Positions 1-64,000 of a stretch of 64,000 nt of DNA are shown piece by piece (the first letter of the stretch is position 1; the number at the start of each line of letters is the position of its first letter). Position numbers and translations under genes: made by a program. The notes below the pieces were generated by a model, which saw nothing but the letters and a program-made list of their open reading frames with translations, ran no database searches and was not told the DNA's origin. The stretch is from Hirudinaria manillensis (lineage: Eukaryota; Annelida; Clitellata; Hirudinida; Hirudinidae): the NCBI GenBank assembly GCA_034509925.1, contig CM067528.1, positions 124,001 through 188,000 of the forward strand, given 5' to 3'.

Positions 1-1680
1 TCGCAATGGTCGTATCTGAGGTGACCGCCCAGCTGAATGGGGATTGAAAATCTAGGGAGATGGTCCGTCAGTTGATTGGCACCCAACATGTAGACCTGAT
101 TTCGAGAACATTAAATGCCCAGAATTTGTCGATTATTAACCGATAACGATAATTAGCATTTGAAGGACTTAAGCACCAAAACACTCACTCTCTCCTGCAG
201 TTTTTTCTTTAGTAAAATTTGAAGACATTTGAAGGGATATTTAAACCATATTGGAGGGTTTACAATGAGAACTTTTCTAAGCCTTGCAGGGTAACTGTCC
301 TATAAGTAAGTATCATCAAAAAACATTATTCAGTTTATTGAACCCTAATTGTAAAACCATGACAAGCAACTGAAGTTTAATTTTCACCAATTCAAAATGT
401 TATTCTATAAACATAAATACAAGCATAACCTTCAAAAGACTGAGAATTTTCTTGCTGAGTTCAAAATCAAAATGCTGAAAGTTGCAGTCTGTCATGTCGT
501 AGATGAAAATCAGGCCATACCTTTGTGTTTCGATACTAATGAACATCAAATTTAAAATATACACATAATTAATTCCATAATAATAATTAATTCAAATGCT
601 TATCATCTCTTTTTCTTAATAGATCCAAGTAAAAAGTTAAATACAAAGAATGTGAAGCTTTAAAATGCAAACACTTATCTAAAAATATTTATGTGAGTAA
701 TTTAATATAGCAGCTCTCCTAGCGATAAGCCAATAAAAACATTTTTACTTGTCGAGGGCAGAATCCAACTGATAAAGAAGCGACCTTAAAAGATCGAGTC
801 TCGAAGTGTGGCTCGGATTGTGAAGACGCACCGTGAACAGAGCCAAAGCGGCTCCGTCATTGCCCCTGGCAGGCTGCATAATGGCAGAGTCAGAATTATT
901 ATTATTGTCAAGTGATTGGTGTGTGATGCTGACATTCAAGCTTAACATTAAAATTATAACAAAGTATTTTTTAAAAATAACGAACCTGTTTTTAATTTTC
1001 CAAATTAAAAATATATAAAGGACAATCTTGATTTTAATTAAGATATTTAATCAAATAATATATTAAAATTTATTACAATTCCTCACTAAAGGTTAACAAC
1101 AAAAATAAAGATCATTTCACCAAAATGGTGAATTTTCCTGATAGAAGTTCAGCCTTAACTTTGTCTTTAAAAGGGTCGATGGTAAGTAGTCTCTCTTTGA
1201 TTCGTACTTGCTAAGTAATAAAAATCGAGTACTAAATGCCAATAACATCCAAATTATTTATTCCTCCATTGCATCACATTACAAATGCAACTCAATTTTT
1301 ACCTCATGAGAAATATACAGATCAATAGCTCTTTGAACATCAAATTTCCGAGCAAGAAGAAACTTTAGAGCATTGCTGTAGTTCTGGGATTCAGAATTTG
1401 GAAACACTATGGAAACCTCATATTTGAATTGTTCCACCAACTGCATAACAATAAAAGTTTTATACTATGCAGCATATAATACATTCAAACAATTATATTG
1501 CAAAAGAGCTAATTAAGGTATTTGATCAATTAAATTATGCAAACTATATTATCCACCTATATGAATTCATGTTCAGGGCACATTCATCATTAAAATTTTC
1601 GTTCTACAATAAGAACGTCTTTAAAAAAAAAACTGAGTAGTGCGTACCTCGTGCTCTTTATCACTCAAATATTCTGCCAT
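1..1680 (-). CDS. PTPN9: PTPN9/MEG2-like tyrosine phosphatase, CRAL-TRIO half, partial at left edge
   Basis: Seven exons read in one continuous frame: 1648-1680 (ATG at 1680), 1303-1440, 1121-1210, 749-873, 430-535, 189-299 and 1-95, all with GT/AG borders and matching phases. The protein begins MAEYLSDKEHE and then shows the CRAL-TRIO-N motif ALKFLLARKFDVQRAIDLY, the lead-in LLSGKFTIL, ALFTVRLHNP, and ETQRYGLIFIYDM, followed by ARLRKVLIVNPPIWF and DHLP...QLGGHLRYDH. This order is that of the lipid-binding N-terminal half of the non-receptor phosphatase PTPN9 (MEG2), which sits on secretory vesicles. In that family the phosphatase domain follows; here it would lie beyond position 1 and is not seen. 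A CRAL-TRIO protein without phosphatase is the main alternative. Confidence 0.85.
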
Positions 1681-1985
1681 TCTTAAATTTTACGCAATAA
1701 CGAGACAATCATATCCACCAAAAAATGTTTTAATAACCAATTCAACTCCATTCACCCCAATCCCCCACCATCGTTGAATAAATAAAAACTTAAAGAAGTA
1801 AACATAAGCATAAATAAGAAACTGATAAAAATTAGTAATATTTTATACAAAGATTTTAAATATATTATTAAGTGATAAAAACAATTTATTAAAATTAAAA
1901 TCAATTTTTAGAATTTATCGACTCACAGTTGATTGAGAAATGTATCCTTAGCTAAATTTTAATTAGCAGCGTCTGTACTGTATTG
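1681..1985. other. Upstream flank of the PTPN9-like gene
   Basis: AT-rich sequence directly upstream of the first PTPN9-like ATG. It should hold that gene's 5' UTR and promoter. I see no TATA box, ORF or repeat that I can defend. Confidence 0.4.
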
Positions 1986-1989
1986 CCGC

Positions 1990-2600
1990 CCAGGCAGAAA
2001 GCGTGCCATGTGGCTTTTGTGTGTTTTTGATGTGTCCTTCAACAAGTAAAGCCAAGCCAGCGGTATCACTCTACATGTCTCTCAAACGGAGAGATCTCCT
2101 CTGCCTCATCCCTAAACCTAACCCGACACAACATCTGCTCTCGCCCGCTCACTGGAATTATCTCGCCTTAACTACTGCAATTCTCTTCTTTATGGATCAT
2201 CTGCTTCCCTGATCCAATCCCTCCAGCGCACTCAAAACAAGTTAGCCAAGCTCGTACTACTCAATCCGACCCTTGACAGCTATGAGTGCCTGAGAGAACT
2301 GCATTGGTTACCCATCGCAGCCCGAATCTCATAAAATATCTTAACATATCGCATACTCGCGACGTCAAATCCGCCATACCTCCATCGCCTCATACAGCGC
2401 CGCCTTCCACCCGAGAGCCTCCGCTCATCTGCCACCATCAACCGGTTCACAGGGCGACCATCGTCAACAGAGGTTTCTCACACGCCGCTCCTGCCGTCTG
2501 GAACGAGCTACCCCCATCTGTGAGAGCCCAGCCATCCCTGGAGCTCTCCAAGCGTCACCTGAAGACTCACCTCTTCGGGAAATACCTTCTAGACTAGACC
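1990..2600 (+). mobile_element. Decayed LINE reverse-transcriptase 3' end
   Basis: Plus-strand translation gives the block RLNYCNSLLYGSSASLIQSL followed by LQRTQNKLAKLVL and ELHWLPIAARIS, which is the conserved thumb region of CR1/L2-type non-LTR reverse transcriptases. An in-frame TAA follows near 2332. After a frame change a second piece reads GFSHAAPAVWNELPPSVR and FKRHLKTHLF-like residues up to about 2595, the usual C terminus of these elements. GC content is clearly higher than the flanks, as expected for an insertion. The stop, the frameshift and the missing 5' part show a dead, 5'-truncated copy. The precise clade cannot be fixed from this fragment. Confidence 0.8.
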
Positions 2601-4038
2601 AGAGACACAAGATCACACAATGCGCTTCATAAAAATTAACTATTGTTATTATTAAAGATAATGTTTCAATGGTTTTGAAAGATGGTTCATAACTTAATGT
2701 TATGCCTTAATAAAATGCTTAGAATTAAATGACAAATCTGCTGTCAATAGAAAAGTGGAAAATTTCCATCTTTTCAACAGGAATATCTAGGTGTTGGTTT
2801 GTTTCTTTGCAACTATACCGAAATCAAATATCTACTTCAACTGACGTCAACAGGTTCTGGGTCTCTTTACAGAGAACAACTCGTCTGTCAACATGGTCTT
2901 TCCAGCCATCAGTATTCGTAAGACACTCATATATATGGCTACTCTAAGATGAAAGATGTTTCACATCTTGTGCTGCGACATTGCAGCTTCTTATCGCCTC
3001 TCTCAATTATGAAAAAACCAAAAACAAATTCATATGGTCATATGGTTTTTTTTGTACTGATTCCAAGAAGCCTGTTATCCTTACAATTTAAGTTTTTGGG
3101 AGCAAATGTTAGGGTTAGGGAGCAAATGAGAAGGATGTCAGCGGGCTGTTATGCCACACCCTGAATTCTCATTGAGGCAAAGCCGTTTAGACCTCATAAC
3201 ATTTGCGTAGCAATGTCAATGACACCGATGACACTCGACCATTTCCAGCGGGTGTTGCACGTAAAGGCAAGGCTAATCTAAGACCACATCACGCCAGAAT
3301 TTGCTTTGGCTAAAAATCTTGAAGAATACCACTTACAATTTCAACATTGATTTATAAACTTATATCAGACTTCAACCCAAAATATCTTGCTTCTCTTCTT
3401 GATAAAATAGTAGCATTGACCTGGTCGAGACTCCCCTCGTTTTTTTAAGTTTATTTGGCTGGCTGGTTCATTTGGATATTTTGATGTGATGGATGTGGTT
3501 CTCAGTGACTTGACATTCTTTGGGGTGCATGAAACGCGTTAAAAACCAGTAAAGCTCTTGAAATTCATTTTGACCACTACCACACGTTACCTGTCATTTT
3601 TAACGTATTTTCTTTGATTTCGTTAGACTCATTTTTGTAAGTATTGTTTATCTAACTACAGATCTTAAACTGTAGATCTAAAATAAATGCAATAGATAAC
3701 TTTTATACTTGGCCACAGTAATCAATTTAAAGCCCAAGGATCTAAATTCCTAAAAGGCAAACAATCACAACAACACGACTGCACGACTACACGGCTATGA
3801 CGAATGTACAACATCAATTAAAAGGTCATTTCGAGAAGTATGCGAAACTTTTCATGCACTCCAAATGCCCGGTATTGTTTAATTTCTTTTCTATTTCGAT
3901 CACTGGAGCACGAGCGAATTATTGAATTCTATTGCTTGGAGGTTCAGTGCTTTATAATTTAGAAAGCTCTTAAAAAGAGAATACGTTTCACGTTGTCGAC
4001 ATCATTATATTACATTATTGGGAGATCGGATGATTTAT
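2601..4038. other. Gene-free spacer between LINE remnant and GPCR
   Basis: Only short chance ORFs. It contains two telomere-like TTAGGG units at 3109-3120 flanked by a direct repeat of GGGAGCAAATG. The part next to 4039 should include the 3' UTR of the minus-strand GPCR. Confidence 0.4.
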
Positions 4039-5454
4039 CTATCCGTTCAGTTCTATGTAGACGGTTCCTTCGTCAGCAGATTCTCCGACGGCAGTCTGAG
4101 CATTTAAAAATACCACCTGGGCCAGAAGATTTTCTCTGTCGTTCGATCCTTCATCGTGCTCTTCTCTTCCAAGCTCCTTCTTCGCATGCTCCACTTTACT
4201 ACTCCCGAGCGACTGTTCGCTACATCCGAAGCAGCGACAACAACGATCGTCATTGGCCTCGGATCTCATGACGGAAATAATGTTGTTGACGGTAACCGTG
4301 GCATTGTCGATCCTTTCGTGACATGTATTTGAAGACGTTCCAAGAAAGAATCCTTTGAAGATTTGTCTGAACGTTCTGCTCATGCCACAATAGATGAAAA
4401 AGTTGAGTGGATAGCTTAGGAGAATGCAGAGATTGATGATAGTTTGGGACAATTCGCGTGTTTCCTTGGATAGGATGGTAAGGTAGAAGGAATTGTCCAA
4501 AATCATGACGATTAGCAAAAGGGCCAATGGAAACTCGACTACCAGGAAAACTCCTACCACGGCTACAAGCATTAACGTTGTCAAATTGTTTTCGGCCAGG
4601 CGCCTGCATTCGGTGCTGCGATTCTGCTTCAGCAGTTGTCTCCTGCGCTTCTGTGCCGCTCTCATGGCTTGGATGAGAAGGGCGTTGAAAATTATTAGGG
4701 TGAGACAGGGAATCATATGGATGAACACGACCCTGCTCCACCAATAAATATTGAAATACGAGTTCAAATTCCTGACGAAAGGATCATTGAAACCCTTCAA
4801 GCAGGCTGTTACATTTTTAGCCTCGTCCATTCGACTGAGTATCGTTGTTCGTTGAATATCTAGCTCGGCAAAGCGACAAATCTGAGAAAGCAAAGCGGCG
4901 AAGTATACTCCGGACACGGCTTTTACGGCATTAGCCACGGTGCACCAATGTTTGGCAAGTGTCGGCCTGCAAATATAAAAGTACCTCTGAACTGCTAGAG
5001 CCACGGTTAACCATATGGAAGCCGTGTGAAATACGGTCGGCGTGAAGTCCGTGAAGTAGATGTAAGCACGACACCACGAGTACGGCACCCATTCCTTGTA
5101 GTGCCCGAACGTGTAAAAATAAATGTAGCTCGGCAACGGGATGAGTCCAGTAAGCATGTCGGAGAAGGCTATGCCGACCAATAGGGTGTTGGTAGGACTA
5201 CGCATAGTCTTCTTGAGCAAGATGAGGCAAATAACCGAATTGGTCAACACCGTGAACAGAATTACAGGAGGAGAGATGAAACCACATATTGGCACGACGT
5301 ACTCGTTGCTGGGAACCAATACAAGGGGTCGGTGAGAATCCTGCTCTTCGTCATAGTCCTCTTCATCGTATTCTGAATCAGTCGTACGAGGAGGAAGCCA
5401 AGGCTGTGGCTGCAGATCGTTGTTCAAAGAAACGTTAAATCCAAAATGTGTCAT
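4039..5454 (-). CDS. Class A peptide GPCR, sex-peptide/myoinhibitory-peptide receptor type
   Basis: One uninterrupted exon of 471 codons from the ATG at 5454; an in-frame ATG at 5628 would add 58 residues that look like UTR. An acidic N-terminal tail (EYDEEDYDEEQ) precedes seven hydrophobic segments. TM1 runs near residues 55-80 (PPVILFTVLTNSVIC). The end of TM3 reads HTASIWLTVALAVQRYFYIC, so the usual D/ERY is QRY, and TM7 reads LLSYPLNFFIYCGMSRTFRQ with YPLNFFIY in place of NPxxY. These variants are typical of the protostome sex peptide receptor (SPR, the ancestral MIP/allatostatin-B receptor) and related FMRFamide-like receptors. The tail holds a Cys cluster (CCRCFGC) that may be palmitoylated. 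The receptor should act at the plasma membrane through G proteins. The ligand is inferred from family only. Confidence 0.85.
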   Translation of the reverse strand: MTHFGFNVSLNNDLQPQPWLPPRTTDSEYDEEDYDEEQDSHRPLVLVPSNEYVVPICGFISPPVILFTVLTNSVICLILLKKTMRSPTNTLLVGIAFSDMLTGLIPLPSYIYFYTFGHYKEWVPYSWCRAYIYFTDFTPTVFHTASIWLTVALAVQRYFYICRPTLAKHWCTVANAVKAVSGVYFAALLSQICRFAELDIQRTTILSRMDEAKNVTACLKGFNDPFVRNLNSYFNIYWWSRVVFIHMIPCLTLIIFNALLIQAMRAAQKRRRQLLKQNRSTECRRLAENNLTTLMLVAVVGVFLVVEFPLALLLIVMILDNSFYLTILSKETRELSQTIINLCILLSYPLNFFIYCGMSRTFRQIFKGFFLGTSSNTCHERIDNATVTVNNIISVMRSEANDDRCCRCFGCSEQSLGSSKVEHAKKELGREEHDEGSNDRENLLAQVVFLNAQTAVGESADEGTVYIELNG

Positions 5455-5628
5455 TGTTGCGAGGAGAAGATGAATGAAGACTAAGAGATTATGATGATGG
5501 CATGGAAGAGGCTGAGGAAAGATATTTCTGTTTCCATTAAAGCGTATCGAGGTTGAAACGAAGTAATTAATACCTGGAAAATAAATGAGATTGCGACGAT
5601 CGAGATGCTGAGTTAATAGTGATGACAT

Positions 5629-8600
5629 GGGATGATTATTTTCTTATGTTTTGAATTGAGCATATTAAAATTACCGCTTTTAGGAGAAATTCATTCTAAC
5701 CTCGCCAACTTCTAAACAGGCGTTAATTTGGAGCAGTGCGCAGGAGAATCGGAATATGCCATTCCTATAATTATGGTGAAATGAAGATCTTTGTCGTTGA
5801 CGACAACCTAGGATTTAAATGACAAAGTTTATAATCTCTGCCGACGTCTGAACTGCCTGTTCTTTCTTAATAATTCGGCGATGGCGGTTTGCAATCTGCT
5901 CCGTCATTTTTGGTAAGGCTCGATCGAAATAGCAGAACAATTTAAAGATGCACAATCAGGATAAGGTCATCATGTTGTCCAAATCAGATTTTTTAAACTC
6001 TTCAAAGCAGCCTGACGACAGAACCACGACGATATCTCGCTATGTTTTATTTTCAAGGCATTGGTGAGATAACAAATTATAGTACTTAACTGCGCTATCA
6101 ACGTGACGAGCGCCTCCACATTGCGCCATTTGTAAGGCGCGACAAAATGGGAATGTGAAATTATGACAAATGGTTCAAATACGATTAAACTCGGGAGGCC
6201 TTATGCCACATAAAGTCAAGCCACTTGCCAAGGCAATGAATTTGCCCAAGAAGGCTGTTAACAGTAAACTACGGTCCTCAAAATATAAATACTCCTGGAT
6301 TTCCAAGTAAGACATGCAGTGTTGTCAGATTGTAATAATGTCAAGAAAAATCTAAAATTTGTCACTTTTAAATATCTATGACTTAGATTATCACATAGAG
6401 TCAGGCAGGATATGGATATTTGTTTGCAAATATAGTTAGTTTCATAAATATAAAACACTTTAAATTTGAAAGAAACATCAGTGGTAAGAGGAGCAATAAT
6501 TTAACATTTCCTGTGCATTGACGATTACAGGCATAGGCAAATTAAAGATTATCGCAAATTAAAAGTTAAATTACTTGTTTTAACAACAATAATAATGAAT
6601 GCAGCGAATGTGCTGAGATATTTCCATGACTTTATGAATATGGTTAACCTTGTCCATATAAAAATTTGCATTGACCTATTTCTACTCTATTTCAGGTCCT
6701 TTCTGCGTAATCATAAAACTTTAATGTCAAACACAGCTTCTACCATTCAGCCACAAAGCATGATAACATCCTTTTAGATGTGCCTTTTTTCATGTGCTGT
6801 TAAATTCAGTATTAAATAAAATCAGAATCAAAGCGTGCCTCTTATAAGTAAATGAAATCTATTGTTTGGTTTAGTTGTTTTGGCAATTCTTTAAATGCAT
6901 GGCCGAAGAATTTCAAATTTAATATAATAAATGTTCAAATAGTTTTTCAAATGATCTCTTCATAGGGAAATAATGCTTTTGTAGTTTCGTACGGTCAACT
7001 TAGAGGTGGGGCACTAGGTATTCGTACATATACTAGTTCCTTCAGTAATTGATCCCATATCTGTAGGTCTTCTTTTGGAGTTTCGGAAACTTATATACAG
7101 AATACAGAGAATATAGAATTTTATTCCTGATATTTGTCTGCGACATAACTTTTGAGATAAACTTTCTTATAAAAAAAATATAAATAACGTGAACACTACT
7201 AATAATGGCAAAAAAAGATGTGATTTAGTTTCCGGTGCCTTCTGTTTTTGAAACGATCTCAGTTGATAGGGTTAGGATCCAAGCTGTAAGAGGCAATAAG
7301 TAGTCTTGCAATACAATGTATGGACATTTTTTGCGGATTTGTCGAAGGATAAAATTACATTTAACTTTAACAAAACTTCAGGCTTGCAAAGTCAATAAAA
7401 GTAAAAGTAAGCAAACACAATGAAATTTATAAATATCTTGATTTTATTATCACTCGCTATAATTCATTATAAAATCGATGAATGCATGGAAATTCAAATT
7501 TAGTAAGATAATGTTGAGAGGGTGCCAATTTTAAAGATTTAATTATCGCCCGTAGACCAGAAGCACTTAATTTTCATTTCCCCAACGGATGACTTGAGTA
7601 ACGAGAGAAAGTATCGAAGGGGAAAAAATTAACGAAACCAATAAAGCCAAGGACATCGTTGTCTGCTATTTGTTCGTAAGGTAGAGGATTATTTGAATGA
7701 AATCAGTCAAATACGTTATGAGTTTTGCTCAACGAGTGACAATAATATATATAAAAAAAAAAAAAAGAAAGTAGTATAGAAAAATTTGTGCTGTCGCGCC
7801 ACGCACAAATGAAGACAATTATCCTCAAGATTTTGCTGCGCTTTCAAAGAAATGAGAGAAAACACGCAATAATCATTTTATTCCTTTTCCTTTCTTTGGT
7901 CGTTATGTTGGCATGGCAACCTGCCGAAGGAACGAAAGCCGAGTGACTTTTGGCCAATCCGTTGAAAATACTATTGAATCACAATGATTCTCTGTTATTA
8001 ATTATTAATCTTAAAATTCTGTCAGCTGTGAACCACATTTTTGACAGCATTTTACATATTTCTTATTTGACAGATCCGATAAGGTTGTTTGCAACTTGCC
8101 TAATTCAAATAAAATTGGGTATACGAGCACAGTAATTTCGGAAATATCAAATTAATATTTTTTTCAATTACACTCTCAATTGTCTGAGCGTGTGCGGCCA
8201 GTTGGGGTGATGCACCTCTGGTTCTTGATTAAAAATAATCTCCAATGCCTCAAATTTGTGTGTCGAACGCTGTTTGAAAGAAATGTATAATTGAGGAAAA
8301 TTGCAAATTACACCATGGAACTTGGTGCTTTGTGTATTAATCTTCCAATAAGCTTAAAAAAAACAAAGGGACACGAATGCCAAACAAAGGAGAAAGGAAA
8401 TGTTTGCTCAGCCAACAGAGACTTTCTTCCAGACTACTGTCACGGATATCACCCTATTGCTTGCAGCTGCCAAGAGTGGCATGTTTACGTTTAATTTTCT
8501 ATTAATTTTGTTGCAAATTTTCTGTTGCGTTTACAAGTTATTTCGCAAAAAAAATATTGTTTAAGAACCATCGTAGCAATACTGCTTACTTTCTGTTGTG

Positions 8601-11600
8601 TTTCATGTTGTGTCTCGAAGTCATTTTAATTCTTGTCAGCTAATTTCTTTGGACGTCTCGTTCGATCATTGTTTGCGCTCGCCACATTGCTGTTTTGGAA
8701 TTTTTCTAGCGTTAATTCACGTGACGGGTGTCCATATCCATCCTACATCACGAACGTTGTTAAATGGTTTGCATCATGGCATCATTACTTTTGAATATTA
8801 TTCCTTATTTATTGGCAAAAATAGATGTAATAAATGATGTCAACAGATCCTTGTAGTTCTTATTCACCTACTCTCGGATAGGCTGTCTCTAAGACGTAAT
8901 CCTCCCGAGAAAACCTGATGAATGTTCAGTCACAATCACGAGGAGTGCCAATGGATGGTAAATTAATCCCAAAATCCGGCTAACACTTCTTATGTTTTGA
9001 AGCTGATGAACGAGAGTATCGTTAGAAGGAACATTCTTGAGAAAATGCCAGAAATATTAAAGGCGAACATCGATCAAATTATTAATATCGAATATGAAAT
9101 TAGAATTTTCCAACCTTTTAAGAACGCCGTGTTTCCAATCTGAGCAATAACAAGATTGTCAGAAGAGAAACGAAACCGTCGTCTAAGCTGCGTTAAACTA
9201 GAGAATTAAGACCAAAATGAGTGCGACAATTCGACATGAAAGTGTCCTCGCACGGTCATTTATCATCGTGCTTGCATGATTATTTGCACGATCGTATTTG
9301 GCTTTGACAATTTCTCATTGTTGGTTTAGCAGATGGTTCCTGCTTTGACACTTGAACCGCGATGATTAAATGTTATTCTTGCTATGTTAACAATGTCGTT
9401 GGGGTTAATTCCTAACCTTAACGTTAAAATAAAACAATGAGATGAAATTAAATTAACAAAAACTATATTATTCATTCCAAACCCATGCTAAAAATTCTAG
9501 AAACGAGCATTATCATTCGAGGCACCTTTTTTATTGGCATTGTTATACATAATTTAAATAAACGTTATTTATTTTTTAAAATAATTTTAATTTTGCCTCC
9601 AATTTTCATTAATTTCTTCGTTAAGAATCATTCATGCTTTCTCAAAGCAGCAGTGAGATAACACGCGAGAAAAGTGGTTCCGATGATTTACGCCAAAAAC
9701 GAAGAAAATTCAAAAGCTTTTTCCAGAAAAAAATTCGAAAACAGAAAAGTTCGCAGTATGATTAAATAATTATAAAACTTCATAAATGGAACAATAAATT
9801 TAAATTCCATTATAAAAAGCGCAAATAACACATATTTCTTTCCTTGAAACATTCTACCCCAAAGTCGATCACCGGCCTAATTTCAATGTGTGCCCCAAAA
9901 AGTGTTCTAGATTAGCCATAAAAGATGCAGAGAAAATTTATTTTAAATATTTATTTCAAATAATTGGAATCCACAAACCTCGACCATATTTTTCCTGTTT
10001 ATGATAATTTTTCGATCAAAGCTAATCGCGTCCAAAGATACCTTTTGTCTAAGAGGCTAGGAGAAGCAAGGCAGCCCGAAACGTCTGCAATGATATAACT
10101 CTGATTCAAATTACTACTAAGTCAAATCAAATCAAACCTTTCCTGAAGTCGACTGCCGAAATAAGACGAGGATAGCAGAGCAGAGTCTTTAAAAGTTTCG
10201 GAGACAAATTAGATCTAAATAAAAATATGAGATGAGAAATCATTATCAGCAAAATGCGATTCTCTTCTGATATTTTTTGTGAATAATCAGATCTACTCAC
10301 ATTCGATGCTTTAGACTCTTGAAGCATAATAATAAGAAAACGAGCATAATAATAAGAAACTGAAAGTAATTTAATTCAGCTTTGTTACGTTGTATTTAAT
10401 TATGGTTGTAATTATTATTTTGAAGGTCTGTTTTGACTGAAGACTTGTCAAAGTAGCTTTCCTTACCCGTGATGAAAATTAATTTCGAATATTCCACACA
10501 TTAAAAAAAATGAATATCTCCTTGTAATCGATTTAGATTTTACCACGCGAAGTCTTTCTGTCGCGTGGCAATTGCTATACCTACTTCTAATTATTCTTAA
10601 TACTTGCAATTACTTGTCAGTCTGAAGTCTACTTCTACTCTGGATAAAGTTTAGAAGCGCATTAATTTTAAAGCGGATTTTGGATGCCGCACGTATTCGT
10701 TTGACAATAATTGCGATCGATTAATTAACCGAGAACTAAATTAATCGAGTGCACAAAACTTAAGATGGCGAGCGAAATGTTGCGCACGATTTAGACCCTA
10801 AAGCGACTCCCCTGCCTTTTAAAAAGGTGACTTGCAAGCAATGCCGTGCAATATCCGCCCGATAGCTACTGGCTACTTCGAAAAGATTTTTTAAAATCCG
10901 GATGGAGCTCGTACCGATCGTCTGCGTTGTTAAAGGGCATCAATTGAAATTCATTTCATTCTCTGTGTCGGTGATGGAGACGATGGCATAAAATATTTTC
11001 ATACAATCTTTGATTATAGAATAATTTCGTAAATAACAACTTACTTAAATTGTTGGCATATTTAATATTTGAAATGGACAAAGTAAAAGGCTGAATGAAT
11101 GAAAGTCCAAAGTGACACCATCTTAAGAAGAAATTGATTATAAAAAAAAATTGTAACAATTATTGAAAATTCCAATTTATTGCACGATGGCTGCTATTGC
11201 CTGCCATTTTTGAGCAATTCAACCATTAAAAAAGAAATTTACAATAAAAAATCAACCTTAAAAGCTGAAAAGGGCATTTGTTAATATTATTTAAACTATT
11301 AATTTTTTTTTTTATTGTTATTTTTTAACGTATAAAGCTCATGTGAAAAGGTTTGTTTTACAAAGTGAGCGAAAATAAATAAACAAATAATTGGCACAAA
11401 ATAAAAGACGTAAATTATGTTTCTCGAGAATGGAAAAATGTTGCAACTTGTTCTCCGAATCGTCTTCAATTGTTTGCCAGAAACATCTGGAAATGTGAGG
11501 CTCCAAGAAGAGAGACTCCGCAATTGCACTTAATGATGACGGTTTTAGTCTCCATTCCTTGTTTTGCTTTTTGGAAGTCCAGGAAATAATGATTTCTTTT

Positions 11601-14548
11601 TCCAAGTTGTAATTTAATAATAGCGAAAGTATCACTAATAACTGCCGTCTGTAGTGAATAGCAAGTTCTTGAGATTAATATAACTATTGTAAAATTAAAT
11701 AATTTTTTAAGGCTATTAAGATAGTTCTCGATTAATCATAGCTTTTCCGTTAATATGGGGATTTGCAGTTTAAAAATCTTCATTCCATTTGCCTCCTTTT
11801 AAATTCCATCTGCAGCTTACAGTTTCACACGCTTGGAATAAACACCGAAAGTCTCGATTCGAACATTAGTAGCTCTGTGAATTTACACGTGTAGATGCTC
11901 CCGTAGGAAGTTAAGCCTTCTGGAATCAATGCGAATGGCAACCGGTTCGTGCGTTTCGACTCAAAATCCGTACCTCCGTTACAGGTAATGCAATACACCA
12001 GTTCCGGTAATAATAAAATTATTGTTAATCACCGATTTTTTATTCAAGCGTGACAAATAATTTAGCAATTATAAGTCGTTGAAGGAGTGAGACGTTAAAA
12101 AGAATCCTTTGCTGCGGCGGATAAGTTTTTACGACGTCCTGGATTGATTGAAGGGAACTTAGTGACCCAGAATGCAATTTAAACATAAGCTCCGACAATG
12201 GAAATGCTCAGCGGTGTCTGAAGATATGAAGTATATAATTATTTATTTACATATATATTATATGACATTCTTTCATTATTGTCAGAACCAGTTAGCGTTA
12301 AAACGTTGGTGAAGATAGTAGTCATGGTTAGAGTGTCCTCTTTATCTCTATCAATACATGTCCTTCAATGCAAGTCTTTCGGGAAGCAAATAAATGTCAT
12401 CAACTTTAAATCAAATAAAATTCGTGTAAAATCCTTAATAAATACAAATGTTAATATGAGATTCAAGTTGACATGAATCCATTCATTCCTCATCAAAAAA
12501 TACATTCATCCATTTATTCACTCGCTCTTTCATTCCGCTCATAAAGGCTGTCCATTAGTGACGCAGGTTTTTAATCATTTTACGCGAAGTACCATTGCTC
12601 TAAAAAGGGTCTCGGCAATTTGTGCCAAACATTAATTTGTTTGTTTGTTTTTCAAAGCCTTATTCTTGTTCGTAATTCAATTAGAAAACTTTTCCTGGAT
12701 AATTATGAATTTATTTTCCATCAAATATAAGATTCAAGTCTATCAGTAACAAACTCGAACAACCCTCGATCACAAACCCTCAGTTGTCGACATTTCTCTT
12801 ACCAAGGCCGACATTATAGCAAAAAAAAAGAAGCTCATCATCATGCCATGCCAAAATGGCCTCCGCTTTAGACGTGCTATGAGATGTTCTGGAGCGTGCT
12901 GGGTGAATTTGTTTTCATGAGTGTTATAAATAACGGCTGAGCAGGAAGCAGTTGATAAGATCGAGAGTGGGCGAAAAATCCAACGATAAATTCAATGCGC
13001 CGAAAGCTTTTGCAAAGATCTTATTAAAACGGAAGTTACTTATTATTAACAATTAACTTAATGAATATCTATCTTCATCTATTAATGGTTTTCAACACGC
13101 TTTACCTTACCTTAGTTTTGTTAGCCATCTTTCTCCATGTCTGAATCTGATTGCTCCATTTATCAATTTATGATGTACTAAATTATAAACTTATGTCTGT
13201 CCAAACCCACCTGTTGTCGGAATAAGGACGGCGTGATCATTCATTAGTCTATGTGACTAATTGACACACGATGACATGCAAATTCGATGCTATGTCACGT
13301 CATTTCCACGACCATCAACAATTCAATGACCACTCTACAGGCGTCCAACACCTATTTCCAGCTTGTTATAAGTTTATTATCTTCCCAGCTTTTTTATTTC
13401 GCCCTTATTCGCGTTTTTCTTTATTGAAGCGGCATCCCCAATTCAATCTTCCACAACTCGTTATTTCTCCTCAATGCTTCTTAATTAAAAGCTTCTGCGC
13501 TCGGAGTTTGTGATAATTGAGAATGAGACGTTTCACGGAGCACAACATTAATTATGCACACAATAATGTCATTTTTGGACTAACCTATATAGATAATTAT
13601 TACATTAAAATGCAATGTGTTCTAATAGCTAGCGGATCTGGGAGGGATGGGGAAAATTTATTCTTTAAATTTAATATCCACATGCATCTCCTCACAGCAC
13701 CGACAAAGATTCTATTTCCAGTAGGCCCCCTAGCGTAAGTCCCGCCAAAGTTCTAGATCCGACATATTCGTCGGCCCTTTAAAACGTTTCTCCGTATAAA
13801 TCGCTCAATTTCTTCCTGCCAGAAGAAATCTTTCAGTTCAAGATTCGGATTTTCAAGTAATGCGGGGCAAAATTTATATCGCATAATTCACAACGAAAGT
13901 TATCTGACGTAAATAATTCCAAAGATGTAAAAAAATTGCTACACTCCACAGACCTTCCATCGATCGAGATGAACTACAAGAAGCAGAAAAATATATTCCC
14001 ACAAATCCGTTGCAAGATTTTGAATTTTTATTAAGCCGATTTTTTCGAAGTCAAGAAATAGTCCCTTAGAAAGTCAGGAGCTTCCAAATTGAATCGATTC
14101 TAGGTAAAACCTCAGTCCCGCAATAATCCGATCCAAATGATATCTAACGGTTCACCGATCACTGCCTAGTGTCGATCAATTAGAATTTGTCCGGTCGCGG
14201 TGCGGCGTTGACCGATTGGAAGTCCAGTCCATCGCTCAATTTCTTCCGACACAACTCACGTACTACGTGAACTGATGAAATTTGATCACTTTGGCATCTG
14301 ATACATTTAACCTGCCCAAGAATTGAGATCTGCAACCTCCCCTCCCAAACTAAATATGGTCAAACTCAAAATAGAAACACAGATTCACGTTTTGCTCGAC
14401 AACACAAAAAACGACTGAAGTAGAAACCAGAACGAAATCCTAGATTTCCACTTCCAGATATATTACACATTTGATGAAATAATGAATTTAAAGTAATAAA
14501 AACTGAAGCAACAGTTTATAAGAAAAAATAAAAATATCCACTGTTTGC
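5629..14548. other. Nine-kilobase gene-poor AT-rich region
   Basis: No ORF longer than about 98 codons, no recognisable exon chain on either strand, and no repeat family that I can name. A short poly-A run lies near 7750. The first part should carry the GPCR 5' UTR and promoter, and the last few hundred bases the 3' UTR of METTL14 copy A. Long-range regulatory DNA or untranslated exons could be here but are not visible by eye. Confidence 0.4.
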
Positions 14549-16393
14549 TCAAAAACACTTCTCGCTACTTGCAACAATGTCTTCTGAATTACATTCTTTT
14601 TGTATCGGATTTACCCGATCGTCGTCTCCGCACGAATTTACCGGCGGCTTCCGGTGTCTCTGCGGCTGCTGTACAATTGCATTCACAGGTTGATGGATTG
14701 CACTAGAAAAATGTTGCTGACTGGGTAAAATATTGTTCTGTTGAGCTAATAAAAATGCAATACAAGCAGGCTGTTGGTACAAATGTTGAGCAGCTTGTTG
14801 CTGTACCATTCCTTGAGTGATAAAATTATTCATGTTCGAAAAAGTGCAAGTATTCAATGGAAGAGCACCGTTAGACTTGTTCTGCGATTCTGCAGCGAGC
14901 CCACCGTTCCCGGACGGATGTTGTTTACTTTCCTTCGGAGGCGGGGACTTTGGTCTCATGTTCTCAATTTCCGTCGTCGTTCCGGTCAAGTGACCGGTCG
15001 TAGAGCGATCGAAATAACTCGAATAATCGTCCGCATTAAAATTACTTACGGCAAGGTCCGGTCCGACCGTCAACCAGCCCGGTCGGACGGAATGGTTTCT
15101 CCCAAAAACGTGGAGCCTCCTTCGACCCAGGCAAAAGTTCTCGATGATATTAAAGATCTCGTCCGGTTTTCTGTCGGGTCGATCCGGATCCTGATCCGCA
15201 AGTATCACGTCCACGTCCACGTTGGCATGGATAAAGTCTCCATCTGTGCTCCTTTTGACGGTGCCTTTTATACCCATCAGACAATGTTCCTATAACATAT
15301 AAGTAATTTTTATTGACTGCCAACCAATGAACCATTTTAGCAAAATTATTTGATAATATGATAAAAAAAAATGTGATAACAAAGGTAACCTTCGTCCTAC
15401 GGAATATGGCATCAGGTTCTAGATCTGGCTGATTTTCTTGGTAGATTTTGTTCGTTTTTATCCAACAAATGTCTTCGCATCTTCGGAAGCCCCATTTCTT
15501 GAGGCACTAAAATCGGCACGGTCGTCTTATAACTCGAGCGTCGGATGACCAAATTCATCATTAATAATAAATAGGATGATTAAGGGGCAAACCCACTTCT
15601 CTTCCCTTGTTAAGTCCCTCGACGGATCCACACCACAGCCACACGAATGACCGCGGTGCTGCCAGCTGTTCGACTGGCATTCGCTCTATCTGACAAAAAA
15701 AAAATTTCACTTGCTCCACAAAAATTGTACAAAAACTGAGAACATATTTAAATTGAATGCTAACCATATTAATTATGCATTACACTCATATAGATTAAAT
15801 TACATTGCCCTCTGCCATAAATGACATAACAATAGATAATCCACAAGGTGGCAGATCTATGCTTCAAGCACATATCAATAAATGAAATAGAATTTTTGAT
15901 ATATCTAAGAAAGGAAAACCCAAAATGTGAAATTTTCCACCATTACCCATACAAATTAGTTTACTCATGTCGCTAAAACAAGAATTCAAACCTCATCCCA
16001 GCTGCAGTATTCATCAAATTTTTTGCCAGAAATCTGTCCATGTTCAATTATAGGTGGTTCTATAAGGATGGCATCAAAATGTGACTTTAAGTCCGCTACA
16101 CTAAGTGTCAATGGATTACATCTCAGACTCATAGGAGGGTGATTTGTAGCTTCCACATGATATCGTTTCTTTGTCATGAAACTCTCCATTTTTGGATAAT
16201 GGTGATATCTGTTGTGATGTGCATCATTTAAAACAAAATTCTGTGGATTCTCGCCTGTCTTCATAAAATTGAACGAGTAATCAAATCTTGGATTGCTTGG
16301 AGACGACATTAAATCAATGTTTTTTCTAAAACAATTCCCTTGGCTCTTACTGCCAGTTTGTTTATGTTCATCAAATGGTTGATTGGAAGGCAT
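14549..16393 (-). CDS. Diverged METTL14 paralogue (copy A), N-terminally short
   Basis: Four exons close in frame: 15992-16393, 15597-15689, 15390-15506 and 14549-15289, giving 450 residues. The core is plainly METTL14: [64 protein letters not shown] and [14 protein letters not shown]14 is the RNA-binding, catalytically inactive partner of METTL3 in the nuclear m6A writer. This copy differs from its neighbour in several ways. It starts at an ATG four bases past a splice acceptor (16400-16398), so an upstream exon could exist. The motif position reads EPPI instead of EPPL. The two exons that flank this region in copy B are one exon here. The tail is Gln/Asn-rich without RGG repeats. The region before EPPI is strongly diverged. 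It may be a partner with altered binding, or a gene expressed in few tissues. Confidence 0.85.
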
Positions 16394-17380
16394 AAGTCTG
16401 AAAATAAACAAGTACATAAATATTTAACAACAATTTAAATATCAGAGACTAAAATTAAATGTCTTAATGTCATTTGCAATTTGTTTAGCTGGTAGGTTAT
16501 TCACTTCATCTAAACTCTTCCAATTATTAATTGCATCCAAAGTAATCGTATCTAAACCAACAATCTAGACCATAAACTTTATCTTAATACACAAATATAT
16601 CCGCGGCAAGATTAAGACTCAACCCTGAAAAAATACGTTTCATAAACTATCGGATAATAATAGCAAGGCACGACATACCGCACGGAATAAACAAAGACGC
16701 TGTAGATGCATCGAAATTTTCAAAACAGCAAACCTAATGCTTTTATTTCAAATTATAAATACCTTTTTTTTTAAACTCTCCTATGTTTTGATCAACTTTC
16801 TAAACAACCACAAATTGCTATTAAATACATTATTTACTATAATGAAATGAAGGCAGCGCAACCCCGAACATGACATGAAGTGCAAGATTTCCTGCACTAA
16901 TCCTAACTTTAGAAGTGTTCTGTGACTCCAAGCATAGACAAAACCCACCGCTCGAACCCTAACCCATCAACTTGGTTTCCCGCCATTCGTAATTTCGCTT
17001 TCTTCTGTGATACTATTAAATGCAATTCTCAAGTGACTTAACTACATTTCTTTATTAGATGGTTTCCAAAGAAGATTAAGTGAATTTTCCTTGACAGATG
17101 CTATTTCACAAAATAATTCAAGTAACAAAGCAATATAATATAATGTAACATTAATGTCAAGTAGTCTAGTATTACTAATTAGTACCCATATTTATTTAGG
17201 CATGTAAATAACCTGCAAATACTTACATAAAATATTTAGTTTAAATATATTTAGCTAAAATCATTAACCAGGAGTGTTCCAAATTATCATAAATAAAAGG
17301 CTCACAAAACATTATGTATGGACTGAGCCATGCCAGAATGAATCCAAATCAATTTAATACCAAGTAAGAGAAACCCCAAA
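16394..17380. other. Spacer between the two METTL14 genes
   Basis: Holds the promoter or missing 5' exons of copy A and the 3' UTR of copy B. On the minus strand a possible short spliced ORF is visible: an exon starting MHLQRLCLFRA with a GTATGT donor near 16680, and an open stretch near 16453-16565 reading LDAINNWKSLDEVNNLPAKQ and ending in a stop. I cannot link it to a family or to copy A with correct phase. Confidence 0.35.
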
Positions 17381-20300
17381 TCATCGAGGTAATGGCATCC
17401 AAGGCCTTGCTTGGGTGCCAATAGCTGTCTGAGCCTGATGTCGGGGCTGCCAGGACAGCCTCATAAGATGGTGTGGAGAGGGCATGGTATTTCTTGGTGG
17501 AGCAATTACACTTCGAGGGGGGGGAGCCAATCTAGATGTCAATTGTTGCTGTTGAGCAGCAGCAACCAACCCATTTCGAAGCATGGCTGTGGCTCCAGCA
17601 ACAATATCTCTTGTGAGAATGGGCATTCCAGCAACCTGAACAACACTCCCTGGTAATATGCCCATTGTAGGAGGAGGCAGTCCAGTCACTGGCGTTACCC
17701 CAGGTGCTACAGTACCCAAACTTGCAGCTACTATGGCATTGGATGTCAGTTGTTGCTGCTGTTGCTGTTGTTGTTGTTGGGTTGCATTTTTAGGAGGAGG
17801 CGACTTGGGTCTCAATCGTTCGATTTCGTCCGTACATCCGGTTAGGTGTCCCTCGACTTTTTGAGTAAAGTAACCTGAGTAGACTTCAGGTTCAAAGTTG
17901 GTGCTGGTGAGGTGAGGCCCGACCGTCAACCAACCGGGTCTTACTGACGTGTCCTTTCCAAAGAGATGCAGCCTTCTCCGACCAAGGCAAAAATGTTCTA
18001 TGATATGAAAAATTTCCATGGGTTTCTCATCCAAGATGTCTTGTGGCTCCTCCTCAATCACAAGATCGATGTCCACATTTGCATGAATGAAATCACCATC
18101 CGTACTCCGACGAACGGTCCCTTTGATGCCCATCAAGCAATGCTCCTGAAGAAAATACACTTTTTTATTTAGCCTAAGAAATTAAAAATTATCTACCTTG
18201 GTTCTTTGAAAAATTGCTTTTGTCTCTAGATTTTTCTTATGCCCAGGACTTTTAATGTTTGTCTTAATCCAGCAGATATCTTCACACCTTCTATAGCCCC
18301 ATTTCTTAAGGCACTTAAAAAACAATCAGTATATTATCGAGATGACGTTGATAACCTTTTGCCAAAATAAAGATGCAATAAATATAATGTGTGATAATAT
18401 ATGAGGCAATGATTGTCACAATACAAGTCTCTTTTGTATAGTGATAAATATATTTGAAAAATATAGCGTGGTTATTTAAAACAACCTTTCGTGCTGCATC
18501 GAGGCCATCGCTCGAGCCACACCAAATCCAAATGAAGGAACGTGATGCTGCAATTTGATCGATGGCAAGTCTCTCAATCTGAGGAGATCATTTTGAGATA
18601 TTATCAGATATGATGAGGTTGTCATATGTAAGAAACATTAACAGTTCATCTAATTATTTTATTATTCTTTATTATTAATTAACTGTTGGCAGGTGAGCAA
18701 GTAAAAAGCATTCTTTTGAAAATCGAATAAAGAAAACCCAACACTATTTAATCAATATTTTTTATTATTTAGTATCTTATTTAATCACTTGAAATAGTAG
18801 ATTCTCCAATTAACTAAAATAAGATACAAGTAATACAGTGAATTTTTCTAGGGAAAATTATAGCAAAATAAAAAAGAAAGAATAATATCAGACCTCATCC
18901 CAGTTCCAGTACTTGTCATAAGTAACTCCCAGTGTCCTCTGATATTCTTCCAAAGGAGGCTCCAGAAGAATCACATCAAACTTGCAATCAAGATCACGAA
19001 GGTCAAAGCTGTTAAGGTCGCACTTCAGATACCTAAAAATTATGAATAATTAAATTGAGTATATAAAGAAATAGATATAATAATAGTTAAAATAAATTAT
19101 TAGTTGATGCACTTATTATCATAATAATTACAACACTAGTAATTCACTCATATAGTTTAAGCATCAGGGACACTTAGACTATTTATTTTGCAAATTCTCA
19201 AAGACGATAGCATGAGCCAGGTAACGAACGTGACATGTAACAAGCCATTTTTTAGCCACAACTTCCATAAACTAAAATCTTTGAGCCAGCTTGCAATGTG
19301 TCAGAAGCATATGCTAGATTAAGCTTTTATTTGTCTTTTGTTTTTTAGTTTTGTTTATAAGAACTTTTTGTAAATCAGAAATAAAAAACAGGATCCATTT
19401 CCAAATAATTAAGTTTTTAGCTGATTAATAAACAGAATCAATAATATATTAAAACAATGACATCTGCATCATTATGGCTTTTTTATGATGTAACTCAGTT
19501 TTACTCTTAGCTGCTCATAAAAGTTTCTTTGGCCAATATTAATCAGTCAAATTTTCATTGATCAAATTTAGAAAAGTACAAACATTGGAGGTGTATTAGT
19601 CTGCTGAATAAGTTCATCCTTTTTCAGAATTAGTTCTCTCAACTTTGGATATTCCTCAAATCTATTGGTGAGGCCAACATCTCTAATGAAGTTCTGTGGT
19701 CTCTCTCCTGTGTCCACAAAGTGTTGGCAATAATCATTGTGAGGGTTGGCACTTTGAGTCCCCTTTATTGTATAAGTAATAAATAATTTTTCTTAAGAAT
19801 AATCTTACCTATATAACTCTAACAATGTTATATCCACTAATATTGATTAAACAACACCAAGTTAACTCAAACCTTCAGAAAAGCACTTGAATCTGTGTAA
19901 ATTTTCTCTTTGTCTGTCTCTTCATTCTGCAAACATTATTAGAAATATGCTGAATTATTTCCAATGAGCAGTAATTTTGACCAAGTTACCTACCATAGAC
20001 TCTTCATTGTTAAGAAGATTTTTTATGTAAATGTCCTCATTTAAGGCTTTCTTCGGTTTGTTGTTAAATATTCTGTTTCTGACAAAACATTGTGTGCACA
20101 TGTTTATATATCAGCATTGATAGACATCTTTTATCATTTCTAAATAAAAAACACTGGCAGCAAAGAAGCACAGAAGTAAACAAACATGTTACTAAGAAAA
20201 TTCTTAATATTCTGCCATTTAACTGAAGTTTACATTAAGAATAATTTTTGTTTTGTGGCAGGTAATTTAAATACTATAATTACATATAAATAACTCACAT

Positions 20301-20532
20301 ATCTCTTAGTCTTTGTTTCCTTTCTTCTAGTTCATATTTACTCTTGCATAAAGCATCCAATTTTCTTGCATCTTTTAATTTGAACTGAAAAAAACAATGA
20401 TCAATTCTGGAATAAAGATAACCAAAGCTTGAATGAAAGGAAGCTGAGAAAGCCAACAAGCTGCGCTAGCAAGATCCTTCTTTTCCCGGACAATTCTCTC
20501 CTCCTCCTCAAATTTTCAATTACCGAGGACAT
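17381..20532 (-). CDS. METTL14: METTL14, m6A writer subunit (copy B, full length)
   Basis: Nine exons close in frame to 530 residues: 20458-20532 (ATG at 20532), 20299-20384, 19994-20078, 19873-19926, 19584-19762, 18894-19032, 18486-18578, 18197-18313, 17381-18145. The N-terminal helix ([17 protein letters not shown]) is followed by [52 protein letters not shown] (the METTL14-type EPPL), [50 protein letters not shown] and RPGWLTVGP. It forms the nuclear METTL3-METTL14 heterodimer and contacts RNA rather than catalysing. After [10 protein letters not shown] the C terminus is a poly-Gln run and Pro/Ala-rich sequence; the Arg-Gly repeats known from vertebrate METTL14 are absent. The start lies 316 bp from the divergent MRPL52 ATG. 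Confidence 0.95.
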
Positions 20533-20848
20533 TTTCAAAACGAAAATATGAATGCGATGACAACATACACTACATTTTTCCATTTGTATATTCAATTATT
20601 TATATTCAAATAGATAGAAAGTTTTAAATTTCTACACATTTAATAAATTAAGCAATTACATTTTCGTTTTTTTTTCATTTTCAAAATTTATTAATATGTA
20701 CTATGTGTTTGGAATATGCTCCATCCTTCACTGAGGGCAACATTTTTCGCAGGGTCGTCGGAGTCGAAAGTCGGCTTTCTGTGCATACTGGAGTTGTGGA
20801 AAGATTTAACTTGTGTAAATTATTTAAGAAAATATCAGATCGAACAAA
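20533..20848. promoter_or_regulatory. Shared divergent promoter of METTL14 and MRPL52
   Basis: A 316-bp interval separates the METTL14 ATG (minus strand) from the MRPL52 ATG (plus strand). Both 5' UTRs and both promoters must fit here. It is AT-rich and I see no clear TATA box. Co-regulation is inferred from the arrangement only. Confidence 0.55.
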
Positions 20849-21537
20849 ATGTTTTCCAATGTTGTTGCCAGAAGATGTTTCTCAATATCGATCCGTTGCC
20901 ATGCGGGAGTAAAGTGGCGATTGAAGTTAGTGCTTGATTTAAGTGTTTGCTTATTTGTTATATTTGTGCTCTGCTCTATTGTTATTCCGTATTTTATTTT
21001 TTATACTATTTGTGCACAGAAATGGTCTTGGTAAATGTGGTAATGAATATGGTCCACTAACAGACTTGTCTGATTGGTCATTTGCAGGTAATTGATTTTT
21101 TTAAGGTTTTTATTTGCCATTCTAATCACAAAATCGTCAATATTGCATCTAGAAATTGTTTAAGGTTAATTTTTCATCAAAGGAGTTGGGGCAATTAAGT
21201 TTCCTAATGTTTTATGGCTCATTTATCTTATCCAATAATTACATTATTCCAGATGGCAGAGAGACCTCTCTAGCAGGCAAAAGACTCAAAAGATTTGAAA
21301 GAAACAAATTAATAGTTGTTAGTTGGATGATATCATTAATTTATGCCAGTTTTGCTAATTCTTTGTGATCTAAAGATTTAAGTTACATCCACCTCATAGG
21401 AAACAGCCAAACAATATATGGATGACTTAAAACAAGCTCAAGATAATTGTGTTAGAAAGGTGCCCCTGGATCTTCCAATTGCAAGGCCAAAGATTTATCC
21501 TATTACATCATCTAGGGAAGAGGAAAAAAATGTTTAA
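20849..21537 (+). CDS. MRPL52: Mitochondrial ribosomal protein L52
   Basis: Four exons close in frame to 115 residues: 20849-20925, 21020-21087, 21253-21317, 21400-21537, with two GTTAGT donors. The N terminus MFSNVVARRCFSISIRC is basic and hydroxylated like a mitochondrial presequence. The diagnostic part is YGPLTDLSDWSFADGRE followed by KRLKRFERNK, which matches the GYGPLTELPDWSYADGR signature of mL52, then a Lys/Gln-rich helix. The protein belongs to the large subunit of the mitoribosome. It converges on delta-tubulin, whose stop codon is 156 bp away on the other strand. Too short and too spliced to stand out as an ORF, but the signature is strong. Confidence 0.85.
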
Positions 21538-21693
21538 TGTTTTACATTGTTGCAATGCCAAATAGTATAACTGACAATTTGAAACATTCTGTAACATTCT
21601 ATCAAATTATGTTTTGGTCAGTTTCATTTAAACAAATCTTTATTGTGACACGTCAGAATCGTCCTCCAATTAAGTTTGCATTTCAGTATTTGA

Positions 21694-22944
21694 CTAAACA
21701 TGCTTTTGAAGTGTTTGAAAATAGTGGAAGCAGTCTTTGAAATCTTCAGTGGTGCACCCAAATTGTTCATACCAGTGCACATAAGCTTTCACTTGAAATT
21801 TATTAATTGCAGACTTTAATGTTTTTCTGAGATAGTTCTGCATGAACTCATTATTTCTGTAGGCTAGGGTCAGTGAAATACAAGGTTTGCCTTTAGAGAT
21901 ATTGACTGGTGATTCCCAGAACATCTGAGGTGTAGAGAGGTCAATTCTGCAGGATTCTCTGATTCTTGTATTGATATGATGTGTCACATCATTGGATAAT
22001 GGAACATTATCACTGCCTCTTGCCACCAAGAAGTAGCCAGTGTCACTTTTGTGCTTAATTCTTGGGGTTTTCACTTGAGTTTGGTTGAATATGTTGCATG
22101 GCTCAATGAAGTCAAGTAATTTGTTAACAGCTTTGTTCCAGGAAGTGAATGGCTCAGCAACTGAACATGACAGAAGGAATTTGTGCTTGCTTGGAGTCAT
22201 GGCTTCAATTAGGTTTTCTAGCATGCAAACATCATTGTAGGATTGAGTGTTTGTTGGCAGGAACAGGCCTGCCAGATTTTCTGCAACTAGGGTGTTGAGA
22301 TCCAAAAAATTAACGCCTTTGCTGTTCGGTGATTTACAAACGGATGTTTGTACCATTAATTTGTCGTTATATTGCATCAAAACGGCATCACATTGTTCAT
22401 TTAGTCTATGAAGTGCTAGCAGAACATTGTAATGCTGCATGGGAGAATCACCTGACTCGAACGGGGCTACTGAGCAGGTTATTAAAGGTCTTGAGGGTAT
22501 TTCTTCTTTGATCAACTCTGCGAGGCGTGAGCTGACGCCTGAACCGGTGCCTCCAGATAAGCTATGGATCATCAAAGTCGCTTTGTGTCTATCGCTTCTT
22601 TCGCATTCCTTTCTCCATTCTTCTAATGCACGCTCAAAAATGTCGTCCAAGTGAGAAAGCCTGCCTTTATAATATCCCATTGCCCAATTGTTTCCGCGGG
22701 CGCATCTCTCTGTGATGATACATCCAGGTCTGAAGATGTGCGAACCACAATTCTTCTGCTCAACGATTTTATTTATGATCTTTATCTCTGTGTCTATGTT
22801 GATTGATCTGTAGTAAAGCATATTATTGCGAGGATTTTCCAGCATGAAACAACTTTTATCCAAATTGCTGTTTTGAACAGCATTCCAGAAATGATCTCCA
22901 ATTTGATTTCCACACTGCCCGATTTGTAAAACTACGCAAGACAT
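21694..22944 (-). CDS. TUBD1: Delta-tubulin, intronless
   Basis: A single open exon of 416 residues. The N-terminal GTPase loop reads IGQCGNQIGDHFWNA and the tubulin signature is LSGGTGSG, with NNWAMGYY before it. The C-terminal helix region AYVHWYEQFGCTTEDFKDCF matches the delta-tubulin AYIHQYTKFGIEEEDFLDSF pattern rather than alpha, beta, gamma or epsilon. Delta-tubulin supports triplet microtubules in centrioles and basal bodies. Human delta-tubulin has 453 residues, so this copy is somewhat short, mainly in loops. The absence of introns is striking next to neighbours with 4-15 exons and suggests a retrocopy that has kept its frame. A fast-evolving gamma-like tubulin is a less likely reading. 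Confidence 0.85.
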   Translation of the reverse strand: MSCVVLQIGQCGNQIGDHFWNAVQNSNLDKSCFMLENPRNNMLYYRSINIDTEIKIINKIVEQKNCGSHIFRPGCIITERCARGNNWAMGYYKGRLSHLDDIFERALEEWRKECERSDRHKATLMIHSLSGGTGSGVSSRLAELIKEEIPSRPLITCSVAPFESGDSPMQHYNVLLALHRLNEQCDAVLMQYNDKLMVQTSVCKSPNSKGVNFLDLNTLVAENLAGLFLPTNTQSYNDVCMLENLIEAMTPSKHKFLLSCSVAEPFTSWNKAVNKLLDFIEPCNIFNQTQVKTPRIKHKSDTGYFLVARGSDNVPLSNDVTHHINTRIRESCRIDLSTPQMFWESPVNISKGKPCISLTLAYRNNEFMQNYLRKTLKSAINKFQVKAYVHWYEQFGCTTEDFKDCFHYFQTLQKHV

Positions 22945-23752
22945 TTTAAAATTAAGTCATAATAATAATCACTTTTAACATTTATGGTTAAGTCATTAAT
23001 TCGGACCACTTTTTCATCGTCAATATGAATTAATATGTCTTTCCGACCAATTTCATCTAAAATGTAATATCCAATTCTGTTTGCTTATATACTGATTGTG
23101 TGGAATTCGCCATGTATTGCTTCACCATGTCGATCGATACAGCTGCCGAAAAGCCAGCAGAACAAATCGAAATCGTGCCCTGCTTCTGCAGCGGGGCTTG
23201 TCGTGGTAATTTGAGATTATTTCTCAACATAAACACGCCGGTACTCTTAGAATAAGTCGTCGATGCAGATTCACGTTTAATGTCTTTCTCGATTCATGAA
23301 TATTGGTGGGTCCCTTGATTTCTTGTCTCAGGTCTTTAATGAACATGGCAAATTGGACGATCAACCTAAATTAATTATGTTTGAACATTTCTTTATTCAG
23401 TATAAAGTATAATTTTATAAACTTCGCCATTATTTTCCATGACAGTTCACTAAATGTCAGGAGCATGTAGCTCTACGTTATGCGCAAACGATAAATAGAG
23501 CTACTGTCGACGATGTCGTAAGTTTGGCTGGCTCGTTGCGAGTACCGTTCGTAAACACTCGGGATTCAGTTACTTTAATGGAAATAAAGCCTAGTTAGTT
23601 TGAGCAAAAAGATTTATAAACTTATATCCGCCACCCAGAATGAAAATCGACATTTTGAATAAAAATTTACTTTTATACATATCCGCTTTCGTCTGCCAAG
23701 GCGTTATGTTGGAAATGGACTGACTAGGACTGTAACAGATTAAATTTCTGTT
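22945..23752. other. Divergent spacer between delta-tubulin and the 723-residue orphan gene
   Basis: Contains a 47-codon plus-strand ORF from 23112 (MYCFTMSIDTAAEKPAEQIE...) with a cysteine cluster CFCSGAC. I cannot tell whether it is a 5' exon of the next gene, a small gene or chance. Confidence 0.35.
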
Positions 23753-26498
23753 ATGGGTAACAAAATAGACTCTATTTTGTCGAAACCTCTCCAGCGGCGA
23801 GAATCGGTGCCAAAGAATTATGGTTACGAATCACAGAACCAGTGGCAACCTCAGCATTTATTGCGTCGCCCTCATACATGCAGGCAAACCACGGATGGCA
23901 GACCTACTCAGCAAATGCATCAAGAAAACAGATCAAGCAATAAAGACAATTATCGCGATTCTGATAAACAGAAACAGCGATCATCCGTAGTGGGATCCTT
24001 CCGAAAACGGAAGGCTAAATTGAGTTCTTGTCCTGACCTTTTAAAAGAATCTTATTGTACCGCCAACGCTTCGTATCTGAGCAGCGGACTGAGAGGTAAA
24101 CATTTACTTCCTGCTAATATATTAAATTGGTAGAGCAAATGGCTGTTTTGCCTAAATTATGTAATTGAAATTCGATAATCCTTTCACCTTTAAACCGATG
24201 TTTGATCATCTCATTATGGAGTTTACTCAATGATCCTTTAATAAGAATGGTAATTGATTAAGATAAATTAGTATTTCTAACAATTATTATCAGTCTTAAA
24301 GGAAGTAAATAGATGACATATTCATTAAATGTTATGAAGTTAAGAATTTAAAAAATTGTGGGAATTTCAGTTTGTTTAATGTAGCTGAATGACCCCTAAA
24401 TAAACCATATCAATTTTAATCAGAGTACAAAAGTGCCTCTCCAGAGAAGACCATTAACATCAAAATATATAGGTCATATACTGACCTTCCTACTCATGGT
24501 GATGTTGATCAGCCTCTGAAGTTTAAGGTTTATAGAAAAAGCCAGGAAAGCTTATCTAGTGTTGGAAGAGTCCATTCAATGCCAAGGGGTATGAACAAGA
24601 CTGGGTCATGTGAATTTTCCACTAGCATAGACTCAAAACTCTCCATTGCAACCCAAGAATATAACAGACCCATATCCCGTAGAAGTTCATCTAGATGCAG
24701 TAATACCAGCAGCAGTGTTGCTAATTGCAGAAGTAAGTTTATAAAGACTAATATGTACTGCTTCAGGATTCTTGTATTTGTTTAAATGTATTTGAATTTT
24801 ATCATACTCAGCTTCAATCAACCTTGATGATTTCCCAAGCATGGAATTGGTAACTAAAAAGCTCTCAACTTTTGAGCAGTTTTTTAGCAATTTGGTTGTG
24901 AAATACTTCAAAAACTTGACTATACTTGATCAATTGGCTTCAATTTGTGTTGCCATCATGCCTGACAGGTGCATCATTATTTAATTCTTAGAACATTTAA
25001 CTTCTTATGAAACTTTTTATGAATTGTGTAGCATGAATTTTAAATCTCATTTGAAGAGTTTGGAATATGGCATTACTATGTAGTTTAAAACTGAAATCAC
25101 TAAAACCTCATCATTTTTAACAAATATCTTTAAAGGGCCAATCAGTCTGTATCCTTACTTCAATATCTACAGTCTGTAGATATACCTCCAGATCTTGGAC
25201 AAAATCAATTTGATCAATGCTTGTACCCAAACAAAGAGAAGGTAGCTGTATTCTGTCCTGCTCTGCCCGATTTTCTTCTCAACGAAATCGTAAATGCTAA
25301 GCTCAGTATGCCTCTGGAAAACCAAGTTTCTGTTTGCCAAGATGTGGCTGTTAAAATAATTACACACATTGCAAAGGAAGCATCACGGGAACTAAGTAGG
25401 TTATACGAATATCAGCTTTCACTTGTGCAAGAAACTATTGCTTTTCGACTCCTGGCTAAGTTTGCTGCTACCAATGTCTTTGAGGCTGTGAAGAACAGAG
25501 GAAAGCTCCTCGACTGCAACACCGTCGTATCGGCTGCCATTAATGTACGCGGACGAAGGCCGGGAAATGCCGAGCACGGTGGATCTTCGTGCCCAAAGTG
25601 GATTTCAGTAATTTGTTTTAATAAAGAACTGAAGTGGAATATCTATGACATCTTTAGAAAGACTGCTCTCAGAAAAGATGTTTTCATCTCCCATTCTCCC
25701 AATTATCATCCTGCTTCTCCATCCATTTCACCTGCATCTAGCAAAAAGATAGGAGCAGGTCTTTCACCTCCTTCATGTCATATCATTGCAGAGAAAAAGT
25801 ATATTGAAAATCCAGAAAGTAGTCCATGGAAGTTTTATTCCAACTCCGAGTCCGATCCGATGACTTATGGTTACAGGGCTCAGATCGTTCAATGGGATTT
25901 CGTGAGATGCCGCTATAGGCTTTCACCAAATGATGAATCTAGCTTCACCGAAGAATTACCTTGGAGATACGACGATCTTCATAGATTGTATTGCCCCTAC
26001 TTTCGTCTCGTATGTGATTTGCACTTGCTAGATTATTATGACTGGACAAGCTTTGAAGATGGTATAGCTAATAAAGGAGCTGAATGGAATGTAATGGGTT
26101 GGAGCAATTACGATTCAAAAAAGCTAACAGTTCAAGGCTTCGAGAAATTTATCCGTCAGTCGAGATCCGGAATTCATGTCAGAGATGAATTGAAATTAAT
26201 TTACAGATCGATAGCAGGGTTTGATCAGCTTCCTGATACTGAATCTAAGAGGACTGACTTAATTCTACTCAGAAATTCTCTTCTTGCAAAAGAGGATTTG
26301 TTGGATTCCAGTAGATATTCTAAAGAGTCCTTCTCCTTTCCCAAATCAGATAACAGGTTTAAATTATCCACTCTTGCCTCACAGGAAGATAGTCCCAAGG
26401 ATGCAGAGTCTCTACGAAGAGCTCTGGCTCAGGTCACTATGGAATGTGATCAGCTCTGTTACAACCTTCAGGACTTAGAACCTGGTAGGAGAGGATGA
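23753..26498 (+). CDS. Unrecognised 723-residue protein with myristoylation-type N terminus
   Basis: Four exons close in frame: 23753-24095, 24424-24732, 24812-24968, 25136-26498. The start MGNKIDS fits an N-myristoylation site (Gly2, Lys4, Ser7 region), followed by a basic Ser-rich segment (GSFRKRKAKLSSCPDLL) that could add membrane binding. Residues about 115-215 are low-complexity and Ser-rich (RRSSSRCSNTSSS). From about residue 220 the protein looks folded: FPSMELVTKKLSTFEQFFSN, EASRELSRLYEYQLSLVQET, CPKWISVICFN and LYCPYFRLVCDLHLLDYYDW. The end is acidic and helical. I do not recognise a family; a distant link to the MIEAP (SPATA18) C-terminal domain was considered and not supported. It is divergent from delta-tubulin. 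Confidence 0.75.
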
Positions 26499-28351
26499 TA
26501 ACTTTTAGAAGGCAATAGTTACAAGGTCAGGAAATCAAGAAACGTTTTGTTTGTGTTAATATACTCTCCTGTCTCATGTATCGTATAATATATATGTTAT
26601 CATTCGGTTTTTAAACATGTTATTAATTTTAACTTTCCTGGCTGCCTGCATTCGCCAAAGGTCTATGAATGGTGAATGTTTTGAACTTGTTTGTCACAAT
26701 TAAAGAGAGCTTAAGAAATGTGAATTACTTTTTTATTGTTGGGTTTTGATCCATTTCACTTGTGGAAGAAGTTTATTTAAAAAATTGATACTATCATTAT
26801 TGCCAAAGTGTTTGCTTTTCTCTTGCTGTTCTCAAGTAATCAGATAATTTTGTTCCAGTTATGTCCGGCATTATTGTACTTATTATTGTGAGGAATGTAT
26901 TTGTCAGCATTACTAATTTAATTGTCATTTACTTCTGATAAATTCTGCCTCACAGTACATTTCCAATGGTTGTGATGTATGCATTTACTGCTTATTAAGT
27001 CATTAAATCATATGATGAAATGTTAACTTGGTAGACCAAATGACATACTTTCAATAATCTTTAACCAATTGCAAGTTGCTTAAGAAGGTTGTAGTCCTGC
27101 ACACGGTAAACGGTAGCAGCGTTCCCGCATACTACTGTCTGTTTGCACTTATCTACGTGCCCTTTCAAATGAAATGGTCAACAGATCTCTGATGGTAAAT
27201 TTATATTTAAATTATTTTTTAGATTTGTCTGTTTTACTTGCTTCATGGGCATTGCGCTGCATCACAAATCTTTTGTTTTGATGTGATGTAATCAGAATCT
27301 TTGAAATTTCTGATGTAAATGAGATGTATATTTCTCGGATTATCTTCCTCTGTGTCTTTAACTATCCTTCAGTTGGAATATAGATTTGGAGAATGTATTT
27401 GGATAACGAATAAACTCGAGTAAGACTTACACTAAGCATGGAATATGAAAACGTAGCACGCATATTTGTTTACGTGTCAGGGTTGTCTGATTCTTAATAT
27501 TTTTTAACGCTCCCTTCCCCGGCATAATTCCCGAGCAACTCGAACATCATTGTAACGATCTCAAAAGGAGCTAGCTGAACGTTGTTATTTAGTTTAAAGT
27601 CTAACTGTGACTTGCCATAAAAAAAATTATTGAGACAAATACCGCTCAGGGCTTAGCTTTTTTTTTTAGACGGTTACGTTGGTTGCGTTCTGTGGTCGTC
27701 GGCTTTTATTTAGAGAAGCAAAAAGAAAGTTGCATAATTGTTGAGGTACATCCAGTTATAAAATTTTACCGATGGCCAAATATCTTCCCTTCAGCTGCGA
27801 ATTTAGTCGCATTGATTTTTTGACTTAATTATTTACTAAAATTAATATTTACTACAATTTAATATAATTAGAATAGAAATGAAATTGGCCAAGTTTCTAA
27901 AAAAAATAGCGCACAATTATTAATGACAAATGAAAGTCGTGTTTTGCTTTATTTATCGCGTATTATTGGGTAGTTGGTAGTTGGTTCGTTATAGGTCGTG
28001 TTGTAGGAGAGGGTTACCGGATTGGTGTTGTTATTTAGTTAGTCACGATAGTTCGATTTATATATACTGGCTCGAATCGTATTTTTTGTCATAAGCATCT
28101 CTATTTAGGGTGTTCGAAAGATCGTTTATTACGGATAGCGTGTTCAATTCTAAAGTAATAGCGGATTATATTTTGTTTTCAATTTTTGATTACGCATTTT
28201 TAGGGAAGATATTTAGAGTTTCAGTTTCTAAAGAAATTTATTGATGAAGGGATCATTACTGTATTGATCCTACATTTCGTTACTAACTTATTAATCTTGA
28301 GGACATTGAACCCCACTTATTTAATTGCGGTAGATTTAGTGGTTGCACAAA
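26499..28351. other. Spacer upstream of PAT1
   Basis: No exon chain on either strand. It should include the 3' UTR of the orphan gene and the PAT1 promoter and 5' UTR. Nothing else visible. Confidence 0.4.
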
Positions 28352-31300
28352 ATGGATGAAGGATCTCTTCGAAATGATATTGTCAAGGCACAAGAAGATG
28401 AAAAGGGCTTTGATCTGTTGAATGATGAAACCTTTGGGGACTTAGGAACTTGTAAGCTTGATTTAATTAAATCAGTGTATACAATTTTTTTAGTCTTACT
28501 CTTATAATCATTGACTGGATTTTCGGATTTTATTGTGCAAGATATTAGGTATTTACTGTTTAAATCTTTGGAATATCAAATTCCTATTCGGCTTGCAAAT
28601 AAAATTCCGATGTTTAAATTTTTTAGCATATGATTCTTTTCCATAGACAACGACGACTGGGAAAATGAACACGAAATGTTTGCGGAGGCAGACACGAAGT
28701 ACAAGGCCAGATTGCATGGCGGTGATCATTCACCAGATTTCTTTGAAGAAGACAACTTCTATGAGGTGAAATGTAATTTGTTATCTATAAAACTATTCTA
28801 TACTCCAGTTGTTTTCAGCTTTATGAAGAGCCAAATTTTCTTGTGCCAGGTGGCCAAGGGTCACTTGAAATCTGTAATTGTTATTTATTATCTTAGTTCT
28901 TTCTGATGTAGTAGTTTCTTATTTTATACTTTAACACACATTATATGTTTACGAGCAGTACAATTAAATCTATAATACATATTTAAGATTATTTGGTACA
29001 CAAAATTTATGGTGAAAAGTTATATGTAGGAGAGTATTTATTAAGACTTTTATCCTTATAGACTTGTAACAGACCAAATTAAAAACTTCTAGATTTATGT
29101 AAAGATTCTTTTTTTTGGCTTGCTATTAATGAACTAATTAACTCAGTTACAATTTCTTGGTTGTGTTTTAAATATAGTTCTTGTTCTGGTTATGTTTTAA
29201 TACATTTACTTTAATACTTTATATTATAATTGTGACTTGAACAATTTAGGACTGCATTTTTTGCTGAGTTATTTACTTTGAGATGAAGTTTGTCTTTATA
29301 TATGCCAAATTATCCATTAATTTAGATGTTTTGATAGTAAGTTGAAATGTTTAATTTTAGGTATCATTTCAAAATGATGTGGAAAACCAACTGACGAGAC
29401 TTGTTTTGGATGATGATGATAACATTAGCACCTCGACTCTGACTTGCAATGATAATGTAAGCAGTTCATTTAAGTTACATAATAAATAATATTACATCAA
29501 AATTAATTATGTATTAATACTTTGTAACAATAGTTTTTATCCTAAATTTTTAAATTTTTTCAGACATAATTTTTATTTCACAGTTTGCAAGACCTTATGA
29601 CATGTGGGCTGATTCATTGCATCTGGATTTTATAGGAAGTTCCAAGAGTACGACGTCCAACGGTTGCAAAGTTTGTCGGACTTTTTCTTTTTCGATTTGT
29701 CGGTATTTAATCGCTTCGAGGGCTTACGGATGCAAGCGTCCGACGTAAGCGTTTTTATTATTTTCGTGGCCGAACTGAATGAAACGATGTTCCGTATAGG
29801 GATCGTCGAGTTTTATTACTTCAAAAGATGGGCCTTCTTCTACATGCTTCAATGAACATGCAAGAAATGGACAAATTATGAACTCTAAGAAAGCCATGAC
29901 AGTTGAGGAGTTGGAAAGGATGCTTCTCACAGATGGAATTTTACCAAACAATCAGGTATTAGCAAAGGGATAAGTAATTTTTTTTATGAATTTTACCAAG
30001 AGATCAGGTATTAGCAAAGGGGTAAGATTTATGTAATGAATTCCATTTGTCAAACATTTCTCTAGAATTTACCAGCTCAGTTGCCATTTGCGAGTGCTTC
30101 ACGACCACAGGTGTTGCCATTCAGTTCATCCGGTCATCAGATTATGTCTCCTAACCAGCATCATTTGTTAAAATCAATTTTCTGTCCACAAGGTAAACAA
30201 GACTTTCTAGAGGTGGACAATTTTTCTCAATGGTGCTGGTTTAACTGATCACATCTTCGATTGTAGATTTCAGTTCTAGGATGCCGACAGTTCCTTCGAG
30301 CCAGTCGCAAAGATCGTTCGTGATGCCTCACCACCAACAGCGATTTTGTTTTCAGAGTTTTGGTTCGCATCCTTTTCAGCCTCAGTTTCTTCCTCGACAG
30401 GGCGTCTTGTTACCTACTCGACCGTCCTCGTTTCATTCGGCCCGCTTTTGTCCGCCCGTTGCTGTACCTTTGCAGCAAGGCCACCAATCTCACCATCAAC
30501 ATTTTCAACAGTCGCAGCCTATGATATTCAATCAACAGGCCTCTGCGATGCATCGACATCAGCTGGCGAGGCAACAGATCGCATTGCAAGGGCACGGTCC
30601 GTTACCCGATCATCGGTATCACCCGAAGGATCAGAGACATCGATTTCAACAAAACGTTCATGGACATTGCCTTCCTGCAGACAAACCGCAGCAATTTCCT
30701 TTGTACCTTCAGCAACAATTCCAGCAGAGGCAGATGGTGATGATGATGGCACAGAGGAACGAAGGCTTCCCTGCACGTTTTTCTTACCCGGCTCAACCTT
30801 ATTGGGAATGCGGAGTCAGGCCAGAGTGGAAACACAACTCTATGCCTTTGTCAAAGGAGGTAGAGAAACTGGAAATGATGGAATATGATGGATTAATGGA
30901 GCAGAGAGAAAAGGATTGGATAATCAAAATACAACTCATGCAACTGCATACGGACTCTCCTTACGTGGACGACTATTACTTTACCGTTAGTTCCTTTTAT
31001 TTCTCCTTTATCTAGAATCAAAGTTGACCATCAATATTTCTTTAATTTGATACTTAAGTTTCTAAGAATCTTTACAGTGCTGGTCAATGAAGAAACTGAT
31101 GAAAGAAACTTTGAGAAAGAAACGTGATCTCAGGAAATCACAGGAAATAGGAGTAGACCAGTTGGTTGACAATGGTTTAAGTGTCAGCGAGGATGAAGAT
31201 AACGATTACGATGACGAAGCGCCCGCTCTCCTTGTGCCGCAGCTCGCAAAGACAGACGTCAAGCGTTACGCTCCGGGTGAGGCGTACGGTCTCTTGTGGG

Positions 31301-33180
31301 CAGATTTTGACGGTCTTCAAAACCAATCGTTTAATTGATTTTATAGTGCAGTATGAAGGCTCTTTGGGCAAATTAACAGCCTCCAGCATTCACAATCCTC
31401 GCCAGATCATCGACGTTCACCTCTCTTCTAACACGGAAGATGCAAAAAGACACGACTCGAAGAAACTAAAAGAAATTTTTGCAAAAATTGAAAAGGTAAT
31501 TAATAACTTTTGGTATGGTATGTTATGTGCTAATTTCCAAAACATTGGAAAGGAACTCGTGAATTTATCATCCAAAATTTCTAAATTTTTGCAAAAGCAA
31601 TGTAATGTAAACAAATTTAAGAATGGTTTTGTCCGAGTCCAAAATAAAGCTGGAGTCTTTGTTTCATAATAGGCCTTTGATGTCTTGTTGGAAATTGATG
31701 ACATCGAGAAGAAGGCTTTGGCACAACCTATAGAAAATCGGTTCGTTTATTATTTGTTTTCGCTAACGGGTATCATTTTGGAAATGCTTTGATATTAAAT
31801 CGACTTCGATAACTAGGAATTCTTCGAGCTGCTAATCTAACTACCTTCGAGTCTATGTTTATTGCCATCACATACACGAACTTAATTCACTTAACTCAAT
31901 CCATAAATTCACTAGTCAATCTTAATTTAACTCGATTATCGAGATATATTTGTGGACCTCCGCTAATACGATACGTCAGACCTCGCACGGTTACAAAAAC
32001 GGGGCTTCGGACTCTCAGTTTACGCGGAATAGAGACGACTTTAGTTCCAAACGAACGGCGTAATCGCATAAAAACATAAAGATCTCGTCTGCCATTAATC
32101 GATTTCTGAACGGAACACGTCGACAGGTCGAAATATTACGACGAACGTAAAGACCTCGCGTCTCGGCTGTGCGACGGCTTGTTGACGGACGAAGCCCGCT
32201 TCCTCCACCAAGCCCTGACCGTTAGAAAGGGGGCCGCCTTCGTCGTTAGGCTCCTCCCTCTCGCTTCCGAGGTCAGTGAACGTCTCGTGCTCTTTTAATC
32301 CCGATCGTCGACTACTTTAAAGTACCGTCGATAAAGTACGTCGATAAAAGCGACGGCCTTTGCTTTCAGATAGGAATGGCAGATGAAATCGTCTGCAGGA
32401 TTCTAGAAAAGTTGGCCAGCGTTTTGAAAAGGGAGTGGAGCGACGAGGTTTGTAAATTATTGACACGTAATAAAGTCATCTCGACGTATATTTTTGTTCG
32501 AATCATTACGATCTACTATTCGATCAACTTATCCTATTATCATTTCTAGCTAGCATTTACGTTATTTCTTCATCTTCAGGTCTCCCTAAATCTGTTTAAG
32601 TCAGTCTCCAAGATTATCCTCAACTGCTCCTCTACAAAGAGCCAGTTTATTAGTGCCATTTATCAAAATTCGAATGTTGATGTTGGAGCCTCTCAGTTGA
32701 GCCAAATTATTCATTCGGAGGTGAATCTCTTTAATGGCTCCGTACGAATATGACGTCCGAAACTTAACGAGATTAAATCGTTTTATTGTCCAGCTCGGAC
32801 TTTCCCTGGTGTTATTCTTAATCGACGAAGTGAACGAGGAGAATGGAAACACGGACGAGTGGTCGGTATAGTGCGGCCGTTTTACGGAAAGTGGCTTTGA
32901 CACGATTTTAGCTTAAATTTGCTATTTCTGAATGTTACTTTATTGCGATCGCTTTTATTTTTCCAGGTCTCGTTTCGTGCAGTCGGTAGCAGGGCGTTTG
33001 GCCTCTGCGGACGTCGAAGCTCTTCCGCGACCTTTCGAGGTCAAGTCGGGAAATCGGAAAACTAGGCTCGGCCGTCGCGTTCCGGAGGTTTTGAACTCGT
33101 TGGGCGAACGACTGCCGAAATTAAGTCGCGTCTTTGCCAAAGCAAATGAAGTTCTGATTGATTTGTTAAATGATTTGTGA
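28352..33180 (+). CDS. PATL1: PAT1 homologue, mRNA decapping and P-body factor
   Basis: Fifteen exons close in frame to 821 residues: 28352-28451, 28647-28765, 29361-29456, 29584-29670, 29800-29955, 30066-30192, 30267-30985, 31078-31276, 31347-31495, 31673-31740, 32127-32271, 32370-32447, 32580-32720, 32794-32861, 32967-33180. The N terminus has the family's acidic start (FDLLNDETFGD, NDDWENEHE). A Gln/His/Pro-rich linker lies in the 719-base exon. Then come QREKDWIIKIQLMQL, PYVDDYYF, VQYEGSLGKLTASSIHNPRQ, the KGAAFVVRLLPL repeat region and GLSLVLFLI. These match human PATL1, which bridges deadenylated mRNA, DDX6, LSM1-7 and the decapping enzyme in cytoplasmic P-bodies. Human PATL1 has 770 residues. 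A polyadenylation signal AATAAA lies at 33461. The last exons are notably GC-richer than the introns. Confidence 0.95.
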
Positions 33181-34015
33181 TTGATTTTGAATGATGATCT
33201 TATTTTCTGCCTTGTCTCACAGATCATTACTTATGACTCATTCTCATTACTTAACGAAGAGACCGATACAATTTACCGTGAGAATTATGGACAGTCCGCA
33301 TATATAAAGATATTATTTGAAGCCGTTTCACTTTATGCTGCTATGCTATACACTTTCATTTTTTAACCCTCTGATAATTTTTCACAACCTGATATGATTT
33401 TGTAAATTATGCAAAAGTTGCTAATAACTCAACCCAATTGTGGAACCTTACAAATCGTTAAATAAAAATAGGATGCATGCCTGGCATTTGATTTGAGCAG
33501 TTGTCACCAATTCCTACTTCCAATAAGACGTCCAAAATTCATTACCGTTATTGACGTTCGAGATTTTGTTTGTTTACTCGTTAGGATCTGCAATTTGTTT
33601 CAAGAGGGAGACTCAAATTTATTCCATTAAGGCGAACAATGGTCCAAAGTGAAGGTAGTCAGACCCAATTTTACATCTTCGTTAATGAAAAAACAGCAGG
33701 GGTAGGCGCTAGTTGTAAATGCTTGTGACATCAGTATTAAATTGATGTGCGATGTTTTAAAGACTTGAACACGATATTTCTGTTCCTGAGTTAATTGTTG
33801 CCCATCGAACGACTGCCAGTGATCGGGTGCTAAAATCGTTTTAGGGTTCACAAGTTAGCGCGGATTAAAAGCTCGAATCTGTGACGTGCAGGAAATTATG
33901 AACAACTTGACAATTACGTTTTTATTTGATGAAAATTATTTTTAAAAAGTCTTAAATTCACAACAAAATTGGTGAGAATTAATTTTACAAAACTTCTAAT
34001 TCCGCTTGACGTGCC
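33181..34015. other. Convergent spacer between PAT1 and the LRP-like gene
   Basis: Holds the two 3' UTRs, including AATAAA at 33461-33466 for PAT1. The small minus-strand ORF at 33627-33851 shows no recognisable features. Confidence 0.4.
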
Positions 34016-37000
34016 TCAACATTTAGAAGTTTCGCCAAAATTTAAAATTGGTTTTGCTGCATTCTTTATTCTGCCCCATGTATTCCTAAAGGCGGTTGGT
34101 ACTGAACGAGATGCAGGTGCAAAACCACGCGGGGGTTCGTGTAACTTTGGAGGTATAAGAACAAATCTCCCCCGTGGTGACCCATTTCCTTTCTCTTGAC
34201 CAATAAGATTTGACGAACCACCAGGTTCTGAGACAATTAATATATCAGATGGAGCAGATTGGTCTAGATTTGCGTTTGGATCGCTTTGAGTGGATATTCC
34301 GGTTGGTGGAAAAGCTGCGGGAAACATTGGAAATTACAGGCTATATTTAAAATTCATTTCGGAAATTATAACTATTATAACAAATATTTTTTAACCTTTT
34401 TTTAAACTATAAATGATCTATTGTAAAGTCGAACTTTTGATATATAAGCAATTTCAAGAATAAAAATAAATTACAGTCATAAATAATCGAGAAACCTTCA
34501 TTCGAGAAGTCACCGCCAAGATTGGTAGCCCCACCATTTAGCATTTCACCCGAATCGACCATCCTGCCACTCTTTGGCCTTCTTAGAATGGAGTTCTTCG
34601 ATGGGCTGCCAAGAAGATGGGTTCTCGAATGACCTTCCATTGGAATGTCTGCCCTGTTCGGAAGTGACGAAATATCAAGAGGGACAATTGAGGGACCGTC
34701 AATCACTTCCGACCGACCAGAGAGAGTAACTAGGTCATTGATGTGGTCGTAGTTATTTTCTAAAATATAAAATCAAAATTTTGAGAATTCTCAGGGCTAG
34801 GATTTCCATCCACAATTTATTCTCACCAAATTCAGCAGGAATTATGGATATTGTTTCTATCCTAGGGTAAAACATTTCAGTCTTCGCTCCTTCTAGCTCG
34901 TCTTCCATGATTTCAGGCATCTGGTTAGGACCTCCAAATGGTTCGATTTTCTTTTTTCTTCTCCGATAAAGACAGCACAGAAGCAGCAAGAGAAGAAGTA
35001 AAAGTAGGAGCAAAAGAGGGATGAGAGTCCCAAGGATAATTGGGAGTTTCGATAATTCGCTAGATTGCACTGTTAATTCATTTGTATTTTATCAATACTA
35101 TTTAATTTTATGCCTGATATATTTGCACATTTATTACCTCAATTTATATGTATTTATTATATTACATAATTTTTATCTCAATTTTCAACGATTAACAGTG
35201 AACCTCACCAAAAACAGGAACAAATGCGACATCAACAATCCTTGAAAAGATTGGAGCACTCACAAGCTCTGCATAACTTGTTTCATTCCACTTTGAAATC
35301 CTGTACACTCCTCTGGAAGTGAATAATTACATTTTTCATTATGAATAAACCAGGATTGTTTGATAGATAGATAAAATATTTAAATTCTAAAATTATTTTC
35401 TGAATCCTTACTTTTATATTTCTTTGTAATTAAACGAGTATGCCAGCGTAACGAAAAAATGCCTTTTTTAAACGAAAACCAATAAACTCCAAAATAAGTC
35501 AAAAGCGAGAACTCGTGCAACTCCATAACTCAATAAAATAAATAACTTAAAAAGTACATCGGAAATGTTTTCTATTTAGACCAGCAAATGAGAAAACACT
35601 TCCAAACAATCACCTCATATTCCAGCAAGAGAAATAAATATGTGTGTTGTCAGAGGCTAGTTTGAAAATCTTCCAGCTCCGCTCTTGATAAAGTAGGTTT
35701 CTGCTGGAATCGCTTTGGTTGTATGAGTTTATGGTACCCTCTTCTATGTCACTCGCATAAATGACATTTCCTAACGTGATAAATGTAAATTTTAAATTGA
35801 TTTAAAATTGCGAATTATGTAAAAATAGCTTTCCCTTAAATATAAACTGAAGTTTATTAACTTGAATTTTATATTGTGATAAATAAATTTGTAAAAAACA
35901 TCTGTGACTAATTCAATACCTTCCGCTCCTATGTCGATGGATGATATGTTCTTCGAAGAATCAAGAAGTGTCACGTTGTTCGGATCCTTGACGTTGGCGA
36001 ATTTCAAATGTCCTCCTTCTGACCAATACAGAAGCCTGGAATTACAGTTCGGACTTCCCAAAATGACGAACATATTAAATAATAGTAAAGACAAGTAAAA
36101 AGGGAAGCCGTTGCAATTACATGACTAAAGTTACGTACAAAGACTAGAGTTACATATCGAGTCGATTAAGGTTAAAAGTGATTTGCAGTAATTTGCGGAG
36201 GTTACAACAACACGTAATAGTAACATAAATCCTTGCTTGATTAATGAGTTTCAAGATTCTTTTTTAAAGAATTATTCAACGTAATACAAAGTTCGTTGTT
36301 CACAAAGAGACATAAAAGGAGAACCTGTTTATTGGGTCCACTGCAATAGCAAAGGGATGCACAAGATCTTTCTTCCAGATGGAAATATTCTTCTTGTTTA
36401 AATCCAATGCAAAGATTGTCCCACTGAATAGATCGGTGATATAGAGTATACTATCTGTCTTGTCTAGGGCAATTTGTGTGATCTTAACGGAAACGCCTTA
36501 AAAAAAAACATGACCTGTTTTCAAAATGGAATCAAAACAAATTTCAATTTTCAAATTGTTCAGATTTGTTTAACTAATTTATTAACTCAAACATTTCAGT
36601 TATCACGATAAGGTCAATCCAAGGTCAGCTAGTGCGAACTTGTAATTTACCTTTATTTTCATTGGTCGGATAGATGATTTCTAGCTTCTTCTTGGATACC
36701 TCGTAGACTTTGACCATATTCACATCCTCGATGTAAACCAATCCATTCTCTCCGTCAACCTCAAATTGGGTCGGTCGTATGAGCGGCAGATGAGGAAAAG
36801 CAAATGTCGAATTAAGATTTATTAGTCCCTCATAAATAGGTTTTAGGGATGGATTGGTTGCTGCCGATGCTGGTGATATCTGATATATCTGCTTGTGATA
36901 ACTGTCGGCAAAAAGGATGGCTGGTCCCCCCAGTACATCTGCGAATTTTCGTTTATTTTTTAAAATCTACATTTAAGAATAATTAGGTGGTCGAATTTAA

Positions 37001-40000
37001 ATCAAACAAACTTTTCTTTATACTACTTGATTACAAATTAATTAACTATTAGCTGTGCACGCAGGTTATTAATGATTAATAATTCACGAATTATTAAGGA
37101 TAACTATTTCTCTTACTGGTTTGACACCTATGACCATCTTCTTTGTATCCGATGGCGCATTTACAAACAGAATTATCAACTGTTGACAGGCAAATTTGTT
37201 CGCAAGGATTGGTCCTGGCGCAGGAAGAAACCTCTAAAAAATATGTTTGTATTTGTCATTGGATACCTATGCGAGTTCATAGAGTGGTCTACAAAAATTG
37301 GTCAAAATTGGCAAATTTTACATTCCCGATTAACCTGTCTTTCACGCCGAATATTAGTCGGTTGAGGTTGGTATCCCCACGCGGCATTTTGAGGATCGCG
37401 CATCTAAATGCAATCGTTAATGTCGGCCATTGCTTCGTTATTAACAACAAATGCATTCAATCTTCGAGATGGCATCTCGTTGACTAATTATTAAAAATGA
37501 ATAACATCTAAGGTTTCGTCTAACTCGAACTTGGTTGTAGGTAGTCGCCGTAGACGAGAATATCTCCTGTGATGCCAGGAAATCCGGTTTCCATCTTCGT
37601 CTGGTTGGACACAAACTGGACCGGTTCAAGATCGAGTTTCTCATCGGCGAAATTGCTGAGAAAACGCAAAGGTTCGTCGATGGGTTGCAACTTTAAGGGG
37701 TGAGTTGCTACGATGATATCCTGAATAGCAACAAAATTTGGTACATAATGGCAAGAAACATGGCATAACATCGAAACGTTTAATTTTATTTATGTCGTTG
37801 TAATATAACCATACTACTGACCATAAAAACTGTAAACTTGTCTAAATGATTGACGTTCGAATTCAGAACGGTACTAGATTTGGATTCCATTTTGAAGAAA
37901 TGTATTTTCATGGAAAATGGGTCGCTCCAGTACAATCTGTATCGTCGTAATGACAGCGTGATTACTACATCGTCATCGTAAACAACGTTGTCATCACCGA
38001 CCTTCCACGTTGAATGTCAAAAACCAAATCTCCGACACTAAGGTGATCTAATTCTTCAAGTTTCTGGATGCTTCCACCACCTTTGAAACTACTGGATACG
38101 ATTTCTCTTTTCAAGAATTTATTTAACTGACTCCAGTACAGGATCCTGATGATGATAGGATCAAAAATACATCTTGCTACTAAGCAGTTGATGCTTCGGT
38201 TATCATAAATTTTTATTCCAATATTTTTGAGTAGCAGCAAAAAAGCATTAAATAGATTAACAACTGTAGAATCTGACGCACCCTTTGACGGGATCCACGG
38301 CTAGCGCTTGTGGTTCCGTCAGGTCGTTGATGAAGATGGAGTGATGCTCCCCCGTGAACTTTGACCCCATGATGTGTCTGACGCTGCCATCTATCCACAT
38401 CAACAAGGAATCTGCCCAATTCACCGCCAATCCTGCAGGAAATTATTTGTCATTATTTAAACGTTTTCATTGTTGGTGAGTCATCGTTAAGCCGTTGTTC
38501 ACGGCGTTTCAATGAAGTTCATATTTTTCAAAATATGAACAATCATGGCTCATGAGATCGAGTTAATTAAAGTGCAAGAATTTTTTTTTTGAGAATTTTG
38601 AATTGGGCGTGTTAGAAATTTTTATTAATACGTATCAGTTCTAAGTATATAATTATAAATTATGCCTATGTTTTATTATTATGTCAGTTCGACATCAACA
38701 TATTATTTCGGCCTCCAGCTAATTCTTAGGCCTTCGTAAAAGCAATTCTCTGCTATGACCCTCCCATTGTAACTCAGCTCGAATCGCCGGGGACGCCCCT
38801 TGTTGCCTGCGCTACATAAATGGCAATTCTTACATATTCAAGCTAATACATTAAACATTAGGTACTGAAATATAAAACCTTCGATAGAGGTCTGTTGGGC
38901 TGATATCTCCCAAGAATTCTCGAGAGTCAGAGGCCTTTGCATTACGTCAAACGCGTCGTAGATGGATTGACCGGGTTTGTCGGCCCAAAAAAATGTTTTC
39001 GAAGAATAATGCCATTCTATGAAAGTGGCATTTAACGAGTCTTTCGATGCCGGAGAAAGAATTACTTGAAATTCATTTCTTAATTGATTAACATTATTTG
39101 CCGCAAAAGCAGAGATAACATTTTCAGGGGAACTGAAGATGAATGGCACGCCTGAAAAAGATCATTTTTAATTAATTTAATTAACCCCTTCTCCGTAATT
39201 ACATCAACCTTAATATATATGCATAAGTAAATAAATATTTTTTATGGATATTTTTATATTTTTTAAGTTAAGCAATATAATGAACAAATCCGAGATTGAA
39301 ATACACTTTTATGATTCTATCATATAACATGATAATTATTTAAATAATTATTATAACTATAATTGGTCGTTATTTTTAAATTATTAATGAAGCGATTTGT
39401 CATTATGAATCATCAAGTACTTCCTTTTCAAAGCTGCTAAACGCAACTCCATTGACCAATCACCTTTAGTCATCGCTATTGTTGACGTCACAAATCATTA
39501 TTATGATTTATAAAGTCCTACTAGGTAAATAATAGGTAAATTATAAGTTTTTAAAGTACTATCAACATTCATAATACGCAAGTTATTGCTATTGTGCGAT
39601 TAGAGAGGTGAGTCACTAGAAGTTATTATGGTTGATGTAATGGTATTAATAATATAATATTAATAATAGTAGTATTAATAATAATAATGGTATTTTAATA
39701 ATTACCAAATACTATCTGTTGACTTTATTACCTCTACAAAGCTTTCCATCGTCGCTGCCATCGCAACCGCATTTTCCTTTGCCGGAGCCAATGTTAAAGC
39801 AAAACCGCTGACAAGGTAAGTCGTCGCATTCTGGATTTTATAAATTATCAAAGTAATGCTTTTAAGTGCTATGCTTAAATAAAAATTAAATGAATATTTG
39901 CGGTAATAGCGAAATTTTAATTTTTTTATTGTAAATATACTGTTAAATACATTAAACCTGCTTATTTATTGCTATTAATTTTAAAACTAGCCATGTTTAA

Positions 40001-40180
40001 ACTGCGGATCTCCTGCAACTGCTATTACGAGGTTGTTGGGATGGGCATCGAGAGAGACTGTGTTGACTTTCTGTCCATTTCCAGTCCAAAACATCTCCAA
40101 CGAGAGGTTTTCTTCGTCAGTCATAAAAATAATCTCCTTCGAAGAAAAAAAAATACCTTTTTATGCTTTGCAGTGATTTC

Positions 40181-40230
<50 letters not shown>

Positions 40231-41982
40231 CAATTTGTAAATTTTTAAAATCTTAAAGCCATATTTACCCCGAAAGCTGCAATTCCTCGTGGCACGTGAT
40301 TGACGCCGAAAGCGATGCGAGTCCTGACAAAGTGACCTTCGTAGTCACACGACTTGACTTCCATGGAACTCTCTTCGATCCAAAATAAATTCGAACCATC
40401 GACGGTAATCGTCGACGGACTCAGGGCATCGGGACTTTCCACCAGGATGGTCCTGCCATCGCCGTTTAAAATCGAACGCTCGATTCGCGGGAATCGGACA
40501 GACGCATCGGACCAGAATAAATACCTTGAAATTAGTTTTGTTTCTATTAGGAACCATCTTATGTTATTATTTAATCATTGTTTTTAAACGGCTGAAGGCA
40601 AAGATATACAAATCAGCCTTCAAAAAAATGATAAAATTATATTGGATAAACCAATGATGTTAGAAAGGATGCTAAATTTGGAACCTACATGAATCATTGA
40701 TAGTAATAACAGTCACAATTATGAATCAGTAATTAATTATCCCATTAATTAATTGGTTAATTATTGATTAATAAATTGTTAGATATTAGTTAATTGAAAA
40801 AAAACATGCTAATTTAGGGTCACCCATTCAATAATAGAGGGTTAAGCGCTAGAAAACTCACCCATTCTTCACATCGCATGTTATAGAAACCGGATTATCC
40901 ACGTTGATCGAATGAATAACATTCAACAGGCTTTTCCCTTTTTGGTCGGTAATAACTGAAATAGCCTTGATTTGAAAATACAATTTTTTTTTTAATTCTG
41001 AAATTAATTTTACAAATAGTGCTGGAATTGTTATTTTTTGTTAAATATTTTATGAAAGAAATTTCTTACACCGCGAGAATCGACGAAATAAATGTTATTT
41101 GTTGCCCAGTCAACCGTGAATTTGCTGATGTTGTTCGAGAAAGTATTCATTTTGTTAGGCGTAGTGGCTGTCCACGCAAAGATTTGTGACCTATTTTGAA
41201 ACATGAGCAGACCCGAGTTCGATTCGTCGATCCAATAAATGTTATCGGTCCTAGGATTGTAACTGATTGACGAATAATGGACTTTATTTTGCGGTTGGCT
41301 TCTCGAGACACGTGCCGAGTTGCCGAGTAAACTGTCGGGATGACCGCCCAGACTCCTGAATTTTGACCAAGTGCCGAATCTCTCCGACCATATTAGCACC
41401 GGTTCGGAAGCTGCTAATAAATAATTTGAACAATTTTATTCATAAATATTAATCCACGACATTAATTTAAACGTTGGTCGTAAAAGGAAAATAAACAAAT
41501 GGTTTCTTGCGGATAAATAGGTAATAAAATAAATAATGTAAACAATATAAATCTTTAAGTAAAACAGCGATGGCAAAAAAACTGAAATGTTTTGCACTCG
41601 CATTAAGTTATTCCTTTCAATATTAATGCGATACATATTGTTGGATTTAACTAAAGTTATTAATTTATTAAGTAACTCAACTCTCGATGTCACGAATTTG
41701 TTATATTTTCAGTGGGACTATATTATATACAACTACATTTTAAAAGAGATTTATGCACAAATTAGAAATAATTTCGAAATTTTACTAAGTTACTAAGAAA
41801 TGGCACACATTCCAAATGATAGATAAAATATTAAAATTTGCACATTTAGATGTCGTTAAAATTGTTTTTCTTAGCATTCAGTAACACCGTTCGTATTTCT
41901 GGTCCGTGAAGCAGTCATATCGACCGATGAGTCATATGCCTGGAGAGAAGTGGATGGCAACCCTCAACGGGAGAGCGTGCAT

Positions 41983-42058
<76 letters not shown>

Positions 42059-42363
42059 GAAGAAGAAGAAGAAGAAGAAGAAGAAATTATAATTGCTAAC
42101 ATCACAAGTTCAAATCGTGAAATTCTAGACTGACGAAGACTGTATTTTTCTTTCTTATCAACATTCAACGAATTTAAGAGCTATTGTTGACAAATGTTCA
42201 TTAACACTCGATATTTAAATCAAGCATAAAAGGATAAAATCGGTTTCAAAAACAAATGTTTGCACATGTATTTTAATGAAATGCATTCCTTACCTGTTCT
42301 TACCGTCATCATCAGGCAACACGATAGCAGCACAAGAGAAACAAAATAGGATCTATCTTTCAT
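34016..42363 (-). CDS. LDL-receptor-related type I membrane protein (YWTD propellers and EGF modules)
   Basis: I assembled 22 exons that close in frame to about 1254 residues: 42294-42363, 41070-41410, 40862-40965, 40269-40524, 39992-40136, 39732-39830, 38879-39151, 38732-38806, 38282-38432, 38002-38145, 37822-37936, 37556-37720, 37335-37403, 37117-37231, 36651-36938, 36325-36496, 35920-36035, 35614-35770, 35209-35312, 34827-35069, 34496-34759, 34016-34314. Exons at 37.2-37.75 kb are the least certain. A signal peptide (YFVSLVLLSCCLMM) leads to three degenerate YWTD propellers (NIYWIDES, LFWSDAS, ILYWSQ, RLYWSD, ILYITDLF, LLYWSEG) separated by two six-Cys EGF modules. A poly-Leu transmembrane helix ends in RRRKKK. 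The roughly 180-residue tail has YDHI, a YxxPhi-type sorting signal. No LDL class A repeats are present, unlike classic LRPs, so ligand and role are open. Two introns appear to use GC donors. Confidence 0.8.
39732..39830 (-). other. EGF-like module exon in the LRP-like gene
   Basis: This exon encodes CDDLPCQRFCFNIGSG followed by KGKCGCDGSDDGKLC. The six cysteines have EGF spacing (C-x4-C-x3-C, then C-x-C, then C). It closes the first propeller, as in the LDL receptor family. Confidence 0.7.
40181..40230. repeat. (AAT)n microsatellite
   Basis: About 16 perfect trinucleotide units within the intron between LRP-like exons 4 and 5 (40137-40268). Confidence 0.95.
41984..42085. repeat. Compound (AAT)n-(AAG)n microsatellite
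   Basis: Roughly 25 AAT-type units run directly into about nine AAG-type units, in the first intron of the LRP-like gene. The apparent minus-strand poly-Ser/poly-Tyr ORF here is only this repeat. Confidence 0.95.
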
Positions 42364-44467
42364 TCCAATATTTTCGAATGTATCTTTGGAAGTTTTTTAT
42401 GAGGTTCTTTTAATGATATTTATACTCAATGTACTTCAAATTCGCTTAAAATGTCCTTAATATCCGAATTAGTGAGGACATGTTGAATAAATGATGATGG
42501 TGTAGAGTTGTCTAGCTTTTGGAGTGTCCAGGCAATATGTCAGGCACAACTTTAATTCTTAGAGACTTCTTTGATTATTTAATCTTAAAAACGATATTCA
42601 AAAATGTTATAAAGAGATATAACAACAAAAGTATAATTTTATGTCAGTTCCTAACTCTGTCCTTAACATATTAACATTCCAAAGTTTCTCCTACATCTGG
42701 TTAACAAAACCAATAGAAGGGCTTATTAAGGGCCAATTGAATGGACCAAGTCATATTGATGGCTGGCTATTCATGTTCATTCAATATGTTGTAGCTGGTG
42801 GATGCGCTAAGAAACGACACGCTCACTAGCTCTATTTTTACTTTATTGTGGTCTCTTGCGCTATTACTCGACGTAATTTTTAACAAATTTAGTTGTTTTC
42901 AATCGAAGAGCACCAATTAAGCAAATTAATTGGAAAATGACAACAAAAATTAAATGTCCAATTGAAATTATAACAAGGGTTAGGGTTAGGTAAAAGAATT
43001 TCAAGAAAATTCGATGCGGTTGAGTAGTGGTTAAATATTTCAACACTTGATTAAGGAAGTAAGCTTTAGTGATATTAAATGAATTGTTGAAAGATTTTCA
43101 AAAAGCCCAAAAAATCTATAAACTACTCAAATGTTTATCACTCTTACTCAATGGAGATTCAAGAGAATGATTCATAAAAAATCATTCACGCCTTTTGATC
43201 TGTAAGACATGTGTGGTCTAATCTCCATAACTGATGTGCTTATACGATGCACGTATCCTTATTAGGCTTTTCCTCTTGGAAAATTTCCTATGTTCGATCA
43301 CTGCCAGGGATTGTTTACCATTTTTCAGTTGCAGAATTTCAGTAGGAGTGATGCCTTAAGAAAATCTGAATTTCAGACTTAAATTGTTTAAGACATTTAG
43401 ATTTATATATAAATGTAAAGAATTGCTTAGCAATTGCCTAGTCAACCAATTAATGTGAAGTATTGTCAAAGTTGTAGGATTTATATAGATTTCATTGTGT
43501 GCTAACCTTTAATTTTCTCATTTGTCTTTAATTTAAAATTAAAGCCAGCACAAATAGTTCAGTGTCACGGCAGTCTAGGGATCATGAGTTTTACGTCTTC
43601 ACGGTCACCAATTTCGGAATCCAACTCGATATTAGACATGGCACAAATAAAAAAACAAACCTAAATAACAACCGAATTAGAATTCACGATTAATGCCTGC
43701 CTGTTTATAAATAGAAATGCAGTATAACGTAACATAATATAACATCGTTCTGTCCCCCCTGGGCTTGACTGCTTAAACCAAATAAATGAAAAGAATTTTT
43801 CCTGAATTACATTCCTTTTATATTGTATATTTTGAATTTCTATTATCTACTAAAGGTGCGCAACCACGCGTTGCTGTGGCTCAATCTGATTAATTTTATA
43901 AGAAAGAAATTTTCTAGTATGTTTATTTTTTACAATTTCACAATGCTTGAGGGTTACGATATTTTAAGCTTTTTTATGTCCATGGCAAGATGGCAGGATT
44001 TAAAAAAAAAACGCGTATTTTTACATGATATAGTTGTGGCATATACATGATACCTATATAAAAAAAACACTACTCTAATCGAGCGCTATGCTGTGTCAAA
44101 ATTTCAAAGCAATTTGTTAAGTTCTTTCAGAGAACATTTACATGATACAAACACACATTGCATTTTTATTTATGTAGATTTGGTCATAGATAAATTACAT
44201 TGAAATTTGCTTATTAGTTTATAGTTTTTAAGCAACTATTCTAAATCAATAATCATCCTCAATTATTCACACAACACTAAAATTGGAAATTTTAAACATC
44301 GAGTTTTATTACAGTCCTTGGAATTTATGCATGAAATGGTTCGCCACTTTATATTATTTAAGGAATACCTGGTCGGTGATGATATCTACGGGTCACGGGA
44401 TAGCGGTTGCTAAAACAACATTCTTTGATGATAGGTTTAGCTAGAACATTAAGCTCCTATTGTTTAT
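42364..44467. other. Divergent spacer between the LRP-like gene and the CDK gene
   Basis: Two promoters must lie here. There is a short TTAGGG-type tract (GGGTTAGGGTTAGG) near 42977-42990. No exon chain or larger repeat is visible. Confidence 0.4.
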
Positions 44468-46095
44468 ATGGCGGACAATAGATATTTGAAAATGAATAAA
44501 ATCGGCGAAGGTTAAGTCAATCGTTACACTACAACAATCGTTATTATAACAATCAGTGTTATTTGCAACCTTTCACAGGCACCTATGGAAAGGTGTATAA
44601 AGGACTCAACTTGAAGACGAGCGAAGTGGTGGCTATGAAAATCATAAATATTTCAAATGAAATAGAGGGAATTCCAGGCACGGCTTTAAGAGAAATAACA
44701 TTACTGCGCGAACTGGACCATCCAAATGTCATAAAGTAATATTCACTGTGAAGAATTCACTGTAACAAGTTTAAGTGTGGATTACCTGCTTGCCCTATGC
44801 AGAATAAAGGATGTGAAATTAGATGCAATGGACCTTGTAATTGTACTTGAGTATCTTCCTCTTGATCTAGCAAAATACCTCGACAACAATCAACTGGCCA
44901 TGACAAGCATTAGGGTGAGCAAATTAGCATCGGCAATTCTCAAGCAACGTACCGAATCAGTTCTTATCTTTAACTGCTATTTGTTCAATGGTCATCAACT
45001 TGTTGTAATTTCAGGTCTACACGTATCAACTCTGCCATGCTTTATTCTATTGCCACAGCCGAAGAATCATTCACAGGGACCTCAAGCCAGACAACGTCTT
45101 AATGACTAAAGATGGAAAGATCAAAATTGCTGATTTTGGTCTCGCAAGAGCGTTGACGTCTACGAGGAGAGCTTATTCTAATGAAGTAATTTCATTTGAA
45201 CATTTTAACAAGGTCACGATTTGGAAAGATTTATTGTTTCCATTTAACATGGAAAATAAAGTTAATTGAATTCTACACGTCTATAGCAAATATTTAGCAT
45301 TATTTTGAGTTCTACCTTTATCGGTACCAGGTAGTCACATTGTGGTACAGAGCCCCAGAACTCCTTCTCGGCCTTAAAAAATATTCCTATCAGATTGATA
45401 TGTGGTCACTAGGATGCATCTTTTTAGAGATGCTAATGGGCAGGCCACTTTTCAAAGGAGATACAGAAATCACACAATTAAAGGAAATCTTCAGGTTATT
45501 AAAACTTCTCGTTAATGTCGAGAAGCATCGAAAAGCAATGGGATGCGAATTTTCTAAAATCCCATCAGAAAGTAAAAACTCACATATTGTAGCATCATGT
45601 CCGCTCCAGATGACAAGGCATTATCGTCGCTGCAAGAATTACCACGAAGGCACTTGGAGTTCAAGAGTCATGGCACCAATAAGCTGCCTCTGATATTGAA
45701 AGAATATGGGGAACATGTATCTGATTTTGCCCAAGTAATGAAAACTTGATCAGATAATTGCATTTATTTTATTTAAGAGTTAGAATAATTCGTCGCTTAC
45801 CGAAAGGCTTGTTCATTCGCTCGTCGAAGCACCAAAATTTTCCAAAAGCAAAAAATTATTGTTAATATCCTTGAATGTTTTACAGAAAATACTGACATAC
45901 AACTTGAATGAAAGATGGCCAGCAATAAGACTTCTCGAACACCCCTTCTTCACTAAAAATTTCAAACCCAAAGAGACGTCACGTCCCGTGCTGAGCCTCT
46001 CCGATCACGAATGTTTTTCGAGACCGCCGCGTACCGACCGCGACCCTTCGTTTGCGGACGAATCGAAGACCGGACGAGACAAGGAAGATGCGTGA
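44468..46095 (+). CDS. Cyclin-dependent kinase of the CDK1/2/5 type with PGTALRE helix
   Basis: Seven exons close in frame to 332 residues: 44468-44510, 44579-44735, 44803-44914, 45015-45185, 45331-45494, 45593-45734, 45886-46095. All kinase landmarks are present: Gly loop [11 protein letters not shown] with the Thr-Tyr pair targeted by Wee1/Myt1 in CDK1, VAMKII (catalytic Lys), [16 protein letters not shown], and [10 protein letters not shown]. The cyclin-binding helix reads [11 protein letters not shown] where CDK1/2 have PSTAIRE and CDK5 has PSSALRE. The activation segment has Ser (AYSNEVVT) at the usual CAK Thr position, as in CDK5. The C-lobe ends [17 protein letters not shown], then adds an about 45-residue charged tail. 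It is presumably a nuclear or cytoplasmic cyclin-dependent kinase, but not an obvious orthologue of a named CDK. Confidence 0.9.
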
Positions 46096-46526
46096 CTCCC
46101 CACGTGATCGCTTAACATGCCTTCTTTAAGTTCATTTACTGATTGTATACAAGTTTAAGAATGTCATCAATCAAAATATTTATTCATATTGTCGTATTTT
46201 GTCAAAAAGTTGATAATGGTACATGCTTCTTGGAATGAGAAAATCACATAAACTTTATGTAAAGTTTGAATTCTTAATGTTGTTGTTAAGCTGTTTGTTG
46301 TTCATTCATGTCTCAAACATTCACACAGCATCACAAAAGAACTTCAATCAATCATATAAATTGCCTCATAATGACAATATCATTTTTTTTAAATCCTGAG
46401 CCGACTTGAACGTCGAGCACGTTAAATAATAATAATCTAAGCAAAACACACAGGGCTGGATTTGATGCTTTTTATTAAGTAAAACAATATCAGCTATTTT
46501 ATCAAGCAAATATTAGCTTCCCTAAC
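46096..46526. other. Convergent spacer between CDK and ZCCHC4
   Basis: The 3' UTRs of both genes; nothing else seen. Confidence 0.4.
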
Positions 46527-49049
46527 TCAAAAGATGGCACTTTGTTCTCTTCTGTTCTGCTTTAAATGTCTTCCTGGTAACTCACAAGTGTTACAAGTCG
46601 AGCAATGTTGCCAACTTGCCTTGACACACTTCTTGCAAATATTACAATGATGGTAAGTTTTTCCAATCTATGAAGAAAGATTCACATTTCAAATGAATGA
46701 AATAACAAATCTTTTTATCGGACGTAAGTTTGCATTGTTATTTATATTTGGAGAAGGTCAATCATACCTTTGTGGTGCAGTACTTGCATTTTGAACAGTG
46801 CTTATTTTGGGAGCCAACATATCTTTTGCAAATGCCACAGAAGCTGAGTAAAGAAAATTCTCAGAAACGGTTCTCAAACCTCGTCAAAAATATTTTTAAC
46901 TCACCGATATCCTAATTCGACTGGAAGGACTACTTTTGAGGGGGCAACGTTAGTAAAAATGCGGACGATTCCGGCTCCAGTATCGTCGGTTCTCTTTCTT
47001 TTTCTCAGTTTTGCATGATTGTCATAACTCACCTGCAAATATATTATTTTTTATTTAAATTATAATTTTAAGATTCAACTGAATAGGGGCATCTTTACCT
47101 CCATGTCCACCATATTGAAAGCATTACCTTTGCCTATCTTTTCCTCCAAAAAATATGGAAGAGCTAATAGGGTTTGCACCTTCTGGTCTAAATTATTTCA
47201 AGATAATAATGTTTAACTTTCAGTTTCCTAATTGTTCCTCAGTAATTAGTGAATCGATTATAATCTTGCATAAGTAGTATTTAATAATAATAATGCCTAT
47301 AATTTTGAAACGAAATTTGTGTCAATTCTGAATCTCCTTTTACTTCGAAAGCTGTTGGCAAAGAAGTCCTTGGATATCCTTGATAAACCAAAGAGAAGCA
47401 ACTCGACCATGGCACCGAACGGAGGATCGATTATTACCACGAACTCGGATCCCGACGCATCGCTTTGCCTGGCGGAAGAGAGGAAATTTAGGTACGACGA
47501 TCTACCTTCCGATTCGTCGAAGAAGTGATGATTGAACATATTGTATTGAGCAGCTGATCCTTGTGGTAGAAGTTTTATCTGCCCATAAATCATGTAAACG
47601 AAAATTAGAATGTCTTAAAGAACAAAAATTAACAATGTTTTTAAATAACCAACAGGACATTTCAAACAAGAAAAGATTAAGTAAATTTGCAATGCTAAAA
47701 TTGTGCATTTAAAAATGTTTTAATGTATTTACAATCCTTAAAAGATTAACTACACTTCAGATCTCATAAATGGGAAATGCCTTAAATTTTAATATTGATT
47801 TGCCCACCAATCTTTGGTCAATATCCAATATGAAGCTTGATATTCCAACTATCTTTGACAGTTCCTCAAATATGCTAAATGAAATAAAACCAACTAATTA
47901 TAAGCAGTTATAATTAAATAACAAAGTTATTCCAAATTTTCATGTAAGTCTATATACCTATATATACATTTTAGTAACATCAACAGAATATAGAAACCTT
48001 GGCACACCAATGCATAAAACATGTGAAACCTTCAGTTCAGTTAAAATTTTCACCAATGTTTTTGTGGTTTTGGTATCAAAATAGAATTGCTGAAAAAGAA
48101 AAATATTCAATTTTGGCAGTTATTCAACAGTAATTCATTAAATGAATAGTTTAATGGAGTCAGATTAATTAATAACAAAATCATTAAAATATCTTGATTT
48201 GAAAATTGATGTTGTTAATGTCTTACTGCAACTCCTTTATTTTCAGTGATTGGTTCAAGTAACAATGTAGGTTTAGTAAGTAGATCATCCTGAATCTCAT
48301 CTAAAACAACATGGTTTTGATGATCTTTATCATCTCTCCCAATTGGAGTGCCACATGTTTTGCAAAATCTTCTTTCTCCAGCTGGCAGCTGTTGAAACTT
48401 ATTCCACCTATTTAAATTGACATTGACACTTTGTCACATTGAAATGCAAAGAAAGTTTTTAAAATTTCTTAATGTTTATATGAACTTCTGTAACTACGTT
48501 ATTAAACAAAAATTATTTTGAAGAAATATGACTGAAAGCTGAGTAAGGGATCAATATTTAATACTCAATATTAATATTTATAAGCCTACACTTCTCGAAA
48601 ATTCTTCAAACCATCATGAAAGGGTTTCATAGATTGACAGAAAACCAGATTCTGTCTTTGTTTAACTAGAATCCCATTATCAGATATAAGTTGATAGAAG
48701 CTGCATAATTTTCTGTCTCTGTTGGCAGAACAAGCATAGAAGGACTTTTCGCCACTCTTAGTGCAACGTTCAAAAATGACTGTTGGTCCTTTTAAAAAAA
48801 ATTAATTAATCAACGTAATGACACAAATGACTTAATGAAACGTAACCAATCACAATCTTTAAAAAATTTCAAACACAATTAAAGTGACCATTCTACTAAT
48901 AAACCTTCGAAAGTTAATATATATTAAGTATATAACGTATAAATATTTCTGTAACCACAAAACATACCATGAGGGCACCTTGGAGCGTTAGCTAGTAATT
49001 CTTCACTAACCGCAACTTTTACTCCGAGCGAATCCCTAATAATATCCAT
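46527..49049 (-). CDS. ZCCHC4: ZCCHC4-type rRNA N6-adenosine methyltransferase
   Basis: Ten exons close in frame to 429 residues: 48968-49049, 48590-48788, 48227-48407, 47998-48089, 47808-47874, 47344-47578, 47099-47187, 46905-47032, 46768-46843, 46527-46667. The N-terminal zinc-binding GRF-like part ([23 protein letters not shown]) is followed by RRFCKTCG, then the Rossmann methyltransferase with [23 protein letters not shown] and the catalytic motif [10 protein letters not shown]. The C-terminal Cys-rich DHHC-like part reads [27 protein letters not shown] and HCSTCNTC. Human ZCCHC4 places m6A4220 on 28S rRNA in the nucleolus. This protein stops shortly after the last Cys pair, so the CCHC zinc knuckle that names the human 513-residue protein is missing. 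Confidence 0.92.
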
Positions 49050-50499
49050 TAATTCCAAAAGGCGATAATAAGTATAGGTGTGAAATAAACATTTACCATG
49101 GAAATAACATATTTTTAAAATTTAACAGTGGAATTCATTAACGTAATAATCAGTTATAAAATCGATCAAAAAGTAAAGTTAAAATAGTGTTTGTTATGGT
49201 TAGAAAAATAATTCTCTACGAGTTGCATAAGTTTAATTTACATTAAAATTTTATTGATCTTTAGATCCGATGGTGCAAACTAGCCTTGATAAATTTAGCC
49301 CCTCTCTCCTATTTGGTTGGCTAAGTTGTGTCAAAAAATATAGCATAAAACAATTCGTAATCCTGTTAACCTATTACCTAGAAAAAGATGAAACCGAGCT
49401 TGGATTTAATGATATTACTTACGAATTGATTAAAAATTCATCTTTGGAAGTGATCGATTTGTCGATCGAGTAGGGCTGTATTTGCAAAGTCATTGTGGAG
49501 TACTAGTTTCTAACTACTAACCATTGAATCCTAAAAGCATTGCACAAATCATCAATTATCACCAAATTTTCGAAACAAAATTTATTTAAATTCTACGATT
49601 CCTTGGTCTTTATTTATAAATATAAGATATATCATTTCAAAGCATTTATGTTTCAGCAAAGGAATGGTAGGCACCCTGTCTGTGTATCTTAAGTATTAAT
49701 TAATTACCAACGCAACGTTATATGTGAAGTTGTGAAACCTAACAAAACCTAAACCTCTAGATACATTTTGGGTCCCGTCGTGGAACAAAACTAGATTCTA
49801 AACTTCATATAAAATTTTTCTCTTTTGTGAGTGCTCCATTCGGTCTTGGATTTGAATTTTGACGTTCCATAATAAACGTCTCTATAATAACGTTCATTAC
49901 GACATTGTCATTCTTCTTGATATCTACACCTCATAGAAATCGTGTCTTAGGTTCAATTAAGGTTCCATACAAAACTGTTAACTTTCGCATGTCAGACTCG
50001 TTAAGATTAATTTCAACTGCGGCATTTTAACCCGGAGTTAATTATAATTACTTTTACCCACAACAAATTGAAAGTCTCTAGTTTAATTTTTGATTTAGCC
50101 TCACTCCAAATTTTTTTAATAAGGCGAATGAAATAGTGAATCTGCAAAGATTAATTTAAGTTGTAGAATTCGAATTTTGTGGTTCAAATTTTGTTCAGGT
50201 TTAGAAGACCTTGAAAGAAATGATGGCAATGTCTGCTCTCTTGTTTATGAAGAAGAATGCTAGCAGTAGATAATCCAAGCTATTTGCTTTCACATAAATT
50301 GTATCTTGGGACTCAAGTCTAATGGAACGGGGCAAAGTGCAGCGTAGTTCGAGCTAAGATTGTCAACATTTGTGGATTATTAGTCTTAAATTTTGGCCTG
50401 CGAAATCACTTCAGCTAAATAAGCGATATTTTAAAGTTGAAAAAAGTTGATACTTTACTGTGAACAATTTTGATATTTTACCGTTTTTTTCTGCGCACG
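49050..50499. other. Divergent spacer between ZCCHC4 and EndoU copy 1
   Basis: Contains promoter regions for both genes. A 67-codon plus-strand ORF at 49270-49473 (MVQTSLDKFSPSLLFGWLSC...) begins 221 bp from the ZCCHC4 ATG in divergent orientation and could be a tiny gene, but I recognise no family. Confidence 0.35.
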
Positions 50500-52113
50500 A
50501 TGTTCCTTCCGACATTGTTTTCCCTAGTGGTCTGTTGTTTTGCTCAGAGGCGCAGGTTAAAGTTTTGTTTGAGAAATTGCACTTGGACGGTGTTTATTAC
50601 TGAAGTTATTACAATTTCTAAAAATGAATATCACTACTTAGTGAATTAAACTGCAATCTTTTTATAACAGTTACGATGCATCAGTAAATGGTGAGCTGAG
50701 TAATATCCTCTCAAAGTTATGGGACCTCGACCATGGTCGCTGTCAACCTGGTTCGGATTACACGCTTAACTTACAAGGTACAAATTTCAATTTGAAATAT
50801 GCATGAAATGAGACATAATATGATTCTGTATTTTATTATGTCATCGGAATGTGAACATCTTTGTGACAGGATATGTGACAGGACTTAATTGGAATCTAAC
50901 AGATCGGGCACAAAGGAAACTATTTACGAGTTTTAATGAGGCTTCCATTTTTGCAAAGCCAACGTATAGAAGTAGGACTTATCATTAAAAATAACCTAAA
51001 ACGCGTTAGGTCGTGCATTTGGAAAATAGATTTATATGTCTTACATTCTAGTTACATGTGAATTAACATAAATAATGTTTTATTCCAGCTTTCAAAGCTC
51101 TGTTAGACAACTATGCAAACGATACGTTGGACCGCGAGGTGGAGACAGATTCTGAAAGGAGGGAAGTAGAAAATTTCCTGTCAGCTGTCCTGGAAACCGA
51201 TGTCATGAGGGAGGCACACAAATTCCTGGTCGACAAGAGGAAGATTTCCAGAGATGTGTCCATGTTCCGAAATCTCCTAAGAAACTTGTGGTTCAGGCTT
51301 TACAAGAGGCTTCACCAAGATAGGTGACTTGACTTGCCGATGAGGAATAATTACTGATTTATAATATAATTACTAATTTGTTCAACTCAATTTATTTACT
51401 GACAATAATTGAAAAAGTAAGTTTTGCCAATGCTAGTAAAGAAATCTATCAGCAAGATGCCAAATCTTGACTAAAATCGTCCGAGTTCATTAGGTTTGTA
51501 AACTCATGTGGATTTGAACATGTCTTCATTGGAGAAACAAGAGGGAATGAAGTGACTGGCTTCCATAACTGGATCCAGTTTTACCTTCAGGAAAGTCAGG
51601 GTCATTTGGACTACAGAGGATACTTTAGGAGGGGCACAGTGGGTTGAGAGGCTGTTGATTGATTCCTAAACCCGATCTTAATTGTTTATGCGTATCGTAT
51701 TAGTAAATAATAACATTATGGTCGTGATGGGTATTTCTCGTCATATTATCGCTACATTAAAAGCCTTATAATTTCAAATATTTGTAGCGAGCAGGCTATT
51801 AATAGACATGATTTAAATTGTAACAACTATAAATAAATCCTTATTTTCATTTTCTCAAATATAGACAGAAGAAATTGAGGTCCATCCCCGTTTAATGACA
51901 CTGCAGTTCATTTGGAACAGGATGTCAGGGAAAGGCATTGGTTCTATGTTTGTGGGTACTAGTCCCGAATTTGAAATGGCCATGTACACCGTCGCTCACG
52001 TTCTAGGTTTGACGAGACCTCGGGTCGACATCAAGCAATACAGACTCGAGTTGGTAACCTACGGCCATGGCAATAGCATTGGATCTGCTTTTCCAAGATC
52101 GCTTAGCAGTTGA
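50500..52113 (+). CDS. EndoU-family poly(U)-type endoribonuclease, copy 1 (secreted)
   Basis: Six exons close in frame to 297 residues: 50500-50555, 50671-50777, 50870-50971, 51089-51323, 51494-51638, 51865-52113. Exon 1 encodes a signal peptide (MFLPTLFSLVVCCFAQ). Exons 2-6 form one XendoU domain: LWDLDHGRCQPGSDYTLNLQ, LLDNYANDT, NLWFRLYKR, CGFEHVFIGE (first catalytic His), GFHNWIQFYL (second His), GKGIGSMF (catalytic Lys region) and GTSPEFEMAMYT. EndoU enzymes cut RNA at U-containing sites in a Mn- or Ca-dependent way, leaving 2',3'-cyclic phosphates. The signal peptide suggests secretion or an endomembrane location. The next gene is its tandem duplicate with the same exon pattern. Confidence 0.92.
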
Positions 52114-52864
52114 ATTTCTTCAAATTCATCCAAGCGGGTTTTAGACAGTATGCATTTTATATTATATATTTCTATTACAACTGTCTTCAATTTTGCTTTA
52201 ATTTGGTGGAAATTTTCTTTGGCCTGGCTTTGATGTTTCGTCGACTGTCATTAAGTGTTGTCGTAACATGTCAATTATATATTTGATAACATGTCAACTC
52301 ATGGAGAGTATTATTTTATGCCTATGGCGTTGGTCATTTGCATGAGTTTCAATGAATACCTTGGAAATATGCTTAGATGTGCCAGCATGCAGACATAAAA
52401 GTAGGCAGGGGTGCTGGTTGAAGTCAAGTTCGGAGACGATTAAATATTTGCTTGTCTCGTGTTCAATTATTCGGGAAAGTGCTAGTTTATCGTAGTTTTA
52501 ATTCACGCAAGGGGTCTGATAAGTCTGCGTCGTGGAATGACGGATTGTTGGAGCGAAGTGTTTTCACATTTTATACCTACTATGTAAATTGAGTGTCTAG
52601 AATAACATATATCATCTTTTAGAACTGTTCGGTATTATGGTATAGGCTGAGTAGATTAATGAATGTTATTTGAGCGCTCTGCGTACCCTGGCAGACGTGA
52701 ATGTTGTAAGAACATCCTTATTTCTTGAGATATATTATTTTTTCAAAATTTAATTCAAAGCGTGACATAAACGTTTATTAAATTGTTAAGACGTGGTGCA
52801 TAGTGTCTCACCTGGCCCAGCGCTCATAAATACGCAGATGCATTGCTCCGCAAATCTGTTCAAG
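52114..52864. other. Spacer between the two EndoU genes
   Basis: 3' UTR of copy 1 and 5' region of copy 2. If copy 2 has a separate signal-peptide exon it should be here, but I could not find one with the required phase. Confidence 0.4.
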
Positions 52865-54429
52865 ATGAATAGGCTAGCTGAGGCGACGTATTTATATTTT
52901 ATAACAGTTTATCTAATAAACCTTCTTATTTTCAGATTTGACGAGGATTTGTCCGAAATATTTAGCCGTTTAAGGCAATTGGACGCAAATGCTTGTGAGC
53001 CAGGGAGAGATTACGTTCTGAACGTTCAAAGTATTTTAATTTAAATGATTTTGGCGAATATAATCACTAAATTCTCAAGTAATAAAGGTTGTCCCGTAGA
53101 AAAAGCAAGTGGAAAACAAGATCTTTCTAGCGAGAAGTTATTCACGAAATTCGATGAACGCGTTCTTACAAGGCCAACATATGCAGGTGCAATCAATCTT
53201 CACTCATGTTATTAATTATGCAGAAGATATAAAATTTGTAAATTTATTTAAGAATTTATAATAGTAGCGATTTCATTTGTGAGCCTTCTGCAAACTCCTC
53301 GACAACTACGAAGCGGACACGAACTCGCCTGAGGTGGAAACAGTAGAAGAAAAGCAGGAAGAACGTGACTTTCTGACGGCTATATTGAGAACTCGAGTAA
53401 TGAAGGAAGCCCATGCATACTTAACAAAGAAAGGTAAAAGTTCTATAGACGAGAATGTCTTCAGAAAGCAGCTGCACGATATCTGGTTCAGACTGTACAA
53501 GCGCAATTCAAGCGAAAAGTTGGTCTTTAGTAGAACTTATAACCATTCCCAACATCTTAGAAACGTATTCACATACAATATCTATTAAATGTGCTGCTTA
53601 ACCAGCCTAAATACTTCAGTTTGAAATCGCTATTTGATGCTTAAATGCTTTAAAAAGTGTTAAATCGCCCACCCTGCGATCTATTCGCGCCCCCTTCAGA
53701 ACGAATTGTTATTGATAATGTTGGAGAAGTGAGAGATAATCCAAAGTCACTGGCGGCGATGTTTAGTACCCAACCATATCCTAATCCTACCCAAACCCTA
53801 CTTTATCTCTTAACTCTGGAACCCACTTTTAAACTGATAAAATTTGCATCATCGAGTTGGCATTCGCTATCAATTCCCCGGGTGCCATTCTATAAACCGC
53901 GATTTGCAGGAACATAATCTTACGAAACAAATGTCTGCCACGACTTTTAAATTGTAATCAATTATTTACAGAGAAGTGAATTCATGCGGATTCGAACATG
54001 TTTTTGTGGGTGAAATAAGAGGTGACGAAGTGATAGGATTCCACAATTGGATTAACCTTTACTTACAGGAAAAAATCGGAGCCCTAAATTACTATGGATA
54101 TTACGACGATGACAAAGTAAGCCCGTCAGAAGAATAAAACCGGAATGGGGTAAATATCTAATTTGCAAAATTCTAATTTTTAGCCCAGAACCAAAGGTCA
54201 GCATTTGGAACTGTTGACATTTCAATTCTCCTGGAGAAACGTCTTAAAGCAGAGGGGCAGTAGCTTGTTTGGTACCAGCCCAGAATTCGAAATGGCCATG
54301 TATACCATAGCATTCCTCAGCCAAAAGTCAGAATTGGCGGTTGCTATAGAGGGTAGTCCCCTCCGACTGAAGATCTACAGTCACGGAAGAGGCATCGGAA
54401 GCGCTTACCCGAAGCGTTTTGCCAATTAG
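52865..54429 (+). CDS. EndoU-family endoribonuclease, copy 2
   Basis: Five exons close in frame to 296 residues: 52865-53030, 53088-53186, 53284-53518, 53972-54116, 54184-54429. The 235- and 145-base exons have exactly the lengths found in copy 1. Active-site segments are intact: CGFEHVFVGE, GFHNWINLYL, LKQRGSSLF and GTSPEFEMAMYT. The start differs. Reading from the ATG at 52865 (or 52838) gives a hydrophobic stretch YLYFITVYLINLLIF fused directly to the domain, across a perfect-looking acceptor TTATTTTCAG just before FDEDLSEIF. So either the copy has a signal anchor made from former intron, or an unseen upstream exon supplies the signal peptide. AATAAA lies at 54449. Confidence 0.85.
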
Positions 54430-55293
54430 ACGGAATCGGCTATCGATTAATAAACTTCATTTTGGAAAATGGGATAAACAATGGGGTAGTTTATTTATTT
54501 CAAAATAAGATGAGATGAAATGGATATCACGTACAATCAATTTTAACAAGCATTTCAAAAATATAATTGTATGCAATGACTGACTAGTAAAATTTGAGTC
54601 ACCGTTGCAATATGAACTAAAACTAAATCTGTTTTCAAAGATTGTAAATACATGCATCGAGACGTTCACAATATATATATATATGTTGTGCACGTACCAT
54701 TGGAATGATACATAAATAGAGCATCCAAATGTAAATACAAAAAAATCCTGAAAATAGGACTTCACGCGAGGATGGTCATGATCCGAAAACACGACGGATC
54801 CATCTCCGACGACGGGCACGTTACGAATCAAGGACGGAGCGTCGACGGGTTACGGTCGGCCGACCCTAGTTTCACAAAAACTTTAAAATTCCTCAAATGA
54901 AAATCGATTTCTTAGCTAGACTTCAAAATTCTTGAAATCAATTTCTATATTACACGGAAGGTGGATCTTTGAATGACAGCATAAAATGTATTAAATATAA
55001 ATACTGAAAACACTGACTAAATAGTTATCGTTACACGTTTGGCACAAAAGGAGAATATTTATAAAGATGCGACGAGAGTCGAGTCGCAGAGAGTTAGGAC
55101 GTCGAACGAGAACTCGAATAAAGAATAAATTAGGATAAAATAATTAATAAATTTAGGATAAGCGAATGAGGTTGAGAATAAAGACAAACCTGAAAATATA
55201 TTTTAAAACAAGCTAATTAAATGACTCAAGTTCCTAAATGAGGGCTACATTTGGAGGAGTTTAAAGATTTTAAAGGATAAAAACTTGAATGAT
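54430..55293. other. Convergent spacer between EndoU copy 2 and MMD
   Basis: Two 3' UTRs, with a short (AT)n run near 54670-54685. No exon chain visible. Confidence 0.4.
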
Positions 55294-56682
55294 TTAAATG
55301 AGCAGATGGTGGCATATGGCCTCGTAGTGGACCAGAGCCCCTGCACCGACGAAACAGTGCCAAACTGCGTGGGCGCACGGTAGAATTCCGTCGGCTTTGA
55401 AGAAGAAAATTCCGAGTACGTAGATGGCGCCGCCGTAGGCAACGTCGAAGAGACCGCTGGAATCCCTCTGAAATTAATTAAATCTGTTGCCAAAGACAAT
55501 TCCATTGGACTCGTTTTCAAAGTTCCGGCAAGTTAGGTTAGGTTCGGTCACGTAAATTAGTGAAATTCTTATTTATAAGATGAAATTTACTAATGAAAAG
55601 TTGTCCTCCGAACTTTATGATGATTTATAAGTGACAATAGCTTTATAACAATTCCAAATATTATGTGTTGGAGTTATTAATCTTTTGTTTATATAAATTA
55701 TTACGGACGACGATCGCAATAAGAGATTCAATATTATTATATTCGGTTATCGATATTCAGTTAATCTCAACAAATATTAAATAATTACGAAGCAGTGATG
55801 CTTTATGGCCGGCAACGGAACAAATCGGCTCACCATGTCGACGGTCACTAATGCAGGCAAAACGCCGAGGCCGACGTAAAAGATGATTTCGAGCCACTTG
55901 AATCTTAAAGGTTTTAAAAAGTTTATAAGGAATCGGAAACGCGACGGCCCTACGGATTCTAAAATTAAAGTAAACGCGCGACGCCGTAAATTCCGACAAA
56001 TATCGAGATCGTGCAAACGTCGACGTTAACCTCTCGTGAAATCTGCATTGATAAACGATGCCCAGCAAAGCCGCGAGCCAAACTGCCGCAACCACGAAGT
56101 CGACCGCGTTACCGTGAAAATCCCTGAGCGTGAGCCACGGCGTGTAGGAAGCTGCGATGAAGAGGTATATGACCGCCCTGTCTCCGAGGTGAAACGCATT
56201 TTTCAGAAAACTGTCGAAAAGGAGTTTGCCACTTACTGTCGCTAATGAATTCCATGTCGTGTTAGAAATTGGTCGGATCAGGATAACATTCTTACCAATT
56301 CTTCTGCTTTGCATAAGCAAGGAAATGAAAAATTGTGGAGACACTGAAAAGAGACACGAGGCAAGTTCCATAAAGGGAAACGACCAAGAATTTCTTCAGA
56401 CTGTCCGACAGTTGTAACATTTTGTAAAATCCGAGAAGACTTGGTAAAATCCATATCTGATGTTCGATCGATGAGGTGTCATAGTTAATTACTGAGTTCA
56501 AAGTGATTACAGAAAATGTTAAGTCTTTGTAAATTATTAATCAAGTGGTATTTTGACATATTAGATAATTCAATTCTAGTTAACTGGAGTCCTCACTAAC
56601 TGCATGAGTGATCATATTTGCAATGTGCTCCACTTTTGTTGGTTCGTATGCTGTCCGCGATGACTGTACTTCCTTTGTTGAA
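55294..56682 (-). CDS. MMD: MMD/PAQR-family seven-transmembrane protein, 5' exon not found
   Basis: Five exons with matching phases: 56601-56682, 56296-56456, 56031-56210, 55834-55903 and 55294-55467. They encode AYEPTKVEHIANMITHA, then LYGTCLVSLFSVSTIFHF, HLGDRAVIYLFIAASYTPWL, LGVLPALVTVDM and YGGAIYVLGIFFFKADGILP followed by CAHAVWHCFVGAGALVHYEA. This is the order of monocyte-to-macrophage differentiation factor (PAQR10/11). The conserved SxxxH, Asp and HxxxH residues that coordinate zinc in PAQR proteins are all present. MMD proteins sit in Golgi or late endosomal membranes. The first visible exon starts in mid-codon after an acceptor, so a short N-terminal exon (about 25 residues in human MMD) must lie beyond 56682; I could not locate it. 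Confidence 0.88.
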
Positions 56683-58499
56683 CTAACCGTGAAATTACAT
56701 AATTATGATGTTACGTAATGCAAAATATCGAAAATAAACTTAATCTTACTAGGTATCATAAAAATTGTAACATTCTACATATTATTCATTCGCTTTCTAT
56801 CAAAAAATTGATGATGCATTATAGGTTACTTTCAAAAGAATACATTTTGCATTAAAATGACTTCTTTCACGCTCGTGTCATTCTTTAGCGATTACTTTAA
56901 TGTCCTAAAAGCATGACAAACTCACCCAGATCTCGTATAATAATCGGTGTGATTAGAATTGCACATTATTGCAATTAATAACTAAAACAAATTTAATTTA
57001 GATTGTCGCGTAATCTAACGCACCAACCACCACCAGCGGCTGTATTTTATTTAGGATCGTAAACAATAGACACTTGATTTGGAAAAGATACTGATTTTCA
57101 CATATTATTCTGCGGTACAAGAGGGTCATTAGATCAATAGATTTAACCCTAAAAAATGCATTCTACATTGTAACATATTTCTCCACAGCAATAATTAGAG
57201 AAATCTCCTTAGTTCTTCGTTAGATATTGCAAGGGGGAGGGAAACAATGTTCACCTGCCTCCTACAGGTAAAATGTGATGGATGAGATGATGAAAAATGT
57301 GAGTGTATGCAAGTGAAATATACCACAAACATGTGGACGATGCTTGTTGTCAATCGCTTAAGTTTATTTATTATGGCGGAGTTTGAACGTAGCACGAAGA
57401 AAGCAGCATTTTAAGCGTCTGTGGATCACGGAGATGTTAATTTTAACAATTTTACTTGGTTTTGCCAGGAGACATTAGATTTTAATATTGAGTGAATCTA
57501 GGAACGTAAATATCATTAAAAGGTTTGTTGTACATTTCACCTTAGTAGTTTTTTATTCTATCATTTTTTTCATAGTTCATCACAAGAAATGTCAACATTT
57601 CTCTTTTCTAAATAATGCGCAACTAATATCATTTATAAAGAATACATTGCAAATGCATCTTCATACAAACTGAGGTTCGCATTTGCAGAAGTGTAGGAAA
57701 TTTTTAGTAAACAACCAAAATAAAAACAAAATTGACTACTTAGTAGTTAAGTTCATTAATTGATGTTAGTGTACATCCACGCATCTGGGCGGGTCTCCTT
57801 CTAGAATTCAGATTTCCTTTTAGAACACCATACTTTCTAACCAGTGCCCGAAGATATCTATAATAGCACATTCACCATATTCCGTGTTTAATTTTTTCTT
57901 AAGTATCTGGAAAAGCCAAAGTAGTTGTTAAACAACTTGCTTGATTATGATAAATTTGCGGCTCCTTAATATGCTAAGCGCTGGTATATAGCTTGGATCA
58001 GCAGTTAAATAACTAATAAGCTGTTTATGTAGATCATCCTTGTCGTCATAGTCGACATTATTTTTGCTGTTGTCATCATCCTCAATCCATCTCATTGATT
58101 AACTATAAATATTGATGCACAAAACCCAAAACACTTTTGCCACCGACAGCTAAGTCTCAGTTATAAATGATTGAATATATTCGTGTCGTTTAACTAGTTT
58201 GGGTTTCTTAATGTCGCAAACATAGATAAACTATTTAGTCTTAAATAGTCTTTAAACTTAAATCTTCAAAAAATATTTATTAATAACAATGAGCACAAAT
58301 TGCCTATGTAGCTACTTTTTTCACATTACAGCGCTAACTACAAAGAATTCACAGAAACGTTAATTTGCAATTAGAAGAAAAAGAAAAATAGACAAAAAAC
58401 ATGTTGATCTTTGGGCTTTAAAGCCTCCATCTTCTGCAAGCTAATTAAAACTAATAAATTCGTCGCATCTTCATTTAACTCGTTTTATGTTAAATTAAA
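56683..58499. other. Spacer upstream of MMD and of the 744-residue orphan gene
   Basis: Should contain the missing MMD start exon on the minus strand and the promoter of the plus-strand orphan gene. No ORF here shows a recognisable signature. Confidence 0.35.
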
Positions 58500-60734
58500 A
58501 TGAATTTTCAAGAAGACTTGAATATAGACCGAAGTCATGTCGAGAAGGCAAAAACGGCCAGTATCATCCTAATGTGCCTTGCAGCAATCCTTCCAATCTT
58601 AATGTTCATCGTTGTCTACGCCTTATTGAGATATCGATCTCTTCAAAATAAAAGGAAAACCTTTGTTGATGAATGGAATGTTGCGAGAATAAATTCTTAC
58701 AAAAACAAAATAACTTTTCGCAAGCCTTCCATAAGTCATATCAGTTCTAGGTATCTCGACGCAAATTATTTTCCTGAAAAGGATGATAGTACCAGACCAA
58801 GACTTGCAGATACATCATTTCTGACCATCGAAAAAACAACAGCGGGAAATCATAGAACTTTGCAATACTTTAACGATGCTTATGTTGAAGACAGCAGTGT
58901 GGAAGATGAACCAGGGAGTCTCAAAATCAAAAGTGGCTCGAATTCTCAACGAGAGCTTCAAAAAAAGCTTTTAATCCATCGGGCTTCCAGCAGAGCCAGC
59001 ATTTCAAGCCAAAGTACCGATGTCAAGAGCGCCATAGTGCAAATGTTAAATCTACAAGATAAAACCAGACCATGCATTGTCGCATCAGCTCATCAAGAAA
59101 CTGTTTGTGATCAAACTCTAACAAAACAGAATTTTCCAGAAAAAAGCGACACTTTATATTCGTCAACTCAACATGGTCCTAATCAAGACAAAAACTTTGT
59201 GAACAAATACTCTCGATTGGGGTGCTTCCAGCAAATAAGACCGTATGAAATCGGTTCATCAGAAACTATTTCCAATCCACGATTCTCTGCTGGCGGTACA
59301 AGTTATGTTGGCACTCACAAACCCTCGAGAAACAACTTCTTGGAAGGAAACTGCACTCTATCAGAACAAATTGAAGGTTGTGGTAATGCTAAAACAATGT
59401 CCAGTCTGAGTAAAGATGTCTTCTTCCAAAAACATGAACTAAGATCAGTGAAATCTCCATGGAAATTATCAGAAATCGAGAAGCCTAAAGATGTTTTATT
59501 GAGCGATCTAGATTATTTTGCTATTCCAGCCACGAGTGGAGATGAAAGCACATTTAGCGGTGGAGTGTACAGCGATTCAACCTCAAAATCAACAAGTGAT
59601 TTCTGTTTGATGCCATACCAAAATAGAAAAGGAAATTATCAAAGTTTATTTGGCGTCCACTCATTGAACCCTCTTTACAAGAACGGTAAAAATCCCAGTT
59701 CAGAAACCGATCTCAGAAGCTCTAGCGACTGGAGAGCGTTAGAATATTATAAGAATCGTGGAGACGTCTCGTGGGAACGAAGCGGAATTACAGGCTGCAA
59801 TGACACGATTGGCGAGGAGTTGCCTAAACTGCACAGACATCCGGGTTTACTGGACCTGAACACGATTCTGGAATCCGACGACGGAGCTGGAAACGACAAA
59901 CCAAAAAACAATTCCGAAAAGCAAGAAAAATCCAACATCGAAAGAACCGATTTCAATTTAGAAGATCACATTCTTCCTCCTCCTTCTTCGTTTTGCGACT
60001 TTCACCAACCCGACCTGATTTTACCAAATTTATACTCGAAATCAAATCAATGTTTTCCTAAAGCCTTGAAGGCTCCCGTCAAACCGGCGACATTTTCCGA
60101 GCCTTACCCTCTTCACGATTTTGAGACATCTCCTGAAAGTAATCACGATACAAGCATCAGAGCAGTTTCAGATAGTAATTTCTTCGACAGTCTTCCAGAG
60201 GTCCAGTCTAGAAAGAAGTTTCTTGAAAGCAGAAATTCATCTAGAAAAAGTCGACAAAACTCAGCGCAACTCATTTTTAGTAAGGAAAGTATTCTTAAGG
60301 AGGAAGAAGAGCTGGCATTGAAATATTTTGAGGACATTTGCAGAGAATTGAGCAACGATTCCCGAAGCGCATCAGAAAATGGTAACGATGATAGGCAGCC
60401 GATAGAAAACACAGCCTACCATACTACACCCTCCCTTACCCAAAAGGCAAACTTTAAATATCCCTCCGTAACACCCGCTGATCGTAATTGTAGAGAAATT
60501 TCAGTCGCTTCTACAAAGAAACAGTGTTTTGGTCTACCGCCCAACTTCAGAATGAGCTACGAGCATCTGTTATCTCCAGATTATCCTTACCAAAGGAGGA
60601 AAATCATTTCATCGGAAATGAATGCCAATTCTAAATTAGAGAAAAACCATTTGCCATCAAAATCCGATGCTTACAAATTAATGACCGCTGATGATAGCCA
60701 TACAAGAGGAGCATGGATAGTAACTCACATGTGA
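58500..60734 (+). CDS. Unrecognised 744-residue single-pass membrane protein, single exon
   Basis: A 2.2-kb open frame on one exon. An in-frame TAA lies nine bases before the ATG, whose -3 base is A, so this start is well supported. A hydrophobic helix at about residues 22-44 (IILMCLAAILPILMFIVVYALL) follows a short hydrophilic N terminus and is followed by RYRSLQNKRK, which predicts a membrane anchor with a large cytoplasmic C-terminal part. The remaining 700 residues are Ser/Asn/Lys-rich, low in Cys and without a clear domain. Acidic helix ILKEEEELALKYFEDICREL lies near residue 600. The protein ends in IVTHM. I recognise no family. Its end faces the end of the TARP gene. Confidence 0.75.
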   Translation: MNFQEDLNIDRSHVEKAKTASIILMCLAAILPILMFIVVYALLRYRSLQNKRKTFVDEWNVARINSYKNKITFRKPSISHISSRYLDANYFPEKDDSTRPRLADTSFLTIEKTTAGNHRTLQYFNDAYVEDSSVEDEPGSLKIKSGSNSQRELQKKLLIHRASSRASISSQSTDVKSAIVQMLNLQDKTRPCIVASAHQETVCDQTLTKQNFPEKSDTLYSSTQHGPNQDKNFVNKYSRLGCFQQIRPYEIGSSETISNPRFSAGGTSYVGTHKPSRNNFLEGNCTLSEQIEGCGNAKTMSSLSKDVFFQKHELRSVKSPWKLSEIEKPKDVLLSDLDYFAIPATSGDESTFSGGVYSDSTSKSTSDFCLMPYQNRKGNYQSLFGVHSLNPLYKNGKNPSSETDLRSSSDWRALEYYKNRGDVSWERSGITGCNDTIGEELPKLHRHPGLLDLNTILESDDGAGNDKPKNNSEKQEKSNIERTDFNLEDHILPPPSSFCDFHQPDLILPNLYSKSNQCFPKALKAPVKPATFSEPYPLHDFETSPESNHDTSIRAVSDSNFFDSLPEVQSRKKFLESRNSSRKSRQNSAQLIFSKESILKEEEELALKYFEDICRELSNDSRSASENGNDDRQPIENTAYHTTPSLTQKANFKYPSVTPADRNCREISVASTKKQCFGLPPNFRMSYEHLLSPDYPYQRRKIISSEMNANSKLEKNHLPSKSDAYKLMTADDSHTRGAWIVTHM

Positions 60735-61340
60735 ATGTTTGACAATCTAAAAATTGTGATGATATTACCTCAGGGCCCAATTCTAGCTCAGACAACTGAA
60801 GATGTAAATTACCGACTGCTGATTCCATCTGCATGAAATGTTTAATGATTTCAAGAAGGTTTAAAAAAGACTTTGAGATTAAATTATATTTTACCAAAAC
60901 AAAGAGTTTGCTGTATGCCATTGCTGTGCATTTGTATTTAAATTGAAATCGTACCTTCTCGGTCAGCATTTGAATAAATCATTTTGGTCGTCGTAATGCA
61001 ATCTATTCTAAAAACATATTCAAAATATTATCGCTTGCACCAAGGATCCAAGAACTAATCTAAGCAGGCGATTTTTATCTTTCAGTCCGAGAAAGCAAAA
61101 CTGTCAAAAATATCACAATTGAATTATATACGCACGCCATTATATGCTATTATATGTTATTTACACTTTCAATGCAGTTGTTATGAAGACACGTTTTCGA
61201 AAACATCAATGATCGATGACCAAAAGAAGGGTATTTGTGACCCGAGCGATCCGAATTGTAATCGTCTTAGTAGATTGATCCCAGGGAGTCTGCACGAGAG
61301 GGCTTTCATTAAACAGAGCCGGTTTAAAAAAAATACAAAT
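60735..61340. other. Convergent spacer between the 744-residue orphan and the TARP gene
   Basis: Two 3' UTRs. A plus-strand open frame from about 61119 to 61388, beginning hydrophobic and containing CYEDTFSKTSMIDDQKKGIC and DPNCNR, overlaps the last TARP codons in antisense. It has no ATG at its start, so it would need an upstream exon. Confidence 0.3.
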
Positions 61341-63701
61341 TCAGACTGGAGTAGTTCGGCCAAAATAAAAGTTGGAGTCGTCATCTAGCAAGGGCTTGAC
61401 CAGTGATTTAAGATGCTGTGGATTACAGTAGCTGAAATACCTCAATTCGTGCATGGAGCGTGCCCTATCTACGGATGATTCATTCCAGTCTTCCTGTAGA
61501 CCGCACTGAGGTAAATAGTGCGCGGAGCGAGCCATGAAGCCTGTTTCGACCAGGGAAATGTCTGCTGAGTGAGTTATGTTTTCGCGACTGCAACGATTAA
61601 CGTTTAGTTGTTTCGATGAAGATGACACGCGTCGGTAAAGACCTGGATTTTGTTCCTGACGCCTCTGATGCTGGAATTGGCAGCAACACTGTCGATTGTT
61701 TGAGTTCCATCTTTGCTGAGTTGCGTCGAGTTGATTAGCATTAAAGTCTCTATTCTCAACTAATTTTGTGACCTCTTCTCGAGTCTTAACGCCACGAATT
61801 TCTTGACGCTTCTTAGGATCGGGAGAGATATTTTCTATACCTTTTCCATGAAATGAAGACGAATCAAATGTCTTGAAGGAGTTGCGATTGTAGGCTTGAG
61901 ACAACAACGGACTGTATTGTGTTGCCGTGTCCTTATATAAGGTCGTCGGTGATGGTGAATTTGTAAGCCAGTCATGGCGATTGTAAAGTTGCTGTTGAGG
62001 TTTAAGCTGAGTCTTCTGCTGCGATTGCTTTGTAGGGCATTTAGATGGTTTTTGCATATGCAGACTATCTTGCCTCAGGAGTTGAAAGCGGCGCTGTATG
62101 GGCTGCAAAAGCTGATGAGACTGTGATGAATATTGCTGGCTTTGATGGAATGTTGGCTGTGAATTATCAGGTTTGGGACGCTTCAATGCTGCTGTGACGA
62201 GATCGGTCGCAGCAGATCTTGCCGCAGGAATCAAGGCCGAGGAATTAGTCGTATTGCCGACACTTTTACTCTGGCGAGATGATTTTGGTTCATTTTGGCC
62301 GTAACGAAACTGTCGAGGTTGTTCCGAGAGCTCAGGATAATAGCCTTCCGAAATTTCCGTTCCATGCACTTTACGCACATTCGCGTCAGAGGAGAAAGAA
62401 GTCGACGTAGCGTTATTTTTAAATTTCCAGCCTTGGCGTTTGACGAATTGAATGCTTTTCAATTCTTTCTGAGCCGAAAGTGGCGAACAAACTGAATTTC
62501 CGATTCTAGTTCGATTTCCCCGCTCATCGAGTAGTGCTGCATCTGAACCGATGCTATCCACCAGCGGTGAAACACCATCGGCACTAAAATCGTCATCTTC
62601 TTCTGCATAGAGGTGACCTCCTAGGAGTGGGTTTTTGAGGTGCGTGTTTAAAGAGCGATAGTTTTCAAGTTCTAATTGTTGATCTCCAGGAACTTGAGCC
62701 AAGGCCTCGCTATTAACATCGATTGGGATCTCCAGGTGATCTCTATCCTTCCTGTAGGCCATCTGGTATAGCGAGATGTACAGATAAACAGAAAGAACGC
62801 CGGTACTTTCAGAACTGATGAAAGAGAATATGGTAAGTATGAATGAGGGACCATAGCGATAATGGAAGACCTTCATTTGTTCGTCAGCCGATGGTCGGGA
62901 TTTGTTTGAATTGCTCGCCTCCTCTGTTACAGCTCCTATAAAGACCACTATGCCGATTAGGACGAAAAGGCCTAGATGAAAACCCGAATTCACATTAGAT
63001 GCAGTGAAATGCTCAGGGTCAAAAGTCTCACACTTCTCACCTCCAATGACGAACATAATCCCAGCTACGAGAGTCAACGTATTTTTTTGCGGATTGCATT
63101 GAGATATCACGCAGCAACACTCGCCCACCAAGAGAATTAGCAAACTCAGCAAAGGAAACCAGGCGAATTTCCGGAGAGAAACTTTGAAATTAAAAGTTGA
63201 TTATTTATAAAACCTTCAATTATTTTTTAATATCATTGATGCACTTTAAAAATGCGTAATTTTATGTTAGACTTACGTAATACGGATTCCGTTGGTGCTA
63301 AGCCATCTCTTTCAATGTGTTTGAAATAATCAATTCTTTCGCACCAATCAACTTGTACGGTGGATACTAAATGTAGCAACACATCAATCCTTGACCACTC
63401 ATTGAATTAGCTATTTAACAAAAGTTTACGAAATTATTTAAAGGAATTACTAACCGTCGTGCATGCACTTTCTCCATAAGCCAGCTGTTGTATTCCTAAA
63501 CAAATTAGTGCTGTTAAGTCTTTCTGAGGCATAGAGCCAGTGGTCAGTGACGACAGCAACGCAAAGGCATGCGAATGAAGCACACGAGAAGATGCTCGTA
63601 GGTATAAGAACCCAACTCTTCTCTTTCATCCAGCACATCTTACACTGCATAATGACAAAGACTACTTGATCCACTGAAATATCACGCCGTTGAACATGCA
63701 A
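61341..63701 (-). CDS. Stargazin-like TARP (calcium-channel gamma subunit family)
   Basis: Exons: 63455-63701, 63277-63366, 63041-63181 and 61341-62971, closing in frame to about 702 residues from the ATG at 63701. Later ATGs at 63650 and 63629 would give the short N terminus usual for the family. TM1 ends VVTDHWLY, followed by the claudin-fold signature AGLWRKC. Then come VDWCERIDYF, TM2 (FPLLSLLILLVGECCC), TM3 (FVIGGLFVLIGIVVFIGAV after splicing), and TM4 (GPSFILTIFSFISSESTGVL). The cytoplasmic tail is about 500 residues and Gln-rich. The last residues are RTTPV, the PDZ ligand that ends stargazin (CACNG2). Vertebrate TARPs traffic and gate AMPA receptors and bind PSD-95 through this end. 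A 69-base in-frame intron at 62972-63040 is easily mistaken for coding sequence. Confidence 0.9.
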
Positions 63702-64000
63702 ATATTGAACGTGTACTCATTGTTCGCTTGTCCAAATGGAATCTATCTCCTCAAAAACGTATAAAACTGCTCAATTTTATGAAAAACGAGAAGCAACGCC
63801 TTGCTGCGAAGGCTTTCAAAAGTAAAACGACGATAACTGCTGTCCGATCAGACATCAGCCTCCAGGATTACGCGTCATTTCAGCCGCAGAGTTGCATTGG
63901 CCAAAACTTGTTAATTCCTGGATTAGCTGCAAGTAAAATGCAGAAAGCTATAAAAATAAAAATCAATCTTCTACGAACATACGTAATAGGATATCTTCAA
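63702..64000. other. Upstream flank of the TARP gene
   Basis: About 300 bases with no recognisable exon; presumed promoter and 5' UTR of the TARP gene. Confidence 0.4.

Follow-up and report, generated by a model that had tools for sequence, protein, structure and literature searches.

Diverged but intact second copies of METTL14, METTL3 and WTAP in a leech suggest two m6A writer complexes

The genome of the leech Hirudinaria manillensis holds a diverged but intact second copy of each core part of the m6A writer (METTL14, METTL3 and WTAP), which, judged from the sequences, suggests that the animal has two writer complexes. These second genes are present, intact and under constraint, and they retain SAM, zinc and RNA-groove residues. 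We consider it reasonably probable that the diverged METTL14 gene, METTL14-A (copy A), arose by an old duplication and is functional, and that it would serve as the RNA-holding, non-catalytic partner of METTL3b, and perhaps of WTAP2, in a second writer core.

The animal m6A writer is usually regarded as a single obligate METTL3-METTL14 core. A second full set beside single VIRMA and HAKAI loci, if true, would make it possible to ask directly which components of the complex determine its targets and whether METTL14 is needed as scaffold, RNA holder or VIRMA anchor, and would provide a natural experiment in the co-duplication of an obligate heterodimer.

The tandem METTL14 genes

The window (the whole stretch of 64,000 nucleotides analysed, C3:124001-188000) belongs to a genome of 148.4 Mb in 23 contigs. 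The minus strand of the window carries a tandem of intact METTL14 genes. One, copy B (METTL14-B), is canonical and encodes 530 aa in 9 exons (20532-17381); the other, copy A, is diverged and encodes 450 aa in 4 exons (16393-14549). Neither model has an internal stop, GT-AG borders were found at all assigned introns, and 983 bp separate the copy B stop from the copy A acceptor, in agreement with the initial annotation of a same-strand pair about 1 kb apart. The features are listed below in window positions.

20458 to 20532, minus strand: METTL14-B exon 1, with the start codon and the N-terminal helix region
20299 to 20384, minus strand: METTL14-B exon 2, ending in phase 2; an in-frame splice to copy A is possible
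19994 to 20078, minus strand: METTL14-B exon 3
19873 to 19926, minus strand: METTL14-B exon 4
19584 to 19762, minus strand: METTL14-B exon 5, carrying a conserved 23-residue block
18894 to 19032, minus strand: METTL14-B exon 6, with EPPL
18486 to 18578, minus strand: METTL14-B exon 7, 93 bases, phase 0
18197 to 18313, minus strand: METTL14-B exon 8, 117 bases, phase 0, with CWIKTN
17381 to 18145, minus strand: METTL14-B exon 9, with a Q-rich tail and the stop
16398 to 17380, minus strand: inter-copy stretch of 983 bp, the 5' region of copy A
15992 to 16397, minus strand: METTL14-A first coding exon, with the acceptor just before 16397, the first ATG at 16393, and EPPI
15597 to 15689, minus strand: METTL14-A exon, 93 bases, phase 0
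15390 to 15506, minus strand: METTL14-A exon, 117 bases, phase 0, with CWIKTN
14549 to 15289, minus strand: METTL14-A last exon, with a conserved 24-residue block, a diverged Q-rich tail and the stop

Copy A matched human METTL14 with 366 bits (94 bits to METTL3) and the MT-A70 family with 180.5 bits (cut-off 23.9), scores that exclude a chance likeness. Over 299 aligned core sites identity was 71.2% between B and human, 52.2% between A and human and 55.9% between A and B; residues differing in a single sequence numbered 71 for A, 14 for B and 25 for human, and all three differed at 47. The exons of 93 and 117 bases are common to the two genes and begin in phase 0 in each, as had been read from the window beforehand. 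The conserved block that had been assigned to both copies is exact with respect to human in A, while B has R for K.

Three introns of copy A are in common with B and two other B introns are absent, the first coding exon of A covering both of those sites (after FLK and at PPM). The common introns led to rejection of a retrocopy origin for A, and the 56% core identity to rejection of a haplotig or assembly duplicate. A phase 0 intron before EHC is present in all four of METTL14-A, METTL14-B, METTL3a and METTL3b and may therefore predate the METTL3/METTL14 split; common introns were accordingly not used as proof of recent duplication. It is hardly credible that the second copies are an assembly artefact or foreign DNA. 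A second COX1 of equal score on another contig (C9) speaks for that reading; against it, the METTL14 copies lie on the same contig with common introns and differ by the core divergence given above, and a METTL3 tandem is likewise found on another contig.

Copy A is shorter than B by approximately 104 N-terminal residues. When residues 1-32 of A were aligned to residues 1-105 of B, the score of 19 was reached by 1271 of 2000 shuffles, so that a B-like N-terminal helix was not detected; the first exon and the tail are likewise much diverged, which bears out the earlier description of A as diverged before EPPI and in the tail. The C-terminal tails of the two copies gave an alignment score reached by 8 of 2000 shuffles, and both are Q-rich; this likeness was set aside as a signal on account of that shared composition. 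In the human model, as described in the available part of PMC9715571, the METTL14 N-terminal helix docks near VIRMA. METTL14 outside residues 107-395 is dispensable for in vitro activity according to the accessible text of PMC5023411, and METTL14-A could thus still act as a partner.

A gene without its own B-like N-terminal region could also be an alternative 3' cassette, in which B exons 1-2 skip B exons 3-9 and splice to the acceptor at 16397. The first coding exon of A does start at an acceptor, and a splice into it from B exons 1-2 (161 bases, phase 2) preserves the frame, the fusion running for 505 residues to the A stop. An in-frame joint is, however, expected by chance about one time in three, 2 of 9 B exon ends are compatible (the ninth being the gene end), and A has an ATG four bases into the exon and 983 bp upstream that could hold a 5' exon of its own. 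We regard such a composite gene as improbable and treat A as a separate paralog below.

METTL14-A has EPPI where human has EPPL, with E192, P193 and P194 retained and L195I. EPPL in METTL14 stands in place of the catalytic DPPW. R245, R254, R255, K297, R298 and F281 are also retained in A; R249K and V280I are common to both copies, and the groove positions R245, R249, R254, R255 and R298 are all basic in A. The dimer-capping extension (human 117-136) is present but diverged in A (N117F, I134V, D136N, with Y119, T126 and F133 retained), and over residues 112-136 A is identical to human at 11 of 25 positions and B at 23 of 25. Across the main beta4-5/alpha4 dimer region (residues 221-265), identity to human was 33/45 in A and 35/45 in B, and with this region about equally conserved A could equally pair with METTL3a. 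Functional METTL3 and METTL14 sites were taken here and below from the available portion of PMC5023411.

Second copies of METTL3 and WTAP

Genome-wide, at least eight matches to the MT-A70 family were obtained, corresponding to the METTL14 pair, a METTL3 tandem pair on contig C2 and one further locus. We take this last, from its sequence, to be METTL4-like. Canonical METTL3a (601 aa, 4 exons, 7065111-7062498) has METTL3b directly upstream (570 aa modelled with an uncertain start, 3 exons, 7067223-7065258), whose stop stands 146 bp before the METTL3a ATG; METTL3b matched METTL3 with 474 bits. Two WTAP loci were found, WTAP1 on C2 (276 aa, 204 bits) and WTAP2 on C8 (431 aa modelled, the first exon probably missing; 157 bits to WTAP, and 159.4 bits to Pfam Wtap against a cut-off of 35). 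All six models of the three pairs are free of internal stops. The alternative METTL3 complex in which copy A had been proposed to act, perhaps in the germ line, is thereby a better-supported candidate, since the genome contains a further METTL3, its SAM pocket intact, and a further WTAP.

Locus counts, all lower bounds, were one each for VIRMA, HAKAI, METTL16, METTL4, TRMT6 and METTL1 and two for Mago, so that duplication in this genome extends beyond m6A genes. All three writer-core genes are duplicated, against one of the seven chosen controls (hypergeometric 0.033, from a small sample of lower-bound counts), a suggestive excess. SPOC, a multi-gene family with five matches, was left out of the single-copy controls as uninformative. 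At least five YTH matches were found, three nearly full-length and YTHDF-type by eye and two partial. Contig C23 (15,581 bp) is mitochondrial, with nine in-frame TGA in COX1, and among the frames listed shows by eye cox1, cox2, cox3, tRNA-Gln, nad6, cob, nad4, nad1, nad3 and nad2 on one strand, presumably the usual annelid order.

The MTase domain of METTL3b is 77% identical to METTL3a and 76% identical to human. Its SAM-pocket sites equal those of METTL3a at 16 of 16 positions, DPPW and Tyr406 included, and those of human at 14 of 16, I378L and L409M being present in both METTL3 copies. The CCCH-spaced residues C276, C284, C294, H298, C314, C320, C326 and H330, probable zinc ligands by their spacing, are kept. 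The available text of PMC6418081 gives six zinc-finger domain (ZFD) residues for which RNA shifts are largest or lines are lost; three of them are altered in METTL3b (F316Y, H322N, M323T) and all six are unchanged in METTL3a. At position 301 both METTL3 copies have K for R, a substitution also reported for planarians in the accessible part of PMC12864844.

The interface loop 462-480 of METTL3b is changed at 6 of 19 positions, including R465S, and that of METTL3a at 0 of 19; R468, R471, H474, W475, L476 and H478 are retained in METTL3b. Enrichment of changes in this loop over the rest of the domain is modest and was assessed post hoc (Fisher p 0.031; leaving out the C-terminal tail gives 0.014). 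For the leader helix, which binds WTAP in human, the best local score in METTL3b was 34, reached by 48 of 2000 shuffles and of weak significance. A likeness to this helix had first been seen by eye in TSWCERYRLIRERLKNEF, while local alignment favoured another stretch. The METTL3b N-terminus is R/K/S-rich by eye. At the 12 coiled-coil residues of the human WTAP homodimer listed in the available portion of PMC9715571, WTAP2 differs from human at eight and WTAP1 at four; the WTAP2 tail is long and basic/serine-rich by eye.

In the reading we favour, METTL3b would methylate adenosine and METTL14-A would be the partner completing the groove. The altered zinc-finger RNA patch, the loss of Arg465 and the altered interface loop of METTL3b may shift target or partner choice, and METTL14-A, lacking the VIRMA-side N-terminal region, could leave the second core tied to VIRMA more loosely or differently.

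Constraint, age and pairing

Codon models were fitted to each pair, the resulting omega being an average over both copies. For METTL14, omega lay at the zero boundary, with dN 0.33 and dS not estimable; METTL3 gave omega 0.079, dN 0.27 and dS 3.4, and WTAP omega 0.091, dN 0.62 and dS 6.8. An omega of 1 was rejected for all three (2 delta lnL of 185 for METTL14, 196 for METTL3 and 55 for WTAP), so that the dN/dS check proposed for the METTL14 copies, carried out here on the A/B pair, returned no value near 1. Differences per codon at positions 1, 2 and 3 were 0.34, 0.24 and 0.63 in the METTL14 core (299 codons), 0.29, 0.21 and 0.60 in the METTL3 core (308 codons) and 0.51, 0.30 and 0.64 in the WTAP core (216 codons). 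Because dS is saturated in each pair, all three duplications are old, and a freely drifting copy is unlikely to have stayed open over such a time.

These values bear on a further reading, in which copy A is decaying, or was silenced recently, and its frame is simply still unbroken. Its faster evolution, with a much diverged first exon and tail, would fit decay; against this, A has no stop or frameshift despite saturated silent sites relative to B, omega of 1 is rejected for the pair, and functional residues and splice sites are retained. We give decay very little credence. The earlier view that A is not a pseudogene, argued from its open frame, is strengthened by the strong purifying constraint on the pair and by the retained residues.

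Trees were built from three sequences per family, which leaves the root weak, and were rooted either by METTL3/METTL14 reciprocity or with 10 of 17 bacterial MT-A70 loci as outgroup. These 17 came from a search of genome contigs with the METTL3 alignment (47 pattern matches); in viral contigs the METTL3 alignment found no relatives among 43 pattern matches, and the METTL14 alignment found 36 among 276, at 26-31% identity. METTL3b fell outside human plus METTL3a with support of 93/92 (reciprocal root) and 92/94 (bacterial root). For METTL14 the trees lean towards A outside human plus B (65/66 and 72/86, respectively). The AU test keeps lineage-specific duplication (p 0.058 for both families together, 0.090 for METTL3, 0.295 for METTL14), whereas the tree with both duplications lineage-specific was excluded by bootstrap-RELL (0.0165) and c-ELW (0.030). 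The tandem position of the METTL14 and METTL3 pairs argues for an origin younger than the trees imply. That METTL3b, METTL14-A and WTAP2 form an ancient separate writer, with another RNA target rule and VIRMA tie, possibly dating from before the annelid/vertebrate split and lost elsewhere, is a tentative idea for which we see some chance.

The main rival to a separate second core is subfunctionalisation with cross-pairing, in which either METTL3 pairs with both METTL14 proteins and the copies provide dosage or tissue-specific expression of one m6A activity. The core dimer region, the groove basic residues, METTL14 R298 and METTL3 R471 are retained in both copies, as this reading would have it; the last two positions are linked to GGAC/GGAU preference in the available text of PMC12864844. 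The second copies nevertheless differ at the ZFD patch, at R465, in the interface loop, at 8 of 12 WTAP dimer residues and in the METTL14 N-terminus, and the METTL14-A branch is long, with 71 private differences against 14 in B. We rate cross-pairing as unlikely, while taking it seriously.

Comparison with known writers

The MT-A70 complexes 7yi8 and 7f4l, which we take to be of the ciliate MTA1 type, match METTL14-A weakly (52-56 bits) and are far more distant than animal METTL3/14; in sequence comparison the second set shows no sign of that type. Among the matches listed from the open-licence literature, neither the title nor the abstract of any paper concerned an animal in which the METTL3-METTL14-WTAP core is duplicated; papers on tandem duplication within plant m6A gene families do occur there. 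The accessible portions of a tick and a rotifer paper (PMC12470784, PMC12341819) mention no duplicated core, and m6A does not occur in the text of the leech genome paper (PMC10087013).

METTL14 had been described as normally single-copy in animals. This holds for Schmidtea, which unlike the pairs here has one gene each for METTL3, METTL14 and WTAP in the available text of PMC12661160, and fails for Bursaphelenchus xylophilus, where METTL14a and METTL14b are reported (PMC13203692, available in part), so that an animal with a METTL14 pair is already on record. The B. xylophilus writers are described as dispersed over chromosomes, and the accessible part of that paper, compared here by description rather than by sequence, makes no mention of a second METTL3 or WTAP. 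Planarians have expanded YTHDF readers (available portion of PMC12864844), and at least three YTHDF-type loci, by eye, are likewise present here.

With the human METTL3-METTL14 core (PDB 5il0, 5k7m, 5l6d, 6ttp) the second set shares the SAM pocket, DPPW, the CCCH residues and the groove basic residues. It differs in being a parallel gene set in which METTL14-A is without the N-terminal region, an R/K/S-rich METTL3b N-terminus replaces, by eye, the canonical leader and linker, and METTL3b carries R465S with an altered zinc-finger RNA patch and interface loop. With respect to WTAP (7vf2, 7yg4) and MACOM, both copies match WTAP, and VIRMA and HAKAI have one locus each (lower bounds); WTAP2 departs from human WTAP in its long basic/serine-rich tail and in twice as many homodimer residues as WTAP1 (8/12 against 4/12).

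Intron position and spacing in the METTL14 and METTL3 copies

A phase 0 intron placed directly 5' of EHC(L/I) is common to METTL14-B (canonical copy), METTL14-A (diverged copy), METTL3a (canonical METTL3) and METTL3b (second METTL3, upstream of METTL3a on contig C2), at the following positions:

Window 18145 (METTL14-B) and 15289 (METTL14-A), phase 0 intron before EHC(L/I)
C2:7062788 (METTL3a) and 7065578 (METTL3b), phase 0 intron before EHC(L/I)

This intron may predate the METTL3/METTL14 split. Because the METTL3b stop and the METTL3a start codon are separated by only 146 bp on the same strand (C2:7065258-7065111), the METTL3 pair may be transcribed in common, or may use a very short promoter. 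METTL3a intron 1 (C2:7064701) carries an apparent GC-AG splice pair.

Other open frames in the window

Two further frames were recorded:

Window 21694-22956, same strand as METTL14-B and adjoining it, frame of the tubulin family with no introns, scoring 131 bits against PF00091
Window 4039-5643, GPCR-like open frame, single exon, 534 codons

Inspected by eye, the translated frames were judged delta-tubulin-like and of peptide-receptor type, respectively.

Reader, COX1 and Mago nashi loci elsewhere in the assembly

m6A readers judged by eye to be of YTHDF type were found at no fewer than three loci (C8:5626867, C8:5271465 and C5:6906012). The C8:5271465 locus, a short copy and recent in appearance, was 83% identical to C8:5626867 at the DNA level over 506 aligned positions. 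A full-length COX1 match at C9:3026446-3027786, scoring equally with that on the mitochondrial contig, reflects either recent insertion into the nuclear genome or a join made during assembly. Mago nashi, as a rule a single gene and counted here as a control outside the writer core, was represented by two multi-exon loci (C2:10018157 and C7:4823776).
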